DNA of 64,000 bases from assembly GCF_026210795.1 (NCBI RefSeq), contig NC_089459.1, forward strand, positions 1,054,001 through 1,118,000, in the 5' to 3' direction. Positions 1 through 64,000 of the stretch are shown in pieces. The notes under the pieces are model-generated. The model saw only the letters and a list, made by a program, of their open reading frames with translations, did no database searches and was not told the origin of the DNA. The stretch comes from Rhizophagus irregularis. Its lineage: Eukaryota > Glomeromycota > Glomeromycetes > Glomerales > Glomeraceae. The position numbers and the translations under genes are program-made. Within the stretch, counting starts at the first letter, position 1; each line of letters opens with the position of its first letter.

Positions 1-860
1 CTAATATATATTTATTTTTTTATGTACTGTATTCTTCAGATTAAAAATGGTATTATTTAGTCAACAACGCCAATTATTTCAAATTTAAGCATTTAATCAA
101 TATTAATAATACTTTTTAAAGTTATTAGAAAATTAGCGGATGATTGCGGTTAACTGCGTATGAACGAAATTATAATGTACCCGGATATGACATGCGGTTA
201 AAAAATTTTAATTCGCTTAATTCCGGCCAATTGCGGCATGTTCCATTATTCCATACAAAATATTCCTCAATTTTTTTAAATAGGGGAGTATTTTAGTCGT
301 ATTTATCTCTGCGTAAAGGTTTCACAAAAGTTTCACAGTCGATGCGGGGGTTCATTTAGTTACTTTTTGTGCTCCAGAAACTATTCCTTAGTTATATATG
401 AATATATGACATAGTTATTACTAATTGCTTTGTTCTTGTTTTGTTTGCGAGTTTTTTTTTATATTTTATGTGGTATTCTTTGTCCTTTGTTATAATTTTT
501 ATTATAAAGTGAAAGAAGGGTAAAAATGGATGTAATAAAAGATATTGGAAATAGTGGGTTTCAAGGGAGAAATAAAGCATGAAAAAAGTAATGCCTGCCC
601 GGTAATAATTCCGACTTATCATGACATTAACGATGTTCTTTGAAATGTAAATCTGGGAATAATATACATGTGAATGGCTAGTTAACAATCGGAAAAAACG
701 GTCCGTGGCGCGCAGACTGCGTTGTATGTCATTTTTTGTAGATCATTTTATTTTCATTTATAAAACCTGTAATACAAAATACATAAACACTAAAATATTT
801 TTTTATTTTTTTTTTCCTCCATTGAATTTATTAATCCCTTTTTATTTAAAGATAATTAAA
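1..860. other. AT-rich intergenic/5' flank
   Basis: I see no gene here. Open frames are short and of biased composition. The stretch from about 705 to 860 is open and in frame with the kinase downstream, but it translates to a phenylalanine- and isoleucine-rich string unlike the hydrophilic CxxC leader that follows. I read it as 5' leader of the kinase gene. Confidence 0.5.
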
Positions 861-3158
861 ATGAACCCAACAGAAGAATCAAAGTTTAAAATTTGTACAC
901 AATGTAATAAAAAAGTGATAAGTTTTCCAAATAACTTTTGTAGGAAACAATTTCTTTCATCAATTGATAATGAGACAAGTGGAAATATCAATTTAGATGA
1001 ATTTATTAAAAAAACTCAATTAAATTCAAAATTCTGTGATGATTTTATTGAATGGATACCGTATTCAAATTTTGAGAATATAAAATATTTAACAAGTGGT
1101 GGAAATTCAAAGATTTATTTTGGAAATTGGTTATTAAACAAGTCTTTGGCTTCAATGTCATCGCTTAATGTCGTCCTAAAAGTTATTAGAATTAGTGATT
1201 CTCTAAAAGAGGTAAAATATGTTAATAATAGATTTATATTAATTATATAATTAAATTTGGTTAATTCAATCATTTAGCTTAAAATTCATCATAAATGTCG
1301 TGGTCAAAACATTATACCATTTTATGGAATAACGAAAGCACCTGAAGAGGATGAATATGCTATGGTCATACAATGTGCGAAATATGGAGATTTACGAAAT
1401 TATATTCGTAAATTTTTTTCAAGCTTAAATTGGACCGACAAAGCAAATATTCTTATTAAAGTTTCAAAAGCTTTAAATTTTCTTCATCAAATGAATTTAT
1501 TTCATAAAGATATTCATTGTAAAAATATTTTAGTAGATGAAGAACATAGAGTTTTAATAAATGATTTTGGACTTTGTCAATCTAGTGATTCGGAAATAGG
1601 TAAATGTATCATGTAATGCTGTAATACTTATCAATATATATATTAATCTAATTAAATAACTAACACATTTATGTATACAATACATTAAAAAGTTCCAAAT
1701 ATTCTTCAAGGAGTTTTACCCTATATCGCTCCTGAAGTTCTAAGACGTAAATCATATACAAAACAATCAGAAGTATATAGTATAAGCATGATCATGTGGG
1801 AATTAACTTCAAAGAAACCACCATTTTCGGATTGGTTTCATGACGTAGAACTTGCACTCGCAATTCTTGATGGAATGAGGCCTGATATTGTTGAAGGAAC
1901 ACCCGAATTTTATGTTGATATTATGAAACAATGTTGGGACCCTGATCCATCACAAAGACCTGATGCTACCCTTTTGCCAAAAATATTTGAAAAAATGATG
2001 GAATCATGTAAAATGTTTGATAACAATATATACTCACCAATACGAGAACATCAATCTGACATTATAAATAATTCAAATGAGAATAGTACTGAGTCAGGTA
2101 TATGATATGAGAGTTTATTATTAAATAAATTTACAATTAGTAATATTAAAATTGATTTCTTTTTAGTAGGTTATATAACTCAAGCGTATAATTATTCTCT
2201 TGGAAAATTATCTTTATCTACTGAATTACAAGGTAAGTATTTAAGATTTTAGCTATGATTTTGATACATATTAATTAATTTATTCTATTAATCTAGATGA
2301 TGATCAACCCGAAATAGAAGAAAAAAAAATTACCAAAGAATTTTCTATAGAATTGACCAATCAAATAGAATATTATGAATCAAAACCTATTAATAGCTCT
2401 TTTGATATTAATACAATTACAATAGAAGAGAAAATAATAAAACAATGTGACGACAACAAATTAAGAAAACCGAGATCTAAGAAGAATCCCGAATATAATG
2501 AAAAACGAGCTTATAAACTTCGTAAATATCAAATAGCTGGTAAGTCTCATAAATAAAAAATTGCGCCTATTTAAGATTTATGTTTATAATTATTAAATTA
2601 CTTTTATTATTATTATTATTTAGGCAAATTAAAAAAAAGTATGAATACTAAAATAATTTGTTTTATTATTCGTTTAGTTATTTTATATTAATGTTCATGT
2701 TGCTTATAATATGAATTTTTTAGAAAATCGTAGATCTATAACACTACCGGAAGATGACGGTAAGTATATTTTTAATTTAATTGAATGAATGTTTATTTCA
2801 CATTATTTGATTGTTAATTATTCTCTTTTCTTTTTGTTATTAAGATGAAATTGGTAAGTTTGTATATATATATATTAAAAAATTATTACGGTTGAACTTT
2901 AATTCTAATTCTCTATATTATTTAATTTTAGTATCAGGAAGTGAAGGTATATTTAATAATGATAAATTTATTAAATATTATTATATTTTTTAACAAATAT
3001 TATCAAAATTTTATTTAGATTCTAGATATGCTACTCAAACATACGACTTTACATTAGATGGCAAGTAAATATACATATATTATATTAATTATTACTGACA
3101 ATAATTCTTTTTTAACTTTTCATTCTTTTAATATAGATCTGAACAAGAGTTACAATAG
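861..3158 (+). CDS. Protein kinase (TKL-like) with micro-exon tail
   Basis: Eleven exons: 861-1211, 1278-1599, 1693-2097, 2167-2232, 2297-2539, 2624-2638, 2724-2759, 2845-2853, 2932-2946, 3019-3064 and 3137-3158. They sum to 1530 nt (509 aa). The N-terminus has a CxxC pair (C-T-Q-C-N-K-K). The kinase domain spans about residues 70-340: glycine loop L-T-S-G-G-N-S-K-I-Y, lysine in V-V-L-K-V-I-R, catalytic loop H-K-D-I-H-C-K-N, D-F-G, Y-I-A-P-E and an M-W-E-L segment. All key residues are present, so it is probably active. This style of kinase is hugely expanded in Rhizophagus. After the kinase domain come a lysine/glutamate-rich linker and six short exons (15, 36, 9, 15, 46 and 22 nt). Introns 2 to 9 are all in phase 1. 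The start at 861 was chosen because the open frame upstream looks like leader. An alternative last intron with a GC donor at 3061 would end the protein at 3168. The function of the tail is unknown. Confidence 0.85.
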
Positions 3159-3769
3159 GCTACAATAAAATAATAATTGTTCTAATATATATATATATAT
3201 ATTTATAATTCTACTAATTTATTATTTAATTTATTATTTAATTCTTTTTTATTTTATAATTACAGTAGTCATATGTTATTATTCGGTTATTAATTGTAAA
3301 ATAGGAATATACATTGTAATTTATAATGTTTATTAACAAAAGTATAATATGTATCTAAGTATGTATATCTGAGATTTTTTGCGTACAATTTAGATAAATT
3401 ATTTTCTTCATAAATTACGAAGAAAATGTAAAAATTTATCATCACAGTGATCATTAAATAAATTTACAATTGATATTAAATAGTTATTGAATAGAGATAT
3501 CGGTCTTCGACCGATATCCTCCATTATAACTGAGTTACAGTACGGTCATTAGGAATACTTGCGGTGACCAATAGGAATTAATGTTCTGATGGATATTTCA
3601 TAGTCATTAAAATCCCGCATATTCCTAATCGACCGAACAATAAATGTATGTTCTAATTTACAAATATTAATAATAATAATACTATAAAGGAGCGAAATTT
3701 GACTATTTTGTCAAGAAAATAATATTTAACAAATGCAAATGTTTCTATTTATAAGTCTAATTATATAAT
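3159..3769. other. Intergenic with small hairpin
   Basis: AT-rich spacer between the kinase and the subtilase, which are transcribed toward each other, so it should hold both 3' ends. The only clear structure is the hairpin at 3496-3518. I see no coding signal. Confidence 0.5.
3496..3518. repeat. Perfect 10-bp hairpin with TTC loop
   Basis: GATATCGGTC is followed by TTC and then by its exact reverse complement. It lies between two convergent genes, about 340 bp past the kinase stop. Its loop and closing bases resemble the larger hairpin at 6539-6617. It may be a processing or termination structure, or the remnant of a small palindromic repeat. Confidence 0.6.
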
Positions 3770-5475
3770 TTATGGACTGGGTATACGTAAAAATCTATTA
3801 GGCGTAGCATTTTGTAGGTTTGTTAAAATATTTTTGGTAGATAATGTTATTAATTCATTTATCATTAATGATGGGTTCATGTTGCCCTTTTTGCTAATGA
3901 TTAAAGCGACAGTACCAGCAACGTGTGGGCAAGCTTGGCTGGTTCCTGAAGCCTTGGATAATGAATTAGTTAGTAAAGCACCCGCTGCAACAATATCCAC
4001 TCCTGGAGCAAAAATTTTTACGCAGGATCCGGTATTAGTTAAGTTTGTAATTTTATTTGTAGATTTTTCCGTGGCACCAACAGTAATTGCTTGTGGTGCT
4101 GATGCTGGCGATACATTGCATGCATTACTTGAATCGTCACCTGCTGATACCACTACGTGAATACCAGCATTACTACAAAGGCTTATCATTTGATTAATTG
4201 CCTGAGAATATGCTCCTCCAAGTGACAAACTATGAAATTAATTTAAAAATTTTATTAATATTTTGTTAAGATTAACCATTTTAAATGAAATTAAAATATT
4301 TACTTGACCACCGTTTTTTTATTTGAACTTTTTGAGTGTTGGAGGATTACGTAAGACAATCCTGCCACCACTGTTGTTGAAGAACCTTGCCCACTTTGAT
4401 CTAATACCTTAATTGCAATGAGAGTTGCTTTATTGGCAACTCCATATTTCTTACCCCCAATCTACCAATAGAAAAGAGTTCAATGAATGTGAATATGAAA
4501 AAAAATTTAGAAATTTTTTATAAATGTTACTTACAATACCAGCAACGTTGGTTCCGTGGCTATATCGAATATTGATATGTATAAAAGAAATAAAATTTTT
4601 TAGAATCGATTGATTTGATTTATTTAATTTTTTTTCTCACTTACCCATTATCATCGGTTGATGAACAACCAGCGCAAAAGCTACCTCCAAAACTTGCTCT
4701 TCCCTCAAATTCAGCATTTTTAATATCAATTCCTCTAAAAAATAAATAAAAAATTAAAGAAAGTTGTTGCACGTTGAACAAATTATTTAACGTACTCACG
4801 TGTCAACTACGTAAACGTTTACTCCGGAACCAGCACTAGTTGGGTAATTGTATTTTCCATCCAATGGAAAATCTTTTTGGTCGATTCGATCAAGGTTCTA
4901 GTATTCAATTTAATTTTATTAGAATAGAAATTAAACTTTAACTCTCCTTGTATATTACAATTACTTACGTAAGGCAAACCATTTTGAGTAGGTGTGCTAG
5001 TAGCTGCTCTTTTTTTTAATTGATCCTCTTCAATGATAACAGTATTATTAACAGCATAATTGGCCTTTATTTTAATAACTTTTTCAACAAAATTAACATC
5101 ACTTCTTTTTGATAATGTATCGACAAACTTCTTATCAAAAAATCCACTGTAAATTGAAAATTTTCCATCAGTGGAATGGTCTGTGATAAGATTTTTATCA
5201 GGTTTATTATTATTACTGCTACTACTAAATATTCCTTGTCCGGGGCTAGACTTTTCCACACGACGTCCTAAACATTTTATAAGCATTTCCTTATGGTCCG
5301 ATACGACGGATTGAATGGACAATATTGAAGTTTTAAGAAAAACCAGATGTTCTTCTTGTGAACCCGAATCCAAAGATTGTATTGTAAAGGGACATACTAG
5401 AGCGAATGTAATGGATGATAATAATAAGTTTAGAAATGAGAGAAGGATTAGGGAACGCAGTGAAATCATTTTCAT
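3770..5475 (-). CDS. Secreted subtilisin-like serine protease (S8, proteinase K type)
   Basis: Six exons read on the minus strand: 5475-4969, 4897-4800, 4734-4645, 4559-4535 (only 25 nt), 4461-4304 and 4229-3770. Total 1338 nt, 445 aa. Residues 1-25 form a hydrophobic signal peptide. A pro-region follows (about residues 40-150) with a pattern like the I9 inhibitor propeptide. The catalytic triad is visible: Asp in V-Y-V-V-D-T, His in G-H-G-T-N-V-A-G (the whole of the 25-nt exon) and Ser in S-G-T-S-Q-A-C-P-H-V-A-G. The oxyanion segment V-N-L-S-L-G-G is also present. Secreted enzymes of this family degrade extracellular protein and are common in plant-associated fungi. The predicted role is secretion, propeptide removal and extracellular or cell-wall proteolysis. 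No break was seen. The model is strong because every motif falls in frame across the five introns. Confidence 0.92.
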
Positions 5476-6803
5476 TTAATTCTAAAGAGTGTAAGGTAAA
5501 TGAATAGGAATCATATGAATGACAAGGAAGATGAATAGAGAAAAAAAAGGATGTGTGGTGGTATCGCATGTTATATCTTTTTTCGCAATGTAAAGAATGT
5601 TGCACGCACACCAATGAACACAATCAAACTTTAATGTGTCGTTGCATTGTTTACCTGGTGTACTTGGTTTTCGTGCAAGCATTATGTATTAACTTTGTAT
5701 ACTTTCTACTTTTGGATAAACCGTCGATTTTAAATTTCCATATGAACAATGATGTTTCCAATGAAAGTATTGGAAAATGCCGATCTTCCAATGCAACTAC
5801 TCGGGTATTATAAGAAAAAGAAATCTATAGAAAAAAAAAATCTATTTAAATCTATTTCATGTACTTGGAAAATGAATTTATTAATGCAAGATATCTGATG
5901 CCATTTTAATTCGTATAACAGTTTTGATATTGATTGGCTGATTCACAATCAGCCGAGAACTTTAATTTTACACCAAAAATATTATTATTGATAGTAATTT
6001 AGAAAACCAGAAAAAAAAAAAAGTAATTTTATAAATTTTCAAAATAAAGTCTTTAAGTGTAATTGTAATTTTAAAATTCTTTATTTTAAGCAAAGAATGG
6101 AATGCTTGATTTGATTGAAGAAATAAAATGCAGATTTACTTTGAAAATACGTTCTTATAAAAATTTGACTCCGTTTAATTAATTCCTCCAATTCAAATTT
6201 GAATTCATATGGAATTGACAAGAGAATGTAATCCCGATTCTCTTGATTTTCTTGCTAAATTTGAAATTTTAATCCTTTTTTTGAGTGATGTTGGATTTAT
6301 TAGACGAGTATTTATTTGCGATTTCATTTTAAATTCTTCGATTATATTTACGACTTACAATTATTATTATTAGTTATTCTACAGCCAAATAGGATCATGC
6401 TTTTTTTATCATGCTGATATTTTTTTATTAAGCTATAAATAAACTACCATTGCATAATTATTATTGATATTTTTGACGTTGTTTAATCAATAGTTTATTG
6501 TATTTATAAGATGATCATTGGCGGCTGCAGAATAACACAGTTATTTGATAGGGGTGTTAAAATATCTTCCGAACTGCTTCGCAGTTCGGTGATATTCTAA
6601 CCCCCTATCAAATAACTAATATTTAACGATACCTTAAATTTATAATAATAATATATATCAAATGCATTTAAACGAAAAACGTAATAAAATTAAAATATCA
6701 AAAAGCTCAGCAGCATTGCAAAGTTGTGATTTATTATTGAATTTACACAGTGAATTGTTTAATAAAAAAAAACCTTACTTATTTATAAATAATACAGTTA
6801 ATC
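5476..6803. other. Intergenic region upstream of the subtilase
   Basis: It holds the promoter side of the subtilase and the 3' end of the FHIP-like gene. Short open frames at 5482-5813 overlap on both strands and have no recognisable content, so I treat them as chance. The notable structure is the long hairpin at 6539-6617. Confidence 0.5.
6539..6617. repeat. 79-bp near-perfect palindrome (hairpin)
   Basis: The left arm begins AGTTATTTGATAGGGG and contains CCGAACTGC. A TTC loop at 6578-6580 is followed by GCAGTTCGG, and the right arm ends CCCCTATCAAATAACT. The arms match over nearly their whole length with a few mismatches. It lies about 190 bp beyond the FHIP-like stop codon. It could fold as RNA at the 3' end of that transcript, or be a minimal palindromic repeat. 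Confidence 0.75.
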
Positions 6804-9800
6804 TTATTTTTCTAAAGAACTTTTTTTAGTCAAACCTTTCATTCTAGATAAAGAGCCTTTTCTAATCAAGCCAACGGTTGGAGAAGTTGGAGAAGTAGTA
6901 TTACTACTATTGACATCAGTAATAATTTTTAATGGAGTAGTTAATGTACTTGGAGAAGTGGTACTATAAGTCATTCTTCTCTCTCTCCTTTCTCTTAGGC
7001 TCCATTGTCTAATAATGGGAGCATTGTTATCAATATTGGTACCTTCATTCACATCACCAATCGTATTACTTCTTTTTCTGCCACGATGCTCATTACCATC
7101 TTTTGAAGAATTTCTTTCTTGCTGTCTTTCAATTAAAGCAATTAATCTAGCGAATTTTTCCATATTTCTCATTATTATAATATCCTTTTCGGTCATATTG
7201 TCGGTAGAAATATTGCCATTACTACAAACATTATTGTTATGACCTCCTTGTGATTCCTCCTCCTCTTCAACAATCATAACACCTTGATCTAAATCCATAT
7301 ATTTAACAAATATAATAGCTGCCAATTCTTTACAAAATTCTTGTAATATAATAAACGCATTAACGAAATTAGTAAATTTTGCAAAAGGGTTAATATGCGT
7401 ATCCTTATACATTGAAGGAGAAACGGGTAAATCAGGTGAACTTGGATCGATTAAACGAGGTGATAAGGGACTATGATTATTAATATCAGAAGAATTCCTT
7501 GAACCGTAAGACGATCTACTCATGCCCCTACGTTTAACCAATTGTATACGAGTTGGAAAATTTGGTACTTTTGAAGCACCAATTTTTGCTTCACTTGCTA
7601 TCTTCTCTAATACACTAATTAAACTTTTACGAGTGTTAACATTATCAGTTGATGAGGAATTCTTGTTATCAAAATCGAAGTTAGCATATAATAACAAATC
7701 AATTTTTTCGTCTAGTATACATGCTAATTTACTTATTATACTAGTCAACACTAAATTTCTTTCTAATGAAACTTGAAGAAAGTTTTCTAATTGTTCAAAT
7801 ATCATACTAATAAATGTTCCTTCATAAAATACATGAATATCATTATTAATGTTATTTTCGGTATTATAAATGTCATTGTTTTCTTTACCAGTAAAATTGC
7901 TAAACGAATTAGTAGTGGTAGTGCTAATATTAGGTAAAGGATAAGGGTTAGTCCAATGACTACATGCTAAAGCAACTATTTGTACTCGTCTTTGTGCATC
8001 TAAAAAATAATCTTCATAACCAAATCCATTGTCATTTGCTTTATCAGTCGATTCTACTACCACTGAAATATCCGATCCTACTTTATTATCATCCAGCGGC
8101 ATTAATGATAATAATTTTCTCAGTAATACTCTAGGGTTTTTATTACCCATTATCGTATTATTTGTCGTTGCAGAAATACTGCTACTAGAAGAAGTAGTAT
8201 TACTAAAAAAGGTATGATTCATGTGAGTGAGATTTCTCAATACTAAATTGTACAATGCAAATTGATTAAATGTTTCCAAGATACTATCAAATAATCTTAA
8301 CGTAGATAAGCTTAATCTATCTTCTGCATTACTACATCTCCCTATAAGAATTTCTCTTATAGAAGCAACTTTTGTTATCGTTCCTTCTCCCGATTTTTCT
8401 TGAGAAACATTCTGAGGGATATTCTGAGGGATATTCTGAGGAACACACTCAGGTTCCAATGAATCTCCTAATAAAATGTTGAATACAGAATCAAGTATTT
8501 GATGAACTTTAATGTACTTGATTAATTCATTTACATAAGTTGTTGCTGCGGTTGCTTGTTCATCTAATGGACTTAATAATGCTGGTATAACTGAACATTT
8601 TATAAATCCATTTATTAACCTATCTAAAAATTGTAACATCAATATCTATTAATAAAAAAAAAAAATTTAAATAAAATAAATAGTAACTTAAACGATAAGA
8701 AAATAATAAACTTACTGGGTTATTAATTTCCGCAACCTTATTGATAAATTGCCAAAATTCAAAAAATTCTTCGACTGCAATTTCAGGTTTATTTATATAT
8801 TGTAACACTTCAGATGGCGTACGTTTTTTATTAAATCTTATCGTTGAAGATGAATTCGTATCACAATCATCGTCACCATTATTATAATTTCCATTTGATT
8901 CACTTATCATTAATGTGTTGTTATTTGGTAATGTTGCAAATGCTATCTGTAGTCTCTTCTCCTATGTAAAAGTAAATTAGTTTGGAAATTTGTTTTAAAA
9001 GAGTTTAAGGAATTAATTATTTTAATACGAACCAATGTTTCGAAAAATTTAGATTCTTTGATTAAATAATTGAGAAAATCTATATCATCTTTCAACATAT
9101 TCATTATTAAATATAACGCTTCTCTTGATACTTTACCTGTTTGTCCCATTATATTTATATAATCTAATAACATTGAAAATATTGGAAAATCAGTCTAAAA
9201 TATTTATATCGAAATTAAAATAATATTAGTAAATAATTTTCCTTAGTTTTCTATACATAAGAGGATACTATTACTTACGCCTTTAGACCTTTCAAAATAA
9301 AAATCAATCAATTTTGGTTGATTCGTCATTTGTCTACAAACAACGTGAATTAATTTAACTAATCCTTGTTTAAGGTAATAATTGTCTTCCACATCTAACT
9401 CATATGATAATAGTATTAATCTTTGTATATATAAATATACTTCTGGTGCAAATAATAATTTCGGTGGAATATTTTGCGTGAAATGCATAAAAAATTTCAA
9501 TACTTGAACCAGCATTCCTTTTGGTATCTATTTATTTTTAAAAATAAAGTTATTTAATAAAAAAAAAAAACAAAAAAAAGATACATCCCACTTACATCAT
9601 TATTAGCGTATCCAATTAAATCTTTTAATACATTGTTATCTAATATAAATTCGATACATTTTCTTTGAACTTTATTTTCGTCAAATGGTATATAATAACT
9701 TGAAATTGAACTATGGTTAATTCTAATTCGTATTTCTTCTTCTTTAATAAATCTAATAATATTTTCTAAATTTCCTGGTATTTTTGTTGAGTTTATATCA

Positions 9801-10045
9801 ACAAATTTACTTTGCTCTATAATAAAAATCAATTAAATGAATTAGCATGCATTTTTATATTAAAAATCTATACGTATATGTACATACGATATAGCATATA
9901 ATTAGTTACCTTTGGACTTTGTTGTGGAAATACTATTAAAATATTTTTTTATAGATTTCCATTCTTCTTGTAATTCTTCTTCTTTAGATTTAATATGTGG
10001 TGCTATAATTTCAATTGCATGACCAACTATTCTTGATAAAAACAT
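6804..10045 (-). CDS. FHIP: FHIP/RAI16-like protein (FHF complex subunit)
   Basis: Six exons on the minus strand: 10045-9910, 9816-9596, 9527-9279, 9194-9033, 8961-8716 and 8645-6804. Total 2856 nt, 951 aa. The diagnostic segment is L-F-D-S-I-L-E-T-F-N then A-L-Y-N-L-V-L-R-N-L, typical of the RAI16/FHIP family. The N-terminal two thirds reads as helical (armadillo-like) and the C-terminal part ends in a basic serine/threonine-rich tail with L-R-E-R-R-E-R-R. In other eukaryotes FHIP proteins join FTS and Hook to couple dynein to early endosomes, so a cytosolic cargo-adaptor role is likely. The first intron is phase 1 and the others phase 0. A low-complexity N-I-P-Q repeat lies near 8400-8450. 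It is transcribed away from the SCYL1-like gene, with about 620 bp between start codons. Family assignment rests on recognition of that core motif and overall organisation. Confidence 0.8.
8407..8452 (-). repeat. 15-bp tandem repeat inside the FHIP coding region
   Basis: Three consecutive near-identical 15-bp units (GGATATTCTGAG type) encode N-I-P-Q-N repeats. They lie in a probable loop of the FHIP-like protein. Unit length is a multiple of three, so copy-number change would keep the frame. Confidence 0.7.
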
Positions 10046-10664
10046 GTTTATAAAAGTTGTAGGTTAAATTAGGTAAATTGTGAAAATTTTAACGCAACAA
10101 AAATTTTAATTGATAATTTGGGATAATAGAGAACTTTTTTTTACTTATTATTTATTATACATCAATTATAATGCGCTATAAAAAGTGCATTATCTGTTTA
10201 AAAAAAAAATCGATAAAAAAAGAATTTTTTGTTTTAAATGCTCCTTTATATTAATTTTTTGGTGATCGGTTTGCACGTTTTTGGGTAACTACATTTTTTA
10301 TAATTACATCCAAAAATGTGCAATTATGAACCGGTTTAGGTAGATTATTAATCATCACGTGAAATAACAGTTGCGGGCGACTGCTCGTTAAATTTTAGAT
10401 CATGTGAAAATTACTTCGATTAAAATTTATCGTTCCTTCCTTATTCTTTCTACTAAATTTTTATGCGTCTTCGGTTTTTTTGCCCTCTACTTAAAGGCTT
10501 TTTTATTTAAGTTAAAAAAGACTTACTTAGAAAATATATACTACATATCTAATTCATAAATTCATATAATGTATGGCGTAATTACCGATTATATGCATAT
10601 TTAAGACTTGTATCACTTTGATTTTGTTATAAACTTCTTAATACTTTTTTTTTCTACAATCGAT

Positions 10665-13600
10665 ATGGATTATTTAAAATCTATTTCAAGAGTTGTACTA
10701 GGCAAAGATATACCTTCTTTCCCTTATAATATTGGAGAAAAAGTTGATTCGTTTGAAGGTGCTTCAATATGGTCTTTACATAATGGAACTAAAAAGGTAA
10801 ATCCCGAATATGTCTTTATATGTGTGAATATAATTATATAAGCGCGTAATTAAAATAATTAAAAATTTCATTTTATCGAATTTAGGAAGATGGAACTTCT
10901 GTATCCGTTTTCACCTTTGACTGTAATAAACAGAGAGATAGATTACCCTTAGCAAAAAATGCATTCAAAAAATTTCGCACAATACGACATCCAGATTTAT
11001 TGAAATATCTCGATGGTGTAGAGGTAAGAATTTAATATTTAAAGTTATTAAACAGACAATTTGAATTATATTAAATCATTTATCTTTAATCTTTTTAAAG
11101 ACAGAAACTTATATTTATATCGTAACAGAGTACGTTTCACCTTTAAAGGATCAATTAAAATTACACGAAGATAATAATTTAAAATTATGGGGATTATATA
11201 AAGTTGGGGTAAGCAATTGATACTATTTGGAATTAGCGAATTAAAATTTTTTTTTTTTATTCTGAATCCATTATTTCGTAGAGTGCGTTGAAATTTTTGA
11301 ATAATGATTGTTCAATAATTCACGGTAATGTTCGCATTTCATCAATATTTACAAATAAAGCTGGTGAATGGAAATTAGCCGGATTTGAACTTTTGAGTTC
11401 TATTAAGGAAGAAAATCCAGTGATTTACGTGAGTGATTTATTTATAATTATGGTTATATATGTTACTCATTGATTTATTTTATTTTATTTTTCTTTATTA
11501 GACATATGGTGGTTTAGTTGTCGAATCAGCTAAATATGCATCACCAGAAGTTTCAAAGAATTCATGGAATGTATTGAAAGAGTAAGACTTATATTTCAAG
11601 TTCTTACGTTCTTCTTTAAATGATTATATCAATTAACATTTTTTTAATAATAATTCAGTCAAGAAGTTTGGGTAACAGATTCATGGAATTATGGAACTTT
11701 GATATATGAAGTTTATAATGGTGAATTTACATCAGCTAAACAACTAGATAATGTTGAGTCGATTCCGCAGGTTTAAAGATGATTTTTGGTTATAGTTATA
11801 GTTTATTTGCCTTTTTTTCAATAAAATTTAATTAATTATTTTATTTTATTTTAGGCTATATGCGACCAATATAGACAGTTAGTTTCTACTAATCCTAAAT
11901 TAAGACTTAGTGCATCTTCTTTCATTGAAGATGGGCTGAAACCTGGTGGATTTTTCCAAAATGATTTAGTTCAAGTTAATTTGTTTTTAGAGAATATGAA
12001 TATAAAAGAAGCTAAAGAGAAAGAAATTTTTTTTAAGTATGCCTGTGATTTTATTGAAATATGGTTTCATCTTAAAAATAATAATCTAATTAATTACTAT
12101 TATTATTTTAATAGAAAACTTAATAACTGCATTGGCAATTTTCCAGAGGAGATCTGTAAATACAAAATATTACCGGAACTTATTAATGCTTTAGAGTATG
12201 GGTCAGGTAATTATTGAAAAAAAATTAGAAATTAGTTTATCATCATATAAATTCTTAATTGATCAGAAACAAATAAATATACACATATATGTATAGGAGG
12301 CGCAAAGGTATTACCACCTATAATAAAAATAGGCAATTCCCTTAGTAGTACAGAATATGAACAAATAATAGTGGCGGCAATTGTAAAAACATTTGCTGTA
12401 CCTGATAGAACTATTAGGTTGAGCTTGTTAGAAAATTTGGGATCTTTTATTGATAAATTGAGTGATAAGATTGTTAATGATCAAATATTTCAACATGTGG
12501 TAAGTACGATATAGTCTATATAAGTATTCTTTCTGAAAAATAAATAAATAAATAAATAAAATAAATTTTTTTACTTTTATAGGTAACCGGATTTACAGAC
12601 ACCGCTCCTATTATAAGAGAAAATACTGTCAAATCCATACTTTTACTTGCTCCGAAAGTATGTAAAAATTTAATCATGTTAACGAGAATTTGTATGTTCC
12701 TTTGCTAATGTTATATATTCAAATATATAGCTATCTGATCGTACTCTAAATAATGAATTATTGAAATATATTGCCAAGTTGCAGATGGATGATGAACCCG
12801 GAATAAGGACAAATACTACAATTTGTCTTGGAAAAATAAGCAAACATTTAAATGATAGTGTAATTAATTATATTACTTTATAAAACAAAAGATTAATAAA
12901 TGTTAAGATGTTTTGATTTAATACAATTTAGACGAAGAAAAGAGTGCTTGCGTCTGCTTTTTCTAGATCATTGAGAGACCCATTTCCACATGCTAGAGTT
13001 GCAGGGTTAATGGCTTTTTCCGGTAAATTTTCAATCTTCTTTGTTTGATTGCACTTATTTTAAATTTAATTTAACTCTAATTTTAATTTACAGCGACTTC
13101 AGATTATTACGATGCTACTGAATGTGCAACCAAGATATTACCTTGTGTATCATTAGTAATGATAGATAAAGAAAAGTAAATTATTATTATAATCTTCGGT
13201 CATTATGTTATTTTTGATTTACTTACTTGAATATTTAATATATTAATCAGATCTGTTCGAATACAAGCTTTCAAAACCGCTGATACATTTATTAAACGAT
13301 TAGAAAAGTTGGTCGAATCAATGGTGAATGATTGGGATATTTTTGCAATTACATTAAAAGATTTCATATATTTATAAATAAATATTTGATATTTATAGCC
13401 CGATACCGCAATACCAGATCCAAATTCTACTGAAAATTCATCATCGTTAGGTGTTGCAAGTAATGTCGCCGGAGCTGCAGCTAGTGTTGCAGAAAGTTGG
13501 GCAGGATGGGCGGTTACATCTATAACAAAGAAGGTAATTTAATCATTTTGAAGAATCATTCTTTTTTTTGCAAAAAATGTCATCTATTTTTGTTTTGAAA

Positions 13601-14431
13601 AGATTGCTGGATCTGGAGTCGAAGGTGAAATAACTGCACAATCATCAATTAATCCACCTACACCCGTGAATACACCATCTACACCAACAAAAGAAAAGAT
13701 GGGAAGTGGTTACTTATCATCAAATTTAAGTACTAAAAATGCTTTAGATCAAAATGGATTCGAAATTTCAGACGGGTGGGAGAATGAAGATGATTTGATT
13801 ACTGTGGAAAATTCGACCAAAAAAATCAATAACGATGAGGGTAATAAATAATTTATTGTAATTACTCAACCATATATGATTTATTTATTTATATTCTTTT
13901 ATTTATAGGATTACAATCTTCATCTTTACGAACTTCTACCAGCATTGGAAATAAATTTAGTATTAATGCTGCATCAACTTCAATGAAGTTAGGTGGAACA
14001 AAATGTGAGTTTAATATACTTTGTATTATTAATTGTTTCATATATAGAGAACTATATCATATAAATTTATCTTAATAGCCCATCCAACAGATGGATGGGA
14101 TTTAGACGATTCAGGCTGGGATAGTGGTAATGGATGGGATGATAATTGGAATGGTTCAAAACCATCATCCACCTCGTCAAGTAAATCATCGAATTCCATA
14201 CAGCAGACTACAATTACTTCTAATGTATTATCAAAAGAAGAAAAGATGGCTGAACTTAATAGAAAAAGAGAAGAAAGAAAACAGGTAAATTAAATTTATA
14301 TTTTACTATCTCTTTATAAATAATAATCCCAATGAACCTTTTTTTAAAACTTTATTTTAAAAACACAGAGAATGGCCGAATTAAGGGAACAAAAGAAAAA
14401 GAATAATTTACTCGGTGCCAAGAAAATATAA
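10665..14431 (+). CDS. SCYL1: SCYL1/Cex1-like pseudokinase with HEAT repeats
   Basis: Nineteen exons: 10665-10796, 10886-11023, 11101-11208, 11282-11428, 11502-11581, 11659-11770, 11855-12036, 12115-12206, 12297-12499, 12583-12657, 12731-12859, 12932-13022, 13094-13175, 13251-13323, 13399-13533, 13603-13840, 13909-14004, 14079-14284 and 14369-14431. Total 2382 nt, 793 aa. The N-terminus is a kinase fold with lost catalytic residues: I-I-H-G-N replaces the HRD loop and A-G-F-E replaces DFG. HEAT repeats follow, with the family hallmark G-I-R-T-N-T-T-I-C-L-G-K-I. The tail has tryptophan-acidic motifs (G-W-D-L-D-D, G-W-D-D-N-W), a charged coiled coil and a basic end A-K-K-I. Relatives work at the Golgi/COPI system and in nuclear tRNA export. 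An inferred role is COPI-linked trafficking or tRNA delivery. Intron 7 (12037-12114) is 78 nt, a multiple of three, with no in-frame stop. Confidence 0.92.
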
Positions 14432-15150
14432 ATAATTTTAATTTATTATGAAATTTATTTTTTTAGAAAAATTAATTATTAGATTTTTAAGAATTTATTT
14501 TATAATCATTTCTAATATATAATTTAGTTCGCAAATTACAAAAATTTCTCATAATATGAATGATTGTTAAAAATATTTTGTAGAAATTCTTTAACCAATA
14601 CGTTTAAAATAATTTTATTCTGAGCTACCCTTTTAATAGTAAGAAAAGTACCAAACAACCAGCATCATGAATCATAAAATCTTTGTTAGATGCATATATT
14701 TCTTAAATTAAAATATTTTACATCTAGATTATATTTATTTACTTATAATACCCTATAACTAACTATCTTATTAAAAATAAACAAGATTTTTCAATTTATA
14801 CAATTACTTTAGTTTGAAACTGATAATTTATTTCGAAATTCTGATGTTTATAGAAGGAGATGGGAGAATCTTGTAGTTAGAAATATTAGTGATAGAAACA
14901 AATTAGCTATAGAAATTTTTCAGAAATGAGAGTAAAGAATAATATGGCCTAGGATCCGCGTACTCCCTCCCTTGAAAGCATGTCATATAATTCTCGTATA
15001 TGTAACGCATTTGAATCGGAAAAACAAAAATTTCTTGTAACAATAAAAATCATGAAATCATTAAAGCAATGTTGTAGAAAAAGTAAAGATTGCCACTGCA
15101 TGGACAGTTAGACCGGAAAAAATCCTTTAGTGAAGTCAAAACCTCACGTA
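14432..15150. other. Intergenic, AT-rich then GC-richer
   Basis: I see no gene. The first 500 bp is AT-rich 3' flank of the SCYL1-like gene. Composition shifts toward higher GC near 14950, where the repeat-bearing upstream region of the next gene begins. Confidence 0.45.
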
Positions 15151-15162
15151 GGCCATAACTGC

Positions 15163-15454
15163 GTCAGAATGTGCAAGCAAGAACGAGGGTTTAGGCCGGT
15201 GATTGACATTCCTTATCACGCAAAATGCTGCTCATCTTAAGATGAAAGGGTGACCAGTTCTGTATTCAGCATGGGCACTTACCGTGTAAGCCGTAAGCCA
15301 GAGTGTGCAAGCAAGAACGGGTGTTTAGACCGGAGATTGACACTTTGAATCACAGCTGAGAGTTTATATACATACCTAAGTGTCACTGCCGTGAATCAGA
15401 GTGTGCAAGCAAGAACGGGTGTTTAGGCCGGTGATTGACACTTTGAACCACAGC
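15163..15454 (+). repeat. Three copies of a ~50-bp spaced repeat
   Basis: Copies begin near 15163, 15299 and 15395. Each contains GTGCAAGCAAGAACG, then TTTAG(G/A)CCGG and GATTGACA. Copies two and three are nearly identical (AGAGTGTGCAAGCAAGAACG) and both continue into CTTTGAA and CACAGC. Spacing is 136 and 96 bp, so this is a dispersed direct repeat and not a simple satellite. It is much richer in GC than the surroundings and lies 250-540 bp upstream of the nuclease-like gene start. It could be a promoter module or part of a mobile unit that includes the gene. Confidence 0.85.
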
Positions 15455-15703
15455 ATGATGCAGCCTGCATTGCGCAGGAGGGTTGGCCAAACCCAATATC
15501 TGCACGGTTTGGAGAAACCTCTATTATAATCACTATTCAAGACCAGATCGGATTTATCATAAATTTGCACCCTTAGATAATTGGCTGCTGATGCGGTCAG
15601 CCGTGAGCCATTTATCATTTACTATATCTAGGTTATTAATTTCATAATAAACAACACGTCTGGGGTTTGATAAGTGCTTTGATACTTTGATCAGTATGAT
15701 GTT

Positions 15704-17984
15704 ATGAACGCTTACGACTATCGCGCTCCTTTAGATTCTAACGTATCCCTTTACTTCAAGACCTTTCCCCTTAGTGTTTGGTCTCACAAGCACTTCATTC
15801 AGAACACAGACATCTTAGACTTTGAGCAAGCAACGCGACTCTGGTATGAAAACCTCACTACCATAAGACGTCTTCCTGATTCTTTGGTTAGCAAAAAGCT
15901 ATTTGATGTGATCACCAAAAGAAAAATGGGTGACGCGTTTACTATTAACGAAAAGAAGCGCAAGCATGCTGAGGACGAAGTGCATACTAGTTCTGTAGGT
16001 TTCTCTTGCATATGCTTTCAATATCCGAAAGGAAACATTGCTTTACTGATCGTTTTTGTTTGCCCTTTTAGGTCACGACATCTGCTGAACTTCTGAAAGA
16101 TACCTTTGAACACCACAGAAAACATACAAAACAAAAACTAGACGCACCTACGACCCCATCAAACGTGGCCCCAACAGTTACTTCTGTTGTAAATAGACCC
16201 AAATCACCCAATGAAGTTTTAATTCCGGTATGTACATATACATTTAGTCTGTACTGTGCACTTTGCAGGTATTCGGGTTCGGGATATGAGAACTATGAAA
16301 TCACATCGCATCTAATTCTCTGCGGGTTTTTAACGAAATCTAAAGGCTGACGGTAATGACGAACCAGGAACGAAAAATATTGAATTTGATCAGTATATAG
16401 ATGACGAAAATTTTATTCAAGAGAAACTTTTGTTGAATGATTCGTATATACCTGAGGCTAACGTTGATGATACTCCTGTAAGTTTTCTTTTTCTTTTCTA
16501 TCAATTGATCTTCACTAATAAATTGTATTCACCTTAACAGTATATGTTTCAAGGGAAAAATATTTCCACATTATTAACTTCGTATCAGTCTGAAGCATCA
16601 CGAATAGGACAAACATCGGGTTTGTCAATTGTGACAAATTATCACGAAATTTTGTAAGCTTGAACTTGGAAACTCGTCTCTTTATGTAGATTATCAGCCA
16701 CTAACAAATATTTATTGAAAACATTAGGAGTTTGTCCAATATTCTATTACTACAATCCGATAAATTTTCAGAGTTACAAGTCAAAAAATTCTCCAGGAAT
16801 ACTCTGACAAGTTTGCGGAAAAACATGTGTGATATACACATGATGAAAGCCAAGGTTACGTCAACTGTAAAGTCTATATTTCGGGAGTATGTAGAGGTAT
16901 TGTATATTTGTATTAATGCAATGCTTTACCGTTCATCATAAATTTTTTACTGGATTTACTATGTTAGATCGCGATTGATGAGGATCTTGGGTTAGAAAAA
17001 GCAGAAAAGGCTGTAAGAGAATCGTTTACAAAAACTTTTCCTAGTACCACGGATCAGAATATGTTTGATATAATACAATTTATTTTTCTACAACTGTAAG
17101 TTTAAATCATGATATTTTTTCTTAACCGTTTACTGTACTTTTGTAATGCTTCTTATTTTGTTTTAGAACAAAAAACATTCCTATCAAGCCGTTAGATGAC
17201 CTTCTTAGTGAAGGAACTTTGACGGTCAACATTATCAGCCCTGTTTTACGTTCGTTCTTTCATGATTCCACGTTTCATCCAACTATATGGCCGAATACTG
17301 CAAGCATGAGCGCTAAAGCCCGTAAGCTTGCTAATTTAGATCCGTCACGTGCAAAACAACCGGATATGGTTGGCAATATTACAAATAACAATAAATCTGT
17401 GTTTGAGGTGATGTATGGCGAAATTACTGGTGAAGGAAAGAACAACAATATTAGAAAAAATACCCTCGATCTCATAAGAATAGGTGTCTTTATGAAAGAT
17501 GCACTAGACGATATTATTAAGAAAACGGGAAGATGTTGTGTAATCTTTGGATGGCAAACAATTGGTAAGTGTCTGCCAAATTACTATATGCTAAATTGTG
17601 TTTATTCAGTATGTATAATATTTATATAATATGTTAGTAACAGCATGGACAGGCTACATGATGGTTCTGACTGCTCCGGGGATTTATATCATGTTTGAGG
17701 TTGGACAAGCTGAGCTTCCTAGGTCCTTTCGAACTTGTGGGCAGTTTATTGATTGTATTGATAGTTTGTTTATGTTCGCGGTATGCATAATTTTTTTTTC
17801 CTGGTTTAATTTATTTTTAAAACTAACAAACAATATTTATTAAAAATTAAAGGAAAAATATAAACATGAAATACGAAAGATTTACAGTTATATCAATCAA
17901 GAAAAAGAAGATAGTGCAAAACTTGTTAGTTGGTGCCGATCCACACTCGGAACACCACAGTTTCGGAAATTAATTGATAAATGA
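15704..17984 (+). CDS. Nuclease-like protein of an expanded fungal family (uncharacterised)
   Basis: Nine exons: 15704-15994, 16072-16227, 16346-16477, 16541-16653, 16728-16896, 16968-17095, 17167-17564, 17638-17780 and 17853-17984. Total 1662 nt, 553 aa. The N-terminal half is charged and probably partly disordered, with a K-K-R-K basic patch that could be a nuclear signal. The C-terminal half (from about residue 320) is ordered. It contains K-Q-P-D-M-V-G, then 17 residues on V-M-Y-G-E-I-T-G-E-G-K, then an amphipathic helix and a strand F-G-W-Q-T-I-G. The order P-D, then E-x-T with a nearby lysine, then helix resembles PD-(D/E)XK-type nuclease folds. That reading is inferred from pattern only. 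Similar proteins occur in many copies in Glomeromycotina and Mucoromycota with no known role. GC content is visibly higher than in neighbouring genes, which fits an origin in a mobile or recently expanded family. Confidence 0.8.
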
Positions 17985-20160
17985 ATTATATTAGGTCTTC
18001 TCTTTCTATTCTTATATAAAAAAGTTTTCACACATATCGTACCTTTTCATAAATAAATCTTTTTCTGCAATAGCTATTTCAAAATTACATAATGATTCTG
18101 ATCTCCATATATTCCATAAAATCCTATTGCATACACAATTTCTATTCAACATCATGTAATTTACCACAGTGCGAAACCTCTATAATAGGAACCTTGCTAT
18201 CGTAAAAATGGAATATACTTGTAATTGATATCCTCAATTTTGTTCGTATAAACTACAACTGTAATATTAAGATTTAAGAAACAGTGTTGTATGTAATAGG
18301 TTGCAAATTTATATATTATATATAATATAATTTTACATATTTTTATAATAAAATTATAATTTTATATAATTAAAATCAAAATTAAAAATTATTATTATAT
18401 AGTTTAATCAATAATAAAACTGAAACTAGTTAGTGATGAAACTGAAATTTTTGGTAAAAAAAATTTAGGCAGATATCATTAAATTATAGTAATATATATA
18501 AAAAATGGTATAAATCTTATTGCTATATTACCTAATATAATTTATAATGAAATATTAATGACATATTATGAATTCTGATTGGCTTATATTGACATATTGT
18601 ATTATATAATAATTATATAATTTACAAAATTGAGAAAAATTTTTTTTTATAAAAATTGATTTCTTTTACAAATATAATATATTAGTTTATAAGTCATTAA
18701 AGTTGTAAAAATAAATAAAAAAAAAGATGAATAAAAAAAAGAGGGGTAAAGAAGAAAACTAAAATATTTAAATTAAAAACAATATAAATTTAGATTTTTA
18801 CTTCAAATCACCGGGGTGATTATCACCATTGGCCGGAATTATCAATTTTTACCGGCACTATATTTTTTTAATGCTGGTCGATCGTTGTAATTTCAGTCAC
18901 CAGTGATCATCACCTCCAGTGATGGTTAGAAAAATTCATAAATTTAAACTAAAAAAAATATTTTAACACTTTATTAGCATTTATAAATCAGATATCTATA
19001 GACTATGACTTATACAGCATAGCAGATATCTTTAATTCCTTATATCACCTTACCAATTATTTATTGATCATATATTTATATTTTATTAAAAAACTAATTT
19101 TTGAAAAAAATATGACAAAATAAATAACTAAACAAAATGGAATCCAAGTTAGGATTATATAGCTTTAAATTATATGATGATTTGCATGATTTTTTAATTT
19201 TTATATTATAGATTATTTATATATGATTATTTGGAATCATCAACTTAAAATTAATGGCAAAAGCTGAATATTTATAGCAAAAACTTAAAACTTTGCAAAA
19301 TTACTTCTTATATTATATATAATTTATAATAAAAATAATGCAATAATATAACTTATAATACAGAAGTTTTATCAATAAAGAATTTAGTAAATAATATTAT
19401 AAATTTAATAAATAAATATCATGAACTAGAATTTGAATCTATGTATCTATTTATTTATGGATATGTATCTATGATAAAAATTCAATATCTGTAATTTATA
19501 TAAAAATCAAGTTCAAAATTTTAGATACAGATAATTTTAAAAAAATTGAATGGATAATCTATATATCTAAGTTATCCATATTATTTATAAATAACTCAGA
19601 TTATACAGATAATATGAATAATACAAATAATAATTTTAGATAATATAAATTATTTAAAAAAAAAACATCAAATTTTATATATTAATAAATTAAATAATTA
19701 CCAATATTTTTTGCATTTTCTCATCTTATTAATATTTTAATATCTAAAATTTTGTTTCTAAAATCTAAACTTTTAAACTAAATCAGGATATTACAATAAT
19801 TCTGATTTTTAAAGAAAGGTATTTTTTATATGTACAACTTTTTTTAAATAAATAAAGCATTGGCTTTTAAGTTTATTAATAAAATTTATATATAATTTTA
19901 AAAATTGTTTTATAAGATTATCTGTAAATATAAGGATTATCTATATACTATCCATATAAAATTATTTATCTATAGATACTATTTAAAATAACAAAATAAA
20001 TATCTATAATCCATAATCTGTATGGATACATAAATCTAAACTCTATCATAAACTTTAAATGATTCAATACTACAAAATTTAATTATTTAATACCATAAAA
20101 TTAAATAAATATCACAAAGCTTAAGTTACAAAATTAAATTAATGTTATAAATGCTAAGCA
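17985..20160. other. AT-rich intergenic, no gene seen
   Basis: Long AT-rich tract. A patch at 18810-18925 has several TCACC/GGTGA motifs in both orientations (short inverted repeats), perhaps a decayed element. Degenerate (ATCTAT)-like repeats run from 19430 to 20050. No coding signal. Confidence 0.5.
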
Positions 20161-20695
20161 CAGGTTGAAAAGTGAAAAATCAGGCATCAATCAGTCACCA
20201 ATTGGTCACCAATTAGATACAGTAGCTGATTGGTGACCGATTGGTAACTAATTAGCATTTTCACCAAATATCGTTACCAATCAAGCAGTTTACTAACTTT
20301 TGATCTAGTGATCATCAGAAAAGGATGAAATATAGCTTATTGGAATCATTTCAACAAGACAAATCTAATAGGAATAAAATCATATTTTTAGGATTAATAG
20401 TTAATAAAAAATTAAATAAAATATAAATAATACATTTTTATTTTTATATTTTACTTAATTTCTCATCAAATATTAATCCTAAAAATGTGATTTTACTACC
20501 ATTAGATTCGTCTTATTAAGACGATTCCAATAAACTATTTCATCCTTTTCTGATTACTGGCAAACTGCCTGATTGGTGATGATATTTAGCGAAAATGCTA
20601 ATCAGTTATCAATCAGTCACCAATCAGCTACCTGATTGGTGACCGATTGGTGACTGATTGAATGATTGATGCCTGACTTTTCACTTTTCAACCTG
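20161..20695. repeat. 535-bp palindromic (foldback) repeat element
   Basis: It starts CAGGTTGAAAAGTGAAAAAT and ends with the inverse, TTTTCACTTTTCAACCTG. The arms (about 20161-20400 and 20465-20695) are inverted copies along most of their length. They include repeated TGATTGGTGACCGATTGG motifs and an inner block with GGATGAAATA and TAGATTCGTCTT. No reading frame lies inside, so this is a non-autonomous foldback element. Target-site duplication could not be seen clearly. Confidence 0.85.
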
Positions 20696-21930
20696 TAAAG
20701 GTTGCTAGGCAAAACTAGGTAATTTAGCAAACTGTTAAAATGTTGAAAGAGTTAAACTTAATGAAACTATATTAAAATATTAATAAAAAATTAGCGAAAC
20801 TTAATGAAAGATAATACCTATAGTAAATCATATTAAATATCAAAATAATATAAAAAAATTGGTAAAACTGAAGTTTAGACATTTAGCTAAATTCAAAACT
20901 AATTTAGGCAGGGCACTTTAATAAATGCATAAAATTTAATAAATATACACTACTAATTATTTTTTTGCTTAAATTTAAATTTATCTCAAATTTATATTAA
21001 TTTATATTTATTAAATATAAATTTAAATTTAAAAAAGGTTAAGTTTATTTGTATAATTTAAGCATATATTATTACACAAAATTTATAAATAAATATATAA
21101 TTGTTAAAATTATGATAAAATGAGGATATTTGTTATATTAGCCTATACATAAATTAATATAAAATATTTTGCTGAAAAGCTAAATTATTGCAATTAATTT
21201 GCATATAGTAAAAAAGTTGTCAAAACAATTATATAACAATTTTATAGTAGGTATTTATTAAACTAATAAATAAAAAATATACCATATTTTATAATTAGTA
21301 AATACTCTTTGAAATAAGTATTCCTAACCAGAATTATGATAATTTTAGCTAAAATTATAAGAAACTTGACCAGCATTAAATGTAAAAAAAAAATACTTAT
21401 ATATTGCAAAATACAGTAATTTTAATTTTAATTCTAATCTGTTATTAGAAATTAATATAAAATATGGTATCTATTACTTTTTTAATATTTATATGAAAAA
21501 AATATAATTAATTTATATAAAATTTTACTAGTTGTAATACTAATAAATTATTATTAAAAAAAATTCTTTCTATTACAGTTTATATCCATAAATTTCATAA
21601 TATTAAAATTTTATTTTTTGATTTTTTTTTTATAAAAAACTTTTGTTTTTTAATTTCATACTTTAAGTTATTTAGTTAAAAACTTTTGTTTTATTTCTAG
21701 AATTAGTTTTTATTTTTTTATTTTCTAAACTATATTTTTAAAGAAAAATGGCCTAATATATATATTGCTGTTGATCATAAAAGAAATATGAACTTATTTA
21801 ATAACTATCTTAATATTTCAGTGATGGAAAATGATCAGGTCATTTTATTTTTTTTAAATAATATAAGTTACTATATATATAGCCTATAGTCATTGATCAT
21901 TACAGTTATATTAAAAATAATCAAATAACG

Positions 21931-22122
21931 TAAGGGAGCTTACACATATTATGTAATTATTATAGGGGGGGAGGGGGGTAGTTAAAATTTTACGTTACAC
22001 TTATTTAAATCATATGATTTATAAATATTATAATTTGATTGGTTATGAAATCTAACGAGGGGGGGGGGGGGGGTAAGGTTTATAAGAAAATGAATATTAC
22101 GTGATATGTGTAACTCCCCTAA
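21931..22122. mobile_element. PIF/Harbinger-like MITE, copy 1 (TAA target site)
   Basis: Terminal inverted repeats GGGAGCTTACACATATTATG and (inverse) GATATGTGTAACTCCC enclose about 186 bp, flanked by TAA on both sides. A 3-bp TWA duplication is typical of PIF/Harbinger. It contains two poly-G runs (near 21966 and 22061). The inside matches the element at 38801-38979 in reverse orientation. Confidence 0.8.
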
Positions 22123-22129
22123 CTATTAT

Positions 22130-22230
22130 AAGGATTAGAACCAGTTAAGGTTAACCAGTTAATTAACCAGTTAAAGTAGTTAACCAGTTAGAATAATCTA
22201 AAAAATGGTTAATTGGTTAATTTAACTGGT
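22130..22230. repeat. Degenerate TTAACCAGT/ACTGGTTAA repeats
   Basis: Several copies of TTAACCAGTTA in both orientations within 100 bp, able to form small hairpins. A related stretch (ACTGGTTAAA) occurs near 24180-24225. Simple repeat with no known role. Confidence 0.6.
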
Positions 22231-22295
22231 TAAATATAAAGATTATTATATCAGATGATTTTTTAATTCAGAATCTCCAATATTCCTATATTGGC

Positions 22296-22463
22296 TAAGG
22301 GTGTTATCAGATATTATCTAATATTTTAGGGTAAATAAAGATCTTAGGTTACATACAAATATACAATACTATATAAGAAATTATATATAACATATCTTAC
22401 CTAGGAGAGGAAGGTAAGCTATTATATTAAAGTGATATTAGATAATATCTAATAGTGCCCTAA
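22296..22463. mobile_element. PIF/Harbinger-like MITE of a second family (TAA target site)
   Basis: TIRs GGGTGTTATCAGATATTATC and the inverse ending GATAATATCTAATAGTGCCC enclose about 162 bp flanked by TAA on both sides. It lies 170 bp from the previous MITE. No coding capacity. Confidence 0.78.
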
Positions 22464-22680
22464 TAGCTAGCTAAAAAATAAACTGATTGAAACTTTTTTA
22501 TTGCTTAATTTTTACAAAATTTTTTTTTTTTATTTTTTATATAACATAGATGTTATTGACTATAGAGACATATAAGAATCTCAATCTGAGTTATCAAGAC
22601 AACAATCTTTTTTTTATTAAAAGAAATTCAAAGTATTTAAGTTGCTAGCACTAATACCGTTGTAAGTCCGGAGCAATAAG

Positions 22681-23098
22681 TCATTTCGTCACCCAAAAGC
22701 TGCCTAAAATCTGCAACTAAAGAAACAAACAAAATATTAGCAGACGTTACATTTTGTTAAAAATAAAAAAAAAAGATAAAGAAAAAATATTTAAACACAT
22801 ACCGTAATGCATCTAGGGAGAACCAGATTTCCAACCTTACCAAAATTCATGTTCATAGATATTTGAAGAAACTGTCTAAAAAAAAGTAATAAAACGAAAT
22901 GTTACTAGTAAAAGTTTTGTTATTTTGTTAAAACAAATAACAAAGTAAAAAAAATATCTTACCTAAATCTAACGCGTCCAGATGACTCTAAAAAAAGTGA
23001 AGATGAAATATTAGCAAATATTTCGCTAAAAGAATTGATTTAAGTAAAAAGAATACTTCACTTACTAAAATATACGTCCAAGAGACTCAAAGAATCAC
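22681..23098 (-). CDS. Possible 3' end of an unrecognised multi-exon gene
   Basis: Four short exons stay open in one frame with consensus splice sites: 23098-23066, 22987-22963, 22875-22803 and 22716-22681 (stop at 22681). The joined reading includes S-S-G-R-V-R-F-R-Q-F-L-Q-I and N-F-G-K-V-G-N-L-V-L-P-R-C. Further upstream candidate exons with good splice sites (for example 23382-23346) exist, but I could not build a continuous 5' part. The stretch at 23130-23260 has stops in all frames. It could be a real gene with tiny exons, a spliced non-coding RNA, or a decayed gene copy. I do not recognise the product. Confidence 0.35.
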
Positions 23099-23419
23099 CT
23101 ACAAAAGAAAAAAAGAAAAGAACTATTAGTAACATTTCATTAAAAAAAAATAAAAAAAAAAAGTCTGAAAGGGCCAAGTTTACACCAAAATTTATTCATA
23201 AAAAACCATTTTTCCTTGGCGCTGCTGGTAACTTTCAGTATTTTGTTTTAAACATCAACCATCTAAAAAAAGAGAAAATTTGAATGTTAACAATGCTTTG
23301 TTAGAATAAATAAATTCGAAAAAATACATTTGCAGATGTTCTCACCAAGTTTCTATGTATCCAAAGGGCTAAGAAACAATGCCTAAAAAAGAAAAAAATG
23401 TTAAAACCGGTCATCAAGA

Positions 23420-24430
23420 TAAAAAAATTAAAGAAAAAAAAAATGAAAACCTGAAATATCACGCTCAAAGAAACTAAATACCAGAAAAAGTGAGAGAAGT
23501 AAGGGGAAGGGTAAGACGAAGGAAATAGGAAAGTACTTTTTTTTCATGTGACTTATTTGTTTGATTATTGATCTTATCAGATGTGATACGCGGAGTAATG
23601 TGACGCGACAAAATTTTTTCAAATACAGGGTCTTTTTTTTTATATATAATGAACATGATACATTTTGCTTTATCAAGTAATCAAGGACATTGCATACAAT
23701 GTTACTAAAAATAAAAAGTATAAAGGGAAATAAGCAGGGGCATTATGTTTCAAAAAGGAAATTGTGGTGATGACGTAGGTGGAAGGAAGGAAAAATTACA
23801 TGGGTTAAACCGGTACTACAAATTTATCTAGTTCCGTACAATAAATAGTCCTTCGCTACGCTCCGGACAATAAATATCATACTTAATATTTGAAATATTA
23901 CTATCTATAGCCTTTTTAAAGAAAATAGGTTAAGAACAACTAATCGTTTTTATTATTTCAATTTTATCATTTTTGCTAGTATTTATATTTACATTATTTA
24001 TATAAATTATGTATTTACAATTTATTAAATATTTATGAATAAAATTAGAAATGTGTTTTTATCATAAATAATGCATAATTTTAAAAGTAAAATTGTGATA
24101 AATTTATCAAATATTCAAATAGGCAAAATAAAACTTATAAACATGTTAAATGTAAAATTTATCTTTAACTGATTATTATCTGGTTAAACATTCTGATTAA
24201 TCAGTTTTTAACTGGTTAAAGTTTTTTTGAATGGTTTCAATTTCTAAACTATCATAACTATAAATTATTTTAGTAATGTCACAATTAATGTAATCTTTTA
24301 TTTGATTAACCAATAAAATTCTAATTAATAATCTTTTTTTGTAAATTAACTAATCAAAAACATTTTTGCTTAACATCAACCCAAATAATAATACTTTCAA
24401 AATCACATAATTTTTAGTCTATACTAGTAT
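23420..24430. other. Intergenic, no clear gene
   Basis: A pyrimidine-rich patch on the minus strand (23450-23680) may be leader of the possible gene at 22.7-23.1 kb. A short inverted motif (GTCC...GGAC) with CTTCGCTACGCTCC lies at 23848-23866. The rest is AT-rich. Confidence 0.4.
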
Positions 24431-24432
24431 TA

Positions 24433-24680
24433 CGATCCAGATGAATCCGTCATCTATTCAATCCAGTCCAAAAATAAACAGATGATCCAGATGAAAATCT
24501 GGATTTAATCTGGATGAGAAAGTTATATGTACAATCTGGATGATTCAGATCCAATCCGTTAAAACATAAAGATAACGGATGACAGATTGATCTGGATGAG
24601 CAAAAAACGAATTCATAGATGATCCAGATGAATTTCAAATCAGATAAATCCACAGATTGATGAATTGATGGATTAACAAA
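24433..24680. repeat. Degenerate GATCCAGATGAA repeat cluster
   Basis: At least eight imperfect copies of GATCCAGATGAA or its inverse (TTCATCTGGATC, AATCTGGATGA) in 250 bp, in both orientations. The open frame across it on the minus strand is short and low in complexity, so I regard it as a repeat and not a gene. Confidence 0.65.
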
Positions 24681-24819
24681 TCGCAACACTAGTCTATACT
24701 TTACACTTAGTAAAAATACAATAGTAGTATACAATGGTTGTATTAATAATTGTGATAAAAGGTTAAAAAAAACTAAATTATATATCAAATAAAGTAAATT
24801 TATATTGTGCATACTTTGC

Positions 24820-25520
24820 TAAATGTAAAAATTTTAAGAAAACCCTTTTCTAAAAAAAAAGTAAAGGAAATTCTTAAATTGCCAATATTTAAAAACAAAG
24901 TTAATGATATTATAGAAGTTAATGATGATGATAAATCTATACATGCTGCCCAAATTATTTTGGGATGCCATAATTATAATTTGGGATGTCATAATTCATT
25001 CAGTTTATATATAATTTACTATGTAAAGTGCCAAAATAATTTGGGATGCCATAATTGAATTTGGGATTTTACTTATAATTATGGCAGTCCAAAATAATTT
25101 GGGTGGCATGTATAGATAAATCTATTCAAAATTTAGCAAAACTAAGGTGACTTTTTACATCAACAGTATCAAGTTTAATTTAATTAATAACTATCATTAA
25201 CATCATATTATTATTGTTAAATATCAATAAATAATATATCTAGATTTAAACAACTATTTATTAGAATAACAATATCTAATGGTCTTTCTTTTTCTTTTGT
25301 AAAGAATAAAAAAACTAAAGTATTATTTGAATTTGTTATATCTGGATTTGTTCTTTCTAATTATAAAGTAATTGGTGGTAGAATCTTAAAAGATGTAACT
25401 AAATCTCTTCAACATAATTGTAAAAATTGCAGTAAATGATAAAGATAGTATTATAGCAAAAGAAGTAATACTTCTTATTTAGAAGAAAAATTACATGAAT
25501 TAAATTTATTTAATAATTTG
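24820..25520 (+). pseudogene. hAT-like transposase remnant interrupted by a MITE
   Basis: Two coding-like blocks flank an insertion. Before it: K-P-F-S-K-K-K-V-K-E-I-L-K. After it (25240-25430): I-S-N-G-L-S-F-S-F-V, then F-V-I-S-G-F-V-L-S-N-Y-K-V-I-G-G-R-I-L-K-D-V. The second block follows the pattern around the start of the RNase H-like region of hAT transposases (a serine-rich L-S-F turn, then L-x-P-x-x-K, then I-L). Stops and frameshifts break it. Family call is by pattern only. Confidence 0.5.
24938..25114. mobile_element. 177-bp MITE with 8-bp target duplication
   Basis: TIRs begin TATACATGCTGCCCAAATTA and end with the inverse AATAATTTGGGTGGCATGTATA in part. GATAAATC is duplicated exactly at 24930-24937 and 25115-25122. 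An 8-bp duplication fits hAT-type elements. Inside are further direct copies of TAATTTGGGATG(C/T)CATAATT. It has inserted into the decayed hAT-like coding block. Confidence 0.85.
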
Positions 25521-25535
25521 CATCTTACCTTATAC

Positions 25536-25694
25536 TTAGGGCAGTGACATTTATTACGTAATATTTTAGGGGTGGGGGGTATTTAAAGGTCATATAACAT
25601 ATAAGTGTAACGTAAGATTTTTCATATTACATGGGGGTGGGGAAGTATGGGCTTATAGTAAATAGATATTACGTAATAAATGTCACTGCCCTTA
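25536..25694. mobile_element. PIF/Harbinger-like MITE (TTA target site)
   Basis: Perfect TIRs GGGCAGTGACATTTATTACG...(inverse) enclose 153 bp, with TTA on both sides. The near-perfect TIRs suggest recent activity compared with its neighbours. G-rich blocks inside resemble the 21.9-kb element. Confidence 0.85.
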
Positions 25695-25989
25695 TCAGTA
25701 AATATATCTCATAAATTTTCTTTCAATAAATTGAAAATTAAAGTTAACTATAAATAATATATAAAATGCAAATTATAAGTATTTTAAATATTAAAAAAGT
25801 AATTATAAGATAAGAAGATGAAATAAATAACTGAAATTTTATATACATAATATTTATAATATAAGATTAATTTTAACTTAAAGTGATTTAATCTAAGTAG
25901 AACTTTTATTTGAAAGTTATAATAAGATTTAAATATTCAAAAATTTTAAATATAAATTTGAATATGATTTAGATTTCACATGATATTTA

Positions 25990-27303
25990 CAGTGGTCAAA
26001 AAAAGTTCCTGAAATTACATTTTTATTAATTAAAAAATAATGAATGACTCAAATTACATGAAATTTAACTGGAATACAGTTTGAGATATGACGAAAAATT
26101 TGTCTATGCTTATTTAATATGATATCTTATTACCATTACACTTAATTACTTGCTCCAATCTTGCCAGCACATTTTTTATTAAATTAAGGTAGGTCTTCTC
26201 TTCAATTCCCTTTCATTCCCTTTAAATTATATCAAAAAATTGATTTATGGTGACCCCATTTTTTTTAATAATTAATTTATTAACCTTTTTCTCCACCTTA
26301 TTTTTTAAAATAGACCACAAATTTTCGATTGAATTTAAATTTGGACTATTAGAGGACCAATCCAATAGTTTTGAACATTTTTACTTAAGAAGATTTATCA
26401 TTTTTGTAGCTTTATGCTTAGGATCATTATCTTGCATAAAAATCCAGCGTCTTCCCATAATAGTATTAGCATTATCAAAAAGATTTTCAGTTAAAATTTC
26501 ACAGTAAAAGGCACCATCCATAATACCTGTAAAAAGATAAAGTCCAATTGATCCTTTTACTGAAAAAGCACATTAAGTATGGACTTTGTATGGATGTTTG
26601 ACCATAGGTTTTTGTGGAAGTTGTGTACTAACTTTGTAAAACACTTTTTGGGTATTTTGAAACATTTGGAAAGTAGTTTCATCAGAAAAAACAATCTGCT
26701 TCCAATTTTGCTTTTTATGTTTTATTTTTTATTTCATATGGCGTTGCTTATAAATGTTAGTAAGGAGTGGTACAGTTTTTGGAATTGTACAGCGATATTT
26801 GAGGTTATTGAGCTTATTAAAAACTGTTCTTGCATTAACATTTAGGTTAAGATTATAGGTATTTAAAGTATCTGTGAGTTCAGTATATATTATTAAAGTA
26901 TTTGTTTCTTGAAACAAATTAACTAAATAACATCGTTTATTAGGAGTTAACTTTTTTAGTCTTCCAGATCAGAGTAAAGGGTCCAAAGAAATGCCATTTT
27001 TGAGTTTTTTTAAATAGTCATATATTGTAGAGAGTGGAATAGAAGTCATTTCATGTAAAGTCTTGGCATTATAAACGCCAGCATTCCATAATAAAGTTAT
27101 AGTGGTGCAGTTTTGCTCAAAAATAACATTAGGCGCTATTGTTTGGAGATAAAAATTGATAGTGACGTCTATATATAAAGATTATGTAAACAAATGGTGG
27201 TAATATTATCACGTAAAATATTTTATTAATTGGTTGTATATTTCAGGAAAAATTTGAATTTTTTTGTTATATAAATTTTTCTAAAAACTTTTTTCGACCA
27301 CTG
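25990..27303 (-). mobile_element. Tc1/mariner element, decayed
   Basis: Ends CAGTGGTCAAAAAAAGTT and (inverse) ACTTTTTTCGACCACTG are flanked by TA on both sides (25988-25989, 27304-27305). The length of 1314 bp is normal for a full Tc1/mariner element. It holds one transposase gene on the minus strand (next entry). Confidence 0.9.
26110..27165 (-). pseudogene. Tc1/mariner transposase pseudogene
   Basis: Reading down the minus strand there is an HTH region (T-L-H-E-M-T-S-I-P-L-S-T-I-Y-D-Y-L), then S-G-R-L-K-K-L-T-P. The first catalytic Asp is in V-F-S-D-E-T-T-F, the second in F-M-Q-D-N-D-P-K-H, and S-I-E-N-L-W carries the third acidic residue. At least four in-frame stops and a frameshift near 26400 interrupt it, so it is inactive. 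The DDE pattern and overall length fit the Tc1 group. No intact copy is present in the window. Confidence 0.85.
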
Positions 27304-27305
27304 TA

Positions 27306-28670
27306 AATCTTGAATCTTTTATATAATATATTTATCATTCTTTAAAAAAATAAATTAATAATTTAACAGAAATATTTAAATAAATTAATTAAAAATTAAA
27401 ATAAAAAAGATGTTAGATATAAAAATTGTATCACAATTATTTATAATAAATTTCTTAATCAATTTACATTCAAATCTACATAACATATTCAAATCTACAT
27501 AGTATATTCGAATTATATAATATATTTAAATATTACATAATCATATTTAAATATCTAATTTTACATAATTTATATAAATAAACAAATCTTTAAATATTCT
27601 AATTTCAAACAAAAGCTCTAAATCTAAGTAATTTAATCTACTAATAAATTTTATATGATTATATAATTTTACCCAAATTTTCAAAAAAAAAAAAGTCACA
27701 ATTAAAAACAAGAAATATTATCAAAAATATAAAAAAACTTAGTCATTATACTTTATAATATCTAAATAAATAAAATTTATATAAAGTGAAATAAATAATA
27801 ATACAATCAATTTTTTTTTTTGAAATGATATAAAATATAAATTTTAGAAGGAAGATTTAACCTAAATTATTTAATTTAAGAAGCAAATTAGTAAAATTTA
27901 ACAAATTCATAAAATTTAAAGTAATTTCAATTACTATTTAGTTTTTTATTTATTTTATTATTTGCAATTTCTTACCTGTTATTATTATTTTCAGAAACTA
28001 TATATAAAGATAAAAGAAATTTAATGAATATTCTTAAATTAAAAAAAGTAGTTAATTAAATAATTTTTATATAATTTGCAAAAAATTAATTTTTATAATA
28101 AAAAAAAATGTCTTTTTTAACTATTAAATATTTAATTTTAAATGTAATTTTATTAAATTTAAAAAAAGGGAATTATTTAACCAGATTTTTATTATTTATA
28201 AATTGTTTAATTAAAATACTAAATCTTTTAATATATAATATTATTTATAAATATAATAGTTTTTTCATTATTTAACTTAAACCTTTTATGCTAAATCTTT
28301 GATAAATTTTAAAAAATATATTTTTTTAATAAATTGCAAATATTTACATAATTACTTTAATTACTTTAAAAGATGGTCCATTAGTCAACGGGTATACACA
28401 ATCAGCAAAAATGGAATGCCGTGTTTAAGGTTGCTTGTCTAAACCTCTTCAAAATCCTACGATTAGTTTCATCAAAATTTTACTATAGATTTATTATAGT
28501 TTCGGCAGAGTTTTAGCAGTTTTGGCATTTATAATAAGTTTCAGCAGTTTTGCCTTTCTCCAAAGTTTCACCAGTTTTTTAATATAACTTTAATATAGTT
28601 TTGGCAGAATTTCGCTTTTTGGCAAAAACGCCATCTTGCCTAAACCCCTAGGTTTCAGCAAGTAATCTTA
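27306..28670. other. AT-rich intergenic with degenerate repeats
   Basis: No gene seen. From 28420 to 28660 there are repeated CAGTTTTGGCA / AGTTTCAGCAGTTTTG motifs, a degenerate tandem repeat. Confidence 0.45.
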
Positions 28671-29343
28671 GCCGTGTTTCTAAAGTAAAGTCCATGAGTA
28701 AAAAACTAATACTTTACAACTTTAGGAATATAAAAATGTAGGTTTTTGCATATCATTTTATGCAATTTTCAGGATAAAATAAAAATAAAATTTGTGCGAC
28801 AGAGATCGTCAAATTTGCTGCATTTTGAAATTTTATATAAAAACTGCACATCAAATTTGTGAACTTTTTATTATAACAGATTATACATATTTTCCATTTA
28901 ATTAACAGACATATAACTATATTTTTAAATTAAATTAAATTTATAATTATAAAACACAATGAATAATTCTAATTTTTTAATAAACCAAAAACTTACTGAT
29001 TTTGCTAAATAAAAATTTAAAAATAGCAAAAAATCTAGTTTAATAATCAACTTTTTAACATTAACAAAAGTTGTTTATTTTGTCAAATTGCATCTATAAA
29101 CAAAGTTTTAAATGTGATTCTTCGCTTAGTTATCTATCTCATTTTTTACCATGATGCAAACTATATATAAAAGTTATGTGATTTACCGTAATGCAGTAAT
29201 TTTGACGATTTCTATTACACAAATTTTATTTTTTATTTTATTTGAAAATAACTCGAAATGATAGGCAAAATCTTCATTTTTATATTTCCAAAGTTGCCAA
29301 AGTATTAGTTTTTTATTCATGGACTTTACTTTGGAAGAACATG
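28671..29343. repeat. ~670-bp element with ~150-bp inverted arms
   Basis: The left arm begins GCCGTGTTTCTAAAGTAAAG and the right arm ends CTTTACTTTGGAAGAACATG. The arms match in inverted orientation over about 150 bp, including AGTCCATGA and AAACTAATACTTT. The middle is AT-rich with no reading frame, so this is a non-autonomous foldback/TIR element. No convincing target duplication. Confidence 0.7.
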
Positions 29344-31177
29344 GCATTCTATTTTTACTGATCATTTTCTCTTGTTAAGTAATGAATCGTCACTTAATAT
29401 AAAAATATAATAAAAAAATTATTTATAAATCTATATTAAAATAAATATATATAACAACCTTTTTTAATCAAATTGAAATAAATAAAGCAAGGTTTTTAAT
29501 TTTAAGAATCAGATTTTAACAAAATTTGGACCGACATTATGAATTTGTCCAGAGTTAAGAAAATTTTGGCCAGAATTACAATTTAAAGATTATCATTTGT
29601 ACTTAACTTTGGAATTTTAGATATATACTGTATTGTTTAAGACAATAATTTATATTACTACAAAAATCTCCCTATCTATTTTGTAACATTTCACTAACTG
29701 ATATTGCATATATTTATTTTCTTTAAAATAAAAAATATTATTTTTATTACAAAAATGGGTTGCACCATTTTTTTTTTCTTATATAATATATAATAATTAA
29801 AAAGAATCATTATTTTTATAATTCGTCAGTATTTTAGTGATTTAAAATTTGGTAATTTAATTTAAATAAACTAATAACTGATCAGTTTAATACTTATGAA
29901 TTCACTATTGTAGGCTTACTCGTGATTTCGAAATATAGCTGTTTTTATTATAGATATTATATATATAAATTCAAAATAACTTTATCCATGTATGCTGCAA
30001 TGTACTTGTAAAGTGAGTTTGCTCAAATTCCGTGCCACTATCCTTTATGTAGTTCGACACTTAATATTACTTTATACTGTTTGTTTTATATCTTCATGTT
30101 AAAAATGATGATAAACATTTTTTATTATTCCTATTTCCTGGTACAAAAAAAAAAAATTAAATTAAATAACCGTTAATTTACATGAATTTTTTTTAGAATC
30201 AAAATTCTTAAATTATTTTGTAATTACCGAATTTTGCTTGCACGATTCTTTATCCCACAATTTCAAAATCATCTTATTTTATGCATACTAATTCACGATT
30301 CTAAAATGACATTCGACAAAATATTATATCCCAAATTTAGCAAAAAATAACGTAAGATCAAAATTGCAAAACTTAATAGTTTAACCCATAATATACGTCC
30401 TATCATCGAAAATCGTACCAATATGATTGTATCGAACAACGTTTGATCTTTATATTATTGTTCCATTATAAGTAATTGTTACATTTGTAATAACACTTTG
30501 CAGTGATAACCTTGTTCATTCATTTTTTGAGTAAATAAGTTTTAAGAAAAAGGCAAAAACTCGTGTGGTACGAAATCGAAATTATAATTTTAAACGAATG
30601 GCATGAAATATTAGCAGTGTCAGGTGAAATAATATGCATAAATTACGAATCAGTGATTTGCACATGTGCTGATCTTTAGACATCCCGTAACATCCAATCA
30701 AATCTTCTGTTAAGATAACCCTTTTGAAGTTCTGGATCATAATACCGTTCTATATCGGGTAATCATCCCTGATCGAATGTTAGTTAGTGGTTTCTTTTTT
30801 AATGATGCCGAAAAAGACAATAATTCATTAAACAATATATATCCATATATACGTTCAACGGCTCAAGTCACCTAACCTTTTATTAAAATATATGTATATT
30901 TATACAATATATTTCGTATAATAATAAATAGATAAATAAATAAATAAATAAATTATTTTTAAAAATGTTTTTTGTTTTGAGCAAAATCATCTCATGACCA
31001 GGGATTGCATACCCCTGCAGACAAATGTTTGTTGTTCTTTTTGTTCTTTTTTTCTTTTTTTTCTTTTCTTTTTTTTTTTAAATTAATTCCGAAAAATTAT
31101 TGAGATGTGCTTTCCGTCTAAAATAAAAGAAAGAATATTATTAAATAAGTTAAACTTACGGAAAGACTATTCCACAC
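29344..31177. other. AT-rich intergenic, no gene seen
   Basis: No feature beyond simple repeats such as (TAAA)n near 30925-30952 and a T/C-rich tract at 31030-31080, just past the end of the F-box gene on the minus strand. Confidence 0.5.
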
Positions 31178-32731
31178 TTACTTGTTGACAATAATGTTAC
31201 GTGCTAGTTTCCATTCAAATTGTTGACGATAAAATTGTAAATTTTTACCAAGAGCTGTATCCTCTAAATCCAGTATACCACGTTTACCAAATTCTTCAAT
31301 AACGTCAATATGTTCAGCTGATAATTCTTTTATTATTCTAAAATCCAATTTCTTTTCACCTCTTTTTTTAAAGTTTTTCTCACATTCTTTCAAGAAATCT
31401 CTTAAAGAATTTGCGGTTGTGATCCAATTATGACTCAAATAAAATGTACTTAAATTATTTGGTAATATTTTACCAATTTTAGGTAATATATCACTAATAT
31501 CTACAGTATAAGTATCCAAATCATTAAGCGAATCACCAGTTAAAAAAGAAATTCTTTGTAATTTCGTACAAGAAGATAATAAATTCACTATACAAGATAT
31601 CGAATCATCCGGTACAAAAATCTCCAAAGTATTTAATTGAGAACATGTTGATATGGAATTAATTAATTCTACTGATGATTCAATAGAAATTTTTTCATAA
31701 TCTAAATGAATATATTTTAAAGTATCTTTTGTATTCTTTATGAGAGTGGAAATTTGATCTAAATATAATTTTGGGGTAATAATTTTTAAAGTATGTAATT
31801 TTTTGAATTGAGTATTAGAAAATTGATGAAAAGTACTTCGAGATATTGACCCTGAATAATATTGTTGAACAGAAAAATATTCCAAAGTATCAGAACAATT
31901 ACAAAATATATCAAAAGGTACGCAAAATTCCCAATTAATTTCTACATGTGTTAAAGATAATGATAAATTTTTTCTTAAAACATCGGATAACTTTGGTAAA
32001 TTATCTTCACTACAAATTACTAACTTTTTTAAACTTTTTTGTACGCTGATTAAAGATGCTAATACATCATCATTATCTCCTGTCGTTTCAATTTGTATCT
32101 CCGATAAGTGATGGGATATTTGTGATAAACTGATTATTATTTCATTTGGAATTAAATCATATACTTTAAATGAAACTAATTTTGACATGAATTGTTCCGC
32201 TCCTAAATATTTTAAAGGAATATATCTTAACTCTTGTACGTGAGGCAAAGAATGTGGTTTATCATAAATAAGTTCTTTTAAATTCCGTGAAGAAGAAAAG
32301 AATAATTTACATAATTCTTCAACCAAAAGATAATGTCTTAATGTCAATTTACGTAAAGTACAATTTTCTACTTCACCAATCCAATTTCCTGTCGATTGAA
32401 ATAATAATGTATAATCCAAACTTTGTAAGAAAGTTTCATAATTAAATGTAGATCTTTTGTTAATTTCTTCTGGTAAAATTATGTCCGAATTTTTTAAGTA
32501 ATTTTTCACATTTGAATCTAAACACGTAACGTAAGTATTTATTAAAGAACTTTTGTATTTCCACCTTTGTATTTTATTTTTATCAAAATGTGAGAATGGG
32601 TTTTGCCATAATAAGGGTACTACAGTTTTACACCATAATCTATTTACTAATAAACAATTATATAATGTTAATATATCTAATTGCGAACAAAATATTTTTT
32701 GTAGTATTTCTATTGGTAAATATTTTTTCAT
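31178..32731 (-). CDS. F-box/leucine-rich repeat protein
   Basis: Single exon, 517 aa. The N-terminal F-box is clear: L-P-I-E-I-L-Q-K-I-F, then L-Y-N-C-L-L-V-N-R-L-W-C and V-P-L-L-W. The rest reads as irregular leucine-rich repeats, with S-x-L-x-x-L-x-I and T-L-x-I-x-x-P patterns about every 25-30 residues. F-box proteins link substrates to the SCF ubiquitin ligase through Skp1, and the leucine-rich part would bind the target. Intronless F-box/LRR genes of this length form a very large family in Rhizophagus. A poly-T/A tract precedes the start codon at 32729-32731. The gene at 55.8 kb has the same design. The target is unknown. Confidence 0.9.
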   Translation of the reverse strand: MKKYLPIEILQKIFCSQLDILTLYNCLLVNRLWCKTVVPLLWQNPFSHFDKNKIQRWKYKSSLINTYVTCLDSNVKNYLKNSDIILPEEINKRSTFNYETFLQSLDYTLLFQSTGNWIGEVENCTLRKLTLRHYLLVEELCKLFFSSSRNLKELIYDKPHSLPHVQELRYIPLKYLGAEQFMSKLVSFKVYDLIPNEIIISLSQISHHLSEIQIETTGDNDDVLASLISVQKSLKKLVICSEDNLPKLSDVLRKNLSLSLTHVEINWEFCVPFDIFCNCSDTLEYFSVQQYYSGSISRSTFHQFSNTQFKKLHTLKIITPKLYLDQISTLIKNTKDTLKYIHLDYEKISIESSVELINSISTCSQLNTLEIFVPDDSISCIVNLLSSCTKLQRISFLTGDSLNDLDTYTVDISDILPKIGKILPNNLSTFYLSHNWITTANSLRDFLKECEKNFKKRGEKKLDFRIIKELSAEHIDVIEEFGKRGILDLEDTALGKNLQFYRQQFEWKLARNIIVNK

Positions 32732-33796
32732 GGTTTTTTTTTTTATTTTTTACGAGGAAAAAAAAATTTCAAAAAAAAAAATTTTGAACAAAACGGCCAA
32801 CTTTTATATATATTATGACGATCAGAAATGCTTACTAAATGACTATCAAATGATGCATACTCACGTGATTTATTATTGACTTGGCGTAATACGCTTTTTG
32901 TCTATAAAAACAACTTTTTTTTATTTTTTTTTAGTTTAGCATTAATTAGTAATTAATCCAATTTAATTTCTAACTGAATTGCGTATCTAACTTTAATGCT
33001 TAAAAAATCTACGCGTAAAAGTTTTATTTAGTTTGTATCATATTCCTTTAACCCAAATAAGTACAACACTTATAATTAACTGGATCGAAATGTATACTAT
33101 TATTTAAATATTAACTCGTGTATTGCATTAATGAAATTGTGAAAGAAAATGTATTCAAAAAATTTGATTAAGATAATTCTTACCTAAAACCCTTATTATT
33201 GCTGTTTGTTTCAACTAATATATTATTGCATGAAAATTACGTCATGTAATTAATAAAACATGTCCGGAATTATATCACCGATGCCCCTGGAATTATTTTT
33301 GCCGTAGTGCGGATAATTTGTCATCTGTTAACATGCTATTCTCGCTACATACCGTATTTAAAATCAAGGAATGATCCGACCCAGCCTTCATCATCCGATC
33401 ATTTAAAAATTCTATCGACTAACTGTTACGGGTTGAAATACTTATTTACGAGTGATTATTGCATTATATACTTCACGGTATAGTATCATTAAATATATGC
33501 TCAATTAAAAAGTTTTAAAATATAATAATATATACTTGTTTTATCCATCGGAAAAATATTGTTTATATAATTATTTGCCGCAGCGATTATTATAATTTGA
33601 ACAAACGAATACTTTTTGCAATTTGTTCGCTCTGAATAAAAGTTAAGTCGTGTGTCGCAAAGTCTATTTACTGCGGTTAATGTAACAACGGATCATTTCC
33701 ATTTTTTGATTGAATAAATATGGGTAATTTTATCTCCTAACAACTTTTTTACAAATTTTTCTCTCCGAAAAAATAACGATTCTGTTTTAAGTAATA
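32732..33796. other. Divergent promoter region
   Basis: Shared upstream region of the F-box gene (-) and the SPRY gene (+), about 1.07 kb. AT-rich with no clear element. Short open frames on the plus strand at 32553-32879 overlap the F-box coding sequence and are shadows. Confidence 0.5.
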
Positions 33797-34899
33797 ATGG
33801 GAGGAGAACAAAATTTACCTTCTTATCTAAAAAATAGTCCTTTAACATTATGTAATAAACATGATACTTTACCTTTTATTTTGCCAAATAGAATGAACAA
33901 AAAGGATTGTTCTACTAATGTTACTGTTGTTGATGATGATGGATTAATTGTACATTATAATGGTAAATATATTTAATTTTCTATTTCTTAATTATTACAG
34001 CTTTTTTAAAAAAAACACATTATTCTGAGAAGGATTGGGGGCGAGAGATGCTGACTCAGGTATTGTAAGATCGAATTATCCTATTCCTGATAAAGTTGGA
34101 ATATTTTATTTCGAAGTTGAAATTATTAGTAAAGGAAGAGATGGGTAAGATCTTTTTTTATTGTAATTTTGATTCTGATTTAATTTAATAAATCAATTTT
34201 GTTTTAATAAGATTGATCGGGGTCGGATTTTGCGAAAAAGAAGTTCCATTAGACCGATTACCAGGTTTATATTTTTTAGGGCTATTCTTTTGTGGTTAAT
34301 TTTTTATTAAATCTCTTTTCTCCTTATATAGGATGGGAATCAAAATCTTTTGGATATCATGGAGATGATGGAAATAAATTTGAATCTACCGGTACAGGAG
34401 CTCCATATGGTCCTCTGTTTACTACTGGTGATACAATTGGTTGTGCGATTAATTTTTTTAGTAAAAAAGCTTTTTATACTAAAAATGGAAAAAATTTGGG
34501 TAGCCATTCTATTCATGAGATAAACATTTTTTTTTAAAAAAAATATTAAAATCTTTAAATTCTCATTTGAAATATCTTTTTTTGTTAGGTGTTGCTTTTC
34601 AAAATCTACCAGGTAATGATTATTATCCCACAGTCGGATTAAGAACTAGAGGTGAAAAAGTTAAATTTAATTTTGGACTAGAACCATTTAAATTTAATAT
34701 TGAAGATTATGCTGAGGTACGTTATATTATGTTTTTAATGAAATTTTTTTAAATAATTTATATTGATTTTTTTTTTACAAAAAAAAACCAGACAATATTT
34801 GAAATTGAAAAAAATAATCATCAAAATGAGATTACCCAATGGTATGATAATTTAATTATAAATCAACAACAGCAGCCAGAGGTAGATAACATCGAATAG
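33797..34899 (+). CDS. SPRY-domain protein (RanBPM-like)
   Basis: Six exons: 33797-33962, 34033-34144, 34212-34264, 34332-34499, 34589-34716 and 34792-34899. Total 735 nt, 244 aa. It starts with [10 protein letters not shown], a pattern common to fungal SPRY proteins. The SPRY domain covers about residues 55-200: [10 protein letters not shown], then [31 protein letters not shown] and [10 protein letters not shown]. There is no LisH or CTLH domain, so it is SPRY-only, ending in a short glutamine-rich tail. In RanBPM and SSH4-type proteins this domain recruits targets to ubiquitin ligase complexes, so an adaptor role is plausible. SPRY-only genes are multiplied in Glomeromycotina. Confidence 0.88.
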
Positions 34900-37800
34900 C
34901 TAATTAATGTATATCAGATATTTATTTACAATAATCATATGTAGTATAAAAACCAAGCATTAGTATTAAACCCTGCATGCAAAATATGTCTGGCATTAAT
35001 ACTCACATTGTAATATAAATAGCAGATTCCACATAAAATTAAAAAGATGATCTGCCTGTTTAAGTTGTACTGCTCGACTGCAAGTATTAGTGTGATGTAA
35101 TTATCCTAAATAAATTTAACCAATTATTGAAATAGCAAATATTAATAAACATTTTTTTTTTCTCTCAATATAACTGCTTATTTACAATTCATAAATGAAA
35201 GTAGATTTTTTTCTTTTAATATTTATTACACATATTGATATTTTTTAAAATATTTACTTATAATAAATACATTTTGGTTTAATTATTGGTTGTACTATAG
35301 AGTAAATGTATATAATTTAACTCAAAAAAGCAGTTCTAGTTAATATTTTTAATATTAAATATATCAATAAAAAAACAAAACCATGAAAATAGTAGTTCTT
35401 ACAAAATACAAAATATATATATTTTATTTTTCTAATTATGATAATTCATCTTACTATATATTTATACTATATTGCTCAATATATTACATCAAAAAATCTG
35501 AATACAATTATAGTTTAAAAATTTTAATTCTAGTAGAATTAGGCCAATTTTGACTATATATCTTATAAAATATCTATAAATATTATATAATTTTTAAATC
35601 AAGTATTTTTTATTGTACTTAAAATATCTTAAATAGTTTCTTTCTTCCATTTATTCCATGAAATGCTTAACCTATTTGATTTATATGTATTAATGTTAAT
35701 AAAATTACTTTATAAATTAAAATTTTTTTTTTGCTAGTTGCAGTACATTTACAAATTTATTGGGATAATGCTAGTAATTATATAATAAGTAAAAAATTAT
35801 GTAACTATTCTAATATTATTTACTATAAAATCTTATATGTATACTGTTAAGTAGTTATGTTAATTAATCAGGTAAGTAATGTTTGAAACATTTTAGCATG
35901 CTGCCCTATCATCATGATATTTATGCCTAATAGATCATAAGAAATCATAAGATTTACTAAAATTTTATTATAAATTATTAGATAACTCATGATCTATAAG
36001 ATGATTTTAGCAACATTTGATTCGTCTTGATTAGACAATTCTAAAAAGTTATTAACTATCATTTTATAATTACTAAATATTGAATAGTTAAATAAAATAT
36101 TTGGCAGTATAGTAAATATAAATCAAGAAATATTAAAATACCAATTTTTAATATTTATTAAATAGCTTATCAGCTTATAATTATAAAAAAATGAAACTAC
36201 TACCATTTAATTTGTCTTAATGAGACAATTCTAATAAGCTGTGTTATATCCTTTTATGATTATTAAGCAATTATAAATTTTTAAAATAAGTATGATAGTA
36301 ACTATAAATATATTGTGATTATATAAAATATATCTAATAATAAAATATTTTGAATATCTAATTGGTATAACAAATGTAACTATAATAAAAATAACTATAA
36401 AAGAAGTTAACTATATTGCTATAGCATAATATATTAATACTATAATAATTTTGAGTAGAAAAAATAGCATTTATGCTAAAATGGACTGTTACAAAAAATT
36501 CTATCTTCTAAACAAAACTTATTGTATATATAGAGTACAATTGAATATAACAAGTAATTTGGTAATTAATAATATTAGAATAGTATATATTGGTAGTTTT
36601 ATTTATGTATTTTACTTTTTTTTTACTTTAATAAATTACCAAATATATTGTAAAATTAAAAAATAAAATAAAACTAATTTAATAGGATTTTAAATATAAT
36701 TGACTTTTTTGCTAAATTAATTCAATTTGCTCTTTTTTTATTTTTCATTTTTTGCAATTATCTCAACATTTAATGATCTGATTTAGATAAACTTTTTTTA
36801 TTTATAAAGTTTAATATTAATTACAAATTAAAAAAAAAAGTTTATTTAATCAAATTATTAAATACTAAAAAATTGCAAAAACTAATTTTTACATTTTTTA
36901 AAAAAAATTAATTTATTTTAAATTACTAGTAAAAAGTTAAACATTTTAATATAGTAATTAGATGTAATACTTTTTATATAATATGATTATGAGTTTAATT
37001 TTAATAGTTATAATTTTAATATAAATTTTATTGTATATACTATCACTTATAATATTGAATTAAAGATTTAATCTAGATTAGCATAATTTATTCAGATTGG
37101 TTAATTACTTTACTGAATGGTATAAGTGCTGTTAGTAGCTATATTTGAAGGAATCTGAAAGATATGTAAGTTTAAGCTATATAAAAACATATAAACCTGT
37201 AACTGTAATCACTCTTAGATCAATATATCTAATGAGATCTAATATATATTATAGTTGTAAAAAATCATTTAAGATAAAGTAGATATTCTCTTAAAAATTG
37301 CATTACATTAAAAAATTGTATTTATAAATAGTAGTTTTTAAGATTTTGATAGTTATTGTTTTTACAAAAATATAGTTAGATTATTATTAATAAATAATGA
37401 CTAATAATATTTAGATTTAAAGTATTTAGATTTGATTTTTAACTTGCTTATAATATTAATTGATAATTTGCTAGAATATAAGTTAGACTTTAATTAATAA
37501 TTCTATATATTTTTTAGATCAGAATTCTGTTTACTATTAGACTACTACTAATAAATGTCATTGTAGAAAATTTTAACTTTTATATAAAACTTTACCTTGG
37601 TGATAAATGATAAATTATATTTAATAAGTAAAATTTATTTAAAATGGTTTATCTTAATATATAATACCCTATTTATATATAAAGTTATTATAAAACTATT
37701 ACATTATAATGTTTTTAAAATTTTATCTTGTAAATTAAAAAATATTAAATTATTAATATATTTTTTAATTGTTCACAATCTAATTTTATATTTCAATTTC

Positions 37801-38797
37801 TAGATTTGAAATTCATATTCAAATTATAAATCTATCTATATAATATATATAATAAAATACAAAAAAGTAAATTAATTAGTTCATGAATTTTATCTATTGT
37901 TTCTAAAGTTTAAATTGTTTAGTTAGATTTGATTCTATTATAATAAAATATAGGTGAATAAATCTTAAATAATATATTTTTTATTAGATATTTATTGTAA
38001 TATAATAAATACAATTTATACTATTTAATATTATAAATACTAATGCTTTATTTTTAAAAATTTAATAATGAAAAATAAAATAATACAAAAAAATAAAATA
38101 AAGTAAAAAGAAATTTTATAATAAAAAAAAATTATAAATGTTAAAAAAAATCAATTTATATAATGTATTATTTGTTATAATTTTTCTTCTTTTTTAATGT
38201 ATAGAAGGTGAAATCAAGTTGTTTAAAAATAAATTACTATTAATTAGTTTTACAATATTAAGTAAATATTTGATTATATATTATATTTAAAAAGCTATAA
38301 AAATTCTAAAATTAATTTACTATTTTATAGTTATACTTAAAATAAAAGATTTTTTAAATTTATTAGTTATTATTATATTGCCAAAAAGTTATGAAAAATA
38401 TCTAGAAATATATTTAATAATAAAAAAATATATATTTGAATTTAAAAATGGTTTGTAAATTCTTTTTTAGTATAAAGTATATTCAGGATTTTACCGATTA
38501 TTAAGATAAATCATCTTATAGTTTAAAGTAAAATTTATATATAAAACTCTTTAAAGATTCTACTATAAAAAAAATTACATTGTATAATTTTTTTTCTTTT
38601 TAGTTAATTAACCAATAGAATTTAAGAAAATTTTAAGGTAAAGTTTATATAAAATTAAAATTATTTCATTAGTAATTTATTTTAATAGTAAGTGGGGTTC
38701 TGTATACTCATATTTAAATCAGAAAAGTTGGCAAAAAAAAGTAAATACTTATAATAATAATCATTAAGAGTGAAAATGAGAAAAATTTGTAATCTAA
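34900..38797. other. AT-rich intergenic with decayed repeats
   Basis: No gene seen. Open frames at 36451-36666 and 37597-37803 are isoleucine/tyrosine/phenylalanine-rich AT artefacts. Two direct copies of a dispersed repeat lie at 36010-36060 and 36190-36260. Confidence 0.5.
36005..36260. repeat. Dispersed repeat, two direct copies (GTCTTAATGAGAC type)
   Basis: Both copies share CATTTGATTCGTCTTGATTAG or a close variant, then ACAATTCTAA. The same block occurs in both arms of the palindrome at 20.2-20.7 kb and twice at 62 kb. Confidence 0.6.
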
Positions 38798-38982
38798 TAA
38801 GGGGAGTTACACATATCACGTAATATTCATTTTATTATAAACCTTACCCCCCCCCCTTGTTAGATTTCATAACCAATCAAATTATAATATTTATAAATCA
38901 TATGATTTAAATAAGTGTAATGTAAAATTTTAACTACCCCTTCTCCTCTATAATAATTACGTAATATGTGTAAGTTTCCTAA
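38798..38982. mobile_element. PIF/Harbinger-like MITE, copy 2 (TAA target site)
   Basis: Starts GGGGAGTTACACATATCACG, has imperfect inverse ends and TAA on both sides. Its inside is the reverse complement of the 21.9-kb copy, including the AAATCATATGATTTA block and a C-run matching the G-run. About 179 bp. Confidence 0.82.
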
Positions 38983-39049
38983 GTTATTAAAGGTCTTTTT
39001 TTTTTTTTGTAAGGTAGTGCAATTCATGAGGTTTATTAGTTATATGAAA

Positions 39050-40130
39050 GTACAGAAGTGTCCGCTAAATATATAACTAATCCATTCGCTGAACCAGTTC
39101 CCCATCCTATAGATTGCTCCTGTGCCCTACCATCACCAATATAAAATTCACCTATATCCTCCCATAGTAGCTATCAGATTATATAGGATCATTATTATTA
39201 TATGGCTTCAGTATGTGCTTTCACTACCCTCTAAACAAAAAGAAAAATTATATTTGTATTTGTACATCTTAGTATTATTATATACCTTTCAAATCACCCT
39301 ATTTCCTTCTCTGATAAGTTGGTCTATATATTGTCTAGTTTTTCCAAGAGCAATTGACCATTGTTCACTATGTTTAAGAATTTTCCTTTCCTTTAAGTCA
39401 TAAGTATCACCTTCTATTTGTTGAGTTAGAGTTCGTTCATATGTAATATGTTGATGTGCTGGTATTTTCTTCCTTAAGTCTTGCTTCTTGATTCCTTTTA
39501 TTAAAGGTCATTTTTAAGTATTACTTATATAAATATTCATATAGTGAAACCTTTTTATATTTTTTAATTTTTTTTTTTTTTTAAATGTTGAATCATGTAT
39601 CATTTTATTAGAATATATTTGGACTACATAATAATCACAACTATTCTGTAAATGATACTTCCAGCTCCTGGCCAGTCTGATCAAACATTAACTATTATAT
39701 CACTAATAAATTAAGAACAAAATTAAATAGTAAATAAAAGTAAACCAAAATAATTAAACTAAAATACCATACTATAAACCAAAATTAAACTAAAAAGAGA
39801 AATAAAAGTAAAATAAAATAAAATTATAAATAAAAAGTAAAATTATTATCATTATTTTTTTTTTTTTTTAAAAAAAAGAATCTTACTCCAATAATTTTTT
39901 GCTTATGTATAATGTAACCTTATCAAACTTCTTCTTTATTGGGATCCAATCCTCACATATGTATTTCTTTATAAAGGTATCCATTGATTTCTTTACCAAA
40001 GGAATTGACTTTTGTACTCAATCTGCTTTTCTTGTTTTTATATCTTTTGCTTTATCTGAAGGTTGATTTAAGTTGTTCTTTATTTTATATTTCTTAATAA
40101 TGTTATCTAATATCAAAAAAAGCATAGATT
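39050..40130 (-). pseudogene. Decayed coding sequence, unrecognised
   Basis: On the minus strand a frame of about 70 codons (39500-39290) reads D-L-R-K-K-I-P-A-H-Q-H-I-T-Y-E-R, then W-S-I-A-L-G-K-T-R-Q-Y-I-D-Q-L-I. Further coding-like blocks lie downstream (I-A-T-M-G-G-Y) and upstream (I-P-L-V-K-K-S-M-D-T-F-I near 40000). Stops separate them. Composition is protein-like, unlike the surrounding AT sequence. It may be a transposon gene remnant. I do not recognise the family. Confidence 0.35.
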
Positions 40131-43100
40131 TATTGGAATATGTTATTATTGTATAAAAAATTAATGAACTGTTTATTGATAAAAAGTTTATTTGTTGCTT
40201 TTTTTATATTATATTGTTTTTAAATTACTTAAACTAGATTAATATATTTTTGTATATTATGTTATTATTTTGCTATTTTCATTATATTTTTCATTTAGTA
40301 ATCAATATACTTTCAGTCAGCATTTTCACTAAACTGCTTATAAGTCCAGAATTTTATTTAAATATACAAAAATAAGGTTAAAATAAAAGAAAAAAAGTTG
40401 TATTATATAAAAGAATATTTTTCATTTATTAATAAATTGCTTAAATAAAATTAAAAAAATTATATTAAAAATGTTTTGTAAATAATTTCATTCATTATTT
40501 TTTTTATTTTATTATAAAATTAAAATATAAACTTTTATTTTGAAATTTAATAAATAAAAATATTTAATAATTTTAAAAGATTATAATTTTACTAATTTAT
40601 ATATTAAAAGATTTATTTTATTGATTTTAATATAAAATTATGAAAATTACTAAATATTATTTAGACAATTATTGCCTTTATTGTCATTAGAATGGAACTT
40701 AAATAAAATTAAGAATATAAATGTAAATCTACCTAAAATGCCATTTTAATACTGTTAAAGGTAATGATCATTCAGGTAATGTTTAGCAATACCTTAAAAT
40801 TATAATTCTTATTTTGAAATAATTCAAATTAATATAGAATATTAGCTAATGTATTATATAAGAAATTTTATAAAATTTTTATATTTATATATAAAGTTTA
40901 TAGTTAATTCCTTTTATAGTTATTCAGAAATAGCAGTTACATTTTTTATAAGTATATTTATATTAATTTAAATTAAAGTAATATTAAAATATTAATTAAA
41001 AAATATTATAAAATTATTAGGTACAGAGTATTCAATATAAAGATAAGTATTGAATAAGTACTTGTTATTCCATAGGTATCAATGAATAACTGAAATATTC
41101 ACCAATGCCTTAGGGGTTCCCAAAGGGAGGGGAGTATCGGTGTATATGGAGTATTCATTAGTTGTCTCATTGTGTATGGCATATACACCGATGGATTTTA
41201 TACTTTTTTATACTTTTTTTATACCAGTAGAATAATTTACAAAAAAATCCATCGGTGTATACATAATACCGATGGGATAATTGGCTGTTATTATGCTAAG
41301 TAGTGGTACATTATAACAATTATTCAATATACACCATAATATTAAATAACAAGTTTAATAATAGTTCTATTTCTGGTAATCTTATATAATTATGATAAAA
41401 TAATCAAATTTGCTTACATGTTATATAATACATTTATTTTTTAAAATATTATACTATATAAAATAAATAATTAAATTTGTTTAGTCAAAAATTCATATTC
41501 TTTTTTTAAATCCTATTCAAACAATAGGTTTTTCTAATAACTAGCATCATAAGTACATTAATTTATAAAAAAAATGGGGTTTCATAATCTAAAAAAATTT
41601 CCTTTTATAAATTTATATGTAATGAACTATGATAATTTCCAGTGTAATATTTTAATATTAATTAAAAATTTTTGAAATGGAATTCTAAATATAATAAAAA
41701 AAATACAATTTGAAAATAGTTTATTCAACGTAAAATATTTAAATTTAAAATTAGTATTTTAAACTTAATGTTATCAAGAAACTGCTACTTTTAGGAAAGA
41801 AAAGAGAAAATACTACTTAGAAAAATAAATACAGTAACTAAAATTGTTATTCAATATTTAATATCGGAAAAAAGAAATAAAAATTATATGTTGAAATAAA
41901 GCAGATCCCGCCAACTTAGCTGCATTTTAGTACATAATCATCACATATCTAACCGAGAGTTTATTTATATATAAAACAGGTAGACAAGCTGAGAATCACT
42001 TTGAATTAGAGGCTGCAGAACATATAAAACTCAAGTCCGGGCTGAATCTCTTATCTCTTTGAATCATTTTAAGAAAAGAGCATGTTACATCCAATACTTA
42101 TAGTTCTTTGAATGAGATTACCATAAAAATACTGTTATTTAAAAGATGAAAGTTTTAAAAAATGGATTATAATATTTTTTTTTTATTTTTTTTTCATAAA
42201 AGAATAATTGAAGGTATAAGAATAATCGGAGCCGTATACATGTGGCCGAAACTCCTGAGGACTACAATATCTAATGTAATAATATACTAAAATTTGGCCG
42301 AAATTCTGGAGAAACTATTTTATAGCTTTGGCAAATCCAGAGTTTGCTTAAATTAAATTTGAAAAATTGGCCGAAACTCACATGAAAAGGTTTCGGTCAC
42401 AAGTATAATTGAAGGTGATTTACTGTATCTAACTGACCGGTTATTTTATTTAGTGCTCCTAGATTTTACACTTAGATTTTACACATAGAATGATTAATTT
42501 CAAGACATTTAATCTTCTGCCTTAACGTCAATTCATCATCAAGTACGAAACATATCATCTCAATTGGATAATCAACAAAATGCGAATAATTTTCAAACTT
42601 CAAATATATGAAAAAGAAATTCATAGAAACTTTTTAGAAAATTTCTTTAAATAATTTAAAATAATTTTAAATAATCAAATATCAAAAAAAATCAACCAAT
42701 CAAATCATTTAAATCGGTTGTGTAGCAAGAAAAAAAAAATATTTATTATTTGTACGAAATCTTATCTTTTAACTTTAACCAAATTTGTTTATATTTCCCC
42801 TTAATTATTTTAATTAACTTTTTTTTTTTTAAAAGAAACTCGCGCGATAAAATTATTCACGCAGGGGATAAGTTTGTGAGACTGAAAGAAATTTAATTTA
42901 CAAAACATTTAATAACCATGATCTCTTTTTAAAAAAAACATTGTCGGAGTAACTCCATAACTCCGCAATATCATATAGGTTAAATTCCCATTGGTTTAAA
43001 ATATTGAATATTTGATATAAAAAGATATATTTAAAATTTTAAAATTCCATTTTTATGATTTCACACATGTATTTATTTGTGATGATACCTCAATGACGGC

Positions 43101-45318
43101 TTAATTAGTGAAGTCGGCATATTTCATTCTGGTTTTTTTTTTCTTTAACTATAGTTCAAACTTTTACCATTAATTGATTGTATTTTGTTTTTTTTTTTTT
43201 TAGTTAAAAAACTTAAGATCCGATATCGTGTATTTTTTTTTTCAAAAATCTAAGTTTTACAAACATACATAATGAAATTTTATCGAATTTTTTTTCATCT
43301 CGATAAAATAAATAAATAAACATAAGATGAAAAGGACCCTTAGGACCCTTGGTAACTGACAGGATGTACAGAAATTATTTAATTTAAATTACAAATAAAT
43401 AAATATTAAATAAGCTGTGCACAAAATTTCCGGTTTTTTCCGAAAAAAAAATATATATATATGTACTTTATTTTTATAAGTATTTTTATTTATTATATAT
43501 GTATATATATTATATATAAAATATGTATAATTATGTATGGTAAAAAAAAAAAAAGAAAAAAAAGTCAATACCTAAAAGGAGCATTTATTGATGAAATTCT
43601 TGATTTTAATTTCCTATATAGATCGGGAAATTTTTATCTACATGTGTATTAACACATGAAACATGAATAAGATGCGGTTCTAAAAACATTTTTTTGCGAT
43701 CTAGAATTATTAAGTCTAGGATACAAATAATTAAATAATTTCATTTTTCGGGAGTTACACAGTGTTTTAGCCTCGCGTCTATAGTTAAGGCGTGTTACGT
43801 AATCAATTCGTGTAACAAACGTCTCCGTTATTTAGAACGCGCTAATTTGTCCAATTTCGCGTTTTGTGTATAATGGGTAGATTTCTTAGCTTATAAAGTT
43901 AATACGAAATTTATTTTTCTATGACATCCAATCAACGCATGAGAAATGAGGTTCAAAATTCCCACGCGATACGTCATAAATAAAAATTAAATATAGTTAA
44001 ACTGAAAAAAAAAAATATGTACTTCATCATTTAAACAATAAACAAACCAGTCTAATACCTGAATTTGTAATACGATCTTTAAAAAGTTAAAGAAAAAATT
44101 GGTGTTCAATAAATTGCATGCATCAATTAAAAGGAAGAAGGAAGAAAGGATTTAAAGACATTACAGTTTAAACTTAAATCAATATCAATTGTTTTCATAT
44201 GATAATATAAATAATTATAAAAAAAATCTATAAATTTAAGATGAATTCCTTTAAAAAAAAAAATAAAAAAAAAGATTTTTAAAAGATGTGATACAAACTT
44301 TAAAACGCGCTAATATTTCAATATTTCGCATAAATTCTAAAGATAATTTATTCTTATTAGGAAGTAAACATATAAACAATATGATATGTTTTTTAATAAA
44401 CCTGATTTTTATTATATCACATTCATTGTTCTAACTTTAACTTTAAAAAAAAAATTTTTTTTATTTATGTTAATTCAAAATTAATTCATCAGTTTTAAAT
44501 GAATGAGAAAAGTCAATCCTAAATAAGTAAATAAGTAAAAAATATCGGAACTTTATCTTTTTTCTTATTCATTGTCTGGTAAATAAATTATCGTATGATT
44601 TTTTACATTTCAAGTAGGACAAACAATTACTATATATGTTATATATAATTAATTACTAATTACTTTTACCGCCACAGAAATTCCTCTAGGTATGACAATG
44701 CCACCCGGTCACGATGGTATCAAGGGTCTCGACCGGTGAAAACAAAAGAAAATTTATTTTATCTTGTTAACATTCTTCCCCAATGAGAATTAAGGCTTAC
44801 TTTTGAAAATCACACGATATTAAAAGATAATATTTATTGTTTATTTTTTTCGATACCTTTATTAAGAAAGAACGAAATAGATCTCATAAAAAATTTTAAT
44901 ATAAATGAGCTTAAGTTTTGTAAATTACATAATTTTTGTTAAAAAAAAAACCACTACTAAGAAACCTAAGATTAATAATTAAGCTTAAAAAAAAAAATAT
45001 GTATAATGTACATAATGTACATATATATGTATAAAATAAAATTAAGTGAATTCAATTCACTTCAAATTATCGATCCCCTCTTATGTTTCAAACAATTATG
45101 TTTAACATAAATGTCACGAACTATGTGACATACTATCTTATAAGTCATATCATCATATTTCTAAAAAAAAAAAAAATAGTTCATAAATAATTATTCGTAA
45201 CTCGTTTCCCTTTTTTCATAATTCCCTTTTATATTAATTTGTTCTATATGTATATAATAAATAAATAAATAAATAATTTATTCCTTTCACTTTTTTTTTA
45301 AAAAAAAACGAATCGAAT
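40131..45318. other. AT-rich intergenic with hairpins
   Basis: No supported gene. Noted structures: inverted ATCCATCGGTGTATA / TATACACCGATGGAT at 41180-41270, and inverted GTGGCCGAAAC / GTTTCGGTCAC at 42241-42392. A GC-richer patch at 44665-44745 carries an inverted ACCGGTC / GACCGGT pair that did not fit a tRNA. Several homopolymer runs. Confidence 0.45.
42241..42395. repeat. Small element with GTGGCCGAAAC inverted ends
   Basis: ATGTGGCCGAAACTCC on the left and GGTTTCGGTCACAAG on the right are inverted. Two more GGCCGAAA(A/C)T copies lie between, at 42295 and 42372. Probably a decayed MITE of about 155 bp. Confidence 0.5.
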
Positions 45319-47677
45319 TTAAAAAATATATGCGACTTGGTTGTGGTAATCTTCGATATATGGAGATTGATATGCACCATATAAATTGCAATTGTTAAAA
45401 TTATAAGAATTCGTATCAACCAGGGGTATGGCGTAATTTGAATGGAATTCAGGACTTGAAATAGGAGTTTCAGAATCGGAAATTGTTGGACTTTTTCCAC
45501 TATTCGATACCGGTGATGTTAATGTGGCAAAAGCAGAGTTATCGGTGTTAATCATTTGCTGTGAAGAACGTAGGATCACTCCTTGCATCCCTTGCATAAC
45601 TTCTGGTGAGTTAGATGATACATTTTTAATTCTTTGTGAAGGAGTCGATGGAGTTGTATGAGGTGGTGTCAATATAAGCATTGTTCCATTATTATCATCA
45701 TTTGAATTATTTACTGAGTTAATCGTAGTAATTCCTGACTCATCATTTTTAATTCTCGACTGTTTATTTTTTATTTGTAGCCAGCGAGTACGGCATTGTC
45801 TCTATAAAAATAGAAATATATATATATATATATTTTTTTTAAAAAAAAAAATCGATTTTATTTTTAAAATTAATTAATTAAAAAATAATTAATTACCTGA
45901 GTTCTTCCATCAATCATTTCTGCGATACGAATCCAACAACGTCCAAACATTCTAACACCTTCTTTCAAAATTTCATCTTCACTAGGTGACCATTTTCCTT
46001 TTCTTATACGAGGATCCAAAGCCTCAGTCCAACGGGCTTGACATTGAGCACCGGTTCTTTGAGGAATCCTTTTTGAAACTTTATTCCATGGAATCGGTTG
46101 TGGATTTCCTTGAGAATCAACTGAATTGATATAATGACTAACAGCTTCTTTAAGAGCGTTATCTTCCTGAGAAGTCCATCGACCTTTAAGAATAGAGGGA
46201 TTTAATGCACCAACCCATCTAGCAGAACATTGCATAGGAGTTCTATTTGGTACATGAGTTGCGATCAAAGACCACTTATGAGGGCCATACATACGTACAG
46301 CAGACCGCAGCAACTCATCTTCTTGTTCTGTCCATTTGGTATAAACTGGTGGTTTTTGATTTACCAAATTGGAAACGGCTGATTGGGTTGATGAAGAGGA
46401 AATGTTTTGGGGTTGTTGATGTAAATCGGATGATGATACGAAATCCTAAATTAGGAAAAATATTATTTTTAGTGATTTATAATGGATATGCAAGATTACG
46501 TAGTTATATACACGTAATCAGTATATTAAGAAAAAAATAAAATAAAATAACTAAATAAATACATGTTCAATCGCGTAATTAATATTATTAGAAAGATCGT
46601 CATAAGGCATGTGTTGAATAGAATATTTTTGTTCCGGTTCCTTTGGAACAGATAACTGAGCGAGTGCCATAGCCTGGTTCTGAGCTAATTGACGATGATA
46701 TGATGCATTTCTCTCATCGTTATGGGGCTGAAAAGTTGGCGTGAGAAAAAAAAAAAATGTTAGGACATATACATATAAATATTTATTTATTTTAAACTTG
46801 AATTAATACAGGTAAACATATAAAGCAAAAATGTAGCAAAAATGTAACAAAAATGAATGAAAAAGTAAAAAAAAAGGACCACCAAGAAGGAGGTATTTTA
46901 TTTTTGTCATACATGAATGTAAGCAAAGTTTTGAAGTGTAAAACGTGGATACCTGCAAATTGTTTTGACTGACATCATGAGTAGTTGCTTGGTTAAGCTA
47001 TTATAAGAAAAATTAGTTAAAAATATTATTTCTAAAAAAAAAAAATTATTTATTTTTTCTTAAAAAAATACCATAGTGTAAGTATTCGGTCCTACATTAT
47101 TCTGCTGATTTTGTTGGTTCACTTGCATGTTATAATGAGAGCCAATTAAAGGACCAGAATTGGATTGATATAACTAATTGATAAGAATGATAAGATGATG
47201 TTATCATGCATTCTTATATAATAAAAATCCTTAAGAGGTTTAGATTAGGAATTACAAAGAAAAAAAAAAGTTTCTTACCATATCGTTCGAAAATGTTGTT
47301 GTCTTTTAATATATATAAAAAAATAAAAGGAAAAAATAAAAAGAAATAAGAAATAAGTTTATAATTAATTAATTAATTAATTAATAAATACTAATTAATA
47401 ACTAATTGAATGATGTTTTTTAAATCAGAATATATCCTAATCAACTGATAGATAAAAAAGTTAAGTTCAAAATAATTCACCTGCATATTCGTATTGTGCT
47501 GTTATTTTTTTTTTTTAAAAAAAAGCAAAGAATTTTTAAAGAAAATAAAATTTTAATTAATAAATAAATAAATAAATAAATACAAAACTTTTTTTAAAAA
47601 AAATCACATACATTCATAGAACGATTTACAGCAGTAATATTATTATTACTATCAAAAAAGTAAGGAATATGGATCAT
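45319..47677 (-). CDS. Three-repeat Myb transcription factor
   Basis: Eight exons on the minus strand: 47677-47612, 47498-47481, 47302-47279, 47173-47072, 46997-46953, 46727-46563, 46445-45897 and 45801-45319. Total 1452 nt, 483 aa. Every exon length is a multiple of three and all seven introns are in phase 0. The DNA-binding region in exon 7 and the start of exon 8 has three Myb repeats. R1: T-K-W-T-E-Q-E-D to R-W-V-G-A-L-N-P. R2: K-G-R-W-T-S-Q-E-D, with a long insertion before I-P-W-N-K-V. R3: K-G-K-W-S-P-S-E-D to R-Q-C-R-T-R-W. The N-terminal part is glutamine/asparagine-rich, and the C-terminal part is serine/threonine/proline-rich with T-P-P-H-T-T-P, likely a regulatory region. It is nuclear, DNA-binding; target genes unknown. 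The start exon is the least certain. Confidence 0.85.
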
Positions 47678-50114
47678 GATAAGTTTACAACTCACAATCG
47701 TAGAGAGGGAAGGTTATTATAAGCTTAAAGTAAAATGATTGCAACCTCAAAAAAGTCTTGAAGTTAAAAATTTAAGGATATTTAAAAGTTTTTTTTTTGG
47801 ATAACTCCAAATATATATATATATATATATACATAATATATATAACACAAGTCCTTAGTTCATTTTGTAATGTCACACTTATGTAGTAAATCAACATTAC
47901 GTTATTGTTTCTATTATTAACTATGCACGTGGATCATTCTTCTAATTATCACATACACGTAACCCAAAAGCGAAAGATTAACTTTAAAAGATCAATAATT
48001 TCACAAATTATAAATGGTTAATGGAAAATTTACTTGTTTACCATAATTTGTGCATACCTGGAATACTGATAAATTCCTGAAACGGGGATTAAAATTTAAA
48101 TTCACTAAATTTATATCAAATTTATACTGTTTTATGCTATTTTGTATTATTTTTGTACTATGTCATATTGACTTTTAACTTTATTTATCTCATAATTTAA
48201 AAAATTTGACCTTCCTTTTTAACAAATAAAAAATTTGATTTTTTATTGCGCACGGTTTTTTGAAAAATATTTACATTAATTAATTTTTTTTTTTTTTAAT
48301 AGTCACAAGAGGCTTAAAATGGTTATTACATAATTCGATCCTAGAGGTCCTGTGTAAAGTGTGATGTCATTTAGAATAAAACCTTGCATGACTTCATCTT
48401 GCAGAAAAAAGATATTCTGATAAACAAAAATGTCCCTAAATTAAACTTTGAGATTTCAAATTATTGAAAATTTATGCAGATCGTGAATTAAATAACGTCA
48501 GACTGATATTTTTTTTTTTCTTTTTTCTGCATATTATAGTTGGATTTTCTGGTAGGCCAAAATTTATTTCTTTAATTTCTTTATCAAAACAGAAATCATT
48601 ACGAATTTATATAAGTTACTATGGCTTTGAACAAACAAACTACTTAATATAAACAAAAAAAATTTTTGATGTTTGATCGACAAAACAATTATATCTGTTC
48701 CCGTTCCAGTTTGCGTCAAAATATTTATGATCAGATGACCTTCCTTAACCAATCATTTGTTCCTTTCCATTTAATGATTGGAAGGAATTACTTGCAGACT
48801 AATCTCAAAAAAAAATTAATCGGATGAAATGGAATAAAAGAAGTTTTTTTTTCAAAATGCCGATAAAATGACATCATGCACTGCGCCATTTCCTTTAAAA
48901 GAACCAATCTTAAACATAAATTTATATTAAATAATTTATATTCTTTTCTTTTTTGAACTCATTCATGTAAATTTAATTGTTTCAAGATTATCTGCTTTTT
49001 TGTTACGATTAAAAATTGGGCGATAAAAATTTAAATTTGGGTTGTTTTTTTTTTAAAAAAAAACAAATGTAAAAATATTTTTTTTTTAAAAAAAAAAAAA
49101 TTAAAATTAATACCCATAAAAGTCTGGTACCTGTGATAATAAGGAAATTAGGCTGGGTTCTTCCTTTATATAGCTCATAAAAAAAATCCAGTCAAATTCA
49201 ATACGTTTTTTTTTTTTTTTTATTTTGGTGAACAAAATAATAATAATAATAATAATAAAATTCAAATTAATAATAATAATAATAATAAAAAAAATAATAT
49301 ATTTATATAAATATATAATACATATATGTTTATCATATATATACATACTACATATAAATTTTTCATTTTCCTTGTATTCCAAGAATATATTTCGTCTCAC
49401 CTCATTCACTGACCTTTCATTCATTTTATTTGTCTAATTTGAAATTTTTCATAATTTACAGTACATTTATTGATGTGCATTATTATTCAAAACAAAATTT
49501 AACTTCCATTTCATGCTCCAATGCAAGTTTTTTGTAATCCCTTCTCTCAATTATCACACAATAATATTTTTTTTATTTAAAAGCCTATTTGGGTTGATGT
49601 ATGCATATTTAAAATATTTAAATGCATTTTTTTTTCCGATTTTTTCTGACTTGTTGACCAGCATTTACATCATATCTGATAATACTCGTGTAAACAAAAA
49701 AGATTATAACACTATCTTGCATAAATCATCTCTTTTTGTGATTTTTGTGATTTGTTTTTCCTATAAATATTTGCAATTTGACAAAATCCAAAAAAGAATT
49801 CACGTGACATTGAATTAAAAATTCAAAATATCAATAGATTTTTTTTTTAGCCTTTATTTCTTAATATAATACATACATACATACATATAAATATTTTGTA
49901 AATCAGAGATTTACATTTTACAATAGTGAAAGAAAATGAAAAAAAAAATCCTGGAATACGTATCACAATTAGGCAGATCTCTTTAACATTATTAAAAAAA
50001 AAAAAATAGACGGAGAATAAGAATTATATAATAATAATTTATAGTTATAGAAACATTTGAATAAAATAAAAAATGTTGTTACTATTTATAAATTATGATA
50101 CAATTCTTTCTTTC
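47678..50114. other. Intergenic, no gene seen
   Basis: AT-rich upstream region of the Myb gene and downstream region of the 122-aa gene. Contains (TAA)n runs at 49238-49290, (TA)n near 47810 and homopolymers. Open frames at 48464-48752 and 49107-49818 have low-complexity, AT-driven translations. Confidence 0.5.
49236..49292. repeat. (TAA)n microsatellite, interrupted
   Basis: Two runs of seven or so AAT/TAA units separated by ATTCAAAT. Likely length-polymorphic. Confidence 0.85.
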
Positions 50115-50873
50115 TTAAGATTTATCTCGAGGTTTAGCAATAATTTCCTCTTCGGTTTTAATCTTAACTTCTTGTTTAATATGGTCAATAATTTCGATAT
50201 CATCATAAGACATAGATAAAGTTTTAATTGATTCATTTTGAAGATCTTTTATAGATAATGGATCTGGCTCTCGTTCGGCTTTAACCTTTGAAAAGTAAGA
50301 TATTGTGATCATTTTTTTTAATAAATTGAATATGGAAAATTTTTTAAAATATGGAAACTTTTTAAAAGTCAAGTTAAAATATTTACCACAGCTTCACTAT
50401 CCGATGCCAACAATTCGCTCCAACCCGGTGCAGATTTTAGAAAATGTTTGACTTTTCCTAACATGGAAAAAAGAGGACAAAATCAGTGTTGATGTATAAT
50501 ACCATTATTCAAAATTTTGGGTTTCTTTCTTTATTTACCTTGGAGAAGTCTTTCCTTTTCACGGGCAATAACGAAAGGATCATTATCAGCAACATGACTG
50601 AAATAAAAAAAATAAATTTTTCAATGTTTAGTTATTAATTTTATTTACAGTCAGAAGTCAGAACTTGATATAACGATCAAAATTTATAAGTTTGATACAT
50701 CAATTTTTATATGTTCATAAATATTAAAATTCGCTTTATCATGAAATTCGTCATTATATCGAGTTCTGACTGTAGAATTAATATTATTGAAAAGATAGTG
50801 TTTACCTTCCAAGTGGTGTATACCACCTTCTTTTAATGATAGGATTCGTTAATAAATGACGAGGCAAAATCAT
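50115..50873 (-). CDS. Small possibly mitochondrial protein, uncharacterised
   Basis: Four exons on the minus strand: 50873-50806, 50597-50539, 50457-50387 and 50285-50115. Total 369 nt, 122 aa. The N-terminus (M-I-L-P-R-H-L-L-T-N-P-I-I-K-R-R-W) is basic and free of acidic residues, like a mitochondrial targeting peptide. The middle reads D-N-D-P-F-V-I-A-R-E-K-E-R-L-L-Q-G-K, then A-P-G-W-S-E-L-L-A-S-D-S-E-A-V-V-K-A-E-R, which looks conserved. The C-terminus is acidic and lysine-rich. I do not recognise the family. Intron 1 (50598-50805) is longer than usual because it holds a 125-bp MITE. It is divergent from the Hikeshi gene with 350 bp between starts. Confidence 0.7.
50646..50774. mobile_element. 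TA-flanked mariner-type MITE inside an intron
   Basis: CAGTCAGAAGTCAGAACTTG and (inverse) CGAGTTCTGACTG form the ends, with TA on both sides. The element itself is 125 bp. It sits wholly within intron 1 of the 122-aa gene and leaves both splice sites intact. The TATAACGA motif near each end relates it to the elements at 55.2 and 63 kb. Confidence 0.85.
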
Positions 50874-51223
50874 CTTTTATAAAAAAACTTGGGATAAATT
50901 TTTTTTTTTAAAAGAGAGAAAGAAGAGAGTTTATTAAATAACATGAGAAATTTTTAAATTGATTATATCTAACAATACGTAATAACTTGCTAAAACGCGC
51001 ATAGCGCGACTTTAATTTCGAACTTTATAGTTAATCTAACTTGAAACTATTTCGCACGCCTATTAATATATGATTAATTATCACTAGATGTGTAATGGTT
51101 GTGATGAAAGTGATGTCAATGTCAAACATAGATGAAACTAAATGTAGCTAGTATTTTTTTTTTTCGACCATCTTCTTAATAAATAAAATTTATAGAAAAG
51201 AAATTTTATTATTTTCTTTTGAA

Positions 51224-52011
51224 ATGTTTGGTTGTATCGTAGCCGGAAGACTGGTAAATTTAAAATTATTCTTCTTTAAACAGATAAAAAATTTCAACGA
51301 GGTTTTTTTTTTATAGATTCAAACTAATCTTCAACAAGTTGACGTAAATAAATATACTTTTGAACTTCCCGATGCAGCAACAATAAATCATATTGTGGTT
51401 TTTTTACTTGGAACTATTCCTTTTGATCCAGGTTATGCAGCAACTGTTCATTTTTTATGGCCAGGAAATGAAAATGGTTGGAAATTATTGGGCATGTAAG
51501 TTATTTTTCAATAATCAATGAAAAGATGTTGTTAGTTAAAAGAAAAAAATATATATATATTTTTTTTAGGGTTTCAAATGAAAAACCGAGCGCAATTTTT
51601 CGTCTTCGTGGATCAACTATTCCATCAATAAGTGGATCGAATGCATTTAGTACAAGATTATTAACAAGTAATTCCGTTCAATTTGGAGCAAATATTTCTA
51701 CAATAACTGCCACGTTGGGAATTTCAATTGAACCAATTAATGTAGTTGAGCAACAAATTTCATCCTTACCACAACATACTAATGCGTCAATTCCAGATCA
51801 AACTGCTCAGATTTCTGCTAATATTCTTAAAAATCTTTATAATTATGTTACATCTTTTGCTACTTCAATAATCCCTTTTGATTCACAAAAGATTGGTATA
51901 GGAAATTCATATATATCAACGAAAATTTTTCAAGATTGGTACGACGGATTTATGAGAAAAGTTATGATGGACCCAAATATTGTATTAAAAAATGAACCCA
52001 ACATTATTTAA
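51224..52011 (+). CDS. OPI10: Hikeshi/OPI10 family Hsp70 nuclear import factor
   Basis: Three exons: 51224-51253, 51317-51495 and 51570-52011. Total 651 nt, 216 aa, close to the usual ~200. It begins M-F-G-C-I-V-A-G-R-L, the near-invariant start of the family. It continues with I-N-H-I-V-V-F-L-L-G-T-I-P-F, W-K-L-L-G-M-V-S-N-E-K-P-S-A-I-F-R-L and a C-terminal helical part with N-L-Y-N-Y-V-T-S-F and F-Q-D-W-Y-D-G-F. In animals and yeasts this protein carries Hsp70 into the nucleus under heat stress by binding FG nucleoporins. The same role is expected here. It converges on the Trm9 gene with only 15 bp between stop codons, so the 3' UTRs must overlap. Confidence 0.93.
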
Positions 52012-52026
52012 TAAAAATCCTTTTTT

Positions 52027-52998
52027 TTATTTTTTTATTGCTATAACATACCAATTATCCTTATTATAATCTGATCTAATTATTTTTGCTAAACCCGTAT
52101 TTAAGACAAGTTCATCTAATTCACCTTTTTTAAATAAATGATAATATCTTTTATATACAATTTCTTCTCGTTTTTCATTTTTATCAGCAGGAATAACCCA
52201 AGGAACAAATACATCTTGATAATTTTCATCAAATTTTCTACGTGATTCAGTTTGTTCCATGGCCCAAACGTATATTAACACTTTTGATCCTGGTTTTGCA
52301 ATTCGAAATAATTCCTATATTGAGAGTAAAATGTATAAACTACAAGAATTACAAAAAAGAATTACAAAAGAATTACACGAATTATAGGAATCAAACCTTT
52401 ATTGCTGTAATTCTTCTTTCTGGAGTTGTAAAATGATGAATTACAGCTATTGAAGTAACGAAATCCTTAAAAAAAGATTTTATCAAGTTAATGAAATAAA
52501 TGAGAATATAATATAGTCTTTCGGTTCGAACATTAGGACTAATGCAATTAAAAACGTTAAATATTAAAAAATATTTATTTATATAATAATAGCATTAGTC
52601 CTAATTCGATTATAACAATAACTTTTTTGTTTAAAGGATACAAAGCATTCATTCCGATAAGGTAATTTTAATGCGTCACATATTAGACTTTCAAATCCCC
52701 TTGAAGCACTTATCTCAATTAGATTTGAACTTCTATCAGCACCGATTATATAAATATTTCGATTAACATCTAAATATTTTCCATTACCACATCCAACATC
52801 AATTCCAATACTTCCAATTTCTAATTCTTTAAAAAATTCTTCAACAACAGGCCATGGTTTATATCTGGTACTACTAAAATGTTGAGCTATTTTTTCATAT
52901 ACGTCATGTACATATTGTTGTTCTTCTGTAATTGGATTTAAAGATTTTTTATTTTCGTACAAAAACGCTTGAGTTGGAGTTGATTTTTTACTTGACAT
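52027..52998 (-). CDS. TRM9: tRNA (uracil wobble) methyltransferase Trm9
   Basis: Three exons on the minus strand: 52998-52642, 52465-52397 and 52314-52027. Total 714 nt, 237 aa. The SAM-binding motif I is I-G-I-D-V-G-C-G-N-G-K-Y-L, followed by G-A-D-R-S (the acidic ribose-binding loop) and C-D-A-L-K-L-P-Y-R. V-I-H-H-F-T-T-P-E-R-R is highly typical of Trm9 and the ALKBH8 methyltransferase domain. V-L-I-Y-V-W-A-M-E-Q follows. The enzyme, with Trm112, methylates the carboxymethyl group on wobble uridine 34 of certain tRNAs in the cytosol. No Trm112 gene is seen here. Intron 1 (52466-52641) carries a small foldback repeat. Confidence 0.92.
52529..52605. repeat. 77-bp foldback repeat in Trm9 intron 1
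   Basis: CATTAGGACTAATGCAATT on the left and GCATTAGTCCTAAT on the right form a 14-bp inverted repeat around an AT-rich loop. It lies inside the 176-nt first intron, the longest of the gene, and does not touch the splice sites. Confidence 0.7.
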
Positions 52999-53273
52999 TT
53001 TATTATTTTTTTTTTTAGAAATTTTTTTTTAGATTTTTATTAAATTTTTAGAAAATCGGATTTGATTGGATAATGAATAACAATCCTATGTTTCAAATAT
53101 TACAAAATATTACGTAATTTATTACCAACACATTTTTTAAATTTTATTAATTTTTTTTACACAAATAAACGCCAATCGAGTTATTAGACTGGATTTTTTT
53201 TTTTAAGGAATAAAAGAATTTCGGAATCTTTTTTGTTTTTCTCTTTAGAATTTTACATTCAGAATAAAAGAAT

Positions 53274-54548
53274 TCAATGATTGTTAATTTCGGATACTTG
53301 TTGAATGGCATCATTTCGTTTCACATCGTCCACAACAATTATCGATAAATCATTTTCTTCATTATTATTATTATTTATGGTAGATTGTTTTCTTGAATGA
53401 TACCAATTTAAAAAGTAATACAAGAATACTATTAAACCATCTAATGTAAATACTGATATGTAAGTAAATGATGCTAATGTATCAAAAGGTGGTGGTCTGA
53501 AAACTAACGGAGATTTAATAGATTTAATGAGTTTACACTATTTACAGTAAAGTGAAAGATAATATAGAGTTTTTATAGAAGAATAAAACTTACCCAAACT
53601 TAGAACAGAAAAAAAGGCTCCTAACATATCAAATGCCATAAATATCATTGAAATACCAATTACACGTTTTAACTCTATATATTTATTATTATGATTAATA
53701 AAAGTAAATTAATAAAAAAAGTAATATTAAAAAAAAAGAATATTCTTACGATATATTTTTATAAACTGCGGTACGAGACCAATAACTAATAAGACTGCTG
53801 GTATAATCCCGCTGACCATTTCAGGCCAATTAACGTTTCTCATATTCGCGTACTATACGTAATAATAAAATATTAGATAAATTAGATTTAAAAAATTAAA
53901 GGATATTATAATGATTTTTTTACTTACTCTAATTCCATAAACACTTCCAACCTCAATTCCAGTAAGTAATATAGTCAATATTACGAATAAAACACCACTT
54001 TTTATTTTACTACCTTCGAACATAGACGGACAATAATAAAAACATTGTACATAAATGAATAAAGCAATTATACCAAAGATTTGTGGTTGAATCAATAAAG
54101 GAATTGATAAATCCAGAACTATTGCGTAAATTCCAAAAAAAATACTAGAAGTCGTCTAAATTAGGAGATATTTAATAATTACCGTGAGAATTCAAATGTA
54201 TGCACAATTTTTTGTATAAATAAAATAATTACCCATAAGAGGAACATTGCTTGAGAAAGGCCTATAAAATTTTGGTAAGTATGATTTATGACTTAATTTT
54301 TGGTGATAATTATTATTAAACTTACCCTTGGTGGATTTTCCCCGCCAATTTTTATATGCTGAATCACATGATTAAATGAATCCAAAAAGAAGGTTTAAAA
54401 TTTGAACCAAAGTATCGATAAGAAGAAATTGATTATTATTCATTTTACCTTGTGGAACCAATTGAAATGACCAAAAAGCCGTTCCTATGAGACCAAATAC
54501 ATTTTCTAAAACAACATAATGACTTGGAATTGTGCTTTCACCTTTCAT
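53274..54548 (-). CDS. PQ-loop repeat membrane protein
   Basis: Seven exons on the minus strand: 54548-54449, 54358-54326, 54261-54233, 54155-53928, 53852-53750, 53674-53594 and 53503-53274. Total 804 nt, 267 aa. Two PQ-loop motifs are visible: F-W-S-F-Q-L-V-P-Q-A-Y-K-N-W-R-G-K-S-T in the first repeat and V-I-G-L-V-P-Q-F-I-K-I-Y in the second. About seven hydrophobic segments run between residues 15 and 215. The C-terminal 50 residues are polar (N-N-N-N-N-E-E-N-D) and cytosolic-looking. PQ-loop proteins include lysosomal/vacuolar cystine and basic amino acid exporters. An organelle transporter role is likely, but the substrate cannot be told. Confidence 0.85.
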
Positions 54549-55240
54549 TTTATTTTTTTTTAAAAAAAAAAATTCGAAAGAAAATTATTTTTTTCTAAAA
54601 GTTTTTCATAGAATCGATCATTCATTTTTATAAGCCTTTTTGGTTTATTTTAAAATTAATCTGTTTAAACTTTTTTTCTTATTTGATCTTTGGATCTGAA
54701 TTATTAGGGGTGTAATACAACTTGTACTAATCTTATAAATGATCTATGCCCAATGGCTTGATTAACGCACCATTAGTTTGCAATTTTTTTATTTGTTTAT
54801 TCAAAAATTTTTCCACTAAAAAAATAAATAAATAAAATAATACGTAGTTTTTTTTTCAAAATCATGAATTTGTAACAAAAAAATAATAAACAAACCTTAA
54901 CAACAAAATGATAAGAGATTAAATATTGTTCAATAATAAAGTGATCAACGCCTTCATGGTGACTCAAACCGGGCGTTCGGAGATTTTACGCGTTCAAATC
55001 ATCTATCATTTTATTCCAGAAATGTGGTTTTATTCGTATATTAAAAAACTGGTTTCTGCCACATATATTATTAATTACTAATTTTTTTTTTTAAAAAAAA
55101 AAAAATCTTTTTTCACTTAACCCATTTCAGATTTCTTTTATCACTCACAATTTTCTTTTTTTTTTCAATTGTTTGACAATTTTTTTTTATATAAATGTTA
55201 AAGATACGCATAATTTACTAAAGATTATTAACGATATACA

Positions 55241-55428
55241 CAGTAAAATTCGATATAGTGGAACCATCCGTTCCATTAGTAAAATTTGTCAAAAATCCGT
55301 TATATCGAGAAATCCCGTCATATCGAGGGTAAATTAATTATAGATTATTGATAATCCGTTCCAGACTCCAATTCCGATATATCAAAATGTTCCGTTATAT
55401 CAAGGTTTGGGTATATCGAATTTCACTG
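55241..55428. mobile_element. Mariner-type MITE (188 bp)
   Basis: CAGTAAAATTCGATATAGTG and (inverse) GGTATATCGAATTTCACTG form the ends. The right flank is TA and the left is CA, so one target base has probably mutated. It contains several TTATATCGAG motifs. It lies about 370 bp upstream of the F-box start and could have brought promoter sequence. Confidence 0.75.
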
Positions 55429-55517
55429 TAATTTCATATTCGATATACCGATATAATTTATATTCAATATACAATATTGCATATAACTCTAAATATATAA
55501 AATACTGGATCATTATA

Positions 55518-55592
55518 ACCTCCATATTAAAAATAACCTCCATATTTGAAATAACCTTCATATTTGAAATGACCTCCATATTTGAAATAACC
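55518..55592. repeat. 18-bp degenerate tandem repeat
   Basis: About four units of AACCTCCATATTTGAAAT, one with TTCATA in place of TCCATA. The unit length is a multiple of three, which explains the open frames seen on both strands. Not coding. Confidence 0.75.
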
Positions 55593-55799
55593 TCCAATAC
55601 GATCCCACCTTTTGTAATATAATCATATGAAACGTACAATGATTAATTTCACGTGATCACGCGTTAAAAAAAGTCACGTGTAGAATCGGTTCGTGTAACG
55701 TCATTAAATAGAATATAAAAGCGCTTATAAGATCTATTGATTATTCCACCTTTGTTAAAAAATATTTTACTTCTAATTCTTTTTTTTAAAAGAAAAAAT

Positions 55800-57296
55800 A
55801 TGGCACCAATATTACCTGTTGATTGTTTTGAGGAAATATTTCGCTTTTTGCAGGAAGATAAAACGTCTTTGCATTCTTGCATTCTCGTCAATCGTCTTTG
55901 GTGTGAAAATACTGCCCCTTTTTTATGGCGACAACCTTTTTTTTTCATTGGTACAACTCCATCAGAAAAATTAATACGGACATATATTTCATGTCTTAAT
56001 GAAAAGGATAGAAATCTATTAATATCAAATGGGATTAAATTACCAAAATTATTATTACCTCCTACTTTTAATTATGTAAAATTTTTACGTCATTTTAATC
56101 TAGAAAGACTTCAAAAATCTATACCAAGGTGGATTAAAGTGAATCAACAAACAATTGAAGAAGGAACTCAAGATATGCTTCTTTATGTACTTCTTAGATT
56201 CATCACAAGATGTTGTCCAACTCTTGAATCTGTATATCTTGTGTTAAATTCTCGACCAATAAGATTATTTTCTACTGATAAAATTGGAGATTCTATACTT
56301 ATTCAATCTAAATTTGATGATTGGCCTAATAAGTTTACAAGTATTAAAAATCTTTCAATAGATTTTACTGATTGGATAATTTATAAATCTTATAATTTTA
56401 ATGAAGATAATGAAATTCATAATATTGCAAAGTTAATAAAATCTCAAGATATTCTTCAACATATTAAACTTATAGGAAATTATCAAGTTTGTCCAAAAAT
56501 TATTATTTCATCTTTGGGTGATACTTTAATAGAGGTCGAATTTTATAATTTGAATTTTGAAGGTGATACTTCAAATTTATTAGAATGTTGTAAAAATTTA
56601 CAAGTCTTAATTTTTGATGGATGTTATTTTCCAAAGGAATCAAAAAAACAACCTTTAAGTAGTGCTTTACTTCCTCAATTAAGAAAATTACATATAATTG
56701 AAACAGATTTTAAATTTAATGATGATGTTCTGATTTCATTAATTCGAAATGCGAATTCTAACTTACAAGAATTTTATATTACTCGTCATGTATATCATCG
56801 TAATTTTGGGAGTTTACAAAAGATTAATTCTGCTTTGGCAAAGTATTGTTCAAATATGATCTCTCTTAATATGCCATTTTATTCTAATGAATTGACTTAC
56901 ATTTCAACATTTATTAAAGCTTTCACAAAGCTTAGAAGTTTATCAATTGGTAGTCGATGGTTTGATGAGACTCCGATCAATTATCGTTCATTTGAATTTG
57001 GACGTTCATTACCAACAACTTTACAATGTTTTGAAATTAATATGCCATGTTCTTTTACTGCTGAATCATTTGAGATGTTTCTCGCGTTATTAAAATCTCC
57101 TTTAGAAATACTAAGAATTCCTTATTGTCAATGTATATCAGATCAACATTTAGATGTTATTACGCGTTATCTTGGGAATAGTCTTAAAAAATTGGATATA
57201 GAGTGGGCTGATTGTGTGACTAAAGAAGGATTTTTAAAAGCTCAAAATTATATAAATTTTATTTATATAAAAAATCACGAAGAATTATTTAGATAA
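55800..57296 (+). CDS. F-box/leucine-rich repeat protein (second copy)
   Basis: Single exon, 498 aa from the ATG at 55800. An in-frame open stretch from 55737 is rejected as leader because the F-box directly follows the ATG, as in relatives. The F-box reads L-P-V-D-C-F-E-E-I-F-R-F-L, then C-I-L-V-N-R-L-W-C-E-N and A-P-F-L-W-R. Irregular leucine-rich repeats follow to the end (N-L-Q-V-L-I-F-D-G-C, L-R-K-L-H-I-I-E-T-D, L-K-K-L-D-I-E-W-A-D-C). Same design as the gene at 31.2 kb, but the leucine-rich parts differ strongly, as expected for target-binding regions. Likely an SCF ubiquitin ligase receptor of unknown target. Confidence 0.9.
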   Translation: MAPILPVDCFEEIFRFLQEDKTSLHSCILVNRLWCENTAPFLWRQPFFFIGTTPSEKLIRTYISCLNEKDRNLLISNGIKLPKLLLPPTFNYVKFLRHFNLERLQKSIPRWIKVNQQTIEEGTQDMLLYVLLRFITRCCPTLESVYLVLNSRPIRLFSTDKIGDSILIQSKFDDWPNKFTSIKNLSIDFTDWIIYKSYNFNEDNEIHNIAKLIKSQDILQHIKLIGNYQVCPKIIISSLGDTLIEVEFYNLNFEGDTSNLLECCKNLQVLIFDGCYFPKESKKQPLSSALLPQLRKLHIIETDFKFNDDVLISLIRNANSNLQEFYITRHVYHRNFGSLQKINSALAKYCSNMISLNMPFYSNELTYISTFIKAFTKLRSLSIGSRWFDETPINYRSFEFGRSLPTTLQCFEINMPCSFTAESFEMFLALLKSPLEILRIPYCQCISDQHLDVITRYLGNSLKKLDIEWADCVTKEGFLKAQNYINFIYIKNHEELFR

Positions 57297-57527
57297 GTAT
57301 TTTTAGTAATTTAATAATAATGTTTGATAATGTTGGTCAGAAATTCAGATTTTAGGTTATCTTACCAAAATTTAATAAATTATGTTATTGACCAATCATC
57401 TTGTAACACATTGATCTTTGTTGTGCTACTTTAACATCATTAACATATATATATATATATATTTTTTTTTTGGTTTTTTTTTTATATTTTTATTTTATTT
57501 TTAAAAATTCAAAAAAGTTATTCAGTT

Positions 57528-58308
57528 ATGTATAATCTCGCTCAACGCGCAAATGCGATATTCGCATTTGCAATGACAGTACATTTTGGCCTTTTGTTGG
57601 CGATAGCGATAAGTTCACTTTATATAGCTTCTAATCCTATAGGAAAAGTTGATGTTAAGGAACTTAACATATGGTTATATAACTATGATAATAAAGAAAC
57701 CGAGTTCGCATTCATAGAAATGAATATTGATGCCGGTAAAATTTACAAATAAAATTATTTCTATTATATATATGTGTAGTAATTATTAAATTTTTTTTAG
57801 CATCGATGTAAATTTTATATATTTATTTACTTTAAGACTTAACTTCACTCTTCAATTGGAACACCAAACAATTATTTGTTGCTGTCGTCGCCGAATATGA
57901 GACTAAATCACATGTAAGTTTGTTTTATTAATATTTTTTAAATTATTGTATTTTTTATTCTAATAAAAATATTATATTATAGGAATTGAATCAAGTAGTT
58001 TTATGGGATTCAATTATTCAGTCAAAAGAAGACGCCCATATTAAAGAAGATAAAGTGAGAAATGAAAATGAATTTGTAGACATCACACCTAAATTTGGGT
58101 AAATATAATTAATTAATTGAGAAAAAGTTTCTTTACTAAATTACATTTATTTATCTACTACTCTTTTTTTTTTTTATAATTTAAAAGTGAAGTAAAAGCA
58201 AATTATTCAATATATTGGGATTTGATGCCTTACGTTGGATATTTAATGAGCGGAAAAATCGAACCAAATCAAAGCTTCTCATTTCCTGCTCCTAATTATT
58301 ATAATTAA
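57528..58308 (+). CDS. SPC3: Signal peptidase complex subunit 3 (SPC22/23)
   Basis: Four exons: 57528-57735, 57837-57913, 57983-58098 and 58188-58308. Total 522 nt, 173 aa, the normal size. The N-terminus M-Y-N-L-A-Q-R-A-N-A-I-F-A-F-A is family-typical and leads into one membrane helix (about residues 15-35). The lumenal part contains D-L-T-S-L-F-N-W-N-T-K-Q-L-F-V-A-V-V-A-E-Y and V-V-L-W-D-S-I-I, then Y-S-I-Y-W-D-L-M-P-Y-V-G. It is an ER membrane protein needed for signal peptide cleavage. It would act on secreted proteins such as the subtilase at 3.8-5.5 kb. It converges on the Mdm35 gene with 89 bp between stop codons. Confidence 0.93.
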
Positions 58309-58397
58309 TAATTTATTATTAAATTTACAATAATATTTTTTCTTAAATGTTTTTCTTTTAAAAAAAAAAGATATATAATAAATTTTAATAATAAAAT

Positions 58398-58878
<481 letters not shown>

Positions 58879-58926
58879 TTATACCACAAAAAAAGTATAA
58901 TTATTATTTCTCACTCACTTTTTCAA

Positions 58927-60135
58927 ATGGAATTCCCACCAAGTGAATCTATTTTACAGGATTATGAAAATTCTCTCGAAGCGATACAAAAAGAGAGAAG
59001 AAAAATCAAAAAAAGTATTCATAAAAAACTTTTACAGGTAACACAAAACCATTTATTAAATGAACATTTTTATTAATTATTAAAATTGTTGTATTTTGAA
59101 TAGACATCCGAAGATGTTGGATCAAGTGTTCAAATTGATGATAATAAATCGTTAAAAGTTCTGGAAAATGATTATCATAAAGTATTTGAATATTTGAATA
59201 TAGTTTAATCACGTTTAAATAAAGCTTGAGATTCAATCAATTTTTTATACTTAATATTAATAGATATATTTGAGCGAAGTTAACCTATCAGAAAAATTGA
59301 TGTTTACAAAACAAATTTATCGTTTGTTATTCGAATTTAATGATACACAAAAAAGGTATATTGAAATATTGAAATAATAATATTTGATTAATTATATAAT
59401 ACTAATTTATTAAATACCAAAAGTGATGAATTTAAACCTTTTATTGAAAAGTATGAAGAGGAAGTATGGATCAATGATATGCAAAATTTGGATAAAGAAT
59501 TTCTAAATACTCCCTGTAAGTAAATATATTAAACTTTTTATATAGTAATATTTTACTACCCCTAAAACTTTTTATTCATGATAGATACGATTCAAAAGAT
59601 GTTAACCGTATATGAAAATGACGAAACCGACGAACCCGATAAAATTCTAACTAAATGGTATTGGCAGTTGAAGGCGTATCTACGTCATGTTCCCTCCGAA
59701 AAAAATTTAACTTCTTTAGGTAATTAACTAAACGTATGTATTTATATTCTTTGCATAATTTTAAAAAAAAATTTTTTTTTTTTAAAAAAAAAAGAACTTT
59801 TACTTGTCGATGTCGTCGCGTATGATATAACTTATAATTGCAACAAACCTAACAAACCAATGTTAAAATTCAGTTCGCGTCATTCTGGTCATATCATACA
59901 AATTTGTGTTACTAGGTTTGTAATAATACGATGATTTTCCTCTTTTTTTCCTTTTTGTTAACAGTTATTCGGATAAATTATACTTTGTAGTGACTCCCGG
60001 TTTAAAATTAATTTCGATCTTCCTCTTATTAAAGCTATTGAAAAATTTCATGAACTTTCTCCTAGCATAGACTTTCCTAATTTTATAAAGTACGTAATTT
60101 GGAATGAAATGGATGAATTATTTGAATATGAATAA
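58927..60135 (+). CDS. 257-aa coiled-coil protein, unrecognised
   Basis: Seven exons: 58927-59037, 59104-59181, 59264-59355, 59424-59515, 59585-59719, 59795-59915 and 59991-60135. Total 774 nt. The first half is charged and helical (E-N-S-L-E-A-I-Q-K-E-R-R-K-I-K-K, F-E-F-N-D-T-Q-K-S-D-E-F). The second half is more globular: L-L-L-V-D-V-V-A-Y-D-I-T-Y, then K-F-S-S-R-H-S-G-H-I-I-Q-I-C-V-T and F-D-L-P-L-I-K-A-I-E-K-F. The end is acidic. A coiled coil followed by a small alpha/beta domain recalls inner kinetochore and RWD-type proteins, but I cannot name it. An alternative acceptor for the last exon at about 59965 would give a different, hydrophobic C-terminus. Confidence 0.8.
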
Positions 60136-60468
60136 AAATGGAAGTATATTTTTATTATTGCATCATTTTTGATCAACTCTGAACAGTATGACAGAGTTAC
60201 AGAATTTCTAAGAATTTCTACACTTTTCTAAAACATTCTTGATCATATCCATTAATATTTTTCAACCCTTTTAAATTTTCTTCAAACTTATCTCCCTTTA
60301 ACTGTTAAAAGTATACAGTTAATAAACAACAAAAATAATTTTCTTACAAAAAGTTAATAAAAATAGTAAAAGTCTCGTGTACATTTATTTTTCACATACT
60401 CTGCTTTTTTCCTTTTATATAAACTTACTCCTTAAAAGAAAAAAGGATCGAAAAAATATTATTTCAAT

Positions 60469-61401
60469 ATGCTTTCTTCTACAACACCAAATTATCATGA
60501 GTTTTACAATACTTCCTGCTTTCAACATTTTAAGAAACGTCCATTTGATCAAAATGACTTTGATATAGAACAGTCCGCAGATAATATATACAAAAAATTT
60601 AAACCTACACCATTAGAATCTCTAAATTCTTTATCGTTTCAACAACCAACTTCTTGTACGACTCCTTCCCGTTCTTTTCGCTTGGGAACTAATCATTCAT
60701 CTTCACCTGACTTATCTAAACTAAATCATGACGAACAAAATTTACTTTCAGATACTCCTCGAATTATCGATTTATCCACGGGAGAATATTTAGAATTAAT
60801 TCCATCCGTGGATCAATTACAAAAAAATAGAAAACCAAAACGTCCTATAGATTCAGTTGAGAATCAAGACGAATTATCAAATTCCCTTGGAATTATGGAA
60901 GAAAATAAAGAAGACTTGATAAATGATAGTTTACTTCATTCACCTAAAAGAATTCGAACTTCTAAAGAACATATGTGTAATTTTATTGAAGAAGAGGAAG
61001 AAGAGGAAGAAGAACTTGATCATAGAGTTCATAAACCCTTCGATATAATAAGAGAACTTAAAACTGGATATAAAGCAAATACTGCGGATATTCCGAAAAA
61101 ACCTCAACTCTCTCAATCCTTGTTATTACATGGTCATGGAAAATATCCAAATATAAAATTTACTGTTCCTTACCAAAAAGCAATTACTAAATATATGCGT
61201 GCACAATTACAGCATTTGAATAATAACATGGAATATGGAAATGAAGGGAAAGAATTAATTTTATATAATCCAAGAAACGATGGATTTAAGGATTATTTTG
61301 TTGATTCAAATGATAAGATATTTGAAACTTCTAAAGAAACAATGGATTTAGATTTGGATGGTCATAATGGTGATGATGAGGATCAAATGGACATAGACTA
61401 G
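60469..61401 (+). CDS. 310-aa acidic, probably disordered protein
   Basis: Single exon. Rich in serine, proline, lysine and acidic residues, with S-P-K-R-I-R and K-R-P-I-D (possible nuclear signals), an E-E-E-E-E-E-E-E run near residue 180, and an acidic end (D-G-D-D-E-D type). A somewhat more ordered segment at about 215-250 reads H-G-K-Y-P-N-I-K-F-T-V-P-Y-Q-K-A-I. A C-T-T-P-S-R-S-F motif could be phosphorylated. I do not recognise the family. A nuclear regulatory role is a guess from composition. The frame is intact and has protein-like codon use, and the start fits a short T-rich leader. Confidence 0.8.
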   Translation: MLSSTTPNYHEFYNTSCFQHFKKRPFDQNDFDIEQSADNIYKKFKPTPLESLNSLSFQQPTSCTTPSRSFRLGTNHSSSPDLSKLNHDEQNLLSDTPRIIDLSTGEYLELIPSVDQLQKNRKPKRPIDSVENQDELSNSLGIMEENKEDLINDSLLHSPKRIRTSKEHMCNFIEEEEEEEEELDHRVHKPFDIIRELKTGYKANTADIPKKPQLSQSLLLHGHGKYPNIKFTVPYQKAITKYMRAQLQHLNNNMEYGNEGKELILYNPRNDGFKDYFVDSNDKIFETSKETMDLDLDGHNGDDEDQMDID

Positions 61402-63045
61402 ATTGCTAAACCGAATTGTGTAAATTTTTTTTTTTTTACAATAAATCTAATTAAATTATGATTCAATACAAGAAGTTTTTAAAGCGATTGATTTTTTTTA
61501 AGAAACATTGCTATATCCATACTATTGTGGCGTAATAGCTTTGACGTAAATATTTTTCACGTAATGAGCAAAACTTAATCAGTTTAGTTCTTTCCAATAA
61601 TAACCATAACATAAAAAAACTAGTTCAAATTTTTACTGATTGAAATTTGCGGTATATTACTAAAATATTATTTATCATAAAATTCCTTACCAAGTAATTG
61701 ATTGTAATATATTTTAGTAAATTTAATTAACCGAAAATATTATATACTGTTAATCAATCATCAAATAAATTTATAGTAAATTTTGATTGTATTATAAAAA
61801 TAAAATTTATTATATTAATTTATCACTCAGTTAGTAATTAAAATTTATACTATTAAATTTGTTTTTAGTTAATAAAAGGAATTTAATAATAATAATTTTC
61901 TAATTTAATATTACTATATATAAATATCCCTTAAACTGTAGGGACTAAAATTAATTTGAATTTTTAAAATATCTTAAGATCTAGTGATCATAGAAAGATG
62001 AAATTATATTTGTTAAATTCCTCTTATCAAGGCGCATTTAATGGTAATAAAATCATAACTATAAAATTAATAAATAAAAAGTTATATTAATTTATAAATT
62101 TTTAGATTTTATAAGTTATCCTATCACATAATATTTGTAGAAGCCTAGAAGGACAATTTTATTTCTATCAGATTCTTCTTATTAAGACGCATCAAATGGT
62201 GGTAATTTTATATTTCTAGGGTTAATGGATAAAAAGATATTTCAATTTAAAAAATTTAGATACTAATTGTTATAATTTGATGATCATTTACTTTTAAAAA
62301 ATCATTAATCAAATTGACCTTTTTTTTGATTTTTACTTAGAAAATACTATGGAATTTATTACAAAAATATTAATTTATATAATAAAATATTTTAAGGTAT
62401 TTAAAAGTATCTTTAATTAAAAAACAAAATTGCAAGCAAATTTGGCTGCAAAACAGTTTAAGGGATAATATAAAGTAATTTTTTTATTTAATATAAATAA
62501 AAAATGTTTAAAATCCTATTTTACATAATTATATTTATATATTGGATTTTACTTTATTAATCATATTTATATAATTAAAAAAATTTGTCATGTAACCATT
62601 ACCTTTAAACTATTTACTACATTACAATGTATTATGTAATTATATTATATTATACCCATTTTAAAAAGGCAATTATACTTTTGTATGTAATATTATACAG
62701 TATGTGATTTTAATAGTATGAAAATGTGCTAATTGGTAATTTTCTGTATACACTATCCTTTTAAAGTGTGTGTAAATCTGCATAGTATATAGTTATTAAA
62801 AATATTTTTTATATATATAAATGCAAAATCTGCAAAAAATTTTTTGCTAAAATTAATATAAAAGTTCCATTCAAATTATATAACATTTTAATATATTAGC
62901 TATCTAAAGTTTGTATAATAATGCTAGCAAAAATTTAATTTTATTTTACATTATAATTTATTGATGATAGTATATATAATAATAATTTGATATACTAATA
63001 TATTTTTTTAAAATAACAGTATTGGTATATAGAGTAATTACTCAA
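61402..63045. other. AT-rich intergenic with dispersed repeats
   Basis: No gene seen. It holds two copies of the dispersed repeat at 61990-62060 and 62165-62230, then AT-rich sequence with short runs. Confidence 0.5.
61985..62232. repeat. Dispersed repeat, two direct copies
   Basis: The copies share CTTATTAAGACGCATCAAATG or the variant CTTATCAAGGCGCATTTAATG, followed by GGTAATAAAAT or GGTGGTAATTT. They relate to blocks at 20.3-20.6 and 36.0-36.3 kb. Confidence 0.6.
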
Positions 63046-63728
63046 TACAGTCAGTTCATGTTATAACGAATTTGTTGTTCAGGCTGATCTGACTTTTGTT
63101 ATAAGAAAATTCATTATTATTATAGGAAAACCTAGTATAATAAGAGAAAATTTTGTAAATTGCGGTATATCATATTACAATATAACGTAAATGATTTCAT
63201 ATCACACAGTGAAAATTACATATACTGAAATATAACTTAAAATAGTTCCCTTTTCTATATATTTTCTTTTGTAAATTTTACATATATTCTATTGCCACAA
63301 GTAGTAATCATTTAAAATTTGAAATTTTTATAAAATAGTGTATCATTATAATATAAAATTCGTTATAATGTGAGTCATTTTGTATATACTGTTTATACAC
63401 TTTACTTCGTTAAATGGTATACAGTCAAAGTTCTCTATAGCGAATTTTTATATAGCGAATAATTTGCTATAATGAAGAAAAGTTCAGGTACAGATCTTTA
63501 TATTTATAATAAATGGCTTTTAGTATAGCAAATTTCTTACTATAACAAATTTTAATCTACGGTCTGGCATTAGGATTCGTTATAGAGAACTTTGACTGTA
63601 CAGCATTTAATTAGTAAAATTCAGTATATAAGATTTTTTTTTATATGTTAAAATCTGTATCACAGTGAAAATTTGTTATACTAAATAATTCGTCATATCG
63701 AAATTCATTATAATATGAGCTGACTGTA
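63046..63728. mobile_element. TA-flanked MITE/decayed mariner-type element (outer)
   Basis: CAGTCAGTTCATGTTATAAC and (inverse) ATAATATGAGCTGACTG form the ends of a 679-bp unit flanked by TA on both sides. A further inverted copy of the end lies at 63355-63391, so the unit may be composite. It contains the inner element at 63422-63598. No reading frame. Confidence 0.75.
63420..63600. mobile_element. TA-flanked MITE nested in the outer element
   Basis: Near-perfect ends CAGTCAAAGTTCTCTATAGC and (inverse) GTTATAGAGAACTTTGACTG enclose 177 bp, with TA on both sides. It inserted into the outer element, so it is the younger of the two. Confidence 0.88.
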
Positions 63729-63784
63729 ATAATAGTATAATATGGAATTTTTATACTATTTTTTCATTTTTTTCCATACTGATA

Positions 63785-64000
63785 TTTAGTATATAATGAG
63801 GGATCAACTACATTTCTCACCTGCCGATCACTTGGCCATTTTTCCAGCAGAAGTTGCTGAAGGAAAAACTTTAGTTTTTCGCACTCGAGTGGTTGTAGAA
63901 GTGCTTTTATTATTTGATTTAGACTTATAGTCATTCTTTTCAGAACTCGAACGTGCCTTTAACTCAAAGTTTTGGTAAAGTTACAAAACTATGAAGCAGT
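63785..64000 (-). other. Coding-like fragment cut by the window edge
   Basis: On the minus strand a frame reads M-T-I-S-L-N-Q-I-I-K-A-L-L-Q-P-L and continues to L-L-E-K-W-P-S-D-R-Q, then V-R-N-V-V-D-P-S-L-Y, ending near 63760. GTGAGA after S-D-R-Q could be a splice donor. A second open frame in the same place reads K-S-T-S-T-T-T-R-V-R-K-T-K-V-F-P. I cannot tell which, if either, is real. Composition is less AT-rich than the flank. Confidence 0.3.

What the first reader, a model, noticed from the sequence alone, without database searches (positions are those of the whole stretch)
1693..3158. Kinase tail built from phase-1 micro-exons
Seven consecutive exons (405, 66, 243, 15, 36, 9 and 15 nt) all begin and end in phase 1, and introns 2-9 are all phase 1. 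Any of exons 4-9 could be skipped or included without breaking the frame, giving up to 64 different tails on one kinase. Several exons start so that the split codon reads G|AT (Asp) or G|GN. Symmetric micro-exon runs are known from schistosome micro-exon genes, where they diversify secreted proteins. I know of no described case in a fungal kinase. Exon lengths and phases were read directly; the combinatorial use is inferred. A 9-nt exon is near the lower limit of spliced exons.
Basis: partly seen in the sequence, partly recalled or inferred. Interest (0 to 1): 0.75.

Follow-up and report, generated by a model that had tools for sequence, protein, structure and literature searches.

The report
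Kinase parts spliced codon by codon
A kinase gene of a root-symbiont fungus ends in a run of tiny exons, and its relatives go much further: at least 92 related kinase genes appear to join parts of their protein one codon at a time from dozens of 3-nucleotide exons, a known oddity of one truffle gene family but here on a far larger scale and apparently not combinatorial.

Summary
The window gene (861-3168, +) is a TKL-type kinase of Rhizophagus irregularis (assembly matched by size). Introns 2-10 are all phase 1, and exons 6-9 are 15, 36, 9 and 15 nt; no shuffled sequence reproduced such an in-frame chain (0/300). The combinatorial reading is not supported. In close paralogues the same tail position holds tandem arrays of exons of exactly 3 nt, about 95 nt apart. 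Genome-wide there are 3,198 strict neighbour pairs of 3-nt exons (reversed-pattern control: 3). At least 92 loci end such an array with an apparent 1-nt exon, and 80 of these lie a median 70 bp before a kinase N-lobe exon. A frame-blind parse of 18 array loci gave 472 three-nt exons. Codons formed across neighbouring introns almost never make a stop (1 seen, 22.7 expected), but junctions that would arise by skipping an exon do so at the chance rate (23 vs 21.2). So the tiny exons are translated, in order, all included. The codons vary several-fold more than their introns. Closest precedent: codon-sized microexons of Tuber melanosporum nank genes, reported as alternatively spliced. No RNA data could be examined.

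The parts
861..1211 (+). exon 1 (351 nt): start codon, N-terminal CxxC stretch and start of kinase domain
   Evidence: splice model; Pfam PK_Tyr_Ser-Thr 3.3e-42 on the spliced protein
1278..1599 (+). exon 2 (322 nt): kinase domain with HKDIHCKN and NDFG; ends phase 1
   Evidence: paralogues share the boundary
1693..2097 (+). exon 3 (405 nt, phase 1-1): kinase C-lobe (APEV...) and start of tail
2167..2232 (+). exon 4 (66 nt, phase 1-1): GYITQAYNYSL... tail exon
   Evidence: YxTxAYxYSL exon also in paralogues
2297..2539 (+). exon 5 (243 nt, phase 1-1): charged tail, unique in the genome
2624..2638 (+). exon 6, micro-exon 15 nt (GCAAATTAAAAAAAA), phase 1-1
2724..2759 (+). exon 7, micro-exon 36 nt (NRRSITLPEDD), phase 1-1
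2845..2853 (+). exon 8, micro-exon 9 nt (ATGAAATTG), phase 1-1
2932..2946 (+). exon 9, micro-exon 15 nt (TATCAGGAAGTGAAG), phase 1-1
3019..3060 (+). exon 10 (42 nt, phase 1-1): DSRYATQTYDFTLD, conserved end exon of the paralogue group
3061..3136 (+). intron 10, GC-AG
   Evidence: paralogues have GT at this donor
3137..3168 (+). exon 11 (32 nt): DLNKSYNRLQ, stop TAA 3166-3168
   Evidence: homologous DLNKAYN exon in paralogues

Best explanation
The window gene is a TKL-type protein kinase whose C-terminal tail is spliced together from phase-1 micro-exons, all normally included. It is a mild member of a genome-wide architecture. In many R. irregularis kinase genes a unit of one ~95-nt intron plus one codon has been tandemly duplicated, so that a linker before the kinase domain (>=92 genes) or a tail after it (C31/C7 cluster) is encoded one codon per exon. 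Shown here: the arrays, the strict 3-nt spacing, the reading frame fixed by the flanking exons, an apparent 1-nt exon that restores frame, purging of stops only at neighbouring junctions, and codons that vary more than their introns. Inferred: splicing step by step by intron definition, with each step joining a codon and exposing the next 5' splice site (a ratchet that leaves a codon behind), because two splice sites 3 nt apart can hardly be bound at once; growth and turnover by unequal exchange, which cannot break the frame because every unit adds 3 nt; function as a variable-length, fast-changing linker or tail.
For: Frame-blind parse of 18 array loci: 472 exons of 3 nt, 19 of 6, 6 of 9, 3 of 12, against single figures for most other lengths; a 1-nt exon 'A' ends 11 of the 12 sampled arrays that lie 5' of kinase genes (the 12th was fetched only up to its last 3-nt exon, and its 1-nt end is). 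Genome-wide: 3,198 pairs of 3-nt exons vs 3 in the reversed control; 52 where the second exon is 4-14 nt; 92 loci with last codon exon plus 1-nt exon vs 0 in the control, 80 of them 59-386 bp before a kinase N-lobe exon on the same strand. Stop test: 1 vs 22.7 expected at neighbouring junctions, chance level at lags 2-8; the other frame shows no depletion (63 vs 59.4) and leave-one-out is stable. Codon columns differ about 2-9 times more between units than intron columns, e.g. 0.59-0.77 vs 0.14 in A19. Arrays in the C31/C7 group end in the same conserved exons as the window gene. Window micro-exons.
Against: No RNA reads could be examined; all splicing is predicted. The window gene itself has no 3-nt exons and too few micro-exons for the stop test, so its constitutive use is carried over from relatives. 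The test on the C31/C7 arrays alone is weaker (0 vs 3.5, p about 0.01). Array A17 contains one 4-nt unit, and L018 has a 4-nt change that breaks its reading frame before the array, so some copies may be dead. No second glomeromycete genome was on hand.
Confidence: 0.85

Rival explanations
1. One reading: the symmetric micro-exons are cassette exons used combinatorially to make many tails, as reported for schistosome MEGs and Tuber nank genes.
For: All exons keep the frame when skipped; all 128 window combinations are stop-free. Published precedents are described as alternatively spliced (PMC4986451; PMC5825161).
Against: In the arrays, junctions that skipping would create carry stops at the chance rate (23 vs 21.2 at lag 2, 25 vs 20.2 at lag 3), while neighbouring junctions are purged (1 vs 22.7). 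Frame symmetry follows from unit duplication and needs no cassette use.
Confidence: 0.08
2. The arrays are a non-coding intronic satellite, removed as one long intron; the 3-nt spacing is a by-product of the repeat unit.
For: Units are tandem repeats with similar introns.
Against: Codon positions ~95 nt apart avoid stops jointly, in the one frame set by the flanking exons; splice sites stay intact while the 3 nt between them are among the most variable columns; the end of the 5' arrays carries a 1-nt exon that the frame needs.
Confidence: 0.04
3. In the window gene only, exons 6-9 are not real: exon 5 is spliced to exon 10 directly by a 479-nt intron.
For: Exon 5 and exon 10 fit in frame; no close orthologue of exons 6-9 was found to test conservation.
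Against: Four in-frame micro-exons with good splice sites arise in 0 of 300 shuffles; introns of 64-93 nt are the rule in this gene.
Confidence: 0.1

Closest known systems
[quoted passage not shown] 2012, cited in PMC4986451 and PMC10197012)
   Same: A fungal, symbiosis-forming species; an expanded signalling/receptor gene family; multiple exons of one codon each
   Different: Different phylum and gene family (kinases, not NLRs); here >=92 genes and thousands of codon exons, arrays N- or C-terminal to a kinase domain, a recurrent 1-nt exon, and evidence for fixed inclusion instead of alternative splicing
Schistosome micro-exon genes (MEGs; PMC5825161)
   Same: Runs of symmetric micro-exons
   Different: MEG exons are 6-36 bp, make up ~80% of the CDS and encode secreted proteins; the window kinase has 75 nt of micro-exons in a 1,536-nt CDS and no evident signal peptide. 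The passing find L037 (signal peptide plus 3-12 nt exons) is nearer to a MEG
Single-nucleotide exon of Arabidopsis APC11 (PMC4674806)
   Same: A 1-nt 'A' exon needed for frame; authors propose intron definition plus recursive splicing
   Different: One gene there; here the same element ends the arrays of at least 92 kinase loci
Trichoderma virens Xlr2 microexon (PMC11121469)
   Same: Functional microexon in a filamentous fungus
   Different: One 20-nt switch exon regulated by glucose; no array
Introners / introner-like elements (PMC9860276, PMC4457414)
   Same: Many near-identical introns in one genome
   Different: Here the copies are tandem inside genes together with a codon, with higher-order repeats that point to local duplication

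Membership tests
TKL / Tyr-like protein kinase (PF07714) | Kinase domain above family cut-off | tested here: met
   145 bits vs cut-off 23.1
TKL / Tyr-like protein kinase (PF07714) | Catalytic motifs: VxLK lysine, HxD..N loop, DFG, APE | tested here: met
   VVLKVIR, HKDIHCKN, NDFGLC and APEV in the spliced protein
Micro-exon gene (schistosome MEG) | About 80% of CDS in symmetric exons of 6-36 bp (PMC5825161) | tested here: not met
   75 of 1,536 nt in the window gene
Micro-exon gene (schistosome MEG) | Signal peptide, secreted or membrane-exposed product | tested here: not met
   Protein begins MNPTEESKFKICTQCN, read directly; no hydrophobic leader; no signal-peptide program was run
Micro-exon gene (schistosome MEG) | Alternative splicing makes variants | not testable with these tools
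   No RNA data; junction-stop test speaks against it in relatives
Codon-sized microexon arrays (Tuber nank type) | Several 3-nt exons in one gene | tested here: not met
   Window gene: shortest exon 9 nt. Met in its paralogues:
Codon-sized microexon arrays (Tuber nank type) | NACHT-ANK host gene | tested here: not met
   Host genes are kinases
Codon-sized microexon arrays (Tuber nank type) | Alternative use of the microexons | tested here: inconclusive
   Indirect test points to fixed inclusion; RNA needed
Recursive splicing | 5' splice site regenerated or exposed after each step | not testable with these tools
   Anatomy AG|NNN|GTAAGT fits; lariat or nascent RNA data needed

The most novel reading that the evidence does not exclude
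R. irregularis runs a codon-by-codon ratchet: thousands of constitutive 3-nt exons, each joined in its own splicing step, build linkers and tails of a large kinase family, closed by a recurrent 1-nt exon. The units expand like a minisatellite while each codon evolves faster than the introns around it, giving fast diversification of signalling proteins at the DNA level and not by alternative splicing.
Probability: 0.5. Interest if true: 0.93.

Novelty: new variant of a known kind. Interest (0 to 1): 0.85.

Why it matters
If right, spliceosomes of this fungus join dozens of 3-nt exons and a 1-nt exon in a row with few errors, which strains models of how splice sites are paired. Gene models of well over 90 kinases would lack part of their protein if, as is usual, aligners cannot place 3-nt exons. 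The junction-stop test offers a general way, from DNA alone, to tell fixed from combinatorial use of micro-exons, including in Tuber nank genes and MEGs. It also shows a route by which tandem repeats can expand inside genes without breaking the frame.

Tried and rejected
(1) A search of the genome with the window's own tail (exons 4-5) found only itself, so exons 6-9 could not be tested by conservation. (2) The first splice parse, with a small training set and light exon-length cost, gave long false exons in A17 and A20; raised costs and array-derived site models fixed most of it. Some artefacts remain (B30, B33, B34). (3) Read as whole codons (phase 0), the arrays are also nearly stop-free (5 in 556), which at first looked like the frame; but exon 1, exon 2 and the 1-nt exon fix phase 1, and an apparent stop in B28 vanished when a missed exon (ATA) was found. 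(4) Stop avoidance as a by-product of tandem copying: rejected, since counting each distinct neighbour pair once per array still gives 1 vs 19.3. (5) SP7-like effectors as a micro-exon precedent in the same fungus: the passages found speak of one conserved intron, not of micro-exons. (6) Arrays in the window itself: none.

Full report
The setting. The window is G000:C31:1054001-1118000 of a genome of 146,748,485 bases in 32 contigs. The published Rhizophagus irregularis DAOM197198 assembly has 32 scaffolds and 146,773,001 bp (PMC10234402), so the organism is almost certainly that arbuscular mycorrhizal fungus; the same paper counts 2,533 kinases.

The gene. Splicing 861-3168 at consensus sites gives 11 exons and a 511-residue protein with a Tyr/Ser-Thr-type kinase domain (145 bits). 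Introns 2-10 are all phase 1. Exons 6-9 are 15, 36, 9 and 15 nt. Requiring frame, no stop and decent splice sites, exactly this chain is found between exon 5 and exon 10, and none in 300 dinucleotide shuffles. Exon 10 (DSRYATQTYDFTLD) and exon 11 (DLNKSYN) have homologues at the end of the paralogues, which confirms the end and the GC-AG intron. The stop is at 3166-3168.

The family. The nearest relatives sit on C31 between 941 and 1,025 kb and on C7 at 1.81 Mb. Between the kinase domain and the shared last exons they differ: a proline-rich repeat exon in L015, a chain of micro-exons in L014 and L018, and in L017, L019 and L020 long tandem arrays in which an acceptor AG is followed after exactly 3 nt by GTAAGT, every ~100 bp. 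Parsed without any use of reading frame, the L019 array gives 26 exons, all multiples of 3, that read VPTIQDNESLQINEWIDQSWQINIHFDQDSN without a stop into DPRYNTQTYKFSLD (a later parse adds one more codon exon).

Genome-wide. A pattern for two consecutive 3-nt exons has 3,198 matches, against 3 for the reversed pattern; a second exon of any length from 4 to 14 nt gives 52. The pattern finds about 57% of neighbour pairs in sampled loci, so there may be some 5,600. The sampled kinase arrays outside C31/C7 lie 5' of another kinase subfamily: where exon 1 was seen it encodes M(G/A)QSN(D/G)KG-like ends (MGQCISKG in one), exon 2 is symmetric, then 15-65 micro-exons, then an apparent 1-nt exon TTTAG|A|GTAAGT, then the N-lobe exon, which is entered in phase 2. 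Phase 1 plus any number of triplets plus 1 gives 2, so the frame closes only if the 1-nt exon is used. This end element occurs at 92 places, 0 in the reversed control; 80 of them are 59-386 bp (median 70) upstream of an N-lobe exon on the same strand.

Are they translated, and are they all included? In phase 1 each codon is made of the last base of one exon and the first two of the next, ~95 nt away. Only translation of the spliced product can couple these positions. In 16 arrays with 464 micro-exons, neighbouring junctions form 1 stop where 22.7 are expected from shuffling exon order inside arrays (0 of 1,000 shuffles as low); the one exception follows a mis-parsed exon. Junctions that would arise by skipping one to seven exons form stops at the chance rate (23 vs 21.2, 25 vs 20.2, 21 vs 19.1, and so on). 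The other junction frame shows no depletion (63 vs 59.4), and no single array drives the result. So the functional product joins neighbours in order. This contradicts combinatorial use in these genes, though rare or regulated skipping cannot be excluded. For the window gene, with few exons, the conclusion is by kinship.

How the arrays change. The 3 nt between the splice sites are the most, or nearly the most, variable columns of the unit: mean pairwise difference about 0.70 for exon columns against 0.14 for intron columns in A19, and most arrays are alike. Higher-order repeats (CTC GTG TTT TTT in A17; ATG ATC ATC CTG CAT in B32; AAT CTT xGC AAATTA in A19) point to tandem duplication of one or several units. 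Whether the codons are driven by selection or the introns are held alike by exchange is open.

Mechanism. Shown by sequence: strict AG|NNN|GTAAGT anatomy, ~95-nt introns of about 12% G+C with branch-point-like motifs (CTRAY in 69%). Inferred: introns are recognised as units and removed one after another, each step adding a codon and bringing the next 5' splice site into play. The authors of the Arabidopsis 1-nt exon paper suggested intron definition with recursive splicing for their case (PMC4674806).

Prior knowledge. Codon-sized microexons are reported in the nank family of the truffle Tuber melanosporum, there as an alternative-splicing mechanism (PMC4986451; PMC10197012). MEGs are defined by symmetric exons of 6-36 bp (PMC5825161). 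No paper in the library was found that couples Rhizophagus or arbuscular mycorrhizal fungi with micro-exon arrays; subscription papers and preprints were not searchable. I therefore rate this a new variant of a known kind, not a new kind.

Limits. No RNA evidence; one genome; the parser leaves some artefacts; census numbers are lower bounds; the genes may include dead copies.

Noticed in passing
L037 (G000:C29:492500-498000), 1272-2344: A gene with a signal-peptide exon followed by exons of 6, 3, 6, 3, 12, 3, 3, 6 and 3 nt; predicted product MKFNIFLLLVTIFAAVTLASPLESRGCCFCVGGRSCLAICCDQKVEQ, a secreted cysteine-rich peptide with cysteine codons split by introns. No Pfam match. Nearest thing here to a schistosome MEG.
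   Followed up: partly
L038 (G000:C6:3547500-3552500, - strand); also C32:902294-902843 and C21:1359505: Apparent relatives of the L037 secreted peptide gene with 3-9 nt exons.
   Followed up: partly
92 loci, e.g. C1:1386057-1386151: Apparent 1-nt exon TTTAG|A|GTAAGT closing the 5' arrays; the frame into the kinase exon needs it.
   Followed up: yes
L020, about 4240-4345: A fragment of another kinase tail (LLNFNNLPGPKNSDDYYEYNGNIISIKTSG) lies inside the codon-exon array, as if a foreign exon had been inserted.
   Followed up: no
L015, about 2040-3270 (- strand): Instead of micro-exons this paralogue has one large exon of Pro/Gln-rich tandem repeats at the same tail position.
   Followed up: no
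L018, first tail exon after the kinase domain: A 4-nt length change puts a stop before the array; the gene may be dead or use another site.
   Followed up: no
window 2167-2232 and 3019-3060: Exons 4 and 10 encode similar motifs (GYITQAYNYSL and SRYATQTYDFTLD), so the tail may contain a duplicated exon.
   Followed up: no
window 3770-5475, - strand: Neighbouring subtilisin-like serine protease gene with short introns.
   Followed up: no
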